DNA of 64,000 bases from SAR202 cluster bacterium bin22 (GTDB lineage Bacteria; Chloroflexota; Dehalococcoidia; Lucifugimonadales; UBA3495). Below the pieces are notes generated by a model. That model searched no databases, was not told where the DNA came from, and saw only the letters and a list, made by a program, of their open reading frames with translations. The position numbers and the translations under genes were made by a program. Positions 1 to 64,000 of the stretch are shown here, piece by piece; position 1 is the first letter of the stretch, and every line of letters begins with the position of its first letter. The DNA lies in contig MPMM01000001.1 of assembly GCA_002238505.1 (NCBI GenBank), forward strand, positions 496,001 through 560,000, read 5' to 3'.

Positions 1-783
1 CCGCATCATGTCTTCGGGCAACTGGGAGAAGGGGCCGTTGGGATCAATCTGCGTGCGGTGGCAATTAAGGGAAGCTATCTTGGTGTCAACGTAGTGGCCG
101 ATGTCCAGCACAGTTGTTACTTCCTCGTCGGGCGTTCCGACCAGATCGATGTCCTGGCTGGCGAAGGGCGGCGTTATCTCCATTTCTAACATGGTACGCC
201 ACATGCGCTGGAAATTGCTGCGGGGGAAGCAAACGTAGTAGAGGTACTCGGGTGGCCATACGGTATCGGCCTGGCCTTGTTGCTTGCCTGCATCTTCGCT
301 GCTTCCTACCAATTTAAAGGCCTCGGTGGTGTGACGGCACATGGCTCGATGGTCGGGATGACCGTAACCGCCTGAAGGGTCGTGGGTGATGACCACCTGC
401 GGGCGGATTTCCTTCATGATGTCCACCAGCGCCTGAATTACTGCCCTGGAATCCGCCTGGTGGAGACAATTGGGATTTTCGTTGTCATCGGTGCCGGCCA
501 TGCCCGAGTCGCGGTAATTAAGGAACCGGACGTCGCTGACGCCGGTAACGTCCATGGCATTGCGCAATTCCTGCTGGCGTACCTGGGCAAGGGTCTCCTG
601 GGTTGCCAGGGACGGGTCGCTGATTTCGCCCACGTCTCCATTGGTTCCGCAAACCAGGGTAACTGCAGCGCCCCGGGCGACCAACATGGCCAACGTGCCG
701 CCAGAGCCAAATCCCTCATCGTCAGGGTGAGCAAATGCGGCGAGAAGCCGCAGGCCAGTTAAGTCCTGGTCAAGCGAAGGCAT
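1..783 (-). CDS. PIG-L/LmbE-family deacetylase (3' end cut by window edge)
   Basis: The reading frame is open from ATG at 783 to the left edge (261 codons, no stop), so the C-terminus is missing. Residues 18-23 read AHPDDE and 141-145 read GHPDH, the two zinc-binding signatures of the PIG-L/LmbE family; THDP at 133-136 lies between them. Known members remove N-acetyl groups from GlcNAc-type conjugates (MshB, BshB, LmbE-like). The substrate here is unknown. It lies 41 bp downstream of the hydantoinase A gene on the same strand and is probably co-transcribed. Family assignment is firm; the exact role is not. Confidence 0.88.
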   Translation of the reverse strand, partial: MPSLDQDLTGLRLLAAFAHPDDEGFGSGGTLAMLVARGAAVTLVCGTNGDVGEISDPSLATQETLAQVRQQELRNAMDVTGVSDVRFLNYRDSGMAGTDDNENPNCLHQADSRAVIQALVDIMKEIRPQVVITHDPSGGYGHPDHRAMCRHTTEAFKLVGSSEDAGKQQGQADTVWPPEYLYYVCFPRSNFQRMWRTMLEMEITPPFASQDIDLVGTPDEEVTTVLDIGHYVDTKIASLNCHRTQIDPNGPFSQLPEDMMR

Positions 784-824
784 GGAATTATTCTCCAGAG
801 GTTAGAGATTGGTAGAAGGTGTGG

Positions 825-2828
825 TTATTGCTGTGGTTCAAGGATCAGGTTTCCGAATGAATCCACCGTGCCGTTCCAGCCGGGAGGCACCACGATAGTT
901 GTGTCCAGTTGCAACAGAAGAGCCGGACCGCTAATCCGGTTTCCCGGCTGCAGCAGGTCACGGTCGTAAAGGGTAGTGGGGAGCGCCCCCTGTTTGAACA
1001 CCACCGGTTCCTCGCCAATGCGGGCCTGGGCGGCATCGTCATGGCCTACTTCCCTTACCTGGATTGATGGCTTTTCCACCGCCAGTTCCAGTTTAAGGCG
1101 CAGGTTGACGATTTCCACGGCCTCGTTTCGGTTGGCATACCCGAAGCGTTGCAGATGGGCCCGGTAAAAGCTGTTGGAAATGGCACGCTGCAGGTCGGTG
1201 CGCCGGGTGGCGGAAGGATAGTCGATGGTCAATTCGAAAGACTGACCGACGTACCGCGCGTCCACGTAACGTCGGGATGTCATCTGGTCTCCCGGCAGGC
1301 CCTCAGACCGCAATTCGGACCGAGCCTGGTTTTCCATGCCGTGGAATTCTTCGTCCAGTCGAACCTGGTTGACGTCCTCTCCCCGCAACATGACGGTCCT
1401 GGAGTAGTCCTTTACGATGTCGGCAATGGCGACTCCCAGGGCTGAGAGAATTCCCGGGTGGGTAGGAATCAGCACCCTGGGAATTCCCAACTCCTGGGCA
1501 AGTTCGCAGCTGTGCATGGGGCCGGCGCCGCCGAAGGGGACCAGGGTAAAGAGGCGCGGGTCATAACCCCTTTCCAGGGAAATGGTCCGGATGGCCCGTT
1601 CCATGTTGGCATTTACCACGCGAATAATGCCCATGGCGGTTTCTTCCGTCGTGGCGCCCACTTCCAGCGCCAGTTCTTCAATCAGCCGCACTGAGCGCTC
1701 ACGGTCCAGGGTCAACCTGCCTCCCAGAAACTGGGCGGGACGCAGCCGACCCAGGGCCAGGTTAGCGTCTGTCACGGTGATTCGGTAGCCCCGTCCGTAG
1801 CAAGCTGGTCCTGGGTCGGCGCCGGCCGACTCGGGTCCCACCACCAGGGCGCCTCCGGTGTCAACGCGTGCAATGGAACCACCGCCAGCCCCCACGGTAT
1901 GGATTTCGATCATGGGCACGCTGATGGGGTAACCTCCGAGAGTGGCGGAAGTGGTTTCCTTGATTCTGCCGGGGCAAAGGGAAACGTCGGTGGAGGTGCC
2001 ACCCATATCGAGGGTAATAATGTCGGGGTGACCTGCCTGCTGGCCAGTATAGAAAGCCCCAACCACGCCCCCGGCGGGACCGCTAAGGATGGTACGAACG
2101 GGTTGCTCCGCAGCCATTCGGGCCGTAATGCTCCCCCCGGAGGACTGCATAATGCGCAGGCCGCTGCCCAGGGACTGCTCCAGTTCGCCCAAGTACCGGG
2201 CCATCACCGGACCCACGTAGGAGTTGACAACCACGGTGCTGGTGCGTTCGTATTCGCGAAACTCGGGAATTACTTGGGAGGAGATGGAAATGAAGGGAGG
2301 GCTGGGGAGTTGCCGCAAGGCCGCAAGGAGTTTCTCTTCGTGCAGTGAATTCAGGAAGGAAAAAAGGAAAGATACGGCGACCCCGTCCACACCGGCTTCC
2401 TGGATCAACGTCAAGAGGGTTGCAATGGCGTCATCCTGGAGGTCTTCCAGAATTTCCCCGGAATAGTCCACTCGCTCGGGCAGACCGAACCGCAATTCCC
2501 ATGGCGCCAGGGCAGGGGCGCGGTCCAGGTTAAGGTCGTAGAGGTCTGAGCGGCTCTGGCGTCCGATTTCCAGCACGTCCTCAAAGCCCAGGGTAGTCAC
2601 CAGGGCTGTTCTGCCGCCCTTGCCTTCCAGGAGAGCATTGGTAGCAACGGTGGAGCCGTGAACGTAGTCAGCCGGACCCACATCGATTTCAGCGATGCCC
2701 TGGCGTACGCCCTGGGAGGGATCGGCAGGGGTGGATGGGAGCTTGTGTACGGAAAGGACGCCATCCTTGAGGATGGCTATGTCGGTGAAGGTACCGCCGA
2801 CATCGATGCCAACTATGGTCTGAGTCAT
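825..2828 (-). CDS. hyuA: Hydantoinase/oxoprolinase subunit A (HyuA-like)
   Basis: The protein has 667 aa, normal for HyuA-type subunits. Residues 7-16 read GIDVGGTFTD, the N-terminal ATP-binding signature of the actin-fold hydantoinase/oxoprolinase family; a second phosphate loop, DMGGTSTD, and the segment GAGGGS follow in the middle. The family does ATP-dependent opening of hydantoins or 5-oxoproline, or carboxylation of ketones, usually together with a HyuB subunit. No HyuB is present here: the next gene downstream is the PIG-L deacetylase. No strong ribosome-binding site precedes the ATG. The substrate cannot be told from sequence. Confidence 0.88.
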   Translation of the reverse strand: MTQTIVGIDVGGTFTDIAILKDGVLSVHKLPSTPADPSQGVRQGIAEIDVGPADYVHGSTVATNALLEGKGGRTALVTTLGFEDVLEIGRQSRSDLYDLNLDRAPALAPWELRFGLPERVDYSGEILEDLQDDAIATLLTLIQEAGVDGVAVSFLFSFLNSLHEEKLLAALRQLPSPPFISISSQVIPEFREYERTSTVVVNSYVGPVMARYLGELEQSLGSGLRIMQSSGGSITARMAAEQPVRTILSGPAGGVVGAFYTGQQAGHPDIITLDMGGTSTDVSLCPGRIKETTSATLGGYPISVPMIEIHTVGAGGGSIARVDTGGALVVGPESAGADPGPACYGRGYRITVTDANLALGRLRPAQFLGGRLTLDRERSVRLIEELALEVGATTEETAMGIIRVVNANMERAIRTISLERGYDPRLFTLVPFGGAGPMHSCELAQELGIPRVLIPTHPGILSALGVAIADIVKDYSRTVMLRGEDVNQVRLDEEFHGMENQARSELRSEGLPGDQMTSRRYVDARYVGQSFELTIDYPSATRRTDLQRAISNSFYRAHLQRFGYANRNEAVEIVNLRLKLELAVEKPSIQVREVGHDDAAQARIGEEPVVFKQGALPTTLYDRDLLQPGNRISGPALLLQLDTTIVVPPGWNGTVDSFGNLILEPQQ

Positions 2829-2959
2829 CAGCTTAGCAGGAGGGAGGTGTCAGAATTCATTGGGCAGGCAAGGCATTTCTGATCCATTAGAAAGAATTGC
2901 GCTACGGAGGGGCATGGCCTCAGCAGTGACATGAGCGATGTGAAGCCGGTCGAGAAAGC

Positions 2960-3670
2960 CTAGTCTTCAAGGGCAATTCTCAAGCGCTTGTTGATCTTTC
3001 CCTTGCTCTCGTGACCTACAACTTTAATGGCGCCCACCTCGAAAGTGTTGGCCACATGGGTGCCGCCGTCGGCCTGAAGGTCCAGTCCGTTTATATCAAT
3101 TGTACGAACTTCTTGAATGTTTGCGGGGAGCAGGTTGATTTTGGTGCGAATCAGGTCCGGGGTTTCTTCTGCCTCGGCACGGCTGAGAACGTTGACGTGG
3201 ATGGGGCGGGCCGCCGCCACCTCGGCGTTAACCTTTGCTTCCACTTCGCTGGCGAACTCGGCGGTCATCTGTTCCAGCTCAAAGTCCATGCGCGCCTCGC
3301 CAGGTCGCATGTCTCCTCCGGTGACCTTGGCGCCGTAATCTCTCCAGACAACGCCGCACAGTATGTGCAGAGCAGAGTGGGTTCGCATCAAGCGGTAGCG
3401 AGTTTCCCAGTCGATACTTCCCGTGACATGGGCACCCACTTCCGGAACCGGCCCGTCTATCTGGTGGACGATTTTACCCTCTACTCTCCCTACTTTCTTT
3501 ACGTTATAGGTCTGGGAGCCCGAGTCCAGGGACCCGGTGTCGCAGGGCTGGCCACCGCCACCGGTATAGAAAGCCGTGCGGTCCAGCACTACGCCGCCTT
3601 CGACAACTTCGACCACAGTTGCCGAGAATTCCTTGACATAAGCATCTGCCTGGGCCAGCAATTCGGTCAT
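2960..3670 (-). CDS. Alanyl-tRNA editing protein AlaX-like
   Basis: This 236-aa protein corresponds to the editing domain of alanyl-tRNA synthetase. Such free-standing AlaX proteins hydrolyse Ser-tRNA(Ala) or Gly-tRNA(Ala). The zinc site is visible as HxxxH (H98, H102) and as DGGTH with H205. In the synthetase the latter motif is CxxxH; here Asp201 sits where the cysteine is expected, a variant I recall from other AlaX proteins. The residues at 38-41 are the usual glycine-rich strand before QP. AGGA lies 8 nt before the ATG. It is transcribed from its own extended -10 promoter and is divergent from dnaN. Confidence 0.85.
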   Translation of the reverse strand: MTELLAQADAYVKEFSATVVEVVEGGVVLDRTAFYTGGGGQPCDTGSLDSGSQTYNVKKVGRVEGKIVHQIDGPVPEVGAHVTGSIDWETRYRLMRTHSALHILCGVVWRDYGAKVTGGDMRPGEARMDFELEQMTAEFASEVEAKVNAEVAAARPIHVNVLSRAEAEETPDLIRTKINLLPANIQEVRTIDINGLDLQADGGTHVANTFEVGAIKVVGHESKGKINKRLRIALED

Positions 3671-3709
3671 AGGTCAGTTCCTGTCGTATGGAGTCGGAAA
3701 CACCGAGGT

Positions 3710-3718
3710 ATTATAGCA
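3710..3718 (-). promoter_or_regulatory. Extended -10 promoter of alaX
   Basis: On the minus strand the sequence reads TGCTATAAT, a perfect TATAAT with the TGn extension. There is no convincing -35 at 16-18 bp, which is typical of extended -10 promoters. Transcription would start about 33 nt before the AlaX start codon. Confidence 0.55.
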
Positions 3719-3847
3719 GACCTCGAATGGGGCGCATCCGAGACGGGGCAGCGAGACAGGGTGAATGCCACTACGCCTATCGGGGACTTTTAGAAGGACT
3801 GTCTCATGACCAATTAGTCAATTTCCGGGGATGATGACAATTGTCTT

Positions 3848-3876
3848 TTGCATTGGCGCAGTTTATGGCATAAAAT
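3848..3876 (+). promoter_or_regulatory. Predicted sigma-70 promoter of dnaN
   Basis: TTGCAT (3848-3853) and TAAAAT (3871-3876) are separated by 17 bp in the AT-rich stretch between alaX and dnaN. The leader would be about 50 nt, followed by AGGTGA 7 nt before the dnaN ATG. Confidence 0.5.
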
Positions 3877-3898
3877 TCCTTGCATTCAAAATCAAAAT

Positions 3899-3918
3899 TT
3901 GCGCATTCCTTGCGCATT
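3899..3918 (+). repeat. Direct repeat TTGCGCATT x2 in dnaN leader
   Basis: TTGCGCATT occurs at 3899-3907 and 3910-3918, 11 bp apart or about one helical turn. The related TTGCATT occurs at 3880-3886 and TTGCATTGG at 3848. It lies just downstream of the predicted promoter, where a repressor could bind. It does not match a DnaA box. Confidence 0.4.
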
Positions 3919-3934
3919 TTCAGGTGACCCTTAA

Positions 3935-5074
3935 ATGAAACTCTCGTGCCTGCAAGAAAACCTCAGTCGTGGCCTGTCAATAGTAGGCAGGGCCGTGGCC
4001 AGCCGGGCGACACTGCCCATTACTCAAAATGTCCTGCTCGAAACTGACCGCTCGATGTTGAAACTGTCGGCGACCAATCTGGAAATTGCGATGACGACCT
4101 GGATTGGGGCCATGATCGAGGAAGAGGGCTCCATTACCCTGCCGGCACGTCTGCTCACTGAGTTCGTCAATTCCCTGCCCAGCGACCGAATTGACCTGGA
4201 ACTGGAAGCGGGTAGCGGTGTGATGCAGCTGGTATGCGGCCGGGCTGAGGCTCAGATTCACGGCGCCAGCGCCGACGACTTTCCCCCGATCCCCCAGGTG
4301 GAGGAAGGAGTTTCGGCCAGCATAGGCTCCCAGGACCTGAAAACCGCGATTTCCCGGGTAGTATTCGCCGCCGCCACCGAGGAGTCCCGCCCGGTTTTGA
4401 CCGGGGTGGAGGCCAAGCTGTCAGGAGACCGTTTCACCCTGGCGGCCGCGGACGGTTTCAGGCTGGCCGTGCAGCACGGAACCCTGGCCGCGCCAGTGGC
4501 AGAGGAAATCGGCGTAATAGTTCCCGCGAGAACTCTGAATGAACTGAGTCGCCTCCTGGGAGAACAGGACGACCCGGTAGAAATAATGATGGTACCGGCT
4601 CGCGGGCAGGTGTTATTCAAGGTGGCGGGCGTTGAAGTTGTCTCCCAGTTGCTGCAGGGAACCTTCCCCAACTATGACCAGTTGATTCCCCAGAATTACG
4701 ATACGCGCAGCGTTTTTGATCTGCAGAAGTTACTGCGCGCAACTCGCACTGCGGCAATCTTCGCCAGGGATGGCAGCAACATTATCCGGCTGCAGATGAC
4801 TCCGCCTGAGGAAGAAGGCGTTGCTGGGAAGGCGGTAGTATCCGCCCGTTCTGAAGAGGTGGGTCAGAACCAGGGAGAGGTGGACACAGAGGCCATCGAA
4901 GGCGGGGAATCCAGGATTGCTTTCAACAGCAAATATCTGCAGGACGTGCTGACGGTACTGGACCGGGGTCAGGTTGCCCTGGAAACAACCACATCTTCAA
5001 GTCCGGGAGTTTTCAAGCCAATAGGGTCAGAAGACTATGTCCATGTGGTAATGCCCATGTTTGTTCAGTGGTAA
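3935..5074 (+). CDS. dnaN: DNA polymerase III sliding clamp (beta subunit)
   Basis: The protein has 379 aa, the usual length of beta clamps, and begins MKLSCLQENL followed by IVGRAVASRATLPIT, the typical clamp N-terminus. It forms a dimeric ring that tethers the replicative polymerase and other DNA enzymes to DNA. All three clamp domains are present and the C-terminus ends in the characteristic hydrophobic stretch VHVVMPM. AGGTGA lies 7 nt before the ATG. Neither dnaA nor gyrB is next to it, so this is not a classical origin region. A 13-bp palindrome follows at 5121-5151. Confidence 0.96.
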   Translation: MKLSCLQENLSRGLSIVGRAVASRATLPITQNVLLETDRSMLKLSATNLEIAMTTWIGAMIEEEGSITLPARLLTEFVNSLPSDRIDLELEAGSGVMQLVCGRAEAQIHGASADDFPPIPQVEEGVSASIGSQDLKTAISRVVFAAATEESRPVLTGVEAKLSGDRFTLAAADGFRLAVQHGTLAAPVAEEIGVIVPARTLNELSRLLGEQDDPVEIMMVPARGQVLFKVAGVEVVSQLLQGTFPNYDQLIPQNYDTRSVFDLQKLLRATRTAAIFARDGSNIIRLQMTPPEEEGVAGKAVVSARSEEVGQNQGEVDTEAIEGGESRIAFNSKYLQDVLTVLDRGQVALETTTSSSPGVFKPIGSEDYVHVVMPMFVQW

Positions 5075-5120
5075 CAACTACTGTGTCCAGCAACGGATAA
5101 TGGTAGATAAGGTCAAAGCT

Positions 5121-5151
5121 GTAGGGGGCGAACCTAGCGTTCGCCCCCTAC
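5121..5151. terminator. Perfect 13-bp palindrome after dnaN
   Basis: GTAGGGGGCGAAC (5121-5133) pairs exactly with 5139-5151 across a 5-nt loop. No T-run follows on either strand. It lies between convergent dnaN and PrpD genes and may act as a bidirectional or Rho-assisted terminator. Confidence 0.5.
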
Positions 5152-5202
5152 TCTATGCAGCGTGTTCCATGCCACGTGCCTCCGCAGCCAGATGGACTGA
5201 CG

Positions 5203-6597
5203 TTAATGCATGAAGGTTGCTTGCCGCATTTCAGATGCTGAAACAGTCAGGTAGGGAATCAGTTCCCGTACATCCGGCAACTCTTCCAGGTTATTTACCA
5301 TTTCAATTACTGTACCGGTCCTGCGAGGGCCCAGCACCGGTTCAAGGAGCAGTTTCACCTTGGAATTTACGTCCTCGGTGGACATGGGATTCTCCTTGGT
5401 GCCATATGCGTGGGGAGTGAAATGCTCTACAGTCGAACCGTCCTTGAGGCTGGCGATTACCTTGCCGCTTCGGGGAGCGGAGGGGTCCATTAACTCCTCA
5501 TCCGGAATCAAGGAAACTCGCTCCTTTATCGACAGGGTTGCAGGGTCCGACATTCGCTCGTAATCGTGGGTGGACAGGAAAGTTACCGCTCCGTCCATCA
5601 GGGCAACAGCCACCATGTGCTGGCAGTTAACGTCGGGCATTGAACGATTGTTGACCACGCCTGCGCCGTCCCTGGGAAGCCTGACAGTAATGGTGTCCAC
5701 ATTGTCGGTGGTAAGACCGTGCTGCCTCTGCAGGGCGAAGAAGGCGTCCAGCGCTGCCTGAATGGGGTACCCTACTGAATAGGGTTTTATGGCCGTTTCG
5801 GTAATGAAGAACCTGGCGCCCAGGCCATTCACCATTTCGTCAGGGCGGGGGTCCAGGGACAATGCCTGCAGGACATTGTGCTCTCCCTCCAGGACGTCCC
5901 AGACACCGGTCAGCCCGGCTTCTGCCATTGTGGCGGCGGTGACCCCATTGCGGGCGCCCATTCCCGCGAAGTCAAAGGCTTTTTCCACGTGTTCGGCATC
6001 CCGTACCCAGCTCCAGACGCCGGAGACCTGCTGGGCGGCATAGGAGATGGCATAGCGCATGCCGGCCTCGTCCAGCCTGGCCATGGAGGCAGCGCTTCCC
6101 ACGCTGCCCATGGTAGAACTGGTGCCTTCGGCGCTGCGGTGCCCGCCTCTGACGGCGTCCGGGTCCAGGGCAAGCAGGAAGCGGCAGCAGAGGTCGTAGC
6201 CCAACGCCACTCCCCTTAGCAGTTCCTCCCCGGAACTGCCCGTCCTTTCGGCCATAGCCAGCGCTGCCGGTACCACGGAGCATCCGGGATGGGACTTGGT
6301 TACGGGTTCGAAGTCGTCCGTCTCATCGGCGTGGCCAAACATTCCGTTTGCGAGGGCTGCGTTTACCGCCGAAGTCTTTATGTCGGTGGCCAGCACCGAC
6401 GACTCCGGGGAGCCGCCCTGCAGCCGGATATAGTTGATGGCCATTTCGCCGGGCTTGAGGCGCGCACCTGAAATAACTGCGCCCAGGGTGTCCAGAATCC
6501 GGTGCTTTCCGGCCACAGCCACTTCGGGTGGTAGCGGTCGGTCCCTGGCTTCGGCCATATAGCGTGCGAGTTGCCCGGTTATGTCTACGTTTGTCAC
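5203..6597 (-). CDS. MmgE/PrpD family protein
   Basis: The protein has 464 aa, matching the MmgE/PrpD family, whose best known member is 2-methylcitrate dehydratase. The N-terminal all-alpha domain shows the family pattern HRILDTLGAVISG, then GHADETDDFE and HPGCSVVPAALA. The GTG start at 6597 is preceded by GGAGAG at 9 nt. No prpB or prpC lies nearby, so a 2-methylcitrate role is not supported by context. Many PrpD paralogues in marine heterotrophs are of unknown substrate. It is followed by the dnaN palindrome. Confidence 0.85.
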   Translation of the reverse strand: MTNVDITGQLARYMAEARDRPLPPEVAVAGKHRILDTLGAVISGARLKPGEMAINYIRLQGGSPESSVLATDIKTSAVNAALANGMFGHADETDDFEPVTKSHPGCSVVPAALAMAERTGSSGEELLRGVALGYDLCCRFLLALDPDAVRGGHRSAEGTSSTMGSVGSAASMARLDEAGMRYAISYAAQQVSGVWSWVRDAEHVEKAFDFAGMGARNGVTAATMAEAGLTGVWDVLEGEHNVLQALSLDPRPDEMVNGLGARFFITETAIKPYSVGYPIQAALDAFFALQRQHGLTTDNVDTITVRLPRDGAGVVNNRSMPDVNCQHMVAVALMDGAVTFLSTHDYERMSDPATLSIKERVSLIPDEELMDPSAPRSGKVIASLKDGSTVEHFTPHAYGTKENPMSTEDVNSKVKLLLEPVLGPRRTGTVIEMVNNLEELPDVRELIPYLTVSASEMRQATFMH

Positions 6598-6729
6598 TGG
6601 TTAAGTCTCTCCAGGAAGTTACTCACCGTATTTTTCGGTGGCTTATGCGTCGATTAGGAATTGAGCGGTTGATATCTGTAATGAGCAGTAGCGAGGAGTC
6701 ATAAAACAAGCGGGAAGATAACTGAAAGT

Positions 6730-6760
6730 CACCCCGGCAACCACTAAAGCTGCCGGGGTG
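6730..6760 (-). terminator. Hairpin downstream of small membrane protein gene
   Basis: CACCCCGGCA (6730-6739) and TGCCGGGGTG (6751-6760) form a 10-bp stem with an 11-nt loop. It lies 30 bp after the stop of the minus-strand gene at 6792. The tail on that strand is only moderately T-rich. Confidence 0.5.
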
Positions 6761-6791
6761 AAGCATGGAAAAAGCATTTACCTAAGTCGTT

Positions 6792-7241
6792 CTAATTGCG
6801 CGTGCGAACGTGAAAATAGAGACCCAACCCCGTGGAAACCACGATGGCCGCTACGGCGGCGCCGAAGTGCGTCATGTTTACCCGTGTGTCACGGGCGCCC
6901 ATGAAGGAAGCGTCAGTAAAAATTTCCCAGTAAAGGTTGCCAATAGCGCTACCCAATATTCCAGCCAGTATTATCGCGGCGGCAGTCGCCAATACCACGT
7001 ACCAGCGAAGATTCAGGTTAATCCATCCCATGTATGCGCCGAGGCCCGCGCCCAGTCCAATGCCCGCAATGTAGATGGACAGATGGACATTGGCAGCCCA
7101 TGGATATCCAACCATTGCATTAAAGGTAAGCCCAGCCCAGCCTCCCACGATGCCCAGCATCATGCCAACGAAGAACCCCGCTATGATTCTTGCTGCAGGC
7201 ACGACGTAGCCATAGATTCCGCCTTCCAATGCCAAATTCAT
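6792..7241 (-). CDS. Four-helix integral membrane protein of unknown function
   Basis: I do not recognise a family. The 149-aa protein has about four hydrophobic segments (roughly residues 13-35, 50-72, 79-103 and 124-143) rich in Gly and Ala, with short loops and a basic C-terminus. The ATG at 7241 is preferred because GAAGG lies 8 nt upstream; an in-frame GTG at 7250 would add three residues. It stands alone between hairpins and a long intergenic region, so context gives no hint of function. Confidence 0.7.
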   Translation of the reverse strand: MNLALEGGIYGYVVPAARIIAGFFVGMMLGIVGGWAGLTFNAMVGYPWAANVHLSIYIAGIGLGAGLGAYMGWINLNLRWYVVLATAAAIILAGILGSAIGNLYWEIFTDASFMGARDTRVNMTHFGAAVAAIVVSTGLGLYFHVRTRN

Positions 7242-7625
7242 TCTTTGCACCTTCGACCATTAAGAAAACTGATTCCCATTGTGATAGAAACCTTGGTTTT
7301 GTGCCTTGGCGTAGCCACGCCAGTGGCCTACATTCCCTTTTTGTCAACCTGCTTTAAGGGAGGATCTTCTTCCCAGCTTGAATCACTATGTATATGGTAC
7401 TAGGAAATCCAAGATTATCAATGTTTCAAGGTTCCGGAAGTCTCTCAGTCAGCGTTAACGAGTAACCTGGGAACCTGTAGCAGGCTGGAGACTTTCGAGG
7501 ATGGAGCAATAGCATTTACCATTCAAAACATGAAGCCTAACGTGCATATTATATAGCATAATTTTGCCAATAAGTAGTAATTGTTACGATATTCGCCACC
7601 AAAGGTGGGTGAAATTTGTAACGTA

Positions 7626-7654
7626 TTGACAAAAGAGAGGCAGGACTGTATAAG
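7626..7654 (+). promoter_or_regulatory. Strong sigma-70 promoter of first ABC importer operon
   Basis: TTGACA (7626-7631), a 17-bp spacer and TATAAG (7649-7654). The predicted transcript has a leader of about 150 nt before the ATG at 7816. The rest of the 7242-7815 gap holds no convincing gene; it is AT-rich near 7540-7620. Confidence 0.65.
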
Positions 7655-7815
7655 GTTCTCGGACAACTTCCCTGCCTGATTCAGGTTTGGGGATAGTTGC
7701 CATTTTTTGATTGCCCGGAAGGCTGGTAGTTCTTGTCCGTATTTTGTCCTCCGGAAGCCTAAATCTAAATCAGGCTCCCGCGAATCTGATCCCAAAATGC
7801 AGGAGGTTTTCCAGG

Positions 7816-9741
7816 ATGAAGTTTTCCAAGGTTATTCCCTGGCGAAGGTATTCGCTGACATTCTTGATATTTGCTGCTCTTTTCGCTGTTGCTTGTGGAG
7901 CTTCAGAGGCCCCCGCGCCGGCGCAAGAGCCTGCCAGTGAGCCTGCTGCACCGGCTGCCGCTTCCCAAGAGCCTGCGGCTGCGGCAGAGGAACCAGCTGA
8001 AACTGCGTCCCAAGCCGTGCCGACTGACGCGCGGGCACTGACGGAAACCCGGCAGTTTGAATCCACTCCCACCCCGGAGCCCGGAGCATCTGCTGCCACG
8101 GCGACGCCGGTCCCGACCCCCACTCCTGGCACCGCTTTCTCTGCGAAGGACACCATTTATCTGGTAACTCAGGAAGAACCTACTTCCCTGGGTACTTTCA
8201 GTGACGGCTGCAGCGGAAACGTTCCATCCATGATTTGCGAAGAAATTGCTACCGACCCGTTCACCTGGATCGACAGCACCAACTTTGAAGTGGTGCCCCT
8301 GAGCGGTGTGGACAGCTGGTCCCAGGTTGACCCCGACCGGTGGCGGTTCAACCTTCGCGAGGGCGTTGAATTCCACAACGGTGAGCCGTGGAATGCCGAG
8401 GCCGTGGCCTGGAACCTGGATCAGAATGGTCGCCCCGACATTGGTGGTGGTTTCAGTTTCCACCAGACGATTTTCGGTGAAGTTGTGGACGATATGACGG
8501 TGGACGTGGTTTGCGAAAAGGTCTGCCCCATCTTCCCCCGTACCGCCATCTTCACGGTGTTCCAGGCTCCTGAGTGGTATCAGAATGCCAGTGAAGACGA
8601 CCGGGAACGCACCACCATCGGGATAGGCCCTTACAAGATTGTTGAGTGGCGTCCCGGCGTAGAAGTGGAGATTGAGGCCTACGAGAACTACAACCCCAAT
8701 ACCGCTTTTGACGCGCAGGCTCCCTCGATCAAGCATGCTTTCCAGATCTGGCGGCCCGAGCCCCTGGTTCGCGCGGCTGTGATCCAGGCCGGTGAAGGTG
8801 ACTGGGCCGTGGACATCGGGTTCGAGAATATCGAGGCGGTTCCCGTGGCCAAGAGCGGTACCAACAACGAAGTATTCACTCTGGTCGCCGACAATATCTG
8901 GCACCCTGAGTTGAAGAAGAAGGAAGTCAGGCAGGCTCTTGCCCTGGGCGTGGACTGCCAGACCCTGATGGAGGTCCTTTATGACGGCCTCCAGGAATGC
9001 ATAGGCAATATCTCCCAGTGGGGTACGGTTGGCATTAACGAAAGCAACTATGCCGACTACGGCTATGATCCTGACAAGTCCCGCGAACTGCTGGCTTCTT
9101 CCGGGTATTACAAGCCTGAGTACGATCCCGCTGAGAACAACTACGACGTGAATGAAGAGATCCGGATTCACACCCGGGCCGCCCGTGTGTATCGCGGCCT
9201 GGAGATGTTCGAGTCCGTCATTTCTACGTGGCGCGAGCTGGGCGTGAATGCCCACGTCGTAGTGCTGGAGCCCAACCGGGCGCGCGAGTCTCGCCGGTCC
9301 GGATGCGGCAAGTTCATCGTCGTTAATGATGACGGAAGTCAGGACCGCTCCGGCGCCCTGGCCTGCGCCGAGCAGACTCCACCGGCTCCCTTCGGCGCTT
9401 CCACCCACTACTATGAGACTGCTACCTCTAACGAGGCGTTGGACATGCAGCGTCAGCTGGTGCTCCGCAACAGCTGCTTCAACGTAAACAGCCGCGTCTG
9501 CAACCTGGTTCCTGGCTTCGATGGACTGTCCTTTGAGGACAGCATTGACGATGCTATTTCCACTCCGCTGGGTCCCGAACGTGTTCGCAAGATGGAAGCC
9601 ATGGCCCAGATTATTCACGACGAATACTGGTTCCTGCCCTTCTTCGTATCCGTACAGGTTTATGGCCTGGCTGCAAACCTGGAATGGGAACCCAGGTATG
9701 ACCCCCGTACCCGTGTGAACTCGATGAGGTTCACCCAGTAA
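7816..9741 (+). CDS. ABC transporter substrate-binding lipoprotein, family 5
   Basis: The 641-aa protein starts at ATG 7816, preceded by a perfect AGGAGGT at 8 nt; a longer in-frame reading upstream has no ribosome-binding site. It has a basic N-region, a hydrophobic core and Cys27 (AVAC) as lipidation site, then an Ala/Pro/Glu linker to about residue 110. The rest is the SBP_bac_5 fold seen in dipeptide, oligopeptide and nickel-binding proteins, including the typical LREGVEFHNGEPWNAEAVAW. It delivers a small peptide or other solute to the two permeases downstream. The ligand is unknown. Confidence 0.9.
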   Translation: MKFSKVIPWRRYSLTFLIFAALFAVACGASEAPAPAQEPASEPAAPAAASQEPAAAAEEPAETASQAVPTDARALTETRQFESTPTPEPGASAATATPVPTPTPGTAFSAKDTIYLVTQEEPTSLGTFSDGCSGNVPSMICEEIATDPFTWIDSTNFEVVPLSGVDSWSQVDPDRWRFNLREGVEFHNGEPWNAEAVAWNLDQNGRPDIGGGFSFHQTIFGEVVDDMTVDVVCEKVCPIFPRTAIFTVFQAPEWYQNASEDDRERTTIGIGPYKIVEWRPGVEVEIEAYENYNPNTAFDAQAPSIKHAFQIWRPEPLVRAAVIQAGEGDWAVDIGFENIEAVPVAKSGTNNEVFTLVADNIWHPELKKKEVRQALALGVDCQTLMEVLYDGLQECIGNISQWGTVGINESNYADYGYDPDKSRELLASSGYYKPEYDPAENNYDVNEEIRIHTRAARVYRGLEMFESVISTWRELGVNAHVVVLEPNRARESRRSGCGKFIVVNDDGSQDRSGALACAEQTPPAPFGASTHYYETATSNEALDMQRQLVLRNSCFNVNSRVCNLVPGFDGLSFEDSIDDAISTPLGPERVRKMEAMAQIIHDEYWFLPFFVSVQVYGLAANLEWEPRYDPRTRVNSMRFTQ

Positions 9742-9765
9742 CAGACCCTAAGGTTTAGTTTAAGT

Positions 9766-9809
9766 GCGCCCCGGTTTGCCTTTTGTTGGTTTCCGGGGCG
9801 CTTCTTTTT
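9766..9809 (+). terminator. Intrinsic terminator after substrate-binding protein gene
   Basis: GCGCCCCGG (9766-9774) pairs with CCGGGGCGC (9793-9801) and is followed by TTCTTTTT. It separates the abundant binding-protein message from the permease genes 550 bp downstream and may let only part of the transcription continue. Confidence 0.75.
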
Positions 9810-10354
9810 GGCTGCAGGGAGGACCGGAAGAGGAGCAGCGGCGAATGTGGGTGGCGTGCTGACGCCCCGAGCCTCGGAATCCACGGGTTGCGCAAATCAG
9901 GTGGACACCTTGGGGCCAGTTTTCGAGACCATTGCCAACCTTTGCTGTGGTTGCCGGTTCTGTAATTTCGGGAATGCAGACGCCGGCTTCACATAAGATT
10001 CAAAGTCATTTGGTTAATTCATTGAGGGTTACTCGATGAGTGATGTTCTTGATTCCAGAACAGAATCATTCGGGAAAATGGCACCTGCAATGCGCAGGTA
10101 CGTTCCATTGCTAAGTTGCGGACTATCGCCACCAGCAAGAAAACTGTTGACTAAATGAGTAATATTGGTAAAATCCGAAGACAAGTATTTCAAGGCAGGA
10201 TGATAGGTGCTTTCAAGGGCACCCTGGCAGAGGCAAATCCGGAATCTGCGCTGATAGTTGACGATAGAAGGAATTGCCTTTAATATCCTTCAACCAACCC
10301 TAGCGGAATGTACAATTACTACTGGAAGCCAAACTGTTCTGACGGGGGAAGAAA
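9810..10354 (+). other. Long gap inside importer operon
   Basis: No recognisable gene is seen. A possible 40-codon frame (10036-10158, GAGGG 8 nt before its ATG) has no recognisable similarity and is overlapped by a predicted promoter. A small hairpin lies at 10083-10099. Confidence 0.35.
10147..10174 (+). promoter_or_regulatory. Predicted second promoter driving permease genes
   Basis: TTGACT (10147-10152), 16-bp spacer, TAAAAT (10169-10174). Its position after the terminator at 9766 suggests the permeases are also transcribed separately from the binding protein. Confidence 0.5.
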
Positions 10355-11284
10355 TTGCGTAACTACATGATTCGGCGTGTCGGCCACTCGATATTTATTG
10401 TGGCTGGCCTTATGGGGTTACTGTTCCTCGCCATTAACGTTCTGGGAGACCCGGTCGAGTTGATGGTGGATGAGGATGCCTCTCAGGAAACTATCGATGC
10501 GCTGCGTGCGAAGTTCGGGTTGGACCGGCCTCTTTACGTTCGGTTCGCCGACTTCTACTGGGATTTGGCGCGTCTTGATTTTGGGAAATCCCTTCGGCAT
10601 CGCATAGACGCCCAGGAGATGATTTTCGACCGCCTGCCTAACACGGCGGCTCTGGCTTTAGTCGCCTGGGCCATTGGAATGACGGGCATTCCGCTGGGAA
10701 TGCTGGCGGCCAGACGCCCAAGAGGGCTTATTGACCGCATCGTTAACATTTTGTCCTTCGCGGTTATTTCGGTTCCACAGTTCTGGCTGGCGTTGATGCT
10801 GATCCTTGTCATTTCCGTCCAGTTTGACCTGTTACCGACTTCAGGGTACAAGGGTTTGGGACCTGAGGGGTGGAAGTACATGGTCCTGCCCGCGCTGGCG
10901 TTGTGTCCCCTGGTTATGGGTCGCAATGCCCAGATAACCCGCTCGACCATGATCGAGGAAATCGCAAAGCAATATGTTTCAACTGCTCGATCCAAGGGTC
11001 TGGGCGAAACCGCGATACTGTATGGGCACGTGCTTAAGAACGCTTCCATTTCCATTGTGACCTTGATGGGAGACGAACTTGCCGGCTTCATGAACGGTTC
11101 AACAGTGGTTGAAATTATCTTCGGCTGGCCTGGAATTGGAAAACTGCTGATTGACGGCATCAACGCTCGCGACCTCCCAATTGTGACTGCCTCGGTGTTC
11201 GTGGTGGCGCTGATGGTGATGGTTATCAACTTGTGCGTTGACCTGCTCTACACCTGGCTGGACCCCAGGATTTCGTACAGCTAA
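10355..11284 (+). CDS. ABC transporter permease, DppB/OppB type
   Basis: The 309-aa protein begins at TTG 10355 (GGGGGA 5 nt upstream) with MRNYMIRRVGHSI, the normal start of DppB-type permeases. It has an N-terminal helix, a long periplasmic loop and then the BPD_transp_1 domain with about five further helices. The cytoplasmic EAA loop is visible around EEIAKQYVSTARSKGLGE. It forms the membrane channel with the product of the next gene. An ATP-binding subunit must come from elsewhere because none is encoded here. Confidence 0.92.
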   Translation: MRNYMIRRVGHSIFIVAGLMGLLFLAINVLGDPVELMVDEDASQETIDALRAKFGLDRPLYVRFADFYWDLARLDFGKSLRHRIDAQEMIFDRLPNTAALALVAWAIGMTGIPLGMLAARRPRGLIDRIVNILSFAVISVPQFWLALMLILVISVQFDLLPTSGYKGLGPEGWKYMVLPALALCPLVMGRNAQITRSTMIEEIAKQYVSTARSKGLGETAILYGHVLKNASISIVTLMGDELAGFMNGSTVVEIIFGWPGIGKLLIDGINARDLPIVTASVFVVALMVMVINLCVDLLYTWLDPRISYS

Positions 11285-11382
11285 CTCGTTTCGTTCCCCG
11301 GCCGCCGAACCCGTCAAGGGGCGCAGGCCGAAGGAACAAAGCAGACACGGTAACTATTCTGCACTAAGGACTTGGTTTCGAA

Positions 11383-12366
11383 ATGCAAAGCGAACTGACA
11401 ACCGTAACGCAGAAACCCAACCCAATAGTGGCGATCTGGAACAACGCGCTGGTGCAGGCCTTCCTGAACGACCCGATTACGCTGCTTTCTGCGCTGTTCC
11501 TGTTCGTCATTGTGATGGCGGCAGTTTTTGCTCCTGTGGTTTCGCCCTATGACCCCCAGAACCAGCAACTGAGGTTGCGTCACCAGGGACCAATGCAGAC
11601 GGGTACCGCCACCATGAGGGTGGACGCCCAGACTGTTGAAGAGCAGCGGTTCTTCCTGCTGGGAACTGACCACCTGGGCCGGGATTATCTCAGCCGGCTG
11701 ATTTACGGCGGCAGGATATCCATCTCGGTGGGCCTGCTGGGTGTGCTGGTATCCAGCGTAATCGGCGTGTTTTTGGGGATTACTGCGGGCTACTACAGGG
11801 GAATCCTGGACGACGTAATTATGAGGGCGGTGGACATCTTTATGTCCGTGCCCCTCTTATTGCTGGCCCTGATGGTTCTATTCATACTAGGGCCCAGCTT
11901 CACCAACATTATCATTGTGTTTGCTGTGGCTCGCTGGATGCTCTTCTGTCGTGTCACCAGGGGTGTAGTGCTTTCACTCCGTGAACAGGCCTTTGTGGAT
12001 GCGGCAAGAGCAATAGGCGCCAGCGATGCCAGAATCATCGGTCGCCACGTGCTGCCCAACTTGATAACACCGTTGTTGACCCTGGCAGCCCTGGAAGTGC
12101 CGCGAAACATTCTGACCGAATCCACTTTGAGCTTCCTGGGCTTTGGGATTCAGCCCCCCGAATCTTCCTGGGGTCTGATGCTCTCCCAGGGGCGGGACTA
12201 TATCGTTACGGCCTGGTGGGTGGTAGTTGTACCTGGTACCGCCATCTTCCTGACAGCCCTGTCTTTCAACCTCTTCGGTGTCTGGATGCGGGCAGTAAGC
12301 GACCCGCTGCAGCGCTGGCGCTGGTTGAAGTCCACCAAGGAAGCCAAGGAGGCCGGAGTGGGCTGA
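11383..12366 (+). CDS. ABC transporter permease, DppC/OppC type
   Basis: The 327-aa protein carries the DppC signature LGTDHLGRDYLSRLIYGG at about 90-107, an N-terminal OppC_N helix and the BPD_transp_1 domain with EAA loop DAARAIGASDARIIGRHVLP. It pairs with the upstream DppB-type permease, 98 bp away. The gene ends in TGA and is followed within 35 bp by a strong terminator, so the operon closes without an ATPase gene. Confidence 0.92.
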   Translation: MQSELTTVTQKPNPIVAIWNNALVQAFLNDPITLLSALFLFVIVMAAVFAPVVSPYDPQNQQLRLRHQGPMQTGTATMRVDAQTVEEQRFFLLGTDHLGRDYLSRLIYGGRISISVGLLGVLVSSVIGVFLGITAGYYRGILDDVIMRAVDIFMSVPLLLLALMVLFILGPSFTNIIIVFAVARWMLFCRVTRGVVLSLREQAFVDAARAIGASDARIIGRHVLPNLITPLLTLAALEVPRNILTESTLSFLGFGIQPPESSWGLMLSQGRDYIVTAWWVVVVPGTAIFLTALSFNLFGVWMRAVSDPLQRWRWLKSTKEAKEAGVG

Positions 12367-12400
12367 TAACCTGCCCGCCGCCAGATTAAGGAATCAGGAA

Positions 12401-12440
12401 GCCCCCGGCGCTGTAGTCAACGCCGGGGGCTTTTACATTT
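12401..12440 (+). terminator. Intrinsic terminator closing first importer operon
   Basis: GCCCCCGGCG (12401-12410) pairs with CGCCGGGGGC (12421-12430) across a 10-nt loop, followed by TTTTACATTT. Confidence 0.85.
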
Positions 12441-12540
12441 TGGCTCGAATGCACCATAATGCCCACAACTTGAGGAAGAATCTGTGTAAATGCGTCAAGG
12501 GTGTTAATCCCGTGGCGGCTTTCGTGGAGAGGGGAATACT

Positions 12541-12951
12541 ATGGAACGCGTTACCATCAGGGAGGCTTCCCAACGACTGAGGATTCCTACGTCCATGGTG
12601 CGCGAATGCATTCGTGGTGGAGAGTTGAAGGCAATACGGGAGCCCCAGGCCGACGGGCGAATGTCCTGGGTAGTGGAACTTCCGGAGGATGGCTGGATCA
12701 GCGAGGCAACTTCCGAGGAAATGAACCGGGAGTTTTGTCCCTGGTGGTGGGGAAATATCGATAAAACGGGATACATTCACTACGTTGAGTCGCTTTCTGC
12801 CTCATCGTGGGAAGAGACGGTGCCCAGGTTCCTGTGCGGAGAGGAAGGCGACAATATCTGGGCTGCCACGGAATTGGCGGAAGAGCAGCTTTGCCTCGAG
12901 TGCCAGATGCGGGCCATTGAGCAAGGACTGCCCCAGGCCAATCCGTCATGA
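12541..12951 (+). CDS. Small protein with excisionase/MerR-like helix-turn-helix
   Basis: The 136-aa protein starts at ATG 12541 with GGAGAGGGG upstream. Residues 4-35 (TIREASQRLRIP, then VRECIRGGELKAI) fit the winged-helix DNA-binding fold of excisionase/MerR N-termini, and the following residues would form the wing. The remaining 90 residues match no family I know; they contain FCPWWWG and a C-terminal LCLECQM that could bind a metal. No integrase or phage gene is nearby, so it is more likely a regulator than a true excisionase. Target unknown. Confidence 0.65.
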   Translation: MERVTIREASQRLRIPTSMVRECIRGGELKAIREPQADGRMSWVVELPEDGWISEATSEEMNREFCPWWWGNIDKTGYIHYVESLSASSWEETVPRFLCGEEGDNIWAATELAEEQLCLECQMRAIEQGLPQANPS

Positions 12952-13014
12952 TGCTCTGAAGGGCGTAGCGGCTGGAAACTGGCTGCCGGTTCATTTCTGT
13001 TTGGTTGGACGAAA

Positions 13015-13054
13015 GACTGCGGGACGGGTGAGAACACCCGTCCCGCAGTCTTTT
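13015..13054. terminator. Bidirectional intrinsic terminator
   Basis: GACTGCGGGACGGGTG (13015-13030) pairs perfectly with 13035-13050 across loop AGAA, flanked by AAA on the left and TTTT on the right. It therefore works for both the HTH gene and the convergent hydrolase gene. Confidence 0.85.
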
Positions 13055-13077
13055 GACGAATTAACTACGGCCTGGAA

Positions 13078-13953
13078 TCAGGGAGCCAGGAAGAAGTCCC
13101 TCAACTCCACGCAGGTCTCCTCCGGAAGTTCTTCGGCGATGTAGTGTCCTGAAGGCATTGAGTGGCCCCCCGCGTTGTTGGAGTAGTCGCTCCATACGCC
13201 CAGCACATCCTGGGTTCGTCCCACGTATCCGCGATCACTCCACAGGACCAGGTGGGGGCACGTTACCTTGTTGGCGAAGTCCTCTTCATCGTGCACCAGG
13301 TCTATGCTGGCCCCGGCCCGATAATCCTCGCATATGGCGTGGATGGTGGCGGGCTCGGTGGAGCACCGCACATATTCCGAGATGGCTTCTTCTGGAAAGA
13401 CTTCCTGCCAGTTTTCGCCACGTTGAAAACTGTGCCTGATGAAGTAGTCAGCGTCGGCTCCAATGACCCTTTCCGGAAAATCGTAGGGCTGGATCAGGAA
13501 AAACCAGTGAAAGGTGTTGGCCGCCATCTCCTTGTTTACGATGTGAAACATCCGGTGGGTGGGTATGATGTCCAGTGTTGCCAGCTTGAGCACACGTTCA
13601 GGGTTGTCCTTGGTAAGCCGGTGAGAAACCCTTGCGCCCCGGTCGTGTCCGGCCAGGTAGAAAGTAGTGAACCCCAGGCTTTCCATCGCCTCCACCTGGT
13701 CACGGGCCATGGCTCGTTTTGAGTAGGTGTAGTGTTCGGGGTCTCCGCCGGGCTTGTCACTGTCGCCATAGCCGCGCAGGTCGGCGGCTACGACGGTAAA
13801 ATCCTGGGCCAGCCTCGGAGCCACCTTGTGCCACATCACATGGGATTGAGGGTAACCGTGTAGCAACAGCAAGGGAGGCCCATTTCCTCCCACTACCAGA
13901 TTTATGGCGGCGCCGCTGGTTCCCACCTTTTTCTCCTCAAATCCTTCGAACAT
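13078..13953 (-). CDS. Alpha/beta hydrolase, fluoroacetate dehalogenase-like
   Basis: The 291-aa protein starts at ATG 13953 with AGGAGG 4 nt upstream. It has the alpha/beta hydrolase fold with HGYPQ (oxyanion region) at 32-36 and nucleophile Asp104 in GHDRGAR. From memory of the structurally studied fluoroacetate dehalogenase of Rhodopseudomonas, the matching residues are all present: Asp104, Arg105 and Arg108 (carboxylate binding), Asp128 in LDIIPT, His149-Trp150 and Tyr211 (fluoride pocket), and His270. The enzyme would hydrolyse a haloacetate to glycolate. Epoxide hydrolase is the main alternative, but the two arginines argue against it. It is divergent from a phosphotriesterase-like gene. 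Confidence 0.8.
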   Translation of the reverse strand: MFEGFEEKKVGTSGAAINLVVGGNGPPLLLLHGYPQSHVMWHKVAPRLAQDFTVVAADLRGYGDSDKPGGDPEHYTYSKRAMARDQVEAMESLGFTTFYLAGHDRGARVSHRLTKDNPERVLKLATLDIIPTHRMFHIVNKEMAANTFHWFFLIQPYDFPERVIGADADYFIRHSFQRGENWQEVFPEEAISEYVRCSTEPATIHAICEDYRAGASIDLVHDEEDFANKVTCPHLVLWSDRGYVGRTQDVLGVWSDYSNNAGGHSMPSGHYIAEELPEETCVELRDFFLAP

Positions 13954-14021
13954 CTATCCTCCTGCAAGAGTTGTACTTTCCGAATTCTAAACGTTGCTTT
14001 GGTGGCAGGTACTCTGATCGA

Positions 14022-14049
14022 TTGCGTGACCGTCTCCGGAGTATAAAAT
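14022..14049 (+). promoter_or_regulatory. Predicted promoter of phosphotriesterase-like gene
   Basis: TTGCGT (14022-14027), 16-bp spacer, TAAAAT (14044-14049) within the 171-bp divergent intergenic region. AGGACAAGAG precedes the ATG at 14125. Confidence 0.45.
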
Positions 14050-14124
14050 ACCAGACAGATACTTTTCACTCTCAATGACGGTTTTACCGTGGCTGACGAT
14101 ACGTGAGCGTATGGAGGACAAGAG

Positions 14125-15081
14125 ATGCCAACACTGCAAACTGTGCTTGGACCAATTGACGGCGCCGACCTGGGATTTACCCTGAGCCATGAACACGTGG
14201 GAACCAACGCTGCAGGTCTCCGGCACACTTACCCTGAAATCATCGATCGGGACGGGATCATCCAGCAGTCGGTTGCTGCCTTGAAGGAGGCCAGGGACGA
14301 AGCGGGAGTTCAAACCATTATCGATGTCAGCACTTTCGATCTGGGACGCGACATCGGAATGATAGCCGAAGTGGCCCGACAGAGCGGCGTCAATATAGTT
14401 GTCGCAACCGGCAACCACCTGGCGGTTCCCCGTCCCTTCGGGGAGGTGTCGCCGGACGTAATCGCCCCGATGTATGTAAGGGAGATTGAGCATGGGATCG
14501 AGGATACCGGTGTGAAGGCCGCGGTCATTAAAGTGGCCAGCGACCGGGGTGGCATTACCCAGCCACAGGAAGTGGTGTTGAGGGCGGCGGCGCGAGCCCA
14601 CCTGCAAACTGGTACGCCCATATCCACCCACACCTGGTCGCCCGACCGGGTGGGCGAGCAGCAGGTGGCTATTCTGGAGGAAGAGGGCGTGAACCTGAAT
14701 CGCGTTTACATTGGGCACAGCAACGATGACATCGACATGGACTACTTGCTGGGCCTGCTGGACAAGGGAGTGTGGCTTGGCCTGGACCGCTATCCCGGTG
14801 GACGAGTCCCTGGAACACCCGACTGGGAAGGGCGCACTGAAATCGCCAAGAAATTGATGGACGCCGGGTTTACCGAGCGCATCATGCTGTCGCACGATTA
14901 TTCGGTGCCAAAGGCCCGCCACGGAGAGCAGGTTCAGGAGGAACGCCGGAGGGCCAATCCTGACGGGTACAACTTCATACCGCGCAAGGTGCTGCCTCGC
15001 CTGAGGGAGTTGGGTGCGACGGAAGCGGACATTCACCAAATAATGGTGGTCAATCCCCGCAAGTTCTTCGCTGGAGAGTAG
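14125..15081 (+). CDS. Phosphotriesterase-family metal hydrolase
   Basis: The 318-aa protein has the binuclear-metal amidohydrolase pattern of the phosphotriesterase family: HEH at 22-24, Lys136 (the lysine that is carboxylated), His169, His198 in GHSND and Asp258 in LSHD. The family includes aryldialkylphosphatases, lactonases (PLL) and related esterases. Most environmental members are lactonases, and sequence alone does not decide. It is transcribed divergently from the fluoroacetate-dehalogenase-like gene, so the two may share a catabolic task. Confidence 0.88.
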   Translation: MPTLQTVLGPIDGADLGFTLSHEHVGTNAAGLRHTYPEIIDRDGIIQQSVAALKEARDEAGVQTIIDVSTFDLGRDIGMIAEVARQSGVNIVVATGNHLAVPRPFGEVSPDVIAPMYVREIEHGIEDTGVKAAVIKVASDRGGITQPQEVVLRAAARAHLQTGTPISTHTWSPDRVGEQQVAILEEEGVNLNRVYIGHSNDDIDMDYLLGLLDKGVWLGLDRYPGGRVPGTPDWEGRTEIAKKLMDAGFTERIMLSHDYSVPKARHGEQVQEERRRANPDGYNFIPRKVLPRLRELGATEADIHQIMVVNPRKFFAGE

Positions 15082-15100
15082 GACTGCTATGCCGGTCCTG

Positions 15101-15134
15101 GGAAAAAGAAATGGGGCGGGAAAGAACCCGCCCC
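15101..15134 (-). terminator. Intrinsic terminator of CocE gene
   Basis: Read on the minus strand, GGGGCGGG (15134-15127) pairs with CCCGCCCC (15120-15113) across 6 nt and is followed by ATTTCTTTTT. It lies between convergent genes. Confidence 0.75.
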
Positions 15135-15175
15135 GAAAAAAAGAAAAATATTCCTGATTCCAGCTGGAAAATGAA

Positions 15176-17029
15176 CTAACAGTCCGCGGCCGCCATCCAA
15201 AGGGTAAGATGCGAAGGGCGACCATAGTCGTGATAAACCGTGTTGGTTGCAACGTGCCTGATTGGTGAGAGGGCTGGGTTATCTCCCGTGTTGCCGTTGA
15301 CGTCAAGGCGCGGAAAGTTGCTGGAGGAAACGTCCAGCCTTATGCGATGGCCCTGAGCAAAAAGATTGCTGGTTGGATAAAGCTCAATAGTTATGGGGTA
15401 TATCTCTCCAGGCTCCATAAGCTCCGGTTCGCTCCAGGAATTCCGAAACTTGGTCCGCAGCACACCGTCTGTCAGGTTAAGTGCATACCCTTCGGGGTAG
15501 TCACGGCAGGGTGGATAGACATCTATCAGCTTTGCGGTGAAGTCGGTGTCCACCGCGCTGGAAGAGATCCACAGATTGACCGTAACGGGGCCGGTTACCT
15601 CCAGGTTTTCCGGCAGGGGGTCAGTCTGGAACACCAGTACGTCCGGTCGCGAGGCCAGCGGCAGGTAGGGTTCCTGGCAACCAAAGAAATCTTCCGACTC
15701 CCTCTGGTCGAACCCCCCGGGTTCCATTATGGGAAGCCCTGAGGATATATTGCCGCCGATGGTGGGAACGGGGTTCTCCGGGTCAAACCGGAACATGCTG
15801 GCGTGCTCTTCAATTTGCGGCATTGCGATGGAGAGTTTTCCACCCCGGTGGAGATACATCGCGGTTTCCTTGACGCGGGCGGGAGGCCAGGACTGCTCCT
15901 CGACCCACTTGCCGCCGTGATCCAGCCTTCCTTCGGGGTTGCGCCTACCGCTGCCGCCACCCATCATAAAGAGCTTGACGGGCGACCGGTCTGCCCAATT
16001 GTTGTCGGCGCCCTTCAGCCAGTGATCGAAGAACGCCAGCCGCTGCTCATTGAAGCTGCCTTCCTTTGTGCTTTCCAGGGTAGAGTTGCGGCCGAAGTCT
16101 GCGTTGCCGGCAAAAGTAACCGAGTTGGCTCCGTGGGTCCACGGCCCCATAATCAGCGATACGTTGCTTGCCTTTAGCTGGGAAAGGGCTGTGTAGTTCT
16201 GGATGGTGCCGGCCGCGTATGGGTCGTACCAGCTGCACTGATGAACCTGTGGAACATCTGCGAATGGTCCATAATGGGCCATGGCGCACAGTCCCACTTG
16301 CTGCCAGTACTCGTCAAAAGTGTCATTTCCCCAAATCTCCATCAGGTAGGCTTCGTAATCCGGCGTCCAGCTAAGGGGAGAATGGCCGGGCTTCCAGGGA
16401 AACCTGGAGAACCACTCCCGCATATCCTGTTTGTTCAAGGCTGCCTTGGTTGTGTCGGGGTTACTCCGTGCCTCAGGGCTTTCCAGAGCTTCCCTGAAGG
16501 CCCAGGTTACCTGGCGCAACTCGAAGGCGCCTCCATTACGGCAGCCGCTGTGGTACGCGCTGGCGAATCCCCCGCATTCCAGCCACATTGCCGAAAGATG
16601 CGGTGGGTCCAAAGATGCCAGGGCGGCCTGGGTATGGGCCGCGTAGGAGAGGCCGAAGGTGCCGACCTCGCCGTTGCACCAGGGCTGCTGCGCCAGCCAT
16701 TCCACGGTGTCATAACCATCCTTGCCTTCGTCGATGTACTTGGTGAAGCCACCTTCCGAATCGTAGCGTCCTCGGCAGTCCTGAACCACAGTGACATAAC
16801 CGTTGTTTGTGAAAAAAGCTGCCTCTTCCTGCCTGGCTGGGGAGCTTCTTCCGTAGGGCGTGCGCTGAAGCAGAACCGGCAATGGATCTTCGATCGGTTT
16901 GCCGTCCACCTGGGGTCTGTGAATGTCAGTGGCCAGATTAAGTCCGTCTCTGGTAGGTACCATATGGATTTCGATAAAGTGATTATTGCTTTTGCGTCGG
17001 TTGACGCGTCCTCTTACCCTTGGGCTCAT
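15176..17029 (-). CDS. CocE/NonD-family X-Pro dipeptidyl-peptidase-like hydrolase
   Basis: The 617-aa protein starts at ATG 17029 behind AGGAGGTGAAAG. The alpha/beta hydrolase part carries RTPYGR, then DCRGRYDSEGGF and nucleophile Ser128 in GLSYA. The C-terminal jelly-roll domain includes the typical SSAVDTDFTAKLIDVYPP. The family contains cocaine esterase, glutaryl-7-ACA acylase and PepX-type peptidases; it cleaves esters or amides. No signal peptide is seen, so it is probably cytoplasmic. It may act on peptides or esters brought in by the nearby importers; that link is inferred. Confidence 0.88.
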   Translation of the reverse strand: MSPRVRGRVNRRKSNNHFIEIHMVPTRDGLNLATDIHRPQVDGKPIEDPLPVLLQRTPYGRSSPARQEEAAFFTNNGYVTVVQDCRGRYDSEGGFTKYIDEGKDGYDTVEWLAQQPWCNGEVGTFGLSYAAHTQAALASLDPPHLSAMWLECGGFASAYHSGCRNGGAFELRQVTWAFREALESPEARSNPDTTKAALNKQDMREWFSRFPWKPGHSPLSWTPDYEAYLMEIWGNDTFDEYWQQVGLCAMAHYGPFADVPQVHQCSWYDPYAAGTIQNYTALSQLKASNVSLIMGPWTHGANSVTFAGNADFGRNSTLESTKEGSFNEQRLAFFDHWLKGADNNWADRSPVKLFMMGGGSGRRNPEGRLDHGGKWVEEQSWPPARVKETAMYLHRGGKLSIAMPQIEEHASMFRFDPENPVPTIGGNISSGLPIMEPGGFDQRESEDFFGCQEPYLPLASRPDVLVFQTDPLPENLEVTGPVTVNLWISSSAVDTDFTAKLIDVYPPCRDYPEGYALNLTDGVLRTKFRNSWSEPELMEPGEIYPITIELYPTSNLFAQGHRIRLDVSSSNFPRLDVNGNTGDNPALSPIRHVATNTVYHDYGRPSHLTLWMAAADC

Positions 17030-17127
17030 CTTTCACCTCCTTCTCCAGGTTGAAAATAGTAGTAATACGAGGCAAATTCTAGCACCGTTCTTTTTCTGCT
17101 TTACCTATGCGTCGGCTACGAATTTCC

Positions 17128-17156
17128 TTGACAATTGAACAGTCCGATAATAGACA
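17128..17156 (+). promoter_or_regulatory. Possible promoter of second importer operon
   Basis: TTGACA (17128-17133) is perfect; 17 bp later stands TAGACA (17151-17156), a weak -10, overlapping GATAAT at 17146. A further candidate -10, TATATA, is at about 17250. The leader is about 150 nt, similar to the first importer operon. Confidence 0.4.
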
Positions 17157-17308
17157 TTGCGCCAATGGCCAGCGTACGTGGCAAAACGTGCCAATTATAT
17201 GGTTGTTACGGAAGAACAGAGCAACTAAATGACGTTATTAGTAACCCATATATAGGCTTTACTTTACGAATTGCCACGGGACATGGCCGAATTCAACCCA
17301 GGAGGGAA

Positions 17309-19228
17309 ATGATGACCTTTAGCGGAATTATTGCGCCTCGTTGGTTAGTTTATGGAATTATCATTATCGGGCTACTGGCCTTAGTGGCTTGCGGGGCTGC
17401 GGCCCCCGAACCTGCTCCAGCCGCACCCTCGGGTGGCAGTTCAGCTTCTGCTCAACCTGCGGCGCCGGCCCAGCCGGCCGCACCGGCCGAGCAAGCTCAG
17501 CCTTCTCAGCCTTCTCAGCCATCCCAACCTTCTCAGCCAGCACAAGCCGCTCAACCTGAACCCCAGGCTACCGTAAGCGCCGAAGTTGGTCAGGGCGCTA
17601 TTGGCGCGCAAGCCAAGGAAGCGACGCCTACTCCGGCGCCTGCACCGGCTGCGGAATCAATGGAGGTGGCGGAGCCTGCAATTACACGGTTAGAGGTTGC
17701 ACGGGGACCGACCACCTGGGATTTGATTGATCCGGTTGCAGGACGGGGCGACCTGCCCATACTGCTCCCATTGTTTGAGGGACTGGTCCAATTTGACCAG
17801 TTCACCGACTCCGTCCCAATGCTTTCGCCGGAATGGTCCACCAAAGAAGATTTCTCCGTGTGGACCTTTCAACTCAGGGACGACGTACAGTTTCACTATG
17901 GTTGGGGCAATATGTCCGCCAAGGACGTGGAGCATACTTTGTTCCAGGAACGGCGTCAGGATCATAATGACTCCCGTGCCGGTACTTGGCGAGACCTGTT
18001 GAAAGAAGTAGTGATGCCTGAAGGGCCGGATGGGCATGTCGTGGAACTGCACCTCAATAAGCCGGAACCCATTATGACGACCTATGTAAGTACGAATTAC
18101 ACCGCCGTAATTCGCAGCAAAGACCATTGGGACGCGGGTGGCGGTGAACTGTCTGCGGAATTCGAGCCCAATGAAACCGGGATCCAGTTGACCGCCAACG
18201 AACCTATCGGGACGGGCCCTTACAGGTTTGCAGAACACGCCGAGAGTCAGTATGTAATTTACGATGCCCCGGAGTTTACGCACTGGCGGAAGACGCCGGA
18301 CTTCCCCGAGCTGAAGATTCACTTCGTGCGGGAACCTACTACCCAGTTGGCGATGCTGTCGGTTGGGGAAGTTCACGCGGCTGAGATCCCCCGCGACCTG
18401 CAACCGTCCGCTTTGCGGGTGGGAATGAAGGTAATAACCGGAACTACTCCTGCCATCCGACTGGTGGGATTCATGGGAGGCAATTTCATCCCCAGCCGGC
18501 CGGAATTTGACGATACCCAGCCGATGACAAATCCGTTGGTACGTCAAGCCATGAATATGGCTATTGACCGAGATGAAATTAACGAGGTTTTCTTTAGCGG
18601 CAGGGCCGAGTTGATGATGCAGACCCATTCCCATGTCAAGTTCCCCGGCTGGCAACCGGAGTGGCTTGACCGGTTTGAAGCTGAGTATGGCTACAACCCG
18701 GATCGCGCCAGGGAGTTGTTGGCAGAAGCGGGCTACCCTGAAGGCTTCGAAATAACCCACCAGTCATACCCCCGCCCGGGCCTGCCCGAAATGCAGGACA
18801 TAGGCGAACTGGTTAACAGTTACTGGCAAGAAATCGGCATTAAGTCCAATTTCCAGCCGGTGGAACGTGCTGTCAATACCAAACTGCTCCGTAGCCAGGG
18901 CACCCACAATACCGCCTGGCTACATACCGGCAGCTTTACCGAGCCGACCCGGGCGATATTTGTGTACCATTACTCCCCGACAGGAGCGGCCCGTTTTGAG
19001 AACCCGTACTTCGATACGCAGTATGAGGCGCTTGAAATTGCCGGCACACTGGAGGATAGGGATCAACTGATTCGGGAGATGGGCGAATACTGTTTCGACA
19101 GCCATTGCTCCATCCCCCTGTTTTGGGTTCCCTTTGAATTTATGGTCAATCCCGAGTATATAGCGGAGTGGTTGACTCCAGGTGTGTTTGGCGTGCGAGA
19201 CTTCGAATATATCAAGGCCGCAAATTAG
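17309..19228 (+). CDS. ABC transporter substrate-binding lipoprotein, family 5
   Basis: The 639-aa protein starts at ATG 17309 or the adjoining ATG 17312, the second being better spaced from AGGAGGG. The signal peptide ends in the lipobox LVAC with Cys28. A low-complexity Ala/Pro/Gln linker with QPS repeats follows to about residue 115. The mature part is an SBP_bac_5 peptide/solute-binding domain (for example VWTFQLRDDVQFHYGWG and YNPDRARELLAEAGYPEG). It resembles the first binding protein in layout but not closely in sequence, so the two importers probably have different ligands. Confidence 0.9.
   Translation: MMTFSGIIAPRWLVYGIIIIGLLALVACGAAAPEPAPAAPSGGSSASAQPAAPAQPAAPAEQAQPSQPSQPSQPSQPAQAAQPEPQATVSAEVGQGAIGAQAKEATPTPAPAPAAESMEVAEPAITRLEVARGPTTWDLIDPVAGRGDLPILLPLFEGLVQFDQFTDSVPMLSPEWSTKEDFSVWTFQLRDDVQFHYGWGNMSAKDVEHTLFQERRQDHNDSRAGTWRDLLKEVVMPEGPDGHVVELHLNKPEPIMTTYVSTNYTAVIRSKDHWDAGGGELSAEFEPNETGIQLTANEPIGTGPYRFAEHAESQYVIYDAPEFTHWRKTPDFPELKIHFVREPTTQLAMLSVGEVHAAEIPRDLQPSALRVGMKVITGTTPAIRLVGFMGGNFIPSRPEFDDTQPMTNPLVRQAMNMAIDRDEINEVFFSGRAELMMQTHSHVKFPGWQPEWLDRFEAEYGYNPDRARELLAEAGYPEGFEITHQSYPRPGLPEMQDIGELVNSYWQEIGIKSNFQPVERAVNTKLLRSQGTHNTAWLHTGSFTEPTRAIFVYHYSPTGAARFENPYFDTQYEALEIAGTLEDRDQLIREMGEYCFDSHCSIPLFWVPFEFMVNPEYIAEWLTPGVFGVRDFEYIKAAN
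17498..17536 (+). repeat. Tandem 9-bp repeat encoding QPS linker
   Basis: Four copies of a CAGCCTTCT-like unit encode Gln-Pro-Ser repeats in the linker between the lipid anchor and the binding domain. The number of units could vary between strains. Confidence 0.7.
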
Positions 19229-19301
19229 ACCATTTCTTATCGTTGGAGTGACGATAAACTTCTGTACCTGGATGTCCAGGTGACAAGAGACACCTACCGT
19301 T

Positions 19302-19331
19302 CAACCGGGTCTTCTAAGGAGGACCCGGTTG
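19302..19331 (+). terminator. Hairpin between binding-protein and permease genes
   Basis: CAACCGGGTC (19302-19311) pairs with GACCCGGTTG (19322-19331) across 10 nt. There is no T-run, so it more likely stabilises or processes the binding-protein message than stops transcription. Confidence 0.5.
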
Positions 19332-19420
19332 GGCAGTGTGGTGAGAGACCCAAGGTAATGGTCCCGTTGTCTATTCTCGGAAATACCGGCCCTGCTGGGC
19401 CAACCCAATGAAGGGTAAGT

Positions 19421-20356
19421 ATGCAACGTTACATTGTCGTTCGTCTGGCTCAAAGTCTGCTGGTTCTTTTTGCCGTCAGCATTATCATCTTTGGACTGGC
19501 GCGCATTTCCGGTGACCCCATGGACGTGTTGCTGGATGACGATGCGGGACCCGTAGAATTCGAACAGATGCAGAAGAAATGGGGGCTTGACAAGCCTTTG
19601 CACGTTCAGTATTTCACCTTTTTGGGCAATGCCCTGAGAGGCGACTTTTGCCGTTCCATACAGCATCCCACTCGGGAAGCTCTGGATCTGGTTCTTCAAC
19701 GATTCCCTGCTACGCTATTGCTTGCCGGGCTGGCGTTGATAATTTCCATCGCTATTGCTTTTCCTGTCGGAGTGCTTTCGGCGGTCAAGAAAGACACCAT
19801 GCCTGACTATACGGCCAAGATTTTTGCCCTGATGGGACAGTCGGCGCCCTCTTTCTGGGTTGCCATCATGCTGATGTGGCTTTTTGCCGTACAGCTTGAA
19901 TGGCTTCCTACATCGGGAAAAGGTGAACCAGGGTTGGACAGGTTTGTTCACCTTATCCTGCCAGCATTGGCAATAGGTTGGTACCAGGTGGCTGCCCTGA
20001 TGCGGCTGGTGCGCTCGTCCATGCTGGAGGTGCTGGACAGCGAGTTCATCAAGCTGGCTCGGGTTAAAGGTGTATCTGAGTCAAAGGTCGTCTGGAAGCA
20101 CGCCCTGCGCAACGCTTCCATTGCTCCCGTTACCCTGCTGGGCCTCCTGGTTGCCCAGCTTGTCACCGGTACGGTTGTAACGGAGACGGTATTCTCCTAC
20201 CCCGGTGTGGGCCTGCTGGCGGTGGACGCCATACGCAACCGGGATTTCCAGGTGATGCAGACCATCGTCCTGGTGTTTGCTCTGATCTTCGTGGGCATCA
20301 ACCTGTTCGTTGACATAGTCTATGCCTACATCGATCCCCGCATTCGTTACGCTTAG
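19421..20356 (+). CDS. ABC transporter permease, DppB/OppB type
   Basis: The 311-aa protein begins MQRYIVVRLAQSLLVLFAVS, a standard DppB N-terminus, followed by the periplasmic loop and BPD_transp_1 helices. The EAA loop is visible as SEFIKLARVKGVSESKVV. It would form the channel with the next gene product. It follows the binding-protein gene after 192 bp containing a hairpin. Confidence 0.92.
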   Translation: MQRYIVVRLAQSLLVLFAVSIIIFGLARISGDPMDVLLDDDAGPVEFEQMQKKWGLDKPLHVQYFTFLGNALRGDFCRSIQHPTREALDLVLQRFPATLLLAGLALIISIAIAFPVGVLSAVKKDTMPDYTAKIFALMGQSAPSFWVAIMLMWLFAVQLEWLPTSGKGEPGLDRFVHLILPALAIGWYQVAALMRLVRSSMLEVLDSEFIKLARVKGVSESKVVWKHALRNASIAPVTLLGLLVAQLVTGTVVTETVFSYPGVGLLAVDAIRNRDFQVMQTIVLVFALIFVGINLFVDIVYAYIDPRIRYA

Positions 20357-20382
20357 CCTGAAGGTTCGTTAAGAGGCAGTTT

Positions 20383-21321
20383 ATGGACATAAGCAGAATA
20401 GGTGGAATCCCGGTCGGCGTCGCGCCGGCGGGATTTGGGAAGTTTATCGCCGAGGCCAGGCGTTATCCCCTGATTCCCATGTTTATCCTGGTGGTGTTGT
20501 TGGTTTTTCCTGCAATTACCGCCCAGTGGATAGCCCCCCACGATCCTTATAAAGTCAATCCTCGGGAACGGCTGACTCCTCCGGCATGGTCGGGACCACA
20601 GTATTTTGACGGGGTAGAAGTCCGGCCCGCCGGTAGCTGGGAGAATATCCTGGGCACCGACAAACTGGGGAGGGACGTGTTAAGCCGGATTATGCATGGC
20701 GCCCGTTACTCCCTCAGTATCTCGCTGCTGGCGATCCTGGCAGGCGGGGTAGTTGGCAGCGGGCTTGGTGTGCTGGCCGGTTACTTCGGCGGCATGCTGG
20801 ACCATGTAGTAATGCGTTTGGTGGACATTTTCATCACTATACCGGGGCTCTTATTTGCCCTGGTATTAGCGATAGTCCTGGGGCCTAGCTTCAGTACCAT
20901 TGTTCTGGTGGTGGCAGTGATATTATGGCCCAGGTTTGCCCGTATGTCCCGGGCCGAAACCCTGAGCATGAGAAGTCGGGATTTTGTTAGCAGGGCCAAA
21001 GTTTCCGGTTGCTCCGACACTCGTATCATGCTGCGCCACATTTTTCCCAATGTAGTGAATCCCCTTGTAGTCCTGGTGACACTGGAAGTAGGCCACGTAA
21101 TTTTGCTAGAGGCGACTCTAAGCTTCCTCGGCGCCGGTATTCCCCGGCCAATTCCGGCCTGGGGTCTCATGGTGTCTGACGGGCGCGACCTGATCGTTGG
21201 AGGCAATGGCTGGTGGGTGTCCCTGTTCCCAGGTATGGCCATACTGCTGGTGGTGCTGTCAATGAATCTCTCCGGTGACTGGCTGAGGGACAAGCTGGAC
21301 CCCAAGTTGCGCAACCGGTAG
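20383..21321 (+). CDS. ABC transporter permease, DppC/OppC type
   Basis: The 312-aa protein shows the DppC signature LGTDKLGRDVLSRIMHGAR and an EAA loop (VSRAKVSGCSDTRIMLRHI). It lies 26 bp after the DppB-type gene. As in the first importer operon, no DppD/DppF ATPase gene follows; a terminator and an unrelated aldolase gene come next. Confidence 0.92.
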   Translation: MDISRIGGIPVGVAPAGFGKFIAEARRYPLIPMFILVVLLVFPAITAQWIAPHDPYKVNPRERLTPPAWSGPQYFDGVEVRPAGSWENILGTDKLGRDVLSRIMHGARYSLSISLLAILAGGVVGSGLGVLAGYFGGMLDHVVMRLVDIFITIPGLLFALVLAIVLGPSFSTIVLVVAVILWPRFARMSRAETLSMRSRDFVSRAKVSGCSDTRIMLRHIFPNVVNPLVVLVTLEVGHVILLEATLSFLGAGIPRPIPAWGLMVSDGRDLIVGGNGWWVSLFPGMAILLVVLSMNLSGDWLRDKLDPKLRNR

Positions 21322-21439
21322 CTGTATTCGATTCCAGGCGATGCCCCCAAATCTTCGATTTTGGCATGAGGGGTGCGAAGCAGGCAGGGCTGGATGCATT
21401 TGGCGCGCCGGGGGGACAAAGCAGTTGATTCCTATTTTG

Positions 21440-21481
21440 GGGCCACAATGACGCTGCCTCCGTCAATTTTGTGGCCCTTTC
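21440..21481 (+). terminator. Intrinsic terminator of second importer operon
   Basis: GGGCCACAA (21440-21448) pairs with TTGTGGCCC (21469-21477), with an inner TGACG/CGTCA stem (21449-21453/21461-21465), followed by TTTC. Confidence 0.7.
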
Positions 21482-21594
21482 TCCTGGCTTTGAAAGAGAA
21501 TGAACCGGGAGTATCAGCTCCGGCAGTGAGTTGTCCGCGTCAGACCGCCCGCATTCCTGTTAATATGGGCTAAAGCAAATAGGAGGCCTTACCT

Positions 21595-22278
21595 ATGGCG
21601 TTAAGAGACCTTGATGTTGAAAAAGAGGCAGTGCTGAAGGCGATAGATGCCATCGAGAATGCTGGGGTTATGGGAATCGGACAGCACGGGAACTTCAGCG
21701 CCCTTATACCCGGAGGTGGAGCCTTTCTGCTTATCGGTGGGGATATGGACAGCGTGCGCAAGGATGACTTTGTGCTGGTTGACCTGGAAGGCAACCTTAT
21801 CGAGGGAAACATGACGGCTCGGGAAGCCGAGATTGTCCATCTGCACACCGTAATCTATCACAATCGCCCTGAAGCCGGCGCCGCGGTGCACGTTCATTCC
21901 ACTTGGGGAACCACTTTTGCGGTCGCCAGCCAGCCGATTGAGTGCAGTTACGAAGCCCTTGCCCGCTTTAACATGACTGACGGTATTCCCCTGGCCAAAT
22001 ACGGCCCCCGGGGTTCCGACCTTTCAATTCAATACATCGCCGACGCTCTGAACGGCGCATCCGACATTAGAGCGGTCTTGATGGAACACCACGGCATACT
22101 GGCATTCGGTCCTACTCCGGCGGAAGCAGCCCGGTCGGTAATGCTGGTGGAAGCTGCGGCCCAACTGGCAGCACAGGCATCGACTATCGGGGGAGCAAAG
22201 CCCATTCCCAGGGAAATGCTCACAGCCACCGTGGACCGTCGGGATATATTTGAGCAAGCTGGTACCCAGCGGGCTTAA
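21595..22278 (+). CDS. Class II aldolase/adducin-family protein
   Basis: The 227-aa protein starts at ATG 21595 with TAGGAGG upstream. It has the class II aldolase fold of L-fuculose-phosphate aldolase and L-ribulose-5-phosphate epimerase: a zinc site formed by His99 and His101 (HVHS) and His166 (HHG), and a probable catalytic acid near Glu79. It probably cleaves or decarboxylates a hydroxylated small molecule. No sugar kinase is near, so the substrate is open. A terminator follows directly, so it is probably monocistronic. Confidence 0.85.
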   Translation: MALRDLDVEKEAVLKAIDAIENAGVMGIGQHGNFSALIPGGGAFLLIGGDMDSVRKDDFVLVDLEGNLIEGNMTAREAEIVHLHTVIYHNRPEAGAAVHVHSTWGTTFAVASQPIECSYEALARFNMTDGIPLAKYGPRGSDLSIQYIADALNGASDIRAVLMEHHGILAFGPTPAEAARSVMLVEAAAQLAAQASTIGGAKPIPREMLTATVDRRDIFEQAGTQRA

Positions 22279-22295
22279 CCTGCAGGGATTTACAA

Positions 22296-22331
22296 ACGGG
22301 CTCTCCCGAATCCGGGAGGGCCCGTTCTCTA
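22296..22331 (+). terminator. Intrinsic terminator after aldolase gene
   Basis: A 13-bp stem (22296-22308 with 22313-22325, one G-T pair) with loop AATC, followed by TCTCTAT. Confidence 0.7.
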
Positions 22332-22352
22332 TCAAAGTCACAGGTGACATCG

Positions 22353-23393
22353 ATGCAGTTAGGAATGTTTCTTGAATTTCCGCGTCCGGCGGGAACTAGC
22401 TACCGTGAGGCGTTCGATTCTTCCTTTGCCCTGGTAGATGAAGCCGAATCCCTGGGGGTTGATTCAGTCTGGCTGGCCGAATATCACTTCAACCCTGGCC
22501 GGGTGCTTTCATCACCCATTCTCATTGCCACAGCCATTGCTGCCAGAACCGAGCGCATCCGTATGGGGCTGGCGGTTCAGTGTCTTCCCCTGGGGCATCC
22601 GGTCCGGCTGGCTGAGGAGGCGGCAACGCTGGACCAATTGAGTAATGGCCGGCTGGAGTACGGGGTGGGAAGAGGGACCTTCCCCAACGTCCACGAGGGA
22701 TTCAACACTCCGTTCGCCGAGAGCAGGGGCCGTTTTGAAGAGAGCCTGGAAATTATCAAGAAGGCCTGGACGGAAGAATCTTTCAGCTTCGAAGGCGAAT
22801 TCTTCCAGTTCCAGGATCTTTGCGTGGAGCCCAAGCCTGCCCAAGACCCTCATCCGCCAATGAGGGTGGGCATAACTTCCGCCGAGTCATTTCCAATCAC
22901 CGGGAGAATGGGATATCCCATTCTCATTAACCCCTCGCGTGTCTTCACCTTTGATGAACTGGCTGAACACATAGAGGCCTATCGGAAGTCCTGGCACGAG
23001 GCCGGACATGAGGGAGAGCCGGAAGTGGGCCTTCGGGTGCCGATTTACGTGGCGGAAACTGAAGAGAAGGCATATTCTGACCCGAAGGAAGGGGCAATAT
23101 TCATGTACCAGCGCCTGGGCAACCGGGTGATGAGCTACGCCGAATACGGAGCGACTACGGGCGACTGGCAGTCGGAAGCGGGCCGGATTCTAGGGATGGA
23201 GTACGATGACTGGCTGCGGGACAAGGTGGCTTATGGCACCCCGGACCAGGTAGCCGAGCGGATTAGCGAGCTTCGGGATTCGCTGGGATTGACCCAGTTC
23301 ATTTACGAAATTGACTTGGGGAACCAGTTGCCCCTGGAACTGCAGCTTAATTCGTTGAGGTTGTTCAATCGCGAGGTTGTTCCCCTCTTGTAG
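22353..23393 (+). CDS. LLM-class (luciferase-like) flavin/F420-dependent oxidoreductase
   Basis: The 346-aa protein starts at ATG 22353, 5 nt after AGGTGA; an in-frame GTG at 22344 lies inside that site and is unlikely. It is a TIM-barrel luciferase-like protein with the typical SVWLAEYHF near residue 40, then LSNGRLEYGVGRG. The family contains FMN-dependent monooxygenases and F420-dependent dehydrogenases. cofE in this window shows that F420 is likely available, but the cofactor cannot be decided from sequence. It is convergent with the RidA-like gene. Confidence 0.87.
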   Translation: MQLGMFLEFPRPAGTSYREAFDSSFALVDEAESLGVDSVWLAEYHFNPGRVLSSPILIATAIAARTERIRMGLAVQCLPLGHPVRLAEEAATLDQLSNGRLEYGVGRGTFPNVHEGFNTPFAESRGRFEESLEIIKKAWTEESFSFEGEFFQFQDLCVEPKPAQDPHPPMRVGITSAESFPITGRMGYPILINPSRVFTFDELAEHIEAYRKSWHEAGHEGEPEVGLRVPIYVAETEEKAYSDPKEGAIFMYQRLGNRVMSYAEYGATTGDWQSEAGRILGMEYDDWLRDKVAYGTPDQVAERISELRDSLGLTQFIYEIDLGNQLPLELQLNSLRLFNREVVPLL

Positions 23394-23456
23394 CTGGCTT
23401 TCTTTCCAGCATCCGCAGCGAGTTCCCAAATTGAGAGGCCATAACGGCCCCTTTTC

Positions 23457-23846
23457 TTAATCTCCAATGACCGCGATGGCCTGGATTTCCACCATCATCT
23501 CGGGTCTGGCCAGGGAGTCGATTCCAATCAGGGCGCTGCACGGATATCCCCTGGTGAAGTACTCCTTGCGCAGCTGGGTGAAGTGGGTTCCGTACTGCAT
23601 GTCCTTGATGAAAACTGTCATCGTGACAATGTCCTCCAAGTCACCGCCGGCGCGGGCCAGGTTGGCGCGGATTCGCTCGAAGGTTGCCCGCACCTGCGCC
23701 TCAAAGTCTCCGCCCAGGGACTTGCCGTCGGCATCTGTGGTAGCCCCAACGCCGGCCAGGTAAACCGTTGTGCCACCTGAAACTGTGATAGCCGGCGAAT
23801 AGGCCCGGTCCTCTTCGGCAGTACCCTTGAAGTATTCTCTTGGCAT
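23457..23846 (-). CDS. RidA/YjgF-family protein lacking the RidA arginine
   Basis: The 129-aa protein has the RidA/YER057c/UK114 fold and ends with the usual MMVEIQAIAV (Glu120). True RidA imine deaminases have an arginine at the P-x-R position; here the segment is YPCSAL with Ser104, so 2-aminoacrylate deaminase activity is doubtful and it belongs with the other Rid subgroups. It lies 27 bp downstream of the CMD-family gene in one operon. Such Rid proteins often accompany catabolic oxidoreductases, which fits this neighbourhood. Confidence 0.85.
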   Translation of the reverse strand: MPREYFKGTAEEDRAYSPAITVSGGTTVYLAGVGATTDADGKSLGGDFEAQVRATFERIRANLARAGGDLEDIVTMTVFIKDMQYGTHFTQLRKEYFTRGYPCSALIGIDSLARPEMMVEIQAIAVIGD

Positions 23847-23873
23847 CCTCTCTCTCCTAATGTTTGGCTGGGT

Positions 23874-24668
23874 TCAGGACTGGTTCGCTTGCCGGGAGAA
23901 CACCTCCCGGGCGATTACTCGGGCGTGTCGGGCAATAGATTCGCCGGTGTAGAAGGTAAGGTGGAAGAAGATCTCGTTAATCTGGTCTTCGGTCATCCCG
24001 ATTCGCAGAGCACCCTGAACGTGGTCCCGCAAGGACCGGTTGGTAGCAACCAGCGGCAGCACAGAAAGGGTGCAAACCATGCGGCTGACGGTATCCAAAC
24101 CTGGTCTGGTCCAGACGGAACCCCACAGGTATTCCAGGAGATAACGGTCCCAGTCCTGGTCAACCTGGAATTCGCTGGCCGGCGCGATGTCGCCAAGGAT
24201 TTCCTGACGTTTTGCTCGGCCCCTGTCCTGCATTGCTTCCGGGTCCTCGTCCGGGTCAAATACCCTGATGGGCTCGACCTGTAGTCCTCTCTCCTCGAAC
24301 ACCGAATTGGCAACATCCAGGGCCGTAGTGCCTATGGGAGCGCCCACGTAAAAGAAGGTCTGGATTATCATTTCTACGATTTCAGCAGGAGTAAAGCCGA
24401 CGTCCAACCCGCTGGCCACGTGCCCTCGAAGATTGTCGTCCCGCCGCAGAGCGGCAATCACGGAAATGGTCGCCATACTGCGGTGTTCAAGAGTGAGGCC
24501 GGGGCGGTTCCAGATTACGCCGAAGCATGCTTCGCCAATCATGCGCCAAAGGTCCGGCGCCACCGTGCTTAGCATGGCGTTGGTAATCGGAATGCCGTCA
24601 GAGTCGGCGCGGCCCAGCCTGTCAAGAATGGGAAAACTTGCTCGGTATCGTTCTTCCAGGGACGTCAT
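23874..24668 (-). CDS. Carboxymuconolactone decarboxylase-family protein (two CMD domains)
   Basis: The 264-aa protein starts at ATG 24668, 5 nt after GGAGG. Two copies of the CMD/AhpD-like helical domain are visible: one with TISVIAALRR, GHVASGLDVGFTPAEI and QTFFYVGAP, the other with VCTLSVLPLVATN, HVQGALRIGMTEDQI and HLTFYTGE. Neither copy has the CxxC of AhpD, so peroxidase activity is unlikely. Members act as gamma-carboxymuconolactone decarboxylases in aromatic catabolism, but most paralogues are uncharacterised. It forms an operon with the RidA-like gene. Confidence 0.85.
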   Translation of the reverse strand: MTSLEERYRASFPILDRLGRADSDGIPITNAMLSTVAPDLWRMIGEACFGVIWNRPGLTLEHRSMATISVIAALRRDDNLRGHVASGLDVGFTPAEIVEMIIQTFFYVGAPIGTTALDVANSVFEERGLQVEPIRVFDPDEDPEAMQDRGRAKRQEILGDIAPASEFQVDQDWDRYLLEYLWGSVWTRPGLDTVSRMVCTLSVLPLVATNRSLRDHVQGALRIGMTEDQINEIFFHLTFYTGESIARHARVIAREVFSRQANQS

Positions 24669-24881
24669 TTCTCCTCCTTGCAGCACGCCGATTCCAGATT
24701 AGCGGCAGGCCCAGTCTAGGGTTGGGGTTAGTTAGTGTCAATTGGCCGGAAGCCGTTGGTCTAGCGGCAAGCGAGGGTCACACCGGTGTTACAGCACTCA
24801 GGTACCAATTGGTTAGGGATCGCGTTCCTTTCCGGAAAAAGACAGCGCCACCTGGCCGGTCGGCACGAGTTGCCTTACTAG

Positions 24882-24910
24882 CTGACACCCGTAGGGCATA
24901 GTGCTATAAT
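24882..24910 (+). promoter_or_regulatory. Sigma-70 promoter of molybdenum hydroxylase operon
   Basis: CTGACA (24882-24887), 17-bp spacer and perfect TATAAT (24905-24910). The leader is short, about 17 nt, with AGGAGGTG 5 nt before the TTG start. Confidence 0.7.
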
Positions 24911-24933
24911 TCCAGCCGAAAGGAGGTGGGCAA

Positions 24934-25812
24934 TTGGAAGCAGTTGAATTTACCACACCGAAAACTATAGATGAGGCAGTCCAGGCGATGGCCTCCAAGG
25001 GAGACCGTGCCCGGGCTTTGGCCGGAGGCACCGACCTCCTGGTACAGCTTCGCGGCGGTCGCCGCAGCGCGGACCTGGTGGTTGACCTTAAAGATGTTCC
25101 CGAACTCAATGAAATTTCCTATAACGCAAGCAGTGGACTGACCATCGGAGCTGCAACCCCCTGTTACCGTCTCTATGCAGACGCCAACGTAGCGGCCAAT
25201 TATCCTGGCCTGGTGGATTCTGCTTCGTTGATTGGCAGCATTCAAATTCAGGGTCGGGCCAGCCTGGGCGGCAATCTTTGCAATTCCGCGCCCAGCGCCG
25301 ACGCCATTCCGCCAATGATTGCTCTTGGCTCCGTAGCCAACGTTGTCGGCCCCAACGGCAGTCGCCAGATACCCGTCGAAGACTTTTGTACCGGCCCCGG
25401 CCGTAACGTGCTGGAACCCGGTGAAATCCTGGTTTCCATCAACGTTCCCGCCCCGCCAGCCAATTCGGGCGCCAGCTACCTCCGGTTCATTCCCAGGAAC
25501 GAAATGGACATTGCGGTGGCCGGAGTGGGCAGCGCGGTAGTCCTGGACGGTTCCGGACAGAATTTTGTTTCCGCTCGCATTTCCCTAGCTTCGGTAGCTC
25601 CGACACCTGTGTTCTGCAAGGCGGCCGGCGACAGCCTGGCTGGAAAAGCCGTGTCCGACGAAGCCATAGAAGAGGCGGCCCGGCTGGCTATGGAAGATGC
25701 CAAGCCCATCACGGACATGCGTGGCACCATCCGCCAGCGGATTCACCTGGTTGGCGTGCTGACCCGCCGTACTTTGAACATCGCAATCCAGCGAGCTAGG
25801 GGAGAAGAGTAG
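24934..25812 (+). CDS. Molybdenum hydroxylase, FAD-binding medium subunit (CoxM-like)
   Basis: The 292-aa protein starts at TTG 24934, set by AGGAGGTG. It is a FAD_binding_5/CO_deh_flav_C protein: the PCMH-type motif AGGTDLLVQLR is at about residues 30-40 and the second FAD motif QIQGRASLGGNLCNSAPSAD at about 106-125. It passes electrons from the iron-sulfur subunit to FAD. It is the first gene of a three-gene operon in the order M-S-L, the same order as in CO dehydrogenase operons. Confidence 0.92.
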   Translation: MEAVEFTTPKTIDEAVQAMASKGDRARALAGGTDLLVQLRGGRRSADLVVDLKDVPELNEISYNASSGLTIGAATPCYRLYADANVAANYPGLVDSASLIGSIQIQGRASLGGNLCNSAPSADAIPPMIALGSVANVVGPNGSRQIPVEDFCTGPGRNVLEPGEILVSINVPAPPANSGASYLRFIPRNEMDIAVAGVGSAVVLDGSGQNFVSARISLASVAPTPVFCKAAGDSLAGKAVSDEAIEEAARLAMEDAKPITDMRGTIRQRIHLVGVLTRRTLNIAIQRARGEE

Positions 25813-25814
25813 AC

Positions 25815-26291
25815 ATGCCTGGACTTGTACACGTAAGCACCACTATTAATGGCAATCCCACTGACTTCCTTTGCGAGCCCCGTCAGAGCCTGCTTGAGGT
25901 ACTGCGGGACGTACTGGGCATGACCGGTACGAAAGAGGGTTGCAACGACGGCAACTGCGGGGCCTGCACGGTAATGTTTGACGGGCGCATCGTCACTTCC
26001 TGCCTGGTGCTGGGCGTTGAGGCCCAGGGCAAGGAAATTACCACCATTGAGGGCGTAGCATCTCCGGAAGGACTGCATCCGGTGCAACAGGCTTTCCTGG
26101 AAAACGCGGCTCTGCAATGCGGTATCTGCACTCCTGGCTTTATCGTAGCCACCAAGGCCCTGCTGGACCGGGAACCCGATGCCGACGAAGGCAGGATTCG
26201 GCACTGGCTGGCTGGTAACCTCTGCCGCTGCACCGGCTATGACAAGATAGTCCGTGCGGTGCTGGATGCCGAAGAAAAGATGAAGGCGTAA
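25815..26291 (+). CDS. Molybdenum hydroxylase, 2Fe-2S small subunit (CoxS-like)
   Basis: The 158-aa protein holds two [2Fe-2S] clusters: a plant-ferredoxin type site with Cys43, Cys48, Cys51 and Cys63, and a helical site with Cys102, Cys105, Cys137 and Cys139 (CGICTPGF and CRCTGY). It carries electrons between the molybdenum centre and FAD. The ATG lies 2 nt after the stop of the FAD subunit gene, indicating translational coupling. Confidence 0.95.
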   Translation: MPGLVHVSTTINGNPTDFLCEPRQSLLEVLRDVLGMTGTKEGCNDGNCGACTVMFDGRIVTSCLVLGVEAQGKEITTIEGVASPEGLHPVQQAFLENAALQCGICTPGFIVATKALLDREPDADEGRIRHWLAGNLCRCTGYDKIVRAVLDAEEKMKA

Positions 26292-26303
26292 GGGAGGTAC
26301 CGC

Positions 26304-28568
26304 GTGGCCTCCAATATCGTTCTTTCCGAGGTTGAATACAACGTCGTCGGCAAGCGCCACCTGCGCCCCGACGGCGTTGACAAGGTTACAGGCCGAGCGC
26401 AGTATGGCGCCGACGTCCAGTTGACCGGCCTGCTTCAGGGCAAGGTGCTTCGCAGTCCCCACGCCCATGCCCGCATCAAGTCAATTGATACTTCCGCCGC
26501 CGAGGCCTACCCCGGCGTGCATGCAGTTGTCACTGCGGCTGACTTGTCCTTTGCCAGCCTTAGCCGGGAACAGTTGGGCGGGGACTACCAGCGAGTCAAG
26601 TTCGCCAGCAACCACGTACTTGCTTCGGAGAAAGCCCTTTTCAAGGGGCACCCGATAGCTGCCGTTGCTGCCGAAAGTCAGCATGTGGCGGAAGAAGCGG
26701 TGAAGCTGATCAAGGTTGAGTACGAGGTGCTTCCTCCGGCCATGACGGTTCGCCAGGCAATGGAGCCCAACGCTTCCTTGCTGCACGAGGACCTGTTTAC
26801 CTCTGAACTTGGTGAACTATCGGACAAACCCAGCAACGTGGCTTCCCACATGGCCTTTGAGACAGGCGACCTTGAGCAGGGTGTTCAGCAGGCCGACGTA
26901 GTGCTGGAGCGGGAGTTTGAGACCGCTTCGGTGCACCAGGGTTATATTGAGCCACATAACTCCACTGCCTTCTGGAACACTGATGGCCAGCTCAATATCT
27001 GGTGCAGTACCCAGGGTCCCTTTGTTGTCCGCACCAGCGTTGCCGACATCCTTCGCCATCCCGTTTCCAGGGTGAAGGTAACGCCTATGGAGATTGGCGG
27101 GGGATTTGGTGGAAAGATTACCGCCTACCTGGAACCCATCGCTGCTCTCCTGTCCAGGAAGTCAGGCCGACCGGTAAAGGTGCTGATGTCTCGTACCGAG
27201 GTGTTTGAGGCTTCCGGACCCGCGCCTGGCACGTGGATGAAGGTCAAGCTGGGCGTGACCAACGAGGGCAAGATTACCGCGGCTGACATCTTCCTGGCAT
27301 TTGAGGCTGGGGCATTTCCAGGGTCTCCGGTAATGCAGGGCGCTGCCTGTGCGCTGGCATGCTATGACGTGCCCAATGCCCGCATCAACGGGTATGACGT
27401 AGTGGTGAACAAGCCCAAGACTGCGGCTTATCGGGCCCCGGGCTCTCCCCAGGCGGCCTTTGCCGTGGAGTCCGTGATCGACGAAATCTGTGAACAGATG
27501 GGCATGGACCCGGTGGAGTTTCGCTTGCGCAATGCATCCCGGGAAGGGGTGCGTCGAGTGGAGGGGCCCGTCTTCCGTCGTATTGGGCTGGTGGAATGCC
27601 TGGAAGCTGTTAGAAATCATGACCACTACAAGGCTCCCCTGGAAGGACCCAATCGTGGCCGCGGCGTTGCCGCCGGATTCTGGTTTAACCGGGGTTTCCA
27701 GTCTGCCGTAAATATCAGCGTCAACCCAGATGGTACGGTAAATCTGATTGAAGGGTCTGTGGACATCGGCGGCAGCCGGGCGTCCATCGCCCAGCAGGCA
27801 GCGGAGACTTTGGGCATAGCCTACGAGGATGTGAAGCCCACGGTGGTGGACACCGATTCCATTGGTTACACCATGGTTACCGGTGGCAGCCGTACCACCT
27901 TCGCCACAGGGTGGGCCGCCATTGAGGCCGCCGAAGACGTCAAGACCCAGATGGTAGAACGGGCGGCCAGGATTTGGGATACGCCAATCGAAGATGTCCA
28001 GTACATCGACGGTGTCTTGTCTCACAAGTCCGACCCTGAATTGCGAATGACTTTCCGGGAACTGGCCCGCCAGTTGCTGGGTACCGGCGGGGGCATAACC
28101 GGCGCATCTAACGTGGACCCTTCGGGCGAGGGCAATGGTTTCGGGGTGCATATCGTGGACGTGGAGGTTGACCCGGATACGGGAAAGACCACCATCCTGC
28201 GATACACCGCCGTGCAGGACGCCGGTAAGGCCATCCATCCCAGCTACGTCGAAGGACAGATGCAGGGAGGAGTGGTGCAGGGAATCGGCTGGGCGCTCAA
28301 CGAAGAGTATTTCTTCAATGACCAGGGTCAAATGATGAACTCCAGCTTCCTGGATTATCGTATGCCCACGGCCCTGGATTTGCCGATGATCGATACGGTT
28401 ATTGTCGAGGTCGCCAACCCTGGGCATCCTTACGGTGTACGGGGAGTGGGCGAGGTACCCATAGTGCCTCCCCTGGCAGCCATAGGCAGCGCCATTTCCC
28501 ATGCTGTCGGCCAGAGGATCGACCGATTGCCGGCCAATCCCGGGGCGGTGCTGGAAGCAATGTCGTAG
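26304..28568 (+). CDS. Molybdenum hydroxylase, molybdopterin-binding large subunit
   Basis: The 754-aa protein starts at GTG 26304 behind GGGAGGT. It belongs to the xanthine oxidase family: the Moco-binding GGGFGGK is near residue 270 and the catalytic glutamate is Glu717 in RGVGE. The active-site loop around Tyr376-Arg377 reads AYRAPG, not the AYxCSFR of form I CO dehydrogenase or the AYRGAGR of form II. It is therefore more likely an aldehyde, purine or aromatic-type hydroxylase. The substrate is unknown. A terminator follows. Confidence 0.92.
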   Translation: MASNIVLSEVEYNVVGKRHLRPDGVDKVTGRAQYGADVQLTGLLQGKVLRSPHAHARIKSIDTSAAEAYPGVHAVVTAADLSFASLSREQLGGDYQRVKFASNHVLASEKALFKGHPIAAVAAESQHVAEEAVKLIKVEYEVLPPAMTVRQAMEPNASLLHEDLFTSELGELSDKPSNVASHMAFETGDLEQGVQQADVVLEREFETASVHQGYIEPHNSTAFWNTDGQLNIWCSTQGPFVVRTSVADILRHPVSRVKVTPMEIGGGFGGKITAYLEPIAALLSRKSGRPVKVLMSRTEVFEASGPAPGTWMKVKLGVTNEGKITAADIFLAFEAGAFPGSPVMQGAACALACYDVPNARINGYDVVVNKPKTAAYRAPGSPQAAFAVESVIDEICEQMGMDPVEFRLRNASREGVRRVEGPVFRRIGLVECLEAVRNHDHYKAPLEGPNRGRGVAAGFWFNRGFQSAVNISVNPDGTVNLIEGSVDIGGSRASIAQQAAETLGIAYEDVKPTVVDTDSIGYTMVTGGSRTTFATGWAAIEAAEDVKTQMVERAARIWDTPIEDVQYIDGVLSHKSDPELRMTFRELARQLLGTGGGITGASNVDPSGEGNGFGVHIVDVEVDPDTGKTTILRYTAVQDAGKAIHPSYVEGQMQGGVVQGIGWALNEEYFFNDQGQMMNSSFLDYRMPTALDLPMIDTVIVEVANPGHPYGVRGVGEVPIVPPLAAIGSAISHAVGQRIDRLPANPGAVLEAMS

Positions 28569-28599
28569 TCCGGCTGGAACTTTGCCATTTAATTCAATG

Positions 28600-28624
28600 G
28601 GGCGGGTGTTATACCCGCCCTTTT
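28600..28624 (+). terminator. Intrinsic terminator of molybdenum hydroxylase operon
   Basis: GGGCGGGT (28600-28607) pairs with ACCCGCCC (28613-28620) across 5 nt, followed by TTTT. Confidence 0.8.
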
Positions 28625-28639
28625 CAGTTGAGGACGACA

Positions 28640-29155
28640 ATGAAAATAGAGTTGGGAGACTGGCAGATAAGAAGCTGGAGTAGGAATGATGAAGCCAGCA
28701 TTGCAAGATACGCCAACAATCGGGAAGTTTCTATCAATTTGTGGGACACCTTTCCCTATCCTTACACCCGGAAGGATGCTCGGGAGTGGATCAGAATAGC
28801 CTCAAGACAAACTCCCGAAACCAACTTTGCCCTGGCAAGCCCGGAGGAGGCTATTGGCGGCATCGGACTGCGACTTGGCGAGGATATTTTCCGGCGCACC
28901 GCCGAGATTGGGTACTGGCTGGGAGAGCCCTTTTGGGGAAAGGGCATAGCGACTATGGCTGTAGCGAAGATGACAGACTTCGCCTTTTCTCATTTTGACC
29001 TGGACCGGATACAGGCCGAGGTCTTTGAGTGGAACCCCGCCTCTTCCAGAGTGCTTGAGAAAGCGGGATACAGCCTGGAAGGTCGGTTGCGCCAGAGAGT
29101 TATCAAGGCGGGAAAAACTATAGACTGCTTCTTGTATGCGAAAATAAGAGAGTAG
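28640..29155 (+). CDS. GNAT N-acetyltransferase, RimJ/RimL type
   Basis: The 171-aa protein is read from ATG 28640, 6 nt after GAGG; an upstream TTG at 28628 is less likely. It shows the acetyltransferase_3 pattern: PYPYTRKDAREWI near the start, then EIGYWLGEPFWGKGIAT, where the acetyl-CoA pyrophosphate loop lies, and a late NPASSRVLEKAGY. Members acetylate ribosomal protein N-termini or small amines; the target is unknown. It leads a group with the MoaD/ThiS-like gene 25 bp downstream. Confidence 0.85.
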   Translation: MKIELGDWQIRSWSRNDEASIARYANNREVSINLWDTFPYPYTRKDAREWIRIASRQTPETNFALASPEEAIGGIGLRLGEDIFRRTAEIGYWLGEPFWGKGIATMAVAKMTDFAFSHFDLDRIQAEVFEWNPASSRVLEKAGYSLEGRLRQRVIKAGKTIDCFLYAKIRE

Positions 29156-29180
29156 TAAAGAGCAGAAAGGAGCGTCAACC

Positions 29181-29450
29181 GTGGCAACCGTATATATCCC
29201 CACCATGCTCTTGCCCGTGACCGGGGGAGTAAGACAAACGGAAGTGGAAGCCCGGAATGTCAGGCAGCTGATTAATGGGCTGGAAGAGCAATTTCCTGGA
29301 ATCAAGGACCGCATCCTGGAGAATAACGAGGTCAGGTCAAATCTAGCTGTGTCCATCGACGGTGAAGTGGCGCGGATGGGTTTGCTGGAAAGGGTAAGTG
29401 AGAGCAGCGAGGTTCACTTTGTACCGGCCATCAGCGGCGGGCAGTTTTAG
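29181..29450 (+). CDS. MoaD/ThiS-family ubiquitin-like sulfur carrier
   Basis: The 89-aa protein starts at GTG 29181 with AAGGAG 8 nt upstream. The beta-grasp pattern is clear: VYIPTMLLPVTGG, VRQLINGLEEQFPG, LAVSIDGE and VHFVPAISGG. These proteins carry sulfur as a C-terminal Gly-Gly thiocarboxylate for molybdopterin, thiamine, cysteine or tRNA thiolation. Here the diglycine is followed by Gln-Phe, so two residues would have to be removed before activation. No activating E1-like enzyme or JAMM protease lies in the window. The nearby molybdenum hydroxylase makes a MoaD role conceivable. Confidence 0.8.
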   Translation: MATVYIPTMLLPVTGGVRQTEVEARNVRQLINGLEEQFPGIKDRILENNEVRSNLAVSIDGEVARMGLLERVSESSEVHFVPAISGGQF

Positions 29451-29542
29451 TTGCTGATGAGGCGTAGCTTGTCGGCGATTTCTTTCAAGGAAACCCACAA
29501 GTTGCCAATAACCTTCACGAATCGCGTCCAATATCTCCACAT
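29447..29542 (-). CDS. Possible 31-aa small protein
   Basis: A 31-codon frame starts at ATG 29542 behind GAGGAG (6 nt spacing) and ends with TAA at 29447, overlapping the stop codon of the convergent MoaD-like gene by 4 nt. The peptide is rich in Trp, Lys and Leu and would form an amphipathic helix (it begins MWRYWTRFVKV). I do not recognise it. The good ribosome-binding site and composition are the only support. Confidence 0.3.
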   Translation of the reverse strand: MWRYWTRFVKVIGNLWVSLKEIADKLRLISN

Positions 29543-29692
29543 GAATGCTCCTCATACCCCTGTGCCGACTTGGCGCGCAGGTACTGGATTGCGTTGACTA
29601 CCTTTTGTAGCAACTCTACAATGACACCAGTTTATCTTTGTGTTGCTCTGCGGCCCCCGTGGCTGGGGCCGCAATGAATTCGAGGGATTTTC

Positions 29693-30166
29693 ATGGGTAG
29701 GAAGAATTCCGCCGGCGGTCGCAGACCCCGGGTGGAGGAGCCTGTTTCGTCCGGCGGCGTTGTCTATCAGTGGGTTGACGGTCAGCTTGAAGTGGTGCTC
29801 TGTGGCCGGGATGAGCCGGTCCGCTGGAGTCTGGCGAAGGGGACCCCGGACCCTGGCGAAACTCTGGAAGAAACGGCGCTGCGGGAGGTCCAGGAAGAAA
29901 CAGGCCTGGTCCCGGTAATCGAAGACCGCATCCGCAGCATAGATTATTGGTTCTCCGACAAGGACAGCGAAGTCCGGTTCCATAAGACCGTTCACTTTTA
30001 CCTGATGAAATGCACCGGGGGAGATGTAAGCCTCCACGATCCCGAGTTCGATGTGGTGGAGTGGTTTCCCTACGAGAAAGCCGTAGCCAGCCTTGCTTAT
30101 CCCAACGAAGCGGATGTCCTTCGCCAGGCCTTTAACCTGATTACTCAAAAGGAAAGGGCCGTCTGA
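29693..30166 (+). CDS. Nudix hydrolase
   Basis: The 157-aa protein carries a full Nudix box: GTPDPGETLEETALREVQEE followed by TGL, with the REVQEE metal-binding helix. An N-terminal basic segment (RKNSAGGRRPR) precedes the fold, as in some diadenosine polyphosphate hydrolases. It hydrolyses a nucleoside diphosphate linked to another group. GAGGG lies 7 nt before the ATG. A GCGGCCCC hairpin at 29650-29672 lies in the leader. Its TGA is 1 nt before the start of the next gene, implying coupling to the acetyltransferase. Confidence 0.9.
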   Translation: MGRKNSAGGRRPRVEEPVSSGGVVYQWVDGQLEVVLCGRDEPVRWSLAKGTPDPGETLEETALREVQEETGLVPVIEDRIRSIDYWFSDKDSEVRFHKTVHFYLMKCTGGDVSLHDPEFDVVEWFPYEKAVASLAYPNEADVLRQAFNLITQKERAV

Positions 30167-30167
30167 T

Positions 30168-30743
30168 ATGCCGGAATTGAAGGGCGCGCGGGTCACACTG
30201 CGGGACAAGAGAGTGGAAGACGCCGAGCAGGACTACATCTGGCGCTGCGACCCGGAACTGGCCCAACTCGATGCCACTTACCCCCTGAGTATGAACTACG
30301 ACCGATACCTCAAGATGTTTCAGGACCAGTTGCGGTATCCGACTCCCGGCTCCCACCACTTTGGCATTGACGTCGAAGACGGCAAGCTCATCGGCAACTG
30401 CATGTACTATGACCTGGACACGATCAACCTCGAGGCGGAACTCGGGATTGTAATCGGCGACCGGGAATACTGGAATAACTCATACGGGTACGATGCGGTA
30501 ATCACTCTCCTCGACTTCATGTTTAACGAACGAAGTCTCAAGAGGGTGTATCTGCATACGTTGGAGTGGAACCACCGGGCCCAGCGAAGTTTTGGCAAGT
30601 GCGGGTTCAACCCGGTGCGCCCTGTGCGGCGCATGGGCCGGGACTTCATTCTCATGGAAGTGCTGAGGGGCGACTGGTTCGAGAAGGCAGAAGAAAGGTT
30701 GGCCGGACGCTGGCCTTTGGAAACTATAGATTCAGAACAGTGA
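30168..30743 (+). CDS. GNAT N-acetyltransferase, RimJ/RimL type
   Basis: The 191-aa protein has the acetyltransferase_3 pattern: LKGARVTLRDKRVEDAE at the start, GIVIGDREYWNNSYG as the CoA loop and VYLHTLEWNHRAQRSF near the end. The residues at the CoA loop (NNSYG) deviate from the common GKGYG/GKGIA, so CoA binding may be altered. Translation is coupled to the Nudix gene (1-nt gap). It is convergent with hisA, with only 4 bp between the stops. The target is unknown. Confidence 0.85.
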   Translation: MPELKGARVTLRDKRVEDAEQDYIWRCDPELAQLDATYPLSMNYDRYLKMFQDQLRYPTPGSHHFGIDVEDGKLIGNCMYYDLDTINLEAELGIVIGDREYWNNSYGYDAVITLLDFMFNERSLKRVYLHTLEWNHRAQRSFGKCGFNPVRPVRRMGRDFILMEVLRGDWFEKAEERLAGRWPLETIDSEQ

Positions 30744-30747
30744 CCTG

Positions 30748-31467
30748 CTAGGCAGCCCCTGCTCGGATAGCCTTTCCCAGGCTGATAGTTCCCCGGTACA
30801 AGGCTGTACCGATGATTGCCCCCTCTACCCCCGTTGATACGAGCTGGCGTATGTGGTCCAGCGAAGACACTCCCCCTGAAGCCTGTACCTTCATCCCCGT
30901 TTCCCGGACCAGTTCCTCGTTGGCGGCAAAATTGGGAGATGTAAGTGTTCCGTCCCGCGAAACGTCGGTATAAAGCAGCCTGGGAACCCCCAGTTCCTTC
31001 ATCCGGTGAGCCAGGTCCAGCGCCGAAACCTGGCTGGATTCGGTCCAGCCCTTGATGGCGACCAGGCCATCCCGGGCGTCCACTGCCACAACGACTCTTT
31101 CACTGCCATAGTCCCGACAAAGGCCTTCCACCAGACCGGGATCGTTTACGGCCGCGGTGCCGATGACCACGCGGCTTACTCCCGCAGAAAGCAGCGCGTC
31201 AGCGATTTCCCTGCCCCTGATGCCACCGCCCACCTGTATCGGCATTGCTACCGCGTCCACGATTTCCCTGATGGTGGCGAGGTTGGCAGGATTGCCAGCA
31301 GCGGCGCCGTCCAAATCCACGAGGTGCAGGATGGCTCCCCCCTGTTCCTGCCAGCCCAGGGCAACTTTGACCGGGTCTTCGGAGAAGACGGTTTCTTGCT
31401 GGAAATCACCCTGGAAAAGGCGAACGCAACGGCCTGACTTCAAGTCTATAGAGGGGATGATCTGCAT
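30748..31467 (-). CDS. hisA: Phosphoribosyl-formimino-AICAR ribotide isomerase
   Basis: The 239-aa protein is a complete HisA (beta/alpha)8 barrel: PSIDLKSGRCVRL at the start with catalytic Asp8, QVGGGIR near 79, and YTDVSRDGT with the second catalytic Asp168. It isomerises ProFAR to PRFAR in histidine synthesis. It is the last gene of an adenosyltransferase-hisH-hisA series on the minus strand. hisF, which normally follows hisA and partners HisH, is not here. Confidence 0.95.
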   Translation of the reverse strand: MQIIPSIDLKSGRCVRLFQGDFQQETVFSEDPVKVALGWQEQGGAILHLVDLDGAAAGNPANLATIREIVDAVAMPIQVGGGIRGREIADALLSAGVSRVVIGTAAVNDPGLVEGLCRDYGSERVVVAVDARDGLVAIKGWTESSQVSALDLAHRMKELGVPRLLYTDVSRDGTLTSPNFAANEELVRETGMKVQASGGVSSLDHIRQLVSTGVEGAIIGTALYRGTISLGKAIRAGAA

Positions 31468-31494
31468 TGGGGGACCTCAGGCCGGCAAAGCTCG

Positions 31495-32154
31495 TTAGCT
31501 TCCCGAGCCGCGAGCAAAGTCCAGGAAGTTGCGGTAAATCTGCAAACCGTTGGCGCTGCTTTTCTCAGGATGGAACTGGGTGGCAACGAGGTTGTCCCGG
31601 GCATAGGCGCTGCAGAAGGGTATGCCATAGTTTGTGGTGCCCGCCACGCCATCGGTAATGTCCGGCGCCGCGTAGTAGCTGTGCACAAAATAGAAGTGGC
31701 TGGAATCAGGAATGCCGTGGAAGACAGGGTGTTGCATCCGGAAGTCCACACTGTTCCAGCCCATATGGGGGACCTTGAGGCCGGCAGGTAGCCGCTTTAC
31801 CCGTCCCTGCACTATTCCCATGCAGGGGGCATCTCCTTCCTCGGTCTGATCCAGCAAAAGCTGCAACCCGAGGCAAACCCCCAGAAAAGGCCTGGCGTCG
31901 GCGATGTAGTTCTTAATGGGGAGGATAAGATTGCGGGATTCCAGAGCTTTCATTGCCGCCGGACCGGAACCGACACCAGGGAGGATGAGGGCGTCGGCGG
32001 AATCCACCTCTGCGGGGTCTTCGGTCACTACCGGACAGGCCCCAACCGATTCAAGGGCCTTGGCCACGCTGCGCAGGTTGCCGGATTGATAGTCGATTAC
32101 GACGACCTTCATGTCAGAAGGACGCGGGGTTTCGGAGTAGGGAAGTTGGGGCAC
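31495..32154 (-). CDS. hisH: Imidazole glycerol phosphate synthase, glutaminase subunit
   Basis: The 219-aa protein is a class I glutamine amidotransferase with the Cys nucleophile in GVCLGLQLL and the His-Glu pair in FHPEKS. It feeds ammonia to HisF in histidine synthesis. GTG 32154, 2 nt after the adenosyltransferase stop, gives a 14-residue extension; the internal ATG at 32112 (MKVVVIDYQSGN) matches the usual HisH start but has no clear ribosome-binding site. hisA follows after 27 bp. Confidence 0.94.
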   Translation of the reverse strand: MPQLPYSETPRPSDMKVVVIDYQSGNLRSVAKALESVGACPVVTEDPAEVDSADALILPGVGSGPAAMKALESRNLILPIKNYIADARPFLGVCLGLQLLLDQTEEGDAPCMGIVQGRVKRLPAGLKVPHMGWNSVDFRMQHPVFHGIPDSSHFYFVHSYYAAPDITDGVAGTTNYGIPFCSAYARDNLVATQFHPEKSSANGLQIYRNFLDFARGSGS

Positions 32155-32156
32155 CG

Positions 32157-32759
32157 CTAGCTGCGCTCCCCTGTAGCCCGCTCGATAGGAAGCTCCCGGT
32201 CTTCGTACCTGGCCAGGACGAAGAGCAGATCTCCCAGGCGGTTGAGGTAATGGATGATCAGTTCGTTGGTGAGTCGCCCAGCCTCGGCCAGCGCAACAAC
32301 GCGCCGTTCGGCCGTTCGAATAGAGGTACGGGACATGTCAATAGCCGACGACGAGGGCGATCCCCCGGGGAGGACAAAAACAGTCGGCATCTGGAATTCC
32401 TCTTCCAGGGAATCGATAGTTTGTTCCAGGTTTTCCACCATTTCTGCGGTCACCGGCGCGAAATGCTGCTGGAAAAGTTCGTACTTGTCGGGTTCGGTAG
32501 CCAGTTCGGCGGCGATGGTAAACAACTCTCGCTGAGCGTCCCGCAGGATGTCCTTAACCTTCTGGTCCTCAGAAAGGGAGCGAGCCAGTCCCATAACCGA
32601 AACGGCCTCATCGGTAATGCCGTAGGCCTCGGTGTGTGGGTCGTTCTTGGAGACGCGGCCGCCATAAAGCAGGCTGGTCTCGCCCTTGTCTCCAAACTTG
32701 GTATAGACACGTTTCCGGTAGGAAGACGATGAGGAAGTCACGCCAGCCGTCCTTGCCAT
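32157..32759 (-). CDS. Cob(I)alamin adenosyltransferase, PduO type
   Basis: The 200-aa protein has the PduO/MMAB signatures: VYTKFGDKGETSLLYGGRVSK near residues 18-38 (ATP-binding N-terminus), then LPGGSPSSSAIDMSRTSIRTAERRVV near 130-155. It transfers adenosyl from ATP to cob(I)alamin to make coenzyme B12. In the usual motif the first part reads SAxLHxART; here it is SAIDMSRT. The start at 32759 lacks a clear ribosome-binding site and may be further inside. Its placement directly ahead of hisH is unusual and is probably just co-transcription. Confidence 0.9.
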   Translation of the reverse strand: MARTAGVTSSSSSYRKRVYTKFGDKGETSLLYGGRVSKNDPHTEAYGITDEAVSVMGLARSLSEDQKVKDILRDAQRELFTIAAELATEPDKYELFQQHFAPVTAEMVENLEQTIDSLEEEFQMPTVFVLPGGSPSSSAIDMSRTSIRTAERRVVALAEAGRLTNELIIHYLNRLGDLLFVLARYEDRELPIERATGERS

Positions 32760-32928
32760 AAATGAATGTGCGGCGGAGTTTTACCCCTGCCATAGCTTCT
32801 GAAACCGCTCTGGAATTGTAGCATAGAGCCATACTCCCGGCTATACTGGCAACACCGGCAGGGCCTTAGCTTGAACTGGAATGAAGGGTCCGGCGCCACC
32901 GGATAACGGGTTTGAAAGAGGTAGCTAG

Positions 32929-33687
32929 ATGCCCCCCCAACTGACTGTAATTGGCATAGAGGGAATGCCTGAAGCCAGGTCGGGCGATGACCTGACGCAA
33001 CAATTGCTGCATGCTGCGGAGAACCAGGGGACGCCGGTGGAGACCGGTGACGTTCTGGTGGTCACCCAGAAGATTGTCTCCAAGGCCGAAGGCCGGGTCA
33101 TCTCCATAGATGACATTGAGCCTTCCCCGTTGGCCATATCCATAACGGAGGGGCACCGCAGGGACCCGCGCCATACCGAGCTAATCCTGCGGGAGAGCCG
33201 CCGAATCGTGCGGATGGACCGGGGAGTAATAATCAGCGAGACGTACCACGGCTTCAACTGCGCCAATGCCGGAATTGACGCCTCCAACATTCCAGGTGAC
33301 GGTACGGTAGCCCTGCTTCCGGAAGACCCCGACGCATCGGCGAGGGGAATTCGCCAGGAAATAGCTGAACGAACTGGGAAGGACGTTGCGGTGATTATCT
33401 CCGACACTTTTGGCCGGCCCTGGCGCAGCGCCGCCGTCAACGTGGCCATCGGAGTGGCCGGATTGAATCCCCTGCTGAGCTACGTGGGCCAGGAGGATTC
33501 GCACGGTAACCTGATGTACACCACGGTGATTAACGTAGCCGACGAACTGGCGGCCACGGCAGAGCTAGTAACCGGGAAGGTGCTGGGGGTTCCAGTGGCC
33601 ATTATCCGGGGCTATGCCTTTGAACCTATGGAAGAGGCCAGCAACCAGGCATTGATCCGGGACCCCGACAAGGATCTGTTCCGCTAG
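32929..33687 (+). CDS. cofE: Coenzyme F420-0:L-glutamate ligase
   Basis: The 252-aa protein is a complete CofE/FbiB-N domain: GDVLVVTQKIVSKAEGRV near 42-59, then FNCANAGIDASNIPGDG and ISDTFGRPWRSA, which make the metal and GTP site. It adds gamma-linked glutamates to F420-0. It implies that the organism makes F420, a cofactor used by some LLM-class oxidoreductases such as the one at 22353. GAAAGAGGTAG lies just upstream of the ATG. Its stop overlaps that of convergent dinB by 4 nt. Confidence 0.94.
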   Translation: MPPQLTVIGIEGMPEARSGDDLTQQLLHAAENQGTPVETGDVLVVTQKIVSKAEGRVISIDDIEPSPLAISITEGHRRDPRHTELILRESRRIVRMDRGVIISETYHGFNCANAGIDASNIPGDGTVALLPEDPDASARGIRQEIAERTGKDVAVIISDTFGRPWRSAAVNVAIGVAGLNPLLSYVGQEDSHGNLMYTTVINVADELAATAELVTGKVLGVPVAIIRGYAFEPMEEASNQALIRDPDKDLFR

Positions 33688-34817
33688 TCAATACTCAGGG
33701 ACTCGAAGAGGGGCAGTACCAGCTGTTGCGGCCCATCCAGATCATCGCCAAAACCGGACATGCCAACACCCAGAAGCCGGAACGCCCTCCCTTCCGTCAT
33801 TTCTCTAGTCAACAACTTCCAGGCTGTCTCCATGATCGCTTCTTCTGAGTTGGTGTGAGAGGCCAGGGTGGTTTGTCGGGTCAGGGTCGTGAAATCTGCC
33901 AGCCTAAGTTTGACCGTTACGGTCTTACCCTTAACGTCTTTCCTGGACAGGTGGCTGGAAACGTTGCCGGACAACTTGCCAAGGACCCCACGCAGCTCTT
34001 CCGGGTTACTCAGGTCTTCAGCAAAGGTGGTTTCAGCGCTAATTGACTTGGGGTTGCGTTCCGTCTTCACCGGGTCATCGTCCTGGCCCAGGGCCTTGGC
34101 CTTGATTCCTTGAGCGCGCTTGCCGAACCTTCGAGCGTACCACTCGTCCGGTTGAGTAGCCAGGTCCCCAATAGTTTCGACACCATCACCGTGGAGTACT
34201 TCAGCCGTTTTGGGACCGATACCCCACAGCTTTCCTACCGGGAGGGGCGCCAGGAAGTCCCTTTCGTCGCCAGGAGCCACAACAACCAGTCCATCGGGCT
34301 TCTCCAGGTCTGAGGCGATTTTGGCCACGGACTTGCAGGTACCGACCCCGATGGAGACGTTCAGTCCAGTCTCCTCATTGACCCGGCGCTTAAGGTCAAT
34401 GGCAATGCCCAGGGGGAGCTTTCCAGTCCCGACTTGGTCGGTAATGTCGAGATATGCCTCGTCCAGGGACAAAGGCTCAACCAAATCCGTCAGGTGGTGA
34501 AAAATATCCATGACCATGCGGGACATTTCCCGATACCGGTCGAAGCGGGGCCGGACGACTATACCCCGTGGGCACTGGCGCACGGCGGTGGCCATGGGCA
34601 TAGCGGAGTGGACGCCAAAAACCCGCGCCTCGTAGGAAGCGGTGGCTACTACGCCGCGGCTCTGCGGGCTGCCGCCAACCATCACGGGCAACCCCCTCAA
34701 TTCTGGGTTATCCAGCTGCTCCACGGCGGCGTAAAAGGCGTCCAGGTCGGCGTGAATAATGTGGCGCATGTCGGGCATCAGCGGCACTCGGAATCGGGTC
34801 AGGCCTGATGGGTGCAT
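33684..34817 (-). CDS. dinB: DNA polymerase IV (Y-family)
   Basis: The 377-aa protein has the Y-family catalytic residues: Asp24 in HADLDAFYAAVE, with Tyr29 as the steric gate, and SLDEAYLD for the other two acidic ligands. A helix-hairpin-helix region (LWGIGPKTAEVLHG) and a little-finger domain follow. The C-terminus reads QQLVLPLF, which fits a beta-clamp binding motif. It does error-prone translesion synthesis. The start may be an internal codon, because no good ribosome-binding site precedes ATG 34817. No LexA-like box is obvious upstream. Confidence 0.93.
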   Translation of the reverse strand: MHPSGLTRFRVPLMPDMRHIIHADLDAFYAAVEQLDNPELRGLPVMVGGSPQSRGVVATASYEARVFGVHSAMPMATAVRQCPRGIVVRPRFDRYREMSRMVMDIFHHLTDLVEPLSLDEAYLDITDQVGTGKLPLGIAIDLKRRVNEETGLNVSIGVGTCKSVAKIASDLEKPDGLVVVAPGDERDFLAPLPVGKLWGIGPKTAEVLHGDGVETIGDLATQPDEWYARRFGKRAQGIKAKALGQDDDPVKTERNPKSISAETTFAEDLSNPEELRGVLGKLSGNVSSHLSRKDVKGKTVTVKLRLADFTTLTRQTTLASHTNSEEAIMETAWKLLTREMTEGRAFRLLGVGMSGFGDDLDGPQQLVLPLFESLSID

Positions 34818-34920
34818 TGGCAGGCATTTAAGCTAATTCTACCCCCTGCATTGCGTACATCCAAGACGACAATGTCAGTCTGCCTGCTCAGGAACTCCCC
34901 GGGTCCGGGCTTTGGCGTTG

Positions 34921-35064
34921 CCTGACCCGACGGGCGATTCCCGTTGCTCAATCCGGGTCAGGGCGTTAAACTAGTAGCGCATTTGGCGATAATTACCCGC
35001 AGATTTTATCAACGAACTCGTGGTAACCGGCCTGCGGCCTGCCTCTAAGGGCGGGTCTTTTTTT
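34921..35064 (+). promoter_or_regulatory. Structured leader with terminator-like hairpin before MFS gene
   Basis: CCTGACCCG (34921-34929) pairs with CGGGTCAGG (34954-34962), enclosing ACGGG/CCCGT (34930-34934/34940-34944). Further down, CCTGCC (35038-35043) pairs with GGGCGG (35049-35054), one G-T pair, and is followed by seven Ts (35058-35064). An alternative GGCC/GGCC pairing (35029-35032/35036-35039) would disrupt the latter. This is the layout of an attenuator; it matches no riboswitch class I know. The rest of 34818-35099 shows nothing else. Confidence 0.4.
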
Positions 35065-35099
35065 GGCAGCAACCATTACGCCACCAGGTACTTCCAGCT

Positions 35100-36404
35100 T
35101 TGCAGCAAGCAAGAGAACAAACTGAGCGCCCGAAGATTTTCTACGGCTGGTGGATGGTGGCCATCACTTCGTGGATGGCCTTCTTCGCCAGTGGTATTTT
35201 CTTCCGGGGCTTTACCGTATTTGTTCCGGCATTGCGGGACTCCCTTGAAATCAGCCAGGCGCGAACCAACCTGATCTTTTCCCTGGCCCGTGCGGAAGGT
35301 GGACTGGAAGGGCCCTTTGCCGGCTGGCTGATTGACAAATTTGGGAACCGCAATCTCCTGATACCAATGGTGCTGTTGGCTGCGGCGGGATATTTTGCCC
35401 TTTCCCAGTTTGTAAGCGGGTTCTGGAGCTTTGCCCTCGTCTATCTGCTAATGGTATCGCTGGGCAACAGCATCGCCTTTCAGCACGCTATGTTCGCCGG
35501 CATAAACCAATGGTTCCGGCGAAGGCGCTCCCTGGCCATATCCATCCTGGCCGCCGTTTCATCCCTGGGAGGGCTGTTCATAGTCCCTTCGATGAATGGC
35601 GTCATTGACAAATGGGGCTGGGAGATGGGGTCGCTCTTGTCCGGAGTGGCCTACCTGGTCTTTCTTTTTCCCCTCTGCTTCCTGTTCAGGAACAAGCCTG
35701 AGGACATGGGTCTGTTGCCCGATGGCGACACCAGCCCTCCCACTGCCGCTGGTAGGGGCGCCTCCGCCCGCCGCCGGGTACTGAGGGACTACACAGTCCG
35801 GGAGGCGCTGCACACCCAGGCGTACTGGCTGCTGATGCTGGGGGCGGGCCTGCGGATGATTGCCACTCTGGGAATCTTGGTCAGCATCATCCCGATTCTG
35901 GAGGACAAAGGCGTCAGCAGGCAGGTGGCGGCCAATCTGACCGGGGCCATGTTCGGCATCAACTTCTTGTCTCGCCTGGTCCTGGGGTACGTCGGAGACC
36001 AGTGGTCCAAGTCCCTGATCCTGGCTGGAACCCTGGCTGCGGAGGCGGTAGCAATTTCCCTGTTGTATTTTGGCCAATGGGATGCCGGGGCCGTCGGCAT
36101 CTTCCTCATAGTTGCCTTTGTGGTGCTGGAGGGATTAGGCGACGGCGCAGGCGTAATAGTCTGGGCGGCGCTTGGAGATTACTATGGGCGTGACCGCTTT
36201 GCTACGTTGCGGGGGTACATCACCTTTTCGCACAGCTGGGCATTGGTGGCGTCACCGGTTTACGTGGGCTGGGTTTTCGACCACTATGGGAGTTACGACT
36301 GGGCCATCATTCCAGCGGCCGCCTGTGCCGGTGTTGCCAGCGTCTGTTTCCTGCTGGTCCGAAGGCCGCCGCAACTCACTGTGGAAGAGGCGTCGCAAGG
36401 CTGA
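35100..36404 (+). CDS. MFS transporter, oxalate/formate antiporter-like
   Basis: The 434-aa protein has about 12 hydrophobic helices. It begins after a short cytoplasmic part with PKIFYGWWMVAITSWMAFF, a start typical of OFA and monocarboxylate-type MFS carriers, and has GWLIDKFGNR in the loop between helices 2 and 3. A central loop of about 35 residues separates the halves. It probably moves an organic anion; the substrate is open. The start is TTG 35100; the ribosome-binding site is weak. A possible attenuator lies directly upstream. Confidence 0.87.
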   Translation: MQQAREQTERPKIFYGWWMVAITSWMAFFASGIFFRGFTVFVPALRDSLEISQARTNLIFSLARAEGGLEGPFAGWLIDKFGNRNLLIPMVLLAAAGYFALSQFVSGFWSFALVYLLMVSLGNSIAFQHAMFAGINQWFRRRRSLAISILAAVSSLGGLFIVPSMNGVIDKWGWEMGSLLSGVAYLVFLFPLCFLFRNKPEDMGLLPDGDTSPPTAAGRGASARRRVLRDYTVREALHTQAYWLLMLGAGLRMIATLGILVSIIPILEDKGVSRQVAANLTGAMFGINFLSRLVLGYVGDQWSKSLILAGTLAAEAVAISLLYFGQWDAGAVGIFLIVAFVVLEGLGDGAGVIVWAALGDYYGRDRFATLRGYITFSHSWALVASPVYVGWVFDHYGSYDWAIIPAAACAGVASVCFLLVRRPPQLTVEEASQG

Positions 36405-36589
36405 GTAAAGGCTCCTTCAAGTTCCGCAGGCAGTGCATTCCATTGTTCTATTCTTCCGGTTAACCACAGTCCTTTTGCGTGAAACAGGCCATGTGCTGAC
36501 TGCGCATGACGCCGACCGGGAAAGGGTGTCCCCAAGCAAATCTCCTACGCGCATAGCTTTACCTGGCTACGTAGCCTTAGTTACGCCGA

Positions 36590-36598
36590 TGGTATATT
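36590..36598 (+). promoter_or_regulatory. Extended -10 promoter before class III aminotransferase
   Basis: TGG directly precedes TATATT (36593-36598), an extended -10; no clear -35 is seen. GGAGG (36628-36632) lies 4 nt before the ATG at 36637. Confidence 0.4.
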
Positions 36599-36636
36599 AT
36601 AGGTTCAAACTGGCGCCCTGAATTCTTGGAGGCTCT

Positions 36637-37971
36637 ATGGCTACTATTCTTGAAGAGTATATCGAGAAGCATCCTGGTTCTGCGCAAAGGTACGCCGAAG
36701 CAACCCAGATTTTTCCTGGCGGCGTAACCCATGATAATCGTTACGCCCAGCCCTTCCCCCTTTACATAACTCACGGCACCGGCCCTTATAAGTGGGACGT
36801 GGATGGCCATGAGTATATTGACTACGTATCGGGCCACGGCGCCCTGATTCTGGGGCATTCCCATCCAGCAATTGCCGCCGCCGTATCCGAGCAGATCAAC
36901 CGGGGCACCCATCTTGGAGCCTGTACGGACGAAGAATTGCGATGGGCCAAGGCAATCATGGCCTTGATGCCTGCGGTGGAAAAAATACGCTTTCACAGTT
37001 CAGGAACCGAAGCTACCCTGATGGCCATGAGGCTGGCTCGCGCTTATACCGGCAAGAGCAAGATCATCAAGCTTCAGGACCACTTCCATGGCTGGCACGA
37101 CTACGCCATGGCCGGCTCAGACCGTCCCGCCCCCGGGATACCCCAGGAGAGCTGGGGCAGCATGGTAATTGTGCCTTCGGGCGACCTCCGGGCGGTGGAG
37201 GATGCCCTGAACCGGGACGACGACATCGCCGGTCTGATTCTCGAACCTACCGGCGCCCACTACGGCCAGTTACCCTTTGATACCCCCAATTACCTGAGAG
37301 GACTTCGAGACTTGACCAACCAGCACGGGGTGGTCCTGATCTTCGACGAGGTAGTAACGGGATTTCGCGCTTCCCCTGGCGGCGCCCAGGTGCTCTATGA
37401 CGTGTCCCCCGACCTGACAACCATGGCCAAGATTGTGGCCGGGGCCCTGCCCGGTGGCGCCGTGGGGGGGAAGGCCGACATTGTGGACATGATTGCCCAT
37501 CGGGGTGACCCCGAATGGGACAACCAGAGGCGCGTGTATCACCCGGGAACCTTCAACGGCAACCCGCTGTCGGCCGTTGCCGGCGCCGTTTGCCTGGAAG
37601 CCATCGCCAGCCAGCCCATCAACCAACAGGCTGATGCCATGGCGCATCGTCTCAAGCTGGGCCTCAATGAAGTGCTGAGCAAGATGGAGGTGGCGGGCCA
37701 TGCCCACGGCGTTGCCTCGATGATTCACCTGGTGTTGGCCGACTGTAACTGCGACCGGGGTATCTGCACTATGCCTCACCGGGAGATTAAGGAGGCCATT
37801 GGCTCTCCTTCGGTTACTGCCCTCAAGCGGAGCATGCAGAACAACGGCATTGACATAATGGGGCGGGACTCGTTCCTGGTGTCATCCACCCACACGGAAG
37901 CTGAGATCGACAAGACCCTGGCTGCAGTGGAGAAATCCCTGGCCGAAGTTCGCTCCGAGGGGTTGCTGTAG
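36637..37971 (+). CDS. Class III aminotransferase, glutamate-1-semialdehyde aminomutase-like
   Basis: The 444-aa PLP enzyme resembles HemL: SSGTEATLMAMRLAR near 121, EP at 203-204, DEVVTGFR with Asp237-Glu238, and Lys265 in the MAKIVAGALPGGA loop as the PLP-binding lysine. A cysteine-rich insertion (DCNCDRGICTM) near residue 370 is unlike heme-pathway HemL. No other heme gene is close, so a catabolic aminotransferase is more likely than HemL itself. It is followed by a dienelactone hydrolase-like gene 79 bp away. Confidence 0.85.
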   Translation: MATILEEYIEKHPGSAQRYAEATQIFPGGVTHDNRYAQPFPLYITHGTGPYKWDVDGHEYIDYVSGHGALILGHSHPAIAAAVSEQINRGTHLGACTDEELRWAKAIMALMPAVEKIRFHSSGTEATLMAMRLARAYTGKSKIIKLQDHFHGWHDYAMAGSDRPAPGIPQESWGSMVIVPSGDLRAVEDALNRDDDIAGLILEPTGAHYGQLPFDTPNYLRGLRDLTNQHGVVLIFDEVVTGFRASPGGAQVLYDVSPDLTTMAKIVAGALPGGAVGGKADIVDMIAHRGDPEWDNQRRVYHPGTFNGNPLSAVAGAVCLEAIASQPINQQADAMAHRLKLGLNEVLSKMEVAGHAHGVASMIHLVLADCNCDRGICTMPHREIKEAIGSPSVTALKRSMQNNGIDIMGRDSFLVSSTHTEAEIDKTLAAVEKSLAEVRSEGLL

Positions 37972-38050
37972 AGAGAATCGGGATTGTCGGGTCCGGACTT
38001 GCCAGGATGCTGGTTCCGGATGCACTTTTGGATATTGAGGAGGAATTGCG

Positions 38051-38767
38051 ATGCCATCCTTCTGGGAAAACATCCAGGTCAATGGGCAGGATATGGACAT
38101 GTACGCCAGCGTACCGTCAGGCTCCGGTCCGTTTAGCGCCATTGTGGTGAGCCAGCATGGCGGAGGCGTGGACAAGTTCATACAAACCATCTGCGACCGA
38201 TTCGCGGAGGCCGGGTATGCAGCGGTGGCGCCCAACCTGTACCACCGGGTTCCGGACGATGTCTTGAATGGTGACCCCCGTCCCCGCCCGTGGGACGTAC
38301 TCAGCGACCCGGACATTGTCGCTGACGTCAATGCCACCGTCGATTTTCTGAGGAACCATCCGGCCATAGATGGCGAACGGCTGGGCATTACCGGATTCTG
38401 CATGGGCGGGCGGGTCGCCTGGCTGGGCGCGGCAACCAATCCGCACTTCAAGGCGCTGGCCCCATATTACGGCGGCAACCTGTTGGTTACCTGGGGCGCG
38501 GGCGAGACACCTCCCTACGAATTGGCCGAAAACATTAACTGCCCAATCCTGTTCCATTTCGGAGAGGTGGACGAGAACCCATCCCAGGACGACATGAGGA
38601 AGTTCGATACGGAACTGACCCGGCTGGGCAAGACTCACCAGTTTTACACCTACCCCGGCGCCGACCATGCGTTCATGGATTTCACTACCGGCCGGCATAA
38701 CAAGGAAGCTTCAGATGCCTCGTGGCCTCGCACCCTGGAATTCTTCGCCGCCCATCTGGGTGGGTAG
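38051..38767 (+). CDS. Dienelactone hydrolase-family protein
   Basis: The 238-aa protein has the DLH alpha/beta hydrolase fold with a cysteine nucleophile: Cys117 in GFCMGGR, Asp174 and His206 in GADHAF. DLH opens dienelactones in chloroaromatic degradation; many paralogues hydrolyse other esters or lactones. GGAGG lies 7 nt before the ATG. It follows the aminotransferase on the same strand and precedes two genes of uncertain role, so it may form part of a small catabolic group. Confidence 0.88.
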   Translation: MPSFWENIQVNGQDMDMYASVPSGSGPFSAIVVSQHGGGVDKFIQTICDRFAEAGYAAVAPNLYHRVPDDVLNGDPRPRPWDVLSDPDIVADVNATVDFLRNHPAIDGERLGITGFCMGGRVAWLGAATNPHFKALAPYYGGNLLVTWGAGETPPYELAENINCPILFHFGEVDENPSQDDMRKFDTELTRLGKTHQFYTYPGADHAFMDFTTGRHNKEASDASWPRTLEFFAAHLGG

Positions 38768-38851
38768 TCTGCTGGGCTGAAAAAATACAGCTGCCAAAAC
38801 GTGGCAAGACGGATATGCCATCCGCACTATTAGTAACTGGAGGAATCAACT

Positions 38852-39373
38852 ATGGCCAGAGTTTCCATCGATCTTGACGACAAGGGTGATCTGCAACTGA
38901 TAGGCGCTTCCGGCTGGAAGCGCAGCATGGGAATGGTACCCGGTGAACCCAACCAGGGTCTAGTAGCCGAGATGCGGGGCGCTGCCGCCCGCATGCCTGA
39001 TTACGACGACTCAGGCTGGGAGCAGCCGGAAACTATCCAGGAGCGGCTTTCGGTGGGCTTTACCTTTGCCTGGTACCGCCTGGCGTTCACCATGCCCGAG
39101 ACCATTAAGGGCCAGACTGTTGGGGGCAACCGAGTGTTCTTCGAGTGCAACGTTGACAACTATGGCGAAGTTTACATCGACGGCGCAATTGACCGGAATA
39201 TCGGCGTAATTACGGGCAATAACACTCCGAAGAGAGTTTCACTTGCTGATGCCGCCGAGCCTGGAAAGCAGCATGTGATTGCCGTTCTGGTGGCCAACGC
39301 TCCTTTGGGCGACCCCGTAGGAGCAATTTTCTTCCGCCACGCCACCCTCGCATTTGAAGAGGCCCCGCGCTAA
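38852..39373 (+). CDS. Beta-sandwich (galactose-binding-like) protein of unknown function
   Basis: I do not recognise a named family. The 173-aa protein has features of the jelly-roll sugar-binding domain seen at the start of family 2 glycosidases: [39 protein letters not shown] and a late HVIAVLVAN. It lacks a catalytic domain and a signal peptide. GGAGG lies 9 nt before the ATG. It sits 52 bp upstream of the candidate selenoprotein gene and probably shares its transcript, so a functional link is possible. Confidence 0.65.
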
Positions 39374-39425
39374 ACAAGAGCGGAGTCGCAGGCGTTCCAG
39401 TTTCGGCCACATTGGAGAAACAGCA

Positions 39426-40913
39426 ATGACGACCAAGTCTTACGCCGGCAAGGTCAATGCGCCGGAATTCCCTCCCGGGTTGGAATGGGTCAACTCTGAC
39501 CGTCCCCTGACGATGGAAGAGTTGCGGGGAAAGATTGTCCTGCTGGACTTCTGGACTTACTGTTGAATCAATTGCATGCATATTTTTCCGCAGTTGCGGA
39601 AACTGGAACGCAAATACGCCAGCGAACTTATGGTGGTCGGGGTCCACTCTGCCAAATTCCCCAACGAGAAAGAAAAGGAGAACCTCTACAAAGCTGTCAA
39701 ACGGTGTGAACTGGAACATCCCGTTGTGAACGACGCCGAGTTCCAGATCTGGCAGCAATACGCCTGCCGCGCCTGGCCGACCATGATGTTCGTTGACCCT
39801 GAAGGCAAAGTCATAGGCAAGCACGAGGGGGAGATCACCTTCGAAGACCTGGACCACCTTTTGGGCGAGATGGTGGCCGAATTCGATGCTTCCGGACTGC
39901 TGAATCGGGAGCAGGTTGCCGTAACAGTCGAGGCGGAACCGGCGACGCCGCTCTCCTTTCCAGGCAAAGTTCTGGCAGACGAAGCCAGCGGGCGTCTCTT
40001 TATTGCCGACACCAACCACAACCGGATTGTGGTGGCTTCCCTGGATGGCCAGGTTTCCCAGGTATTTGGCTCAGGGCTAGAGGGGCTTGACGATGGCGAC
40101 CGACAGTCGGCCAGTTTCAACCATCCCCAGGGAATGGCATTAAATGGGGACTACCTTTACGTTGCTGACACTGAGAACCATGCCCTGCGGAAGATTGACC
40201 TGGTCGCGGAAACAGTGGAAACCGTCGCCGGCAACGGGCGGCAGGGAAATCGCAGGTCGGGCGAAAGCCCGGGTTCGGATTCCGAGTTGAACTCGCCCTG
40301 GGACCTTGTTTTCCACGAAGACAAGCTCTACATAGCCATGGCTGGCTGTCACCAGATTTGGGTCATGGATCTTGAGTCAGGTATGGTTGGCCCCTATGCC
40401 GGAACGGGAGTAGAGTCCATCAAGGATGGCGCTCTGTCCGAAGCCACCCTGGCCCAGCCCAGCGGCATTACCACTGATGGTGAGCGCCTGTACTTCGCTG
40501 ACAGTGAAACCAGTTCCATTCGCTCAGCTGAACTTCAGCCCAACGGGAAGGTGCGGACTATTGTGGGGCTGGGGCTCTTTGAGTTTGGAGACCGGGACGG
40601 GGAAGGGCATCTGGTGAGGCTCCAGCACCCGCTGGGAATCACCATAAAGGACGGGACTCTCTACATCACCGACAGTTACAATCACAAGATAAAGGAGATT
40701 GTCCCGGTACCCCGCCGTTCAACCACGCTGGCTGGCGCCGGTTCGGCCGGTCACATGGATGGTTTCGCGGGAGAGGCTGCTTTTTCCGAACCGGCAGGTT
40801 TGAGCATAGCCGGCGGAAGGATGTACATCGCGGACACCAATAACCATGCAATACGGGTGGCGGACATGGAAACGTGGGAGGTCAAGACCCTGGAATTGGC
40901 GTGGCCGGACTAG
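39426..40913 (+). CDS. Thioredoxin-like/NHL-repeat protein with in-frame TGA, candidate selenoprotein
   Basis: Read through TGA at 39564-39566 as selenocysteine, this is a 495-aa NHLRC2-type protein. Residues about 30-150 form a thioredoxin-like domain whose active site reads WTYC-U47-INC50-MH; homologues such as human NHLRC2 have TYCCINC there, so Sec replaces the first Cys of CxxC. Residues about 165-490 form an NHL beta-propeller ([43 protein letters not shown]). GGAGA precedes the ATG. Similarity continues unbroken in frame on both sides of the TGA, and other genes here use TGA as stop. A nonsense mutation is the alternative. Without readthrough only 46 residues are made. Confidence 0.85.
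39585..39602 (+). promoter_or_regulatory. Candidate bacterial SECIS hairpin
   Basis: TTTCCGC (39585-39591) pairs with GCGGAAA (39596-39602) around loop AGTT. It lies within the coding frame, 18 nt after the TGA, with the loop 25 nt from it and a G at loop position 2. This agrees with the bacterial SECIS features as I recall them: loop 16-37 nt from UGA, short loop, G in its first two positions. It would bind SelB. Confidence 0.6.
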
Positions 40914-40947
40914 AATCCCCGAGCATACAGTCCACTTAAACAATCGG

Positions 40948-40966
40948 GGCGGGTATCACACCCGCC
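40948..40966. terminator. Hairpin between convergent genes
   Basis: GGCGGGT (40948-40954) pairs with ACCCGCC (40960-40966) across 5 nt, after the NHL gene and facing prmC. There is no T-run. Confidence 0.4.
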
Positions 40967-41002
40967 TCGAAGCATTTCTGGCTAAGTAGTTAAAAGACTC
41001 GC

Positions 41003-41869
41003 TCAGCAATACTCCATTCCCCGATTAATCACAAATATGCGGTCTCGTTGCGCCAAGTCCTTCTCCACGGAAAGCTCAGCGCCGGGGAAGATTTCCATTG
41101 CCAGCCCCTCGACCGCAGGTACCTGCTCCGGGTCCAGTTCCAGCAGAACTATCCCATGATCCTTAAGCTTGCCAGGCGCTTGCTCCAGCAGCCGGCGTAT
41201 TGGGTCAAGGCCGTCGGGTCCGCCGTCCAGGGCCAGTTGTGGTTCCCATCGGACTTCGGGCTGCAGGTTGGGCAGTCGATCAGTGGGAATGTAGGGCAGG
41301 TTGGCCAGAATCAGGTCCACCGGCTCCGGGACGGGTTCCAGCAGGTCTCCTTTGCCCAGCGATACCCGGTCTGCTACGTTATGGGCTCGAATATTGTAGG
41401 CAGCCACGTCCAAAACGTCATCAGCGCAATCCACAGCAAAGATGCGGGCTGCGGGAAGGTGCAGGGCCAAATTTATGGCTATGGCCCCGGTGCCGGTCCC
41501 CACGTCGGCGACTACAAGCTGGGGTGTTTCCATTCCCATCAAGGCCATGAAGAGGGCATGCTCTACCATGCATTCCGTTTCCGGCCTGGGAATCAGTACG
41601 TTGGGGTTCACCAGCAAGTTGACGCCGTAGAACTCCTTGTACTGGAGAATATAGGCCAGCGGTTCCCGCTTCAGGCGGCGTTCCATTATCTCGGCCAGAA
41701 CCTGTTCCTGTTGGGGAGAGACCTCAGTTTCCTGCTGGGAGAAGAGGTCGTGACGCTGCATGCGCATCACGTTCATGAGCATCACCTCGGCTTCGAGGCG
41801 CGCATCAGGAATATGGCTGGCTTCCAGTGTGCGGTGAGTTTGCTGGACGGCTTCGCGAAGCAGAGGCAT
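41003..41869 (-). CDS. prmC: Release factor glutamine N5-methyltransferase
   Basis: The 288-aa protein is PrmC/HemK: an N-terminal helical domain that contacts release factors, then a Rossmann methyltransferase with DVGTGTGAIAINLA (SAM binding) and NLPYIP, the variant of the NPPY motif that binds the target glutamine. It methylates the GGQ glutamine of RF1 and RF2. It lies 17 bp after prfA, the standard prfA-prmC arrangement. Confidence 0.94.
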   Translation of the reverse strand: MPLLREAVQQTHRTLEASHIPDARLEAEVMLMNVMRMQRHDLFSQQETEVSPQQEQVLAEIMERRLKREPLAYILQYKEFYGVNLLVNPNVLIPRPETECMVEHALFMALMGMETPQLVVADVGTGTGAIAINLALHLPAARIFAVDCADDVLDVAAYNIRAHNVADRVSLGKGDLLEPVPEPVDLILANLPYIPTDRLPNLQPEVRWEPQLALDGGPDGLDPIRRLLEQAPGKLKDHGIVLLELDPEQVPAVEGLAMEIFPGAELSVEKDLAQRDRIFVINRGMEYC

Positions 41870-41886
41870 CTAAAAAACTGGCGGCC

Positions 41887-42969
41887 TTAGGCCGTAACCT
41901 CTTCAAGAAGCATACTCTGTTCCCATGCGACCAAGCCACTGATAATTTCGCCCAGGCCTTGTCCGTCCATAATGTTGGGGATGCCGTGGAAGCTGGTGGA
42001 TATCCGGTGGTCGGTAATCCGGTCCTGCGGATAGTTGTAAGTCCGAATTTTTTCCGATCTCTCCGCCGTTCCTACCTGTGAGCGGCGGTTTTCGGATATT
42101 TCTGCGTCGTGGCGTTCCTGCTCGGCTGCAAACAGTCGAGCCCGCAACATGGCCATGGCCTTCTGTTTGTTCTTGTGTTGTGAACGCTCGTCCTGGCAGA
42201 CCACTACCAGCCCGGTGGGTTCGTGTACAATACGAACTGCTGTGGCAACCTTGTTGACGTTCTGGCCGCCATGTCCGCCGGCGTGGAAAATGTCTATGCG
42301 AAGCTCGTCCTGGTTAACTTTGACCTCTACCTCATCGGCCTGGGGAAGGACAGCTACGGTAGCGGTCGAAGTGTGTATGCGCCCCTGGGCTTCGGTTTCG
42401 GGTACGCGCTGGACTCTATGCACACCCCGCTCATACTTCATTCGACTGAAAGCGCCCTTGCCCTGAATTTCCAGGACAACCTTGTTAAAGCCGCCCAAAT
42501 CAGAAGGACTGGAGTCCATGACTTCGACCTTCCAGTGCTGCAACTGGGCGTATCGGGTGTAGAGTCTTGCCAGGTCGCCGGCGAAGAGGCCAGCCTCCTG
42601 GCCGCCGGTGCCGGCGCGAATCTCTATAATTACGTCTCTTTCGTCGTTGGGGTCACGCGGCAGCAGGGCTACCTTAAGTTCCTGCGCCAGCGCTTCCAGG
42701 CTCTCTTCAACGGATTCCAGTTCCTCGCGGGCCATTTGGACAATCTCGGGGTCGCCGCCCTCGGACACCAATGCCTTGAGGTCGGCCTCTTCAACCAGCA
42801 GCCCCTGATGCCGGCGGGCGATCTCAACCAGATCCTCGAGGCCAGACCTTTCCTTGGCCAGCTTCTGAATCTGCTCGAAATTGGCAGCCACTTCCGGGTT
42901 GCCCATTTGGGTTTCTATTTCCTGATTTCTCTTGACGATGGCGTCAAGCTTTTCAAATATGGAACTCAT
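41887..42969 (-). CDS. prfA: Peptide chain release factor 1
   Basis: The 360-aa protein has the RF1 tripeptide PET (190-192) that reads UAA and UAG, and the catalytic GGQ at 234-236 in HAGGHGGQNVNKV. It ends translation and is modified by PrmC from the next gene. RF1 does not read UGA, so it does not compete with the UGA recoding proposed at 39564; prfB is not in the window. Confidence 0.97.
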   Translation of the reverse strand: MSSIFEKLDAIVKRNQEIETQMGNPEVAANFEQIQKLAKERSGLEDLVEIARRHQGLLVEEADLKALVSEGGDPEIVQMAREELESVEESLEALAQELKVALLPRDPNDERDVIIEIRAGTGGQEAGLFAGDLARLYTRYAQLQHWKVEVMDSSPSDLGGFNKVVLEIQGKGAFSRMKYERGVHRVQRVPETEAQGRIHTSTATVAVLPQADEVEVKVNQDELRIDIFHAGGHGGQNVNKVATAVRIVHEPTGLVVVCQDERSQHKNKQKAMAMLRARLFAAEQERHDAEISENRRSQVGTAERSEKIRTYNYPQDRITDHRISTSFHGIPNIMDGQGLGEIISGLVAWEQSMLLEEVTA

Positions 42970-43062
42970 CGCATTTCCCGATGAAGTCTGGAGATAGAAT
43001 TGAAGATACTGATACCAGAGCCTGCCATCAGTCTATACCATCGTGTATTTGCCAGCAAGCTG

Positions 43063-43092
43063 ATTATACACAAATGCCTTTAATTCCGTCGA
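43063..43092 (-). promoter_or_regulatory. Predicted promoter of prfA-prmC
   Basis: On the minus strand, TCGACG (43092-43087), an 18-bp spacer and perfect TATAAT (43068-43063). The leader to the prfA start at 42969 is about 85 nt. Confidence 0.45.
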
Positions 43093-43153
43093 ATGCCGGG
43101 TTGACGTGAGCGGAAACCGCTGTGGAGTACCCTTCTCCAGCTTACAAAGCAGG

Positions 43154-43876
43154 TCAACCGAGTGGTTTGGTTCCGTAATGGATGGCTACCGATCCAAAAC
43201 CCAGTTTACGGTAACCTACATTCTCCAGCCCTACCTGCGCGAACAGGCCGGCCAGCCTGTCTGCTTGCAGAAAATAGTCCACCGACTGGGGCAGGTAAGT
43301 GTATGCCGTTCGATCTCCGGTAACGAGTTGACCAATTAATGGCACAACACCATGAAAATACAGCCGGAAGAGGCTGGTCTTTATGCCGGGGGCCATCGGG
43401 GTAAGTTCCAGCGTAGTAACTCTACCGCCAGGACGCACTACTCGAGCCATCTCCGAGATTGCCTGGGGTAGGTCGGGCATGTTGCGAAGGCTGAATCCTG
43501 CTGTGGCGCAGGCAAATGCTCCGTCCGGAAAAGGCAGCGAAAGGGCGTCTCCCACGAGAAACGCGACTCTGTCGGAATCCGCTGCAGCCGCCTTCTTGCC
43601 CTGAGCCAGGACAATCATTTCGGGCAGAAGGTCAATACCTACTGAATGTTCGATTCCGTCCCTTCGGGACAAGGCATAGGCCAGGTCCCCTGTACCAGTG
43701 GCGACATCCAGTGCGGATCCGGTAAGGCCATCCGCCGTCAAGCGGGCGGTAACTCGCTTCCAGCCGTGATGCATGCCTCCCGTCATCAGGGAATTCATTA
43801 GATCATAGCGACCAGCGATGCGGGCAAAGAGGTCGGCTACGTAGGTTTGTTTGGCGTCTCCGCTGAGGTTAGCCAT
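43154..43876 (-). CDS. ubiE: UbiE/MenG-type quinone C-methyltransferase
   Basis: The 240-aa protein has the UbiE/COQ5 pattern: FARIAGRYDLMNSLMTGGMHHGWKR near the start, ALDVATGTGDLAYALS (SAM binding) and ATAGFSLRNMPDLPQAISEMARVVRPGG. It does the final ring methylation of demethylmenaquinone. It is the last gene of the ubiD-ubiA-ubiX-ubiE series, 35 bp after ubiX. Confidence 0.93.
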   Translation of the reverse strand: MANLSGDAKQTYVADLFARIAGRYDLMNSLMTGGMHHGWKRVTARLTADGLTGSALDVATGTGDLAYALSRRDGIEHSVGIDLLPEMIVLAQGKKAAAADSDRVAFLVGDALSLPFPDGAFACATAGFSLRNMPDLPQAISEMARVVRPGGRVTTLELTPMAPGIKTSLFRLYFHGVVPLIGQLVTGDRTAYTYLPQSVDYFLQADRLAGLFAQVGLENVGYRKLGFGSVAIHYGTKPLG

Positions 43877-43911
43877 GGGTTAGTAGTGAGGCCCTCCCGA
43901 CCTGCCCCGGG

Positions 43912-44547
43912 TCATTGCTCCCACTCCCGTTCCCGGTATTGGAACTCTTCAGGCAAATCCGTTGCCACGTCGAGGGCTACCAGCACCCGCTGTGCAACAA
44001 AACGCGCTATGTCCTCAACGCCGCGAGGTTTCAGGTAAAAGGCGGGCTCCGGAGGAAGAATTATGGCGCCATTGCGGGTGAGGGAGAGCATGTTTTCCAG
44101 GTGCGTGGCATGGAGCGGAGTCTCCCGTGGTACGAGGACCAGTTTCCGGCGCTCCTTGAGACAAACGTCGGCGGCGCGCAACATGAGGTTGTTGGACAAA
44201 CCGTGGGAAATGGCGGCTATGCTGTTCATGCTGCAGGGCACGATAGCCATTCCGGCCGTAGCAAAGGTCCCGCTGGCAATGGAGGCCCGCATGTCTCCCA
44301 GGGAGTAATGAGTAAAGTGGGGATGCTCCTGCCATTCCGAGAGAGTTTCGTTGAAGGAGATATCCATTTCTTCCTGCCACACCAGTCGTGCGGCATTGGT
44401 ACAGACCAAAATTGTTGGTGTGTCCTGCTGCAGCAAAGCATCCACGGTGGCGCGGGCAAGGATGGAACCACTGGCGCCCGAGATACCTACAATGACAGGC
44501 TTTTGGCCTTTCGGAGGAATATTGCCAGATATGGGCTGAAGGGACAT
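43912..44547 (-). CDS. ubiX: Flavin prenyltransferase UbiX
   Basis: The 211-aa protein has the UbiX signature VGISGASGSILA near the N-terminus, MAIVPCSMNSIAAISHG in the middle and LVLVPRETPLHATHLENM, the prenyl-phosphate-binding region. It prenylates FMN to make prFMN, the cofactor of UbiD. Its ATG lies 1 nt after the ubiA stop, so the two are translationally coupled. Its partner ubiD is in the same operon. Confidence 0.95.
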   Translation of the reverse strand: MSLQPISGNIPPKGQKPVIVGISGASGSILARATVDALLQQDTPTILVCTNAARLVWQEEMDISFNETLSEWQEHPHFTHYSLGDMRASIASGTFATAGMAIVPCSMNSIAAISHGLSNNLMLRAADVCLKERRKLVLVPRETPLHATHLENMLSLTRNGAIILPPEPAFYLKPRGVEDIARFVAQRVLVALDVATDLPEEFQYREREWEQ

Positions 44548-44548
44548 G

Positions 44549-45499
44549 CTAAATCACCAGCGCCAGGATGGTGAACCCCATAAGCTGCACCGAAACGTAA
44601 CCGTTAATTCTGAAGAAGACGGCGCCAATTCTGGACAGGTCGCGGGGACGAACTTGGGCATTCTCGTAGATCAGCAGCAGGACTGCAATAACCCAACCGA
44701 TGTAGTATGGCCAGGCCAACTCCATCAACACTCCCAGGGCCAGCAGCGCGCAGAGGGAAAGAAAGTGCATGGTCCTGGCCAGCCACAATGTCTCGGCTAT
44801 CCCGATCCGGCTGGGTACGGATTTGACACCGTATTCCCGATCAAATTTAAAATCGGGACAGGCATAGATCAGGTCAAACCCACCGGCCCACATCGCTACA
44901 GCGAGGCTGATCAGCAGAGGTTCATAGGATAGCTGGCCGGTGACACCGATCCAGGCCGCCGTCGGGGCTATTGCCAGGGCCCAGCCCAGGCAAAAGTTGC
45001 AAAGCCATGTGAAGTACTTGGCGTAGGAATAAAAGACGACATAGGAGGCGGCAACGGGAGAAAGCAAAAGAGCCAGCACATTCAATTGTGACGCGCCAAC
45101 AAACAGGATTGCCAGCCCAAGGCCCGCCATAACGGCCACTTCCCAGGATTTGAGCAATCCGCTAGGGAGGTGCCTGTCCCTGGTACGGGGGTTGGCTGCG
45201 TCCTCCCTGGCGTGAACCAGCCGGTTGGCAGACATTCCCAGGGTGCGCGCACCGAACATTGCCACGTTAATCCAGATGAATGCGGACCATCCGGGCCACG
45301 GGTGACCATTAATTGTCTGGGACGCCAATACCATTCCTATGAAGGCGAAGGGAAGGGCAAAGAGGGACTCCCAGATGCGGATAGAACCAAGGTAAAGGGA
45401 GATTCTGCCCAGAACGGTGACTGGGTCGTTGTGGTTGATTCCGGCGTTTTGCATTGCTAAATGAGGCTGATTGACGAGAGACAAATGTGCGGAAAACAC
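44549..45499 (-). CDS. ubiA: UbiA-family prenyltransferase (MqnP/UbiA-like)
   Basis: The 316-aa polytopic protein (about 8-9 helices) has both UbiA motifs: the first as NRLVHAREDAANPRT at 92-106 and the second as YACPDFKFDREYGVKSVPSRIG. In the first motif the canonical first Asp is His96; Asp100 is kept. The NPRT form is common in the prenyltransferase of the futalosine menaquinone pathway (MqnP), though 4-hydroxybenzoate prenyltransferase cannot be excluded. GTG 45499 behind AGGTCGCC, or ATG 45454, could be the start. It lies between ubiD and ubiX. Confidence 0.9.
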   Translation of the reverse strand: MFSAHLSLVNQPHLAMQNAGINHNDPVTVLGRISLYLGSIRIWESLFALPFAFIGMVLASQTINGHPWPGWSAFIWINVAMFGARTLGMSANRLVHAREDAANPRTRDRHLPSGLLKSWEVAVMAGLGLAILFVGASQLNVLALLLSPVAASYVVFYSYAKYFTWLCNFCLGWALAIAPTAAWIGVTGQLSYEPLLISLAVAMWAGGFDLIYACPDFKFDREYGVKSVPSRIGIAETLWLARTMHFLSLCALLALGVLMELAWPYYIGWVIAVLLLIYENAQVRPRDLSRIGAVFFRINGYVSVQLMGFTILALVI

Positions 45500-45517
45500 G
45501 GCGACCTGAGGGACTCC

Positions 45518-46975
45518 TTATTTGAAGCCATATTCCGTCCATTTACCTTCAACCAGGGACTGGATCTCCTGGGACATTTCGATGTCTGGGGGCCAGCCCC
45601 GGGTATATCCTTCCAGGGGCCCCTTCCTGGTGGCGTCAATGCCCACTTTGCCGCCAAACCTGGGTGTGGGAGAGCCTACCTCCAGGTCGTCTAGAGGTCC
45701 CTCAACTATTACGATGTCCTGGCTGGGGTTGATGTTGTTGGCTACTCGCCAGGCAACTTCCGAAGGATTTTGAACGTCCACGAAATCGTCCACTACCACG
45801 ATGGCCTTGGTCAGGTTCATCAGGCCCAGACCCCAGAGACCGTACATCACTTTTCTCGCCTGGCCCGGGTATTCCTTCTTGATGGAAACCAGAACGAGGT
45901 TGTGGAAAATGCCTTCGGCTGGCATGTTCATGTCAACAACTTCTGGCATGATCATCTTAATGACCGGCATAAAGATGCGCTCGGTGACCTTTCCCATCCA
46001 GAAGTCCTCCATGGGAGGACGGCCCACAACTGTGGCGGCGTAGATCGGGTTGCGGCGGTGGGTTATGGCGTTAACGTGAAAAACCGGGTATTCCTCGGGC
46101 ATTGAGTAGTATCCGGTATGGTCGCCAAAGGGCCCTTCCAAGCGCTGCTCGTCGGTCAGAACGTAGCCTTCCAGAACAATTTCAGCCTGGGCAGGAACCA
46201 TCAAGTCAACAGTTTTGGCCTTAACCAGGTCCACACCTTCTTCCCTGATGAATCCGGCGACGGCCATCTCGTCCATATCCGGTGGCAGGGGAGCCGACCC
46301 GGTCCACATGGTGGCAGGGTCCGCGCCGATGGCCACAGCCACTTCCAGCCGGTTGTCCTGCTGTTCCTGGGCAACTCGGTAGTGGTGTGCTCCTACCTTG
46401 TGGGTCTGCCAGTGCATGCCTGTCGTACAGGAATCGTAAACCTGCATTCGGTAGGTGCCATAGTTTTGAGTTCCGGTGACAGGGTCCTTGGTTATAACCA
46501 GTGGCAGGGTAATGTACCTGCCTCCATCCATGGGCCAGCACTTGAGGATGGGGAACTTGAAAAGGTCAACATCGTCCCCCTGCAGGACTACCTCCTGGCA
46601 GGGAGCGCGGTTGACGCGTTTTGGCTGGTAACGGCCCATCTGAATGACCTGCCCCAATGTCCTGATCTTGTTCATCAGGCCCTCGGGAGCCCCCTGGGCC
46701 AGTTGCAGCATGCCTTCCAGCCTGGCTACCAGGTCGTCCACCTTCTCAACGCCTAGGGCCCAGGCCATACGCTGGTCGGAACAGAAGATGTTCATCAAGA
46801 CCGGCATATCGTAGCCGGTAACGTTTTCGAACAGCAGGGCGGGCCCACCGCTCTTAATCATCCGGGCGGCGATTTCCGTCATCTCCAGTTCGCAGCTAAC
46901 AGGGGTACTGACGCGGTGCAGTTGACCCCGTTGTTCCAGGAAGTTGATGAATTCTCGGAGGTCCTTGTAGTTCAT
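45518..46975 (-). CDS. ubiD: UbiD-family prFMN-dependent decarboxylase
   Basis: The 485-aa length from ATG 46975 (AGGGA 7 nt upstream; MNYKDLREFINFLE) matches UbiD; a longer in-frame reading to 47044 adds a non-homologous extension. Family patterns include EIAARMIKSGGPALLFENV, HQQD-like RVAQEQQDNRLEVAVAIGADP and EGPFGDHTGYYS. With UbiX-made prFMN it decarboxylates an aromatic acid. With ubiA and ubiE next to it, the substrate is a quinone precursor, in the futalosine route the prenylated naphthoate. mqnA-D and menA-F are not in the window. Confidence 0.93.
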   Translation of the reverse strand: MNYKDLREFINFLEQRGQLHRVSTPVSCELEMTEIAARMIKSGGPALLFENVTGYDMPVLMNIFCSDQRMAWALGVEKVDDLVARLEGMLQLAQGAPEGLMNKIRTLGQVIQMGRYQPKRVNRAPCQEVVLQGDDVDLFKFPILKCWPMDGGRYITLPLVITKDPVTGTQNYGTYRMQVYDSCTTGMHWQTHKVGAHHYRVAQEQQDNRLEVAVAIGADPATMWTGSAPLPPDMDEMAVAGFIREEGVDLVKAKTVDLMVPAQAEIVLEGYVLTDEQRLEGPFGDHTGYYSMPEEYPVFHVNAITHRRNPIYAATVVGRPPMEDFWMGKVTERIFMPVIKMIMPEVVDMNMPAEGIFHNLVLVSIKKEYPGQARKVMYGLWGLGLMNLTKAIVVVDDFVDVQNPSEVAWRVANNINPSQDIVIVEGPLDDLEVGSPTPRFGGKVGIDATRKGPLEGYTRGWPPDIEMSQEIQSLVEGKWTEYGFK

Positions 46976-47398
46976 GGGGGTTCCCTGGAGACTAAGGACG
47001 AAAATTTCGGGGAACATTAGCGATAGACAGACTGTACCGGCCACGCCCCGGGAACAATTCTATAGAGGCCAGCGGAATGCCGCAACTGCAAAACGTTCCG
47101 AGAGCGGCTTAAAGGCGCATCAAATTGAAGCGCGCTGCCCGCCGGTGTTCTTCGTCTTCAATGGGGTGGTGGACGATATTTTCCGCGTAGCGACTGGGCT
47201 GGTCAGTTGTAAACGTGGTGATACAACAGGGGGAATCGGGGCCACATGACACTCAACCCGCACCAATACTGGTGACGAGGAGTAATCCGTGGATGATGGG
47301 GGCGCCTGGTCCGCATAAGCCCAACCCGACTTCTGGGCATCCATCTGAAAAGTGCAAATGGTCCCAAAAGAGGTAAGGCGCGAACCGAGGGAAACTCA

Positions 47399-47426
47399 AG
47401 AGCGAAGGCATCATAACCTTCGCTCT
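47399..47426 (-). terminator. Terminator of zinc-ribbon gene
   Basis: AGAGCGAAGG (47399-47408) pairs with CCTTCGCTCT (47417-47426) across 8 nt. On the minus strand it follows the zinc-ribbon stop by about 20 nt and is trailed by TGAGTTTC. The 350 bp between it and the ubiD start show no gene. Confidence 0.6.
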
Positions 47427-47447
47427 CTTCAAGCCAGCATACGCCTT

Positions 47448-47753
47448 CTAATACTGGGTCATCGTATTGCGATTTCTGCTAAAGCAGTCGCTGCAATAGA
47501 CCGGGCGGTCACCCCTGGGCCGGAAAGGCACCGTGGCTTCCGCGCCACACTCGGCGCACTCTATCTGGAACATTTCTCGCGGGCCGGAGGAAAAACCTCC
47601 CCGCTGCTCAGATCGCCGAGACGATCGGCAAGTCTGACAGCGCTTGGGGTCATTTACGAAGCCCCGAGAATTAAAGAACTCCTGCTCCCCAGCGGTGAAG
47701 ATAAACTCCCCCCCACAATCTACGCATACCAACGTCTTATCCGATAGTGCCAC
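47448..47753 (-). CDS. Zinc-ribbon protein of unknown function
   Basis: The 101-aa protein starts at GTG 47753, 7 nt after AGGAGG. It contains four CxxC pairs: CVDC and CQTC form a zinc ribbon of the small zf-trcl type (about residues 10-42), and CAEC and CSDC form a second one in the C-terminal half (about 66-90). Proteins of this layout are common in Chloroflexota and some other phyla, but I know no function. The predicted promoter at 47879 and the terminator at 47399 make it monocistronic. Confidence 0.8.
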   Translation of the reverse strand: MALSDKTLVCVDCGGEFIFTAGEQEFFNSRGFVNDPKRCQTCRSSRRSEQRGGFSSGPREMFQIECAECGAEATVPFRPRGDRPVYCSDCFSRNRNTMTQY

Positions 47754-47878
47754 CGGTTGGCCTCCTCAGGGTATGGGATCGTATGTGGTCATTAGGTCCA
47801 CCTGGGCCGATTCAGCGGCCAGCGAGTCTTGTGTCGGGACCTGCCTTGGAAAACCTAACTCCTAACGTACTGCAACAA

Positions 47879-47906
47879 TATATACCTCTAATTTAATAAA
47901 ATGCAA
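47879..47906 (-). promoter_or_regulatory. Predicted promoter of zinc-ribbon gene
   Basis: On the minus strand, TTGCAT (47906-47901), 16-bp spacer and TATATA (47884-47879), in the AT-rich gap. The leader is about 120 nt. The rest of 47754-48309 shows no convincing gene; a GTG frame at 48036-48254 was judged spurious. Confidence 0.5.
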
Positions 47907-48309
47907 TCAAATCGGGATATATTTGTAGAAATGATTGTAAAGGATAACTAATAACCAACTATTTTACGAAAACCGTATATTAACTGTCAGGTACAGGGTC
48001 GCTCCACGTTTGGCGCCATTTGCTCCCTGGGGCAGGTGGAGCGATTTGGCATGATACTGGCAATAATTACAATGAAAACCTGGAACCCTGGCTGGTTGTT
48101 TACAGGACTTGACATGGGAGCCAGGCCCTGTTGGTCCTCTCTGAAAGTCGTCGGGAGTCCACAATTTGAACCATCAAGTATGTGCCAGGGTTTGCCAAAG
48201 ACAGAGGAGATTGCTTATCAAATACCGGGCTTTAGCAGGGGCTATCGGTTATGATGGGCTTCCTGGTGGATTTTGCTGGCTGTGGATGGGTTGAGGAGGC
48301 GGAAAAGCT

Positions 48310-49614
48310 TTGAGGCTTGGTCCCAGACGAGATGCCCCGATTTTCTCGGTAATGCGGGACCGGGATTTTCGGGCCATCTGGTACGTAGGCTCCTTGCGAG
48401 AACTTTCCCGGCGCATGGAGCTACTGGTACTAAGCTGGTTGATCCTCCAGGCCACCCAGTCCCCCTTCCAGCTAGGCCTCGTCCTGGTCTTCAATAACCT
48501 TCCAAGGCCCGCCCTCTCCCTCTTTACCGGTTTCATCGCCGATCGATTCGACCGGTGGAGAATCCTCATGACGTCCCAAATTATCAATACGCTGGTCGCA
48601 GCGGCGCTCCTTGCTCTAATGGTTTCCGACGCCATCGAAGCCTGGCACATTTTTGCTGCGGTCTTCCTTCAGGGGGCTACGAAGGCCCTGGAAGACCCAT
48701 CCCGGCGTACTGGCATCCTCGACATAGTTGGTGAACGGCGGCTGGTAAACGCGCTTTCCCTGGACAACATAAGCAATACCGCTGGCAAGATGGCTGGGCC
48801 GCTGCTCGGCGGTATCATGATTGATACATCCGGACCGTTGATTTCGGGAATGGTGGGGGGTGTTTCGGTGGATAACGGGGGATTTGTCGGCGCAGCCGGT
48901 CTTATTCTCCTGGTCCACCTGGCAGACCTGGTGGTAATGACCCGGGTCAGGATTCCTCGTAAAGAACGTTCGGCTACCTTGGAGCCGGTCTGGCAAAGCC
49001 TGGGAAGTGGAATTCGCTATGCGCTGGCCACGCCTCTGCTGTGGGGCATGCTGTATGTGACCATAATCATGAACGCCCTTGCTTTCCCGTTGCAGCAGTT
49101 CATACCCGACATTGGGGCCAACAGCCTGGGCGTGGGGGCTACCCTGGTGGGACTGCTGGTGGCCGGCGAAGGCATTGGTCAACTCATTGGGGCTGGCGGC
49201 ATGGCCCTGACCAGAAACCTGGAACGGCACGGGCTCGTTTTTGTCGTGGGTTCCACGGCCGTCCTCATTATGGGCATCCTGTTTGTATGGTCGCCCTGGT
49301 ACATGCTGGCATTCATGGTGCTGGTATTGGGGGGAATAGGCCAGTCGGGTTTCGGCACAATGCAGAGCACGATAACAATGCTGGCGGCGCCACCGGAAAT
49401 GCGGGGTCGAATGGTTGGCTTGATGAGCGTTTGCATCGGTATAGGGACACCCCTGGGAGGGCTTGCCCTGGGGATACTGGCGGAATACTTTGGCACGTCT
49501 CAGGCAGTAACGGTCAATGCGCTGGCCGGCCTTGCACTGCTGGTTCCTTCACTGGTGCTCACGCCGCTGGCCTGGAGGCCTACCCGCCAGGCGGGCCAGC
49601 TGCAGTCCGACTAA
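48310..49614 (+). CDS. MFS transporter, EntS/MFS_3-like exporter
   Basis: The 434-aa protein starts at TTG 48310 with AGGAGG 10 nt upstream. It has about 12 helices with features of the MFS_3 group (EntS-like): RDRDFRAIWYVGSLRELSRRMELLVLSW near the start, FIADRFDRWRI in the loop between helices 2 and 3, and DPSRRTGILDIVG, a region conserved in this group (usually PAR.A). Members export siderophores or drugs. No siderophore genes are near, so the substrate is unknown. Confidence 0.87.
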   Translation: MRLGPRRDAPIFSVMRDRDFRAIWYVGSLRELSRRMELLVLSWLILQATQSPFQLGLVLVFNNLPRPALSLFTGFIADRFDRWRILMTSQIINTLVAAALLALMVSDAIEAWHIFAAVFLQGATKALEDPSRRTGILDIVGERRLVNALSLDNISNTAGKMAGPLLGGIMIDTSGPLISGMVGGVSVDNGGFVGAAGLILLVHLADLVVMTRVRIPRKERSATLEPVWQSLGSGIRYALATPLLWGMLYVTIIMNALAFPLQQFIPDIGANSLGVGATLVGLLVAGEGIGQLIGAGGMALTRNLERHGLVFVVGSTAVLIMGILFVWSPWYMLAFMVLVLGGIGQSGFGTMQSTITMLAAPPEMRGRMVGLMSVCIGIGTPLGGLALGILAEYFGTSQAVTVNALAGLALLVPSLVLTPLAWRPTRQAGQLQSD

Positions 49615-49779
49615 TCAAACCTCCTTGTATGTCCAACACTTCCCGCCTGTTTCATCGCCGTCATCCTTGCCTCGGTTTGAGCCATAGCGTATATTCGGTA
49701 GGCTGGCGGAACTGCCCCCTTTCCGGGGCGGCCAATGTACCGCCAAGCTATACGAACGAAGCACCACGAGGAGTTTGTA

Positions 49780-50211
49780 ATGGCCAAGATTCTGGTAATC
49801 CAGGGCGCGGGAATGAATATGCGGGGCAAGGTTCAGTTGGAGATTTTCGGCCCTATGACCCTGGAGCAAATCAATGAGCAGGTGCAAGGTTATGCCGATA
49901 AGCTGGGGTTGGATGTAGAGTTTGTGCACTCCAACGTAGAAGGTGAGGTTGCCAATGCCCTGTATGCCGGTCACGACGGTGACGTTGATGCTGCCGTAAT
50001 AAATCCGGCCGGCTACACCAGCTTGAACGGGGTGCTGAGGGCGGCTATAGCGCAGGTACGCTTCCCGGTGATAGAAGTGCATGCCTCCAATCCCACCGCG
50101 CGGGGCGCAGTGTCAGCGGTACAGCCGGTGTGTAAGGGCTCCGTGTATGGCTTTGGCGTATACGGTTACTACTTGGCCCTGGAAGGACTGAAACAGCAAT
50201 TGGATGGTTAG
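49780..50211 (+). CDS. Type II 3-dehydroquinate dehydratase-like protein with altered active site
   Basis: The 143-aa length and fold match AroQ; ATG 49780 is set by GAGGAG 7 nt upstream. Aligned to the AroQ N-terminal motif GPNLNxLGxREPxxYG, the sequence reads GAGMNMRGKVQLEIFG: Asn13 is kept, but the catalytic Arg is Val18 and the catalytic Tyr is Phe23. In the NPAGYTS segment the conserved His is Ser81; His101 in EVHASN is kept. Canonical dehydratase chemistry is therefore unlikely. It is monocistronic, with no other shikimate gene nearby. It may be a paralogue with another ligand. Confidence 0.75.
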   Translation: MAKILVIQGAGMNMRGKVQLEIFGPMTLEQINEQVQGYADKLGLDVEFVHSNVEGEVANALYAGHDGDVDAAVINPAGYTSLNGVLRAAIAQVRFPVIEVHASNPTARGAVSAVQPVCKGSVYGFGVYGYYLALEGLKQQLDG

Positions 50212-50402
50212 GGAAGGCTTTTTCTTACCAATATCTGGTCACAGGCCGGCATCCTCGCCGAAATTCTTGGTCCTTTGCCCTGAATACGGACGATTTCGCT
50301 GTAGAGGCGTCCTTGCAGGTTGCTGATGGGCACCTGCAAAGGACCTTGGTTGCCTACAGTTTGTTCGTGTAGATTGTAGCAAGTGAAATCAAGCGTCAAC
50401 CG

Positions 50403-51944
50403 ATGTTACTGTTGGGAATTTTCCGGTTACTCGTGGCTGTTGCCGCTGTCGCGCTCGTTGCTGCGAACAGGAAAGGAGTAAAGGCAAGAAAATCAGTGGA
50501 AGAATTTCTTTCGGGCTCGGGGAGTGATGACAGCGTGGCCAGGGCGATTGAGGCCTCTTGGGACGTTACTGCTGAACAGTATTACCAGGACCTGGGCCAG
50601 GGTCTGGGTGAGGATTTAGCCGGGGCTTTTCGGCAGACTTACCTGGAAGTTCTGGCCGCGAAGAGTCTTGATGACCGGCAATATGTGGCATTGGTCAGGG
50701 TTCACTTCCGGGGCGGGCAGGATAATTTCCTGCTGGAAGTAATGATGCCCCTGTTTGGTTGTGAACCTTACTGGCCCGAAGGCATGACCCTTCACCCCGA
50801 TTACTTTTCCAACAGGGTTCTTCCCAATGGCTTGATCCGGATTCTGTGCGCCTTCGAAGATGGCAAGTGGATTTTCAAGTCCAGGGAAGGCGAGCCCAAA
50901 TTTATTCCTTTAGAAGACCTGGAAGATTTACTTTCAGGAAATTTGGCCCAACAAGGTCCCCTCGGCATCGGCCAACCAGTTTTGCTGGAATACCATTACA
51001 AGGAACCACCATTCGCCGTAACTGTTCTCGGACCACCGGGGTTAGCGGACCAGGAAACAGTCCGATTGCCTATCCGCATTACCAGCGTAATTCCAAAATG
51101 GGACTACAGTCATGGTGGTTCCATTGGAGCCATGTTGCGAACGGCGGAAGACGCCGACGGTCAATTTGAGGAGTGGTCCAGCATTCGTATGAACCACATT
51201 CTATCGGGTAAGGATGCCCCGGAAGATCCCTTCAAGGGCTTGATCTTGATTCAGGGCGGCAGCTATGAAGATTACCTTTATTTCGAACCATGCGACGAAG
51301 CCCATGTTGTCACTGATCCGGCAAACACTTTCGTGGAACTCCTCTTTCTTGACGAGGCCACTGAAGGAGAAGGAATAGACCTCCGCAAGGTTACGGCGGC
51401 TGATTCCAGGGCAGTGTTCAACGACGGTCGCCCCGCGGCGACTACCCTGCCCGCAAACTTGAAGGAGAGGGTAGCGGAACTGGGCAGTTTCTGGTCGGAT
51501 CTGCCAGTTCCCGTTCCGGCTCTGCTTGGCGACTCGGTAACTCTTCTTGACCAGGCGGACGGGGTCCCGTTCATTGAATTGATGGCTCTAGGGGAGCCGG
51601 AGCGGGGAGAGGGAATCTCCATTCGCGTACCCGTGAGGGTCGTCGCCAGATACGATACGGAGCCCAGGTCGTATGAGGTTGAAGCCCAGCTATCCACTCC
51701 TCCCGGCACACATGGGAGGATACGCCATGTTTTTGAGGCTATGAGCTTCCACCGGGGCAGTCAATCGCCCGCAGACGCCATCAACCTCGAAGGCATGGTC
51801 ATGGGCGAAGCAAGAGAAGGACTACTGTACTTCGCCCCCTACGATGAACAGGGGTACACGGAATTCCCCGATGAGCCATTTACCCTGCTGTGGTATGGGC
51901 CGCATGCGCTCGAACTACCAATGGACCTCACCGCTATTCGATAG
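50403..51944 (+). CDS. Membrane-anchored protein of unknown function with duplicated beta domain
   Basis: I do not recognise a family. The 513-aa protein has one N-terminal helix (about residues 3-21) without lipobox, an alpha-rich part to about 85, and a domain with ILCAFEDGKWIFK near 155-170. Two similar beta-rich domains follow, about residues 200-320 and 375-505. Each starts with a strand ending in VTVLG or LMALG, has a VRLPIRITS or IRVPVRVVA strand, and ends in LYFEPCDE or LYFAPYDE followed by an FVELLFLD- or FTLLWYG-like strand. This suggests internal duplication of an Ig-like (DUF4352-type) fold. The start has a weak ribosome-binding site. Confidence 0.7.
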   Translation: MLLLGIFRLLVAVAAVALVAANRKGVKARKSVEEFLSGSGSDDSVARAIEASWDVTAEQYYQDLGQGLGEDLAGAFRQTYLEVLAAKSLDDRQYVALVRVHFRGGQDNFLLEVMMPLFGCEPYWPEGMTLHPDYFSNRVLPNGLIRILCAFEDGKWIFKSREGEPKFIPLEDLEDLLSGNLAQQGPLGIGQPVLLEYHYKEPPFAVTVLGPPGLADQETVRLPIRITSVIPKWDYSHGGSIGAMLRTAEDADGQFEEWSSIRMNHILSGKDAPEDPFKGLILIQGGSYEDYLYFEPCDEAHVVTDPANTFVELLFLDEATEGEGIDLRKVTAADSRAVFNDGRPAATTLPANLKERVAELGSFWSDLPVPVPALLGDSVTLLDQADGVPFIELMALGEPERGEGISIRVPVRVVARYDTEPRSYEVEAQLSTPPGTHGRIRHVFEAMSFHRGSQSPADAINLEGMVMGEAREGLLYFAPYDEQGYTEFPDEPFTLLWYGPHALELPMDLTAIR

Positions 51945-51983
51945 CCCCAGCGCCGGTACCAGGAACTTCCCAGTTTGTTTTGC

Positions 51984-52175
51984 TTATCCGCAGCGCAGGC
52001 AACGGACCTGGGTGAACACGGATTCGTGAACGTCGGCATTGGAAATCAGGTAGTCCATTATGACCCGCAGCGCCTTGCCTTCATCGGGCAGGTTGTACTT
52101 TTCCTTCATTGAGGTAACGAAAGCCATCTGATCGGGGTTCAGGTCGATTTCGTAGGTCTGCTTGTCTCCTGCCAT
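51984..52175 (-). CDS. Conserved small protein of unknown function
   Basis: The 63-aa protein starts at ATG 52175, 6 nt after AAGGAG. It begins with a strand-like KQTYEIDLNP, then a helical part (QMAFVTSMKEKYNL, EGKALRVIMDYLIS), and ends with VRCLRCG. The strand-helix-helix layout resembles ribbon-helix-helix DNA-binding proteins, and the terminal CxxC could bind a metal. Function unknown. It is convergent with the duplicated-domain protein, with 39 bp between them. Confidence 0.65.
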   Translation of the reverse strand: MAGDKQTYEIDLNPDQMAFVTSMKEKYNLPDEGKALRVIMDYLISNADVHESVFTQVRCLRCG

Positions 52176-52333
52176 CTTTTGCTCCTTGTTTCTCTTGTGG
52201 TGGTATTAGCAAGTCGGAATTCGTTGACCGTCCGGCTGAGAATAGCTGTTTGTCCCGCCGCTTTCAAGAAGCGGATTGAGGCCATGCGATGCGGACCGTC
52301 CTCGCTGATACAACCAAATTTGATGACCGCTGC

Positions 52334-52708
52334 TCAGTCGAAGAAGGTGTAACCGTGGCGGTTGAGCAGGACTGTGGTCTCGATGCGCCACCGGTAAGCC
52401 GCCTGCATTGGATCGGGGTCAAACTGAAGTGACTTCAAGCCGCGAGGCAGGTGGTCTCTGATAACCATCTCGGCCGCCTTGGCGCGCTCCCTGAGGGCTG
52501 CATCCTCTCCCGCTCGGTCCTGGTCCCTTACCAGTACCCAGCGAATCCACAGCCAGTTGGAATGTATGTACATATAGGCCGAGTCCAGCTCACGTTGCCG
52601 GACCTGTTTCTGCAAGCTGGAAACTGCGTCATTGAGTTCCCGGTTTTCCTGCTCCAGCTTCTGGACAGCCGCTGACAGACTTTCGAGCGCCTTCTCATCT
52701 AAATTCAA
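52334..52708 (-). CDS. Coiled-coil protein of unknown function
   Basis: The 124-aa protein starts at TTG 52708, 7 nt after GGGAGG. Residues 1-40 are a charged coiled coil (LSAAVQKLEQENRELNDAVSS), followed by a Trp-rich part (SNWLWIRWVLVRDQD) and a helical C-terminus. No membrane segment or known domain is seen. It lies 24 bp downstream of the propeller gene on the same strand and may be co-transcribed with it. Confidence 0.6.
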   Translation of the reverse strand: MNLDEKALESLSAAVQKLEQENRELNDAVSSLQKQVRQRELDSAYMYIHSNWLWIRWVLVRDQDRAGEDAALRERAKAAEMVIRDHLPRGLKSLQFDPDPMQAAYRWRIETTVLLNRHGYTFFD

Positions 52709-52732
52709 TGCCTGGCCTCCCGATGGCTGCTT

Positions 52733-54208
52733 CTATTCAACCGCGTGGACTGACCCATCTGCAGTGCGAATGTAGAGGACCCCGTCGGCGAAGGCCATGG
52801 GTTCGTTGACCCCCTTCCCGAGCTTCAGCTTCCACAGTTCCCGCCCTTCACTCCCGTCTATAGCGTAAACATAGCCATGCTGGGTCGCTATGTACACCGT
52901 ACTTCCTGCCACCAATGGGGATGCATAAACGCCACCTTCAGCCTGGAAACTCCACAGTTCCTTGCCCGACAAGGGATCAACAGCGTAGAGGCGCCCATTC
53001 AGGTCACCAACGTACACACGGGTATTGGACACAGCCGGCGAGGCGACGATGCTGGAATCTGCTCCGTCAGGAGAGAAGCGCCAACGGCCACCCTGCTGCC
53101 CGGCGGGGCGGGAAACACCGGGCACCTGCCAAAGCCAGAGCTGGGCCCAGACTCGCTTGAACTGGTACTGGCCGGGAACCTCTTTTTCCAGTGCATCGAT
53201 AGCGTAAAGCTGGCCACCGGCGGAAAAATAAACGTGATCGTGGGCAATAACCGGGGGGGCAATTGTGGACTTTGGAGTACGGAAAACAAGACGATTTTGT
53301 CCGGTTCGGGCGTTAAGGAGGTGTATTCGACCGCCCTTATCGGGAACCGCCATTATGCCGTCTGAAACAGGACTCAGTGAGCCAATTTTCTCGGTGGCTT
53401 CATAAATCCAGATTTCCTCTCCCGTGAGGGCGTCCAGTGCATACTGCCTGTTATCCCACGCCCCGAAGTAAAGGATGCCATCGTGGACCAGCGGCGAACT
53501 GGTTATGATGTCGCCGGCGCGGTATTCCCACAGGATATCTCCGGTATCAGGGTCAAGGGCGCGCACATGGTGGTCCAGATATCCGGCATATAACCTGCCG
53601 CCAGCCAGCCCGGGGGAAGTCTGGATGGGCCCGGAGGCTGATTGAGACCACGCAATCTCCCCGGACTCTGCATCCAGGGCCAGCATTCGGAAGTAAGCTC
53701 CCAGGTACACTCTTCCATCCGCAACTACCGGACCCGAACGCGTTCCCTCTCCGGTGGGTACACTCCACTTCAACCTTCCAGCGGGCAGTGCATTTAGCCC
53801 AGCACCGGCCGGAATCAGCTTGCGCTGGCCCGGGTCACCCCCAGCCATGGTCCAGCTTCCCGGGACCGATTTGGATGACACTTCAGTGGTGGGCTGATGA
53901 AATAGAAGCACCCCATAGTCGGGGAGGAAGGGATAATTCAACCAGAAGACGAAGAGCAGAGCGGCCAGTACCACTCCGCTGACAATGGCCCTTCTGCGGG
54001 TGATGAGGCGGCGTTCTCTGCCAGCCATAGCCCAGCGAGGCAGAAAGTTGGTGGGATGATTGCAGGCGGGACAGCGACGGGTCCTGGAAATTGCCTCGCC
54101 GCAGTTCTGGCACGTTGTAGCTTCCGAAGATTCTCGAGGACTGCTACCAGTCGCGGATGCCTTGCCCAGAAAGCGGTTCAGTCTGAGGAAACCGTTCTTC
54201 AATGTCAT
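52733..54208 (-). CDS. Membrane-anchored PQQ-type beta-propeller with N-terminal zinc ribbon
   Basis: The 491-aa protein is read from ATG 54208; an in-frame TTG at 54244 would add 12 residues. Residues 33-49 form a zinc ribbon (C33, C36, C46, C49) on the cytoplasmic side, residues about 74-92 a membrane helix. The outside part is a propeller of six or seven PQQ-type repeats (GRVYLGAYFRMLALDAESGE, GRLYAGYLDHHVRALDPDTG and so on), as in BamB. No catalytic PQQ-dehydrogenase residues are evident, so it is probably a scaffold or sensor. Confidence 0.8.
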   Translation of the reverse strand: MTLKNGFLRLNRFLGKASATGSSPRESSEATTCQNCGEAISRTRRCPACNHPTNFLPRWAMAGRERRLITRRRAIVSGVVLAALLFVFWLNYPFLPDYGVLLFHQPTTEVSSKSVPGSWTMAGGDPGQRKLIPAGAGLNALPAGRLKWSVPTGEGTRSGPVVADGRVYLGAYFRMLALDAESGEIAWSQSASGPIQTSPGLAGGRLYAGYLDHHVRALDPDTGDILWEYRAGDIITSSPLVHDGILYFGAWDNRQYALDALTGEEIWIYEATEKIGSLSPVSDGIMAVPDKGGRIHLLNARTGQNRLVFRTPKSTIAPPVIAHDHVYFSAGGQLYAIDALEKEVPGQYQFKRVWAQLWLWQVPGVSRPAGQQGGRWRFSPDGADSSIVASPAVSNTRVYVGDLNGRLYAVDPLSGKELWSFQAEGGVYASPLVAGSTVYIATQHGYVYAIDGSEGRELWKLKLGKGVNEPMAFADGVLYIRTADGSVHAVE

Positions 54209-54331
54209 GTTCTTATCCCGGCTGGATAAATAAACTCGCCTCAAGGGCGAGCAATTCAGCCGGACAATGATTCAAATAGAGGAGTACGGACCTGGGAAGC
54301 CTATGGGCGCCGAAATTATTATCGGTGGGAA

Positions 54332-54409
54332 TGGTACCCCGGATGGGCTTCGATCCCATGATCTCCACCTTGAAAGGGTGGCGTCCTAACCTGGCTAGAC
54401 GACCGGGGC
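54332..54409 (-). tRNA. tRNA-Glu(UUC), CCA encoded
   Basis: The acceptor stem GCCCCGG (54409-54403) pairs with CCGGGGT (54342-54336), followed by discriminator A and encoded CCA (54334-54332). The anticodon arm is CCACC-CTTTCAA-GGTGG, giving anticodon TTC (54374-54372), which reads Glu codons. The D arm contains the usual AGGTTAGGA. The T arm is ATGGG-ATCGAAG-CCCAT; position 54 is A where T is nearly universal. A good promoter lies just upstream. Confidence 0.93.
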
Positions 54410-54419
54410 ACGCAGAAGA

Positions 54420-54448
54420 ATTTTACTACATTTGCCCAACTATGCCAA
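54420..54448 (-). promoter_or_regulatory. Sigma-70 promoter of tRNA-Glu
   Basis: On the minus strand, TTGGCA (54448-54443), 17-bp spacer and TAAAAT (54425-54420). Transcription would start a few nucleotides before the tRNA 5' end at 54409. Confidence 0.65.
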
Positions 54449-54596
54449 CAAGTATGACGCTATGACGCGAATGCAGGGCAAGGCATGGTTGGTACGAAGT
54501 GGGCATCCAATGCTAATGCCTGCCAGTACCAGATATGGCTCGCGAAGAGGCCAGGGTGAGAAGTGTCAGGGTCTCACCATAGAAGACAACAAACGG

Positions 54597-55466
54597 CTAA
54601 ACCTCGGGGTATGCATGGGGAACAGTTGCCGAGGCCTTCCGTTTTGCTGGTGTGCTGCTTTTCCTGGATGCCCTGGCCTTGGCCCTTTCCGCTGCTTTGG
54701 CTGCCTTTTCCGCGGCCTTGAGGAACCCGTTGCGGGCCGGACAACCGTGACCCACTATGCAGTCCTGGCAGCGCGGCCGCTGGGCCCGGCAGACCTGGCG
54801 CCCGTGGTTGATGAAGGCCTGGTGGAAGGGGTACACCTGCTCCGGTTCGACGGATTCCTCCAGCAGGTCGTGGGCTTTATCGGCTGACACTTTGGGACCA
54901 ATGAAGGCGAGCCGCTGGGCTACCCGGTAAATGTGGGTGTCGATGGCCATGGCCGGCATCCCCAGCGAGAAACTGAGGATGATTCCCGCAGACTTGGGCC
55001 CTATGCCCGGCAATTGCCTGAGCCAGGCCTTGGCGTCTGGCAGAGGCATTTCCCGCAGGAAGGACAGGTCAAGGGAGCCATTCAATTCCACGATTTTGGA
55101 AAGGACTTCCTTGATTCGAGGGGCCTTGATCTTTGCCAGGCCTCCGATGCTGATGGCCTCTTCTATTTCAGCAACGTCCGCATCCACTACGGCATCCAGC
55201 GAGCCGAATCGCTGCATCAGGCTGCGAAATGCCCGCTCCGAGTTGATGTCTGAAGTGTGCTGGGAAAGGATCGTAAAGGTCAGTTCGTGAATGGGGTCCA
55301 GTCGAGGTTCTTCCGGAAAGGGCCCATACGCGTCAGTCATCAGCCGTATGGCCTCTTCGACCGGAATTCCCGGCTTTACCGTTCGTGGCTTTCGGCTGCC
55401 GGAAGACCGGTTGGAAGGTTTTTTGCCGTCGGTTGCCTTACTGGTCTTTTCGGAAGTTGTGGTCAC
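54597..55466 (-). CDS. nth: Endonuclease III-like DNA glycosylase
   Basis: The 289-aa protein starts at GTG 55466 with GGAG 8 nt upstream. The core (about 36-245) is the HhH-GPD fold: helix-hairpin-helix LPGIGPKSAG with catalytic Lys158, catalytic Asp176 in AIDTHIYR, and the 4Fe-4S loop C226-x6-C233-x2-C236-x5-C242. It removes oxidised pyrimidines and nicks abasic sites. About 30 N-terminal and 45 C-terminal residues rich in Lys, Ala and Ser extend beyond the usual 210-aa enzyme and may bind DNA. Confidence 0.92.
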   Translation of the reverse strand: MTTTSEKTSKATDGKKPSNRSSGSRKPRTVKPGIPVEEAIRLMTDAYGPFPEEPRLDPIHELTFTILSQHTSDINSERAFRSLMQRFGSLDAVVDADVAEIEEAISIGGLAKIKAPRIKEVLSKIVELNGSLDLSFLREMPLPDAKAWLRQLPGIGPKSAGIILSFSLGMPAMAIDTHIYRVAQRLAFIGPKVSADKAHDLLEESVEPEQVYPFHQAFINHGRQVCRAQRPRCQDCIVGHGCPARNGFLKAAEKAAKAAERAKARASRKSSTPAKRKASATVPHAYPEV

Positions 55467-55558
55467 CCGTCAACTCCGCCGTATTGCTGAATCGAGCTGG
55501 CCATTTGCTACTGGGCTGAGAAGGATGGCTCGCGCTGGGGAGAGGAAAGCTGGCAGCC

Positions 55559-56458
55559 CTACCCGGCGCCACCCATGTTTCGTCGCTGCTCTGACCGGAG
55601 GAACTGTTCCAATTCCATTACCACGTCCGCAGGTTCTGGCATGGGAGTCTCGATCTGGGACTCGTCGTAGCGGTCTTCCAGCTTGCGCACGTAATTTGCC
55701 AGTTGTTCGTCCTTGTCGATGGCCTGTACCACTTCCTTGTCGAAGTTCTCAGCGGCAGACCGCAATTCCGCCAAGTCCACGGGAAGTTTCAGCATTCTGG
55801 AAATGTGCTCGGCCAGAGTGTGGCAGACCCGGTAGTTGGGCGCTGCCTGGAGATAGTGGGACGTGTGGCCCCAAAGCGAAGCATAACTCATTCCCTTCCG
55901 GGTACAGGTTTCCATTACAGCAGTGCTGATGCCGGTGGGTCCCTGGTAATTGGAACTTCCAATGTTGGAAGACTGAAGCGCTTCCTGGAACAAGGGCTGA
56001 GTGGACGATCCCGTAAGTTTCACCTGACGGGTGTGAGGTACAGCGTCCAGCAGCGCGCCCAGGTGAACTACGGTCTTGACGCCAAGGTCCAGGGCCAGGT
56101 TGGCAATCGTCTCCGAAAAGGTTCGCCACTTCAAGTTTGGTTCAACACCGATGAAGAAGAGGGCCCCCTTCGATGTGCCTTCCGCAAGAGGTCTGGGCGC
56201 CTGCCAGCTGTAAAACTCGTTAGCTGGCCAGCGTACCCGACGCCGTCCATCGCGAGTGCGATAGGAGCGTGGACGCTCCTGAGAAAAGTCGTAGAACTCT
56301 TCCGGGTCGATCTCGGCAATCTTGGTGGCTTCCAGCTGACGGAGCATATACTTGATCGTGGAAGTAGCGCTTTCTCCGGCATCGGGCCACCCGGCGAACG
56401 CAACTATAAGATGATCAAACTTGGTTTCAGGCTTCTGGTGAATAATCAGGTTGCTCAT
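55559..56458 (-). CDS. PAC2-family protein (proteasome assembly chaperone-like)
   Basis: The 299-aa protein fits the PAC2 family (COG2047-like): HLIVAFAGWPDAGESATSTIKYML at the start, VVHLGALLDAVPHTR in the middle and SLWGHTSHYLQAAPNYRVCHTLAEHIS later. In eukaryotes and archaea relatives assist proteasome assembly; in bacteria the role is unclear, and no proteasome gene is seen in the window. The C-terminus is predicted coiled coil (QAIDKDEQLANYVRKLEDRY). Transcribed in the same direction as nth, 92 bp upstream of it. Confidence 0.85.
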   Translation of the reverse strand: MSNLIIHQKPETKFDHLIVAFAGWPDAGESATSTIKYMLRQLEATKIAEIDPEEFYDFSQERPRSYRTRDGRRRVRWPANEFYSWQAPRPLAEGTSKGALFFIGVEPNLKWRTFSETIANLALDLGVKTVVHLGALLDAVPHTRQVKLTGSSTQPLFQEALQSSNIGSSNYQGPTGISTAVMETCTRKGMSYASLWGHTSHYLQAAPNYRVCHTLAEHISRMLKLPVDLAELRSAAENFDKEVVQAIDKDEQLANYVRKLEDRYDESQIETPMPEPADVVMELEQFLRSEQRRNMGGAG

Positions 56459-56609
56459 TGCCCGGCCCCTATGGAAAATTCCCGTCGGTGCGGGTCTGGT
56501 CGCTGGAGGATTACGAAGGGTCAGTGGACAGTAGAGATTAGTTGGTGAAGCATTTCACAACCCAGTGTAACATTGGAGGTTTGCGGTAACAAGGACTTGT
56601 TCCAGACGT

Positions 56610-56984
56610 TTACGTCAGGGCGCGGCCGGCTAGGATGCCCGCAAATGCCGCCACCAGTCCGACGACAAGGCTGGCTGCGATGTTTACTCCCGCCCGGGCA
56701 ATTTCCCCGGTTTCCAGCAGGCGGACCGTGTCATAGCTGAGGGTTGAGAAAGTGGTGTAGCCCCCCAGCAATCCTATGGCGACCATGGCCCGAAGGTCGG
56801 CGGAGATTTCTCCTCGTTGAAGTGCCCAGGCAAGGAAGAAGCCCAGCGCGAATGACCCGGTTACGTTGACGAAGAAAGTGCCCCAGATGGTGCCGGGTCC
56901 CAACAGGCCAATGGCGGCCCGACCCACGGCCAGTCGCATTACGGATCCAGCGGCGCCTCCAACTGCTACAAGAAGGTAAATCAC
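56610..56984 (-). CDS. crcB: Fluoride exporter CrcB/Fluc
   Basis: The 124-aa protein has four helices and the Fluc signatures: GGAAGSVMRL near the start, WGTFFVNVTGSFALGF in helix 2 and GGYTTFSTLSYD in helix 3, with the phenylalanine and threonine residues lining the fluoride path. It works as an antiparallel dimer that lets fluoride leave the cell. The GTG start at 56984 has a weak ribosome-binding site. I found no fluoride riboswitch core in the 130 bp upstream. The fluoroacetate-dehalogenase-like gene at 13078 gives a possible internal source of fluoride. Confidence 0.93.
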   Translation of the reverse strand: MIYLLVAVGGAAGSVMRLAVGRAAIGLLGPGTIWGTFFVNVTGSFALGFFLAWALQRGEISADLRAMVAIGLLGGYTTFSTLSYDTVRLLETGEIARAGVNIAASLVVGLVAAFAGILAGRALT

Positions 56985-57111
56985 TCAGGCCACCGGTGAG
57001 TTCCGACCAGAAGCTTGCATATGGTCTAAGGGGCGCGTCCACTGAGTTGGTGGCAGTAAAGCATCGGTCCTGCAACAAACAGGAGGCGCTGTCCACCGTG
57101 ATCGGGAGATT

Positions 57112-57981
57112 CTAGCTTTCCCGCCACGGCGAAATACCCGGGACTCGCATCCGTAGAGTGTAAACCGAAGTACGCGCCGTAAAGAACATGGTCCGGTTGT
57201 CGGGCCCGCCCCAGGCGCAGTTGGCCGGAATTTCAGGCAGCCGAATTATCCCCAGGAGAGTGCTGTCCGGGGCAAATACCCAGCATCCGCCCGGTCCCGT
57301 ACTGTAAAGGTTGCCCTCCGAATCCACTTTCATTCCGTCCGGCACCCCGTCGGGTTCATCCGATGACATATCGGCGAATACCCGTCCGTTGGCTACGCTG
57401 CCGTCCGGCTGCATGTCATATGCGGCGATATACATTCGTTCCCGGGTATTGGTGACAAAGAGGATGCTTTCGTCAGGGGAAAAGGCCAGGCCGTTAGGGT
57501 ATTCGGTATCGGTAACCACGGCGGTTACGGTCCCGTCCGGCGCTATGCGATGAACCCCGCTGAAGTCTATTTCCCGCTCCTCGGGTGGCACCCGGCCTCC
57601 GGGGTTGGTGAAGTAGATACTGCCATCGGAATGGCACACCACGTCATTGGGCCGGTTCAGGCGCTTTCCGTCCCACTGTTCTGCCAGCGCTTCGATGGTT
57701 CCGTCATGCTCCCGACGACTCATCCGCCGTCCATCGCCCTCGCACATAATGAGCCGGCCTTGCAGATCAAAGGTAAGGCCATTGGAGCCGTTGCTGGGCT
57801 CACGATAGATTTCCGGTTCACCGCCGGGAACCAGCCTGAAAATTGCGCCCGGCTCCCTGCGTACGTCGACAAAAAGCCAGTAACCGTCCGGGTGCCACAA
57901 TGGACCTTCCGTGAAGACAAACCCGGAGGCCAGGCATTCCGCTTCGGGGGATTCGACAATCCGTTCCAGTTCATTGGCCAT
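57112..57981 (-). CDS. SMP-30/gluconolactonase-family lactone hydrolase
   Basis: The 289-aa six-bladed propeller has the metal-site pattern of SMP-30: Glu in TEGPLWHPDG near residue 25, Asn in NRPNDVVCHSDGSIYFTN and Asp in LAFSPDESILFVTNT. The family hydrolyses sugar lactones such as gluconolactone. AGGAGG lies 5 nt before the ATG. It is followed by crcB after 127 bp and preceded by a class IV aminotransferase gene 41 bp upstream, so it probably belongs to an operon with two aminotransferases. Confidence 0.9.
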   Translation of the reverse strand: MANELERIVESPEAECLASGFVFTEGPLWHPDGYWLFVDVRREPGAIFRLVPGGEPEIYREPSNGSNGLTFDLQGRLIMCEGDGRRMSRREHDGTIEALAEQWDGKRLNRPNDVVCHSDGSIYFTNPGGRVPPEEREIDFSGVHRIAPDGTVTAVVTDTEYPNGLAFSPDESILFVTNTRERMYIAAYDMQPDGSVANGRVFADMSSDEPDGVPDGMKVDSEGNLYSTGPGGCWVFAPDSTLLGIIRLPEIPANCAWGGPDNRTMFFTARTSVYTLRMRVPGISPWRES

Positions 57982-58022
57982 GGTGACCTCCTGGCTGATG
58001 GAAGTAAGAATCAGCTTTGACG

Positions 58023-58952
58023 TTATGAAGGCAGGTGGGCCAGGTATTGGCCCACGTAGTCCATGCCTGCCAGATCGCTGAATGCGGCCATGAGCTGCCG
58101 GGTAACGGGGCCAGGCACATCGCCATCGCCAACTCGCGCTCCGTTAACCTGGCTGATGGGACAAATGCACAAGCTGGTCGAGGTAAGGAAGGCCTCGTCC
58201 GCGGTGTAGGCATCGAACAGGTCCAGATCGGTTTCTTCTACGCGGAGGTCAAGGCCCGCCGCCAACTCCATTACCACGCCGCGGGTAATGCCCTCAAGAA
58301 CGAAGCGGCCCTGCGGAGTGGCCACCGTCCCGTCCTTGACCAGAAAGATGTTGCTTCCCCTGCCTTCGGTGAGGTTTCCTGACTCGTCCAGGAGGACCGC
58401 CCAGGCGTCAGGATCGGTGTCCTGTACTTCCAGGTCACCCATCACCAGGTTCAGATAGTTATGGGTCTTGGCCCGGGGGCTGACGAATCGGGGCGGAATG
58501 CGCGGCACCGAGGGAGTTACCACTCTGATTCCCTCCCGGTAGAGGGACGCCCGGCGGGCGAAGGGGATGGCATGGCTCTCAATGAGGACCGTTGGGCTCA
58601 TTACGGCGCCAGGTTCAGTTGATTCCACTCCCCGGCTGATTCGCTGCATCACCCACATATCCTGACCGGCAGGCAGGAGCGGGTAGTTGTGATTGACGAC
58701 GGCCAGCGACCAGCGTTCCATCTCATCCGGAGTCATACCGGGATTTATGCGCAGGTACCTCAGGGAGTTGTAAAGGCGATTTATGTGCTCGCGCAGCCGG
58801 AAAGTTTTCCCATTAAAGGTGCGAGTGGCATCGAATACGGCGTCCCCATAAATGAACCCGCGGTCTCGCATGGGAATACCAACGTCCTTTTCTGCAACCA
58901 GTTGGCCGTTGAAAAAGACAATGCTTTCGCCGGATGTTGTGCTGGTTGTCAT
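58023..58952 (-). CDS. Class IV aminotransferase (branched-chain/D-amino acid type)
   Basis: The 309-aa protein has the fold-type IV PLP pattern: FFNGQLVAEKDVGIPMRDRGFIYGDAVFDATRTF (the IlvE/DAAT start), catalytic Lys in RAKTHNYLN near residue 158, and LTEGRGSNIFLV with the conserved Glu. It could be a branched-chain aminotransferase, D-alanine aminotransferase or an (R)-amine transaminase; the sequence motifs I can see do not separate these. GAGGGG lies 5 nt before the ATG. It lies 112 bp downstream of the class III aminotransferase gene. Confidence 0.87.
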   Translation of the reverse strand: MTTSTTSGESIVFFNGQLVAEKDVGIPMRDRGFIYGDAVFDATRTFNGKTFRLREHINRLYNSLRYLRINPGMTPDEMERWSLAVVNHNYPLLPAGQDMWVMQRISRGVESTEPGAVMSPTVLIESHAIPFARRASLYREGIRVVTPSVPRIPPRFVSPRAKTHNYLNLVMGDLEVQDTDPDAWAVLLDESGNLTEGRGSNIFLVKDGTVATPQGRFVLEGITRGVVMELAAGLDLRVEETDLDLFDAYTADEAFLTSTSLCICPISQVNGARVGDGDVPGPVTRQLMAAFSDLAGMDYVGQYLAHLPS

Positions 58953-59064
58953 AAAGTCCCCTCAGTCTCGCCGCCCTGGGCCAATTGGGACCGCTTTTCG
59001 GGCGGGGCCCAGGTGGGCCGCGGCGGTTCCAATTGCTAGCCCTTCAATTCCTTAAACAACCTTT

Positions 59065-60441
59065 CTAGGCCCCCAGTTCAGAGGCCACCTGGCCTATAAC
59101 CTCGTCCATGGTAGAGATAATCTCCTCCACCTCTCCGGAAGTTACGCACAGAGGAGGCATGATGTTCATGACATCGCCGCCCCTGAGGAACAGGCCCTTG
59201 TCCGCAAAGCCCTGGGTCAAGCGCGGGCCCAGGTTGGCGTCGGCAGGGAAGTGCTCTTTGGTCTCCCGGTCCTTGACCAGTTCCATACCGCACATCAGGC
59301 CCAGACCCCTGACCATTCCGATTATAGAGTGTTTCTCCTTCAACTCTTCCAGCCCTTCCAGCAGGTACCGACCCATGGTAGCCGAATTCTCGACCATGCC
59401 TTCCCGTTCCATTATTTCCAGGTTCTTGAGAGAGGCGGCGGCGGCAACCGGGTGCCCGCCAAATGTGATGACATGCCTGAAGGCGGCCTTGGGGCTTCCC
59501 ACGAAGGCGTCGGCTATGGGCTTGCGGAGAATAGTGCCGCCCATGGGTATGTAGCCGCTGGTAATGCCCTTGGCAACGGTCATCATGTCCGGCGTAATTC
59601 CCCAGTGATCGCTGCCAAACCACTTGCCTGTGCGCCCAAACCCGGTGATGACCTCATCGGCTATCAACAAACAGCCATACTTGTCGCATACCTCCCGCAG
59701 CAGGGGCCAGTAATTATCCGGGGGTACAACCGCGCCCATGGGGCTGGAGACAGGCTCGGCAACTACAGCCGCGACGGTTTCAGGCCCCTGGAACCTGATG
59801 ATGTTCTCGATGGCTTCGACACTGCGCTGGCCACACTCCTCGGGGGTGCTGCTGTTGAACTCGCAGCGGTAAAAGTTGGGCTGGGGCGCGTGGAAGGAAT
59901 TGGGCATGAGGGGTTCGTAATCATCCTTGGGGTAAAGGAAATTTCCCCCCAGGGCCAGGGCGCCCATGGTGGCTCCGTGGTAGGAGTCTTTGCGACTGAT
60001 GAACTTGGTCCGCTGCGGCTCTCCGATACGCTTGAAATAGGCGCGGGACAGCTTGAGCGCCGTCTCCACCGATTCTGACCCGCCGCTGGTGAAGAAGCAG
60101 CGAGAAAGGTCGCCAGGGGTTATTGAAGCAATCTTCTCCGATAGCATTATCGTGGGTTCCGTAGTGGTTCCCATGGGCATGTAGGTGATCTTGAGCATCT
60201 GCTCGTAGGCGGCGTCGGCGATCTCTTTCTGTCCATAGCCCACGTTCTTCAGCCAGAGGCCGGACATACCGTCTATGTAAGTGTTGCCAGCGGCATTGGT
60301 TACCTGGCACCCCTTTCCCTCTACGAATATCTGGGGTTCACCTTTCTCCGCCATATCGCTGGGTTCTCGCAGGTACACCCAGAGGTTCTCAAGTGCAGTC
60401 CTCTGCAGATCTTTGACATCTGAATCATTGTGGGCAGTCAT
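59065..60441 (-). CDS. Class III aminotransferase (omega-amino acid:pyruvate type)
   Basis: The 458-aa protein starts at ATG 60441 behind GGAGGTCGGT. It shows the class III pattern: FTSGGSESVETALKLSRAYF, YHGATMGALALGG, LIADEVITGFGRTGKWFG with the PLP-interacting Asp, and MTVAKGITSGYIPMGG with the PLP lysine. Members move amino groups from beta-alanine, putrescine or other omega-amines to pyruvate or 2-oxoglutarate. It heads a probable operon with the class IV aminotransferase and SMP-30 genes. The amine donor is unknown. Confidence 0.9.
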   Translation of the reverse strand: MTAHNDSDVKDLQRTALENLWVYLREPSDMAEKGEPQIFVEGKGCQVTNAAGNTYIDGMSGLWLKNVGYGQKEIADAAYEQMLKITYMPMGTTTEPTIMLSEKIASITPGDLSRCFFTSGGSESVETALKLSRAYFKRIGEPQRTKFISRKDSYHGATMGALALGGNFLYPKDDYEPLMPNSFHAPQPNFYRCEFNSSTPEECGQRSVEAIENIIRFQGPETVAAVVAEPVSSPMGAVVPPDNYWPLLREVCDKYGCLLIADEVITGFGRTGKWFGSDHWGITPDMMTVAKGITSGYIPMGGTILRKPIADAFVGSPKAAFRHVITFGGHPVAAAASLKNLEIMEREGMVENSATMGRYLLEGLEELKEKHSIIGMVRGLGLMCGMELVKDRETKEHFPADANLGPRLTQGFADKGLFLRGGDVMNIMPPLCVTSGEVEEIISTMDEVIGQVASELGA

Positions 60442-60645
60442 ACCGACCTCCGGATGAAATCGCTCGAAACATGAGCGGAAATGGGAACCCGGTCAGTTTA
60501 GCATTGAGCCAAAGTAACCACAAACCAGGCCTGGCCGGTCTGCAGGGCAAGGCTACCATTGGGCAGAATTGGTCCAGACATTGCTGTGATAAACTTACCG
60601 ACAACACTATTTGTGGCTCAAGAAAAGATCGAGCGAGGAACGGTT

Positions 60646-63555
60646 ATGGCTACCACCGAAGCTGCGCGCCGCATTCAGGGAAGTGAACGAGCGGAGTTGG
60701 CCGAAGAACTCAGAAAGCGAGTTTCTGGCGAGGTCCGGTTCGACCCCTTTTCCCGCGTGCTCTACAGCACCGATGCCAGCATCTACCAGATGGAACCGGT
60801 GGGGGTGGTAATCCCTCGAAACGAAGAGGATGTCCAGGCGGTGGTGGAGATAGCCCGTGATAATCGGGTGCCCGTGCTGCCCAGGGCCGGCGGAACCGGT
60901 CTGGCTGGCCAGTCGGTGAACCACGCCATCGTAATGGATTTCAGCAAATACCTGAATCAGGTAGTTGAACTGAACCGGGAGGAAAGCTGGGTAAAGGTAC
61001 AGCCAGGGATAGTTCTGGACCAGTTAAACCGGTACTTGGCCGCTCACGGACTGCAGTATGCTCCTGACCCCACCACTTCTAACCGGGCCTGCGTGGGTGG
61101 CGGTATCGGCAACAACACTTGCGGCGCCCACTCGGTAATTTATGGCAAGACCCTGGACCACATTATGGAAGTGGATGTGGTGCTGTCCGACGCAACTCGG
61201 GCCCATTTCGAGACCCTCGAGCCTCACGAACTGGAGGCCCGCTTGAGGGGAGAAGGACTGGAGTCTGATATTTACCGTGGTGTACTCCAGATAGCCCGGG
61301 AAAACCTGACAGAAATAGAGACCCGCTATCCCAAGATTATGCGCAGGGTCAGTGGATATAACCTTGACTCTTTCCTGGGTGAAGAGCCAGTCAACCTGAC
61401 CAAAATGGTAGTGGGTTCCGAGGGCACCCTGTGCGTTGTAACGGAAGCGAAGGTTAACCTGGTTCCCAGGCCGACGATGACCTGCCTGTCGGTCTTGCAT
61501 TTCAGGGATATTTTTGAGGCCAGCGAAGCCACCGTAGAGGTGTTGAAGCATGAACCTTCCTCGGTAGAAGTGTTGGACAAAATGGTGCTGGACCGCTCCC
61601 GCGAATCGATGGGGCAGTCCCGAAACCTGGCCTTCGTTCAGGGCGACCCCGGGGCCATGCTTCTGGTGGAATTCTATGGCGAGTCGGAAGCGGAACTGAC
61701 CTCCAAAATGCAGAAACTCAAGGATGACATGGAAGGGAGGCGACTGGCTTACGCCTGCGTCAACATGCTTTCCCGCGCTGACCAGGATATGGTCTGGAAT
61801 GTACGCAAAGGTGGGTTGGGGCTGTTGATGAGCATTCGTGGCGATGCCAAGCCCATACCCTTCGTTGAGGATCCTGCAGTGGACCCGGAAAAGATGGGCG
61901 ATTTTGTCCGCCGGTTTGACGAAGTGGTGCGCAACCACAACACTACCGCTGGATATTACGGCCATGCCAGCGTGGGTTGCCTGCACATTCGCCCCCTCAT
62001 TAGCTTGAAGAGCGCCGAGGGTGTCGAGAAGATGATCTCCATTGGCGAAGAGATCAGTGACCTGGTCAAGGAGTTTGGCGGCTCCATGAGCGGGGAGCAC
62101 GGCGACGGCATAGTACGCGGGGTGTGGACTGAGAAAATGTTTGGCCCCGATATCTACCAGGCATTCCGTGACCTGAAGAGCACATTTGATCCCCAGGGAA
62201 TCATGAATCCTGGCAAGATTATTGACTGCCCCCCAATGCGGGAAAACCTTCGGTATGGGTCCGAATACAATGCCGACTCCCTGATACCTATCCTGGACTT
62301 CTCCATGGACACCAACTACGCCGGCGCCGTAGAGATGTGCAATGGCATGGGCGCGTGCCGGAAGCTGACGGGTACCATGTGCCCCTCCTTCATGGCCACC
62401 CGGGATGAGGAGCATTCCACCAGGGGTCGCGCCAATCTGCTGCGGGCCGCGTTGTCTGGAAAGTTGCCCGAGGGAACCATTACTGACCAGCGTCTCTACC
62501 AGGCTATGGACCTTTGCCTGGAGTGCAAGGCCTGCAAGTCGGAGTGTGAGTCCGGCGTGGATATGGCCAAGCTCAAGTATGAATTCCTGGATAACTACTA
62601 CAAGACCAATAAACGACCCTTCCGCAACAAGTTCTTTGCCCAGATTGCCCGCTACAGCCGCATGGGCAGCAGGTTCGCCCCCCTGGCGAATCTTGGTACG
62701 TCTAATCCGGTAGGAAAGTTTCTTTCAAGCGCTATTCTGGGAGTGCATCCCAATCGTGAACTGCCCAAACTGGCAACTACGACTTTGACCCAGTGGTTCA
62801 ACTACCGCCATACGTCGCGGGTACGCGGTACGCCCAAGGGGTCTGTTGCCCTGTTTAACGACACCTTTATGAATTACAACTATCCCGAAATTGGCATCGC
62901 CGCGGTTGAGGTGCTGGAAGCGGCGGGCTACCGGGTGCAACTGGCCGAGGCCGAATGCTGCGGACGCCCCATGATATCCAAGGGAATGCTGGAAGACGCC
63001 GCCTCTTTTGCCAGGTACAACGTTGACCGCCTTTACCCCTTCGCCGACCAGGGAGTGCCCATTATTGGCTGCGAACCCAGTTGTCTCCTGACATTCCGAG
63101 ACGAATATCCGGAGTTTTGCCGCGACGAAAGGGCCGTAAAGGTTGCCGAACACAGTTTCCTGATAGACGAATTCCTGGCCATGCTGCACGAGCGGGGCGA
63201 ACTGGACCTGGAATTTACGGACCTGAAGAAGAAGGTACTGTTCCACGGCCATTGCCACCAGAAATCGCTGGTGGGCACTGCACCCTCCATGGCTGCACTG
63301 AAGCTGCCACCAGGTTACGAGGTTGAGTTGATCAACTCAGGTTGCTGCGGCATGGCCGGATCTTTCGGATTCGAAAAGGAACACTACGACATTTCAATGT
63401 CTATTGGCGAACAGGTGCTGTTTCCCACCATCCGCGAGCGGGGAGCCGACTGGGAGGTGGCCGTGATGGGCGTGTCCTGCCGCCAGCAGGTGGAGCACGG
63501 AACCGGACGTCCCGCCAGGCACCTGGTTGAGGTGCTCAGGGACGCCATTGTCTGA
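60646..63555 (+). CDS. FAD/4Fe-4S oxidoreductase fusion, YdiJ/D-2-hydroxyglutarate dehydrogenase-like
   Basis: The 969-aa protein starts at ATG 60646 (AGGAA 6 nt upstream). The first half is a GlcD-type flavoprotein: PCMH FAD domain with PRAGGTGLAGQSV, and the C-terminal FAD-oxidase part with SMSGEHGDGIVRG and FDPQGIMNPGKI. The second half is GlpC-like: a ferredoxin part with Cys groups CNGMGACRKLTGTMC and CLECKACKSECESG, then two CCG domains (ECCGRPM and GCCGMAG). This layout matches E. coli YdiJ (about 1018 aa), which oxidises D-2-hydroxyglutarate; D-lactate is the other likely substrate. Electrons would pass to the quinone pool. Confidence 0.92.
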   Translation: MATTEAARRIQGSERAELAEELRKRVSGEVRFDPFSRVLYSTDASIYQMEPVGVVIPRNEEDVQAVVEIARDNRVPVLPRAGGTGLAGQSVNHAIVMDFSKYLNQVVELNREESWVKVQPGIVLDQLNRYLAAHGLQYAPDPTTSNRACVGGGIGNNTCGAHSVIYGKTLDHIMEVDVVLSDATRAHFETLEPHELEARLRGEGLESDIYRGVLQIARENLTEIETRYPKIMRRVSGYNLDSFLGEEPVNLTKMVVGSEGTLCVVTEAKVNLVPRPTMTCLSVLHFRDIFEASEATVEVLKHEPSSVEVLDKMVLDRSRESMGQSRNLAFVQGDPGAMLLVEFYGESEAELTSKMQKLKDDMEGRRLAYACVNMLSRADQDMVWNVRKGGLGLLMSIRGDAKPIPFVEDPAVDPEKMGDFVRRFDEVVRNHNTTAGYYGHASVGCLHIRPLISLKSAEGVEKMISIGEEISDLVKEFGGSMSGEHGDGIVRGVWTEKMFGPDIYQAFRDLKSTFDPQGIMNPGKIIDCPPMRENLRYGSEYNADSLIPILDFSMDTNYAGAVEMCNGMGACRKLTGTMCPSFMATRDEEHSTRGRANLLRAALSGKLPEGTITDQRLYQAMDLCLECKACKSECESGVDMAKLKYEFLDNYYKTNKRPFRNKFFAQIARYSRMGSRFAPLANLGTSNPVGKFLSSAILGVHPNRELPKLATTTLTQWFNYRHTSRVRGTPKGSVALFNDTFMNYNYPEIGIAAVEVLEAAGYRVQLAEAECCGRPMISKGMLEDAASFARYNVDRLYPFADQGVPIIGCEPSCLLTFRDEYPEFCRDERAVKVAEHSFLIDEFLAMLHERGELDLEFTDLKKKVLFHGHCHQKSLVGTAPSMAALKLPPGYEVELINSGCCGMAGSFGFEKEHYDISMSIGEQVLFPTIRERGADWEVAVMGVSCRQQVEHGTGRPARHLVEVLRDAIV

Positions 63556-63571
63556 AGCCGGCAGCGAGCGG

Positions 63572-64000
63572 TCAAGGGAGTGAAACAATAAGTGCCGTCT
63601 GGCCGTAATTCCGGGCTACTACGGTGAGATCGTAGATGTCCACCACTTCGTCGCCATTAGAGTCGCCGAAGCTCAACGTAATCGTGGGAATCTCCAGTGT
63701 TTGTCCGGGCTCCACCTGGATGCCTTTTATTGCCGCGGACAGGTGGCCGGGCGCCCTCAGGTTAAGGTCGAATATCCCATCCGGGGCCCGCACCACAAAC
63801 AAGCCCTCTCTGTCCACGAAGGCTGCCTCTCCTTCAATTTCGACGTAGGCGCCGAGGCTGTTTTTACTGCCCTGCAACAATACTGTTCCCCTCACACCGC
63901 CTTCCTCGAAGGGCGCGGAAAGGGACTTTGCGGGTTGGTATGTTACTTCGCCGCCGCCCGAGAAGATTCCCACAAGCTCTTCCTTGGAGGCTGAGCCGCT
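63572..64000 (-). CDS. Dockerin-like/carboxypeptidase-regulatory-like protein (5' part cut by window edge)
   Basis: The frame is open to the right edge; only the last 142 residues are seen. A beta-sandwich segment with GTVLLQGSKNSLGAYVEIEG and FDLNLRAPGHLSA fits a carboxypeptidase-regulatory-like (CarboxypepD_reg) domain. It is followed by GDSNGDEVVDIYDLTVVARN, an EF-hand-like calcium loop of dockerin type I, close to the C-terminus. In Chloroflexota such repeats are common on secreted or surface proteins and do not imply a cellulosome. The signal peptide would be outside the window. Confidence 0.75.
   Translation of the reverse strand, partial: SGSASKEELVGIFSGGGEVTYQPAKSLSAPFEEGGVRGTVLLQGSKNSLGAYVEIEGEAAFVDREGLFVVRAPDGIFDLNLRAPGHLSAAIKGIQVEPGQTLEIPTITLSFGDSNGDEVVDIYDLTVVARNYGQTALIVSLP

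Follow-up and report, generated by a model that had tools for sequence, protein, structure and literature searches.

The minus-strand gene at 13078–13953 of the window (the whole stretch of DNA analysed, 64 000 nucleotides) probably codes for a member of the fluoroacetate dehalogenase (FAcD) family that dehalogenates α-halocarboxylic acids by hydrolysis. The preferred substrate would most likely be a 2-halo acid that carries chlorine or bromine or is somewhat bulkier than fluoroacetate, because a tryptophan of the acyl pocket is replaced across a lineage-specific clade in which the halide pocket is intact; some turnover of fluoroacetate in vitro is about as likely as not, but this would not be the enzyme's main role in the cell. 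Sequence, tree and structure model give good support for the family and for the likely chemistry (Asp nucleophile, Arg-held carboxylate and His/Trp/Tyr halide pocket), and the naturally altered acyl pocket is the most interesting lead.

The mechanism used here is that described for FAcDs in a review (PMC11022551). By homology, Arg105 and Arg108 would hold the substrate carboxylate, Asp104 would carry out an SN2 attack on the α-carbon and His149, Trp150 and Tyr211 would stabilize the leaving halide. His270, together with Asp128, would activate water for hydrolysis of the ester intermediate, yielding a 2-hydroxy acid, or glycolate if the substrate were a haloacetate.

Family membership and active-site residues

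The features are listed in Table 1. On the plus strand of the same interval, stop codons interrupt the frame translated. A complete set of eight fluoroacetate dehalogenase residues had been read from this open reading frame in an earlier note and was recovered in full: D104, R105, R108, D128, H149, W150, Y211 and H270 occupy exactly those positions of the protein, and in the alignment they match the residues of the characterized enzymes FA1, H-1 and RPA1163 that serve catalysis or bind the carboxylate or the halide.

Table 1. Features of the window relevant to the FAcD-family gene
Feature	Positions	Strand	Remarks
CDS, FAcD-family alpha/beta hydrolase, 291 aa	13078..13953	(-)	ATG 13953-13951, stop 13080-13078; PF00561 above cut-off
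His270 codon, triad base	13144..13146	(-)	Alignment
Tyr211 codon, third halide-pocket residue (FA1 Y212, RPA1163 Y219)	13321..13323	(-)	Alignment
Codons 175-179, Ser175, Phe176 ... Gly179 (RPA1163 Lys181, Leu182, Trp185 positions); pocket Trp missing	13417..13431	(-)	Alignment
His149-Trp150 codons, halide pocket	13504..13509	(-)	Alignment
Asp128 codon, triad acid	13570..13572	(-)	Alignment
Codons 105-108, Arg105 and Arg108, carboxylate-binding pair (RPA1163 R111, R114)	13630..13641	(-)	Alignment
Nucleophile Asp104 codon (FA1 D104, RPA1163 D110)	13642..13644	(-)	Alignment
Phosphotriesterase-family hydrolase (PF02126), divergently transcribed, context only	14125..15081	(+)	Pfam
Sole crcB-type fluoride exporter match of the genome, context only	56634..56975	(-)	~42.7 kb from FAcD gene; G000:C16:552634-552975

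The protein was assigned by Pfam to Abhydrolase_1 and matched no NCBIfam family above the cut-off of that family. The best phmmer match among PDB sequences was 3QYJ (Alr0039 from Nostoc; E = 6e-110), followed by 4NVR, 9C9F, 1Y37 (FA1), the RPA1163 entries, 8SDC (Daro3835) and the 4BAT group at E values of 1e-85 to 1e-78. An AlphaFold2 monomer model, generated with 42 sequences, had a mean pLDDT of 95.5 and a pTM of 0.94. Its top structural match was again 3QYJ (Z = 47.4, r.m.s.d. 1.2, 289 of 291 residues, 54% identity), followed by 8SDC (44%, Z = 46.5) and 9C9F (47%, Z = 46.0); the RPA1163 entries gave ∼46% identity with Z ≃ 46, and 1Y37 gave 47% with Z = 45.5. With the model aligned to 3QYJ, an Asp–His–Asp triad (D104, D128 and H270) was found in an α/β-hydrolase fold with a cap; the two carboxylate-binding arginines and, by sequence, the His–Trp–Tyr halide pocket are likewise in place. 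The protein groups with the characterized FAcDs both by a gap in phmmer E values and in the tree, in which it is nested among clades holding NOS0089, DAR3835 and RPA1163; the deep branches of this tree are weakly supported, its long branches were flagged and it contained no epoxide hydrolase. By these comparisons the gene product is a true FAcD-family dehalogenase in which the catalytic machinery is conserved; its catalysis and substrate are predicted by homology.

It is very improbable that the product is an epoxide hydrolase or esterase which merely resembles FAcDs. The first PDB chain outside the FAcD-type group was a soluble epoxide hydrolase at E = 1e-35, compared with 1e-78 or better for the FAcD-type chains, and the epoxide hydrolase reading was rejected on this gap. 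The nucleophile is Asp rather than Ser, and the Arg pair and the His–Trp halide pair are kept. The names of several relatives do point the other way: all of these enzymes share one superfamily, the PDB titles of the 4B9A series refer to a putative epoxide hydrolase and one paper refers to 3QYJ as a Nostoc EH (PMC6198070). In one family member (L093) the FAcD gene also has an EHN-domain epoxide hydrolase gene beside it. The titles of 4B9E, 4BAU and 4BB0, on the other hand, name bound MFA, which we read as monofluoroacetate.

The eight residues separate the family from its superfamily. None of the 18 other α/β-hydrolases of the same genome carries the full set (the best of them has 4/8), so the set is specific to the FAcD family, and together with the E value to 3QYJ this places the match far beyond chance. 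Within the family alignment of 61 rows (17 in the clade of the window protein and 44 others) only His149 varies among the eight: it is present in 56/61, and each of the other seven in 61/61; all eight are kept in 17/17 clade members. A set that hardly varies cannot separate defluorinators from non-defluorinators: on this alignment it marks the FAcD family, not C–F activity. The reading in the earlier note thus holds for the family and the likely chemistry, and its step from the set to C–F hydrolysis is weakly supported, given this invariance and the missing pocket tryptophan. The case cautions that an eight-residue family signature alone does not predict C–F activity.

At the His149 position Pro or Trp was found in L069, L072, L077, L078 and PDB entry 4NVR, with Trp150 and Tyr211 unchanged; these may possibly be subfamilies with other leaving groups.

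The acyl pocket and the likely substrate

The position of RPA1163 Trp185 (H-1 Trp180), which lies outside the residue set of the earlier note, is occupied by Gly179 in the window protein, and that of RPA1163 Lys181 by Ser175. A second active-site tryptophan at this position is common to five characterized FAcDs, namely FA1, H-1 (L073), RPA1163, NOS0089 and DAR3835; the wider family does not strictly require it. In RPA1163, Trp185 is reported to lie in the active-site pocket and to be restricted upon substrate binding (PMC11465415).

The window protein falls in a clade of 17 rows (bootstrap 100, SH-aLRT 99) comprising 16 members of its own taxonomic family and one of the same order. None of the 17 has Trp at the 185 position (eight Gly, three Thr, three Glu, one Ser, one Asn and one gap). 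Outside the clade Trp is present in 30 of 44 rows and absent in 14, and a minimum of six changes between Trp and other residues is required on the tree. With at least six changes and 14 outside rows without Trp, this clade is not alone in having lost it. The Ser/Gly pair at the 181 and 185 positions occurs in the window protein, L020, L021 and L031, and L022 has Ser/Ser; Ser/Gly is thus found in four of the five members of the genus and Ser/Ser in the fifth. Position 176 is Phe in 16/17 clade members versus Leu in the five characterized enzymes, and Trp182, three residues beyond Gly179, is present in 6/17. Phe176 or Trp182 could fill the space left by the missing tryptophan, so that an open pocket is a reading of the alignment.

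The closest solved relative, NOS0089 (Alr0039, 3QYJ, from Nostoc sp. PCC 7120), acts on fluoroacetate and difluoroacetate according to the review (PMC11022551). It has the same length of 291 residues and all eight residues, but differs in having Trp at the 185 position and Cys at 181. RPA1163 from Rhodopseudomonas palustris (3R3U series) also shares the eight residues; its Lys152, Lys181, Trp185 and Ile253 correspond to Asn146, Ser175, Gly179 and Tyr243 in the window protein. The eight residues are found with nearly the same numbering in FAc-DEX FA1 and in DehH1/H-1 of plasmid pUO1 (L073, 45% identity), both of which differ from the window protein in keeping the pocket tryptophan.

The residue pair itself has a counterpart in an engineered enzyme. 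PDB entry 9UE2 (Z = 46.0) is, by its title, RPA1163 Lys181Ser/Trp185Gly/His280Ala with an aryl 2-fluoropropanoic acid; it has the same residues at 181 and 185 as the natural window protein and differs in being engineered and in having its catalytic histidine removed. RPA1163 with smaller residues at 185 is reported to turn over bulky α-fluoro acids better (PMC12955510). A tentative and rather unlikely extension of the preferred reading is that this Chloroflexota family has kept the FAcD halide machinery and lost the acyl-pocket tryptophan naturally, the genus of the window reaching the residue pair that engineers made in RPA1163. It would then hold a natural dehalogenase for bulky 2-halo acids, perhaps with defluorinating activity; halogenated acids from organic matter of marine or sponge origin would be one example of such substrates. 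If bulky α-halo or α-fluoro acids were turned over, the enzyme would be a natural starting point for biocatalysts that are now made by mutating RPA1163, and halogenated acids would be substrates for uncultured Chloroflexota; if it were active on haloacetates only, it would be a routine addition to the family.

For fluoroacetate the pocket gives evidence in both directions. In growth selections of H-1 on 2-fluoropropionate Trp180 is reported to be almost always kept (PMC12955510), which counts against good C–F activity of the window protein. The Delftia acidovorans D4B fluoroacetate dehalogenase 9C9F, a relative from a separate clade of the tree, likewise lacks the tryptophan and has Arg at the 185 position. 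DeHa4 of this strain is described as defluorinating mono- and difluoroacetate (PMC13419579); if 9C9F is DeHa4, as we infer, fluoroacetate activity is possible without the tryptophan, which is then not decisive. Fluoroacetate activity of the window protein is accordingly plausible from its sequence, and the chances of hydrolysis in vitro are put at about even.

A dehalogenase for acids of the chloroacetate or bromoacetate type that is inactive on fluoroacetate is possible, if doubtful. The loss of the second pocket tryptophan would suit such an enzyme. According to the review, FA1 Trp150 is needed for C–F but not for C–Cl cleavage, so that the fold can serve either, and haloacetate dehalogenases that spare fluoroacetate are known, the example H-2 having no sequence homology with H-1 (PMC11022551). 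It is this same Trp150, tied to C–F cleavage, that is kept in 17/17 clade members, which argues against complete inactivity on fluoroacetate.

Gene neighbourhood and fluoride handling

The FAcD gene stands alone, divergent from the phosphotriesterase-family gene, between two sets of solute-binding-protein and permease genes and near a CocE/NonD hydrolase gene. The two genus members examined, L089 and L090, share this gene order, except that no phosphotriesterase gene was detected at the L090 locus; outside the genus the order breaks down. In a scan of 9 neighbours of 9 loci, out of 17 loci listed, the neighbours outside the genus varied (aminotransferase, MmgE/PrpD, MFS, epoxide hydrolase, formyl transferase, luciferase-like and NMT1). 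The idea of a common operon whose genes would identify the substrate was rejected, since synteny is confined to the genus and the scanned neighbours differ elsewhere.

The best NCBIfam match of the phosphotriesterase-family protein was organophosphate hydrolase OPH at 252.7 bits (cut-off 500); homologues lie 2.4 kb from the FAcD gene in L100 (82% identity) and 8.3 kb from it in L096 (76% identity). A 136-residue protein without a Pfam match is encoded at 12541–12951 (+), between the permease gene and the FAcD gene, and adjoins the latter in both L089 and L090. An MmgE/PrpD-family protein is encoded at 5203–6597 (−), ∼6.5 kb from the FAcD gene, and distant homologues directly adjoin the FAcD gene on the same strand in two family members, L094 (10218–11579) and L096 (7756–9063).

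A plain fluoroacetate dehalogenase with a physiological role in defluorination, as proposed in the earlier note, is distinctly unlikely, and the role itself is unsupported. All canonical residues are present, the nearest solved relative is active on fluoroacetate, and the one crcB-type exporter of the genome lies within the same window. The exporter is nevertheless ∼42.7 kb away, whereas on plasmid pUO1 crcB lies ∼1.2 kb from the dehH1-type gene L073. (That L073 is dehH1 follows from the plasmid, which is named in the review PMC11022551, and from the matching H-1 residue numbers.) A crcB match was found in 12 of the 15 genomes searched, the own genome included; it was present in 9/12 genomes with an FAcD gene and in 3/3 without an FAcD match at the cut-off used, so that crcB and FAcD show no association, and no linkage between the two was seen in any of the 15. 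Two of the three FAcD-bearing genomes without a crcB match (G016 and G025) are single-contig. No fluoride riboswitch match was obtained in the own genome or in the 64 kb window, and the equivalent of Trp185 is missing.

In favour of a defluorination role, the genome also encodes a GlcD-like candidate glycolate oxidase (481 bits, cut-off 567.9), which has a second match beside it and could use glycolate; the same GlcD model matches 11 of 14 control genomes. A 998-residue open reading frame at 60559–63555 (+) contains two GlcD-like stretches.

Selection and distribution

The ratios dN/dS to the three genus-level orthologues L020, L021 and L022 were 0.051, 0.062 and 0.039 (Nei–Gojobori counts), with dS between 0.78 and 2.0 and the L022 pair near saturation; for L031, which was saturated, no ratio was obtained. 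Values of 0.04–0.06 indicate that the FAcD gene is under purifying selection. At E ≤ 1e-40 a homologue was found in 5/5 genus members and 17/23 family members, the own genome included; one of these 17 (G017) matches at 37% only.

More widely, 24 of 251 Chloroflexota genomes (an even draw of the phylum, own included) match at E ≤ 1e-60, the tryptophan being present in many, and 214 plasmid records, haloarchaeal ones included, match at E ≤ 1e-50. With homologues this widespread, the suggestion in the earlier note that such an enzyme would extend defluorination to this lineage was overstated. An exact-phrase literature search found no paper specific to Chloroflexota FAcDs, the matches being judged off topic by title, and broader searches likewise listed nothing specific; dehalogenase genes in general have been assigned to Chloroflexi (PMC10385969).

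The nearest named records to the window protein are Chloroflexota/Dehalococcoidia MAGs. The 'RHO' bins are presumably sponge-derived. For one FAcD homologue (L058; G169:C1:659952-660791) the matched stretch was reported to contain an in-frame TGA.
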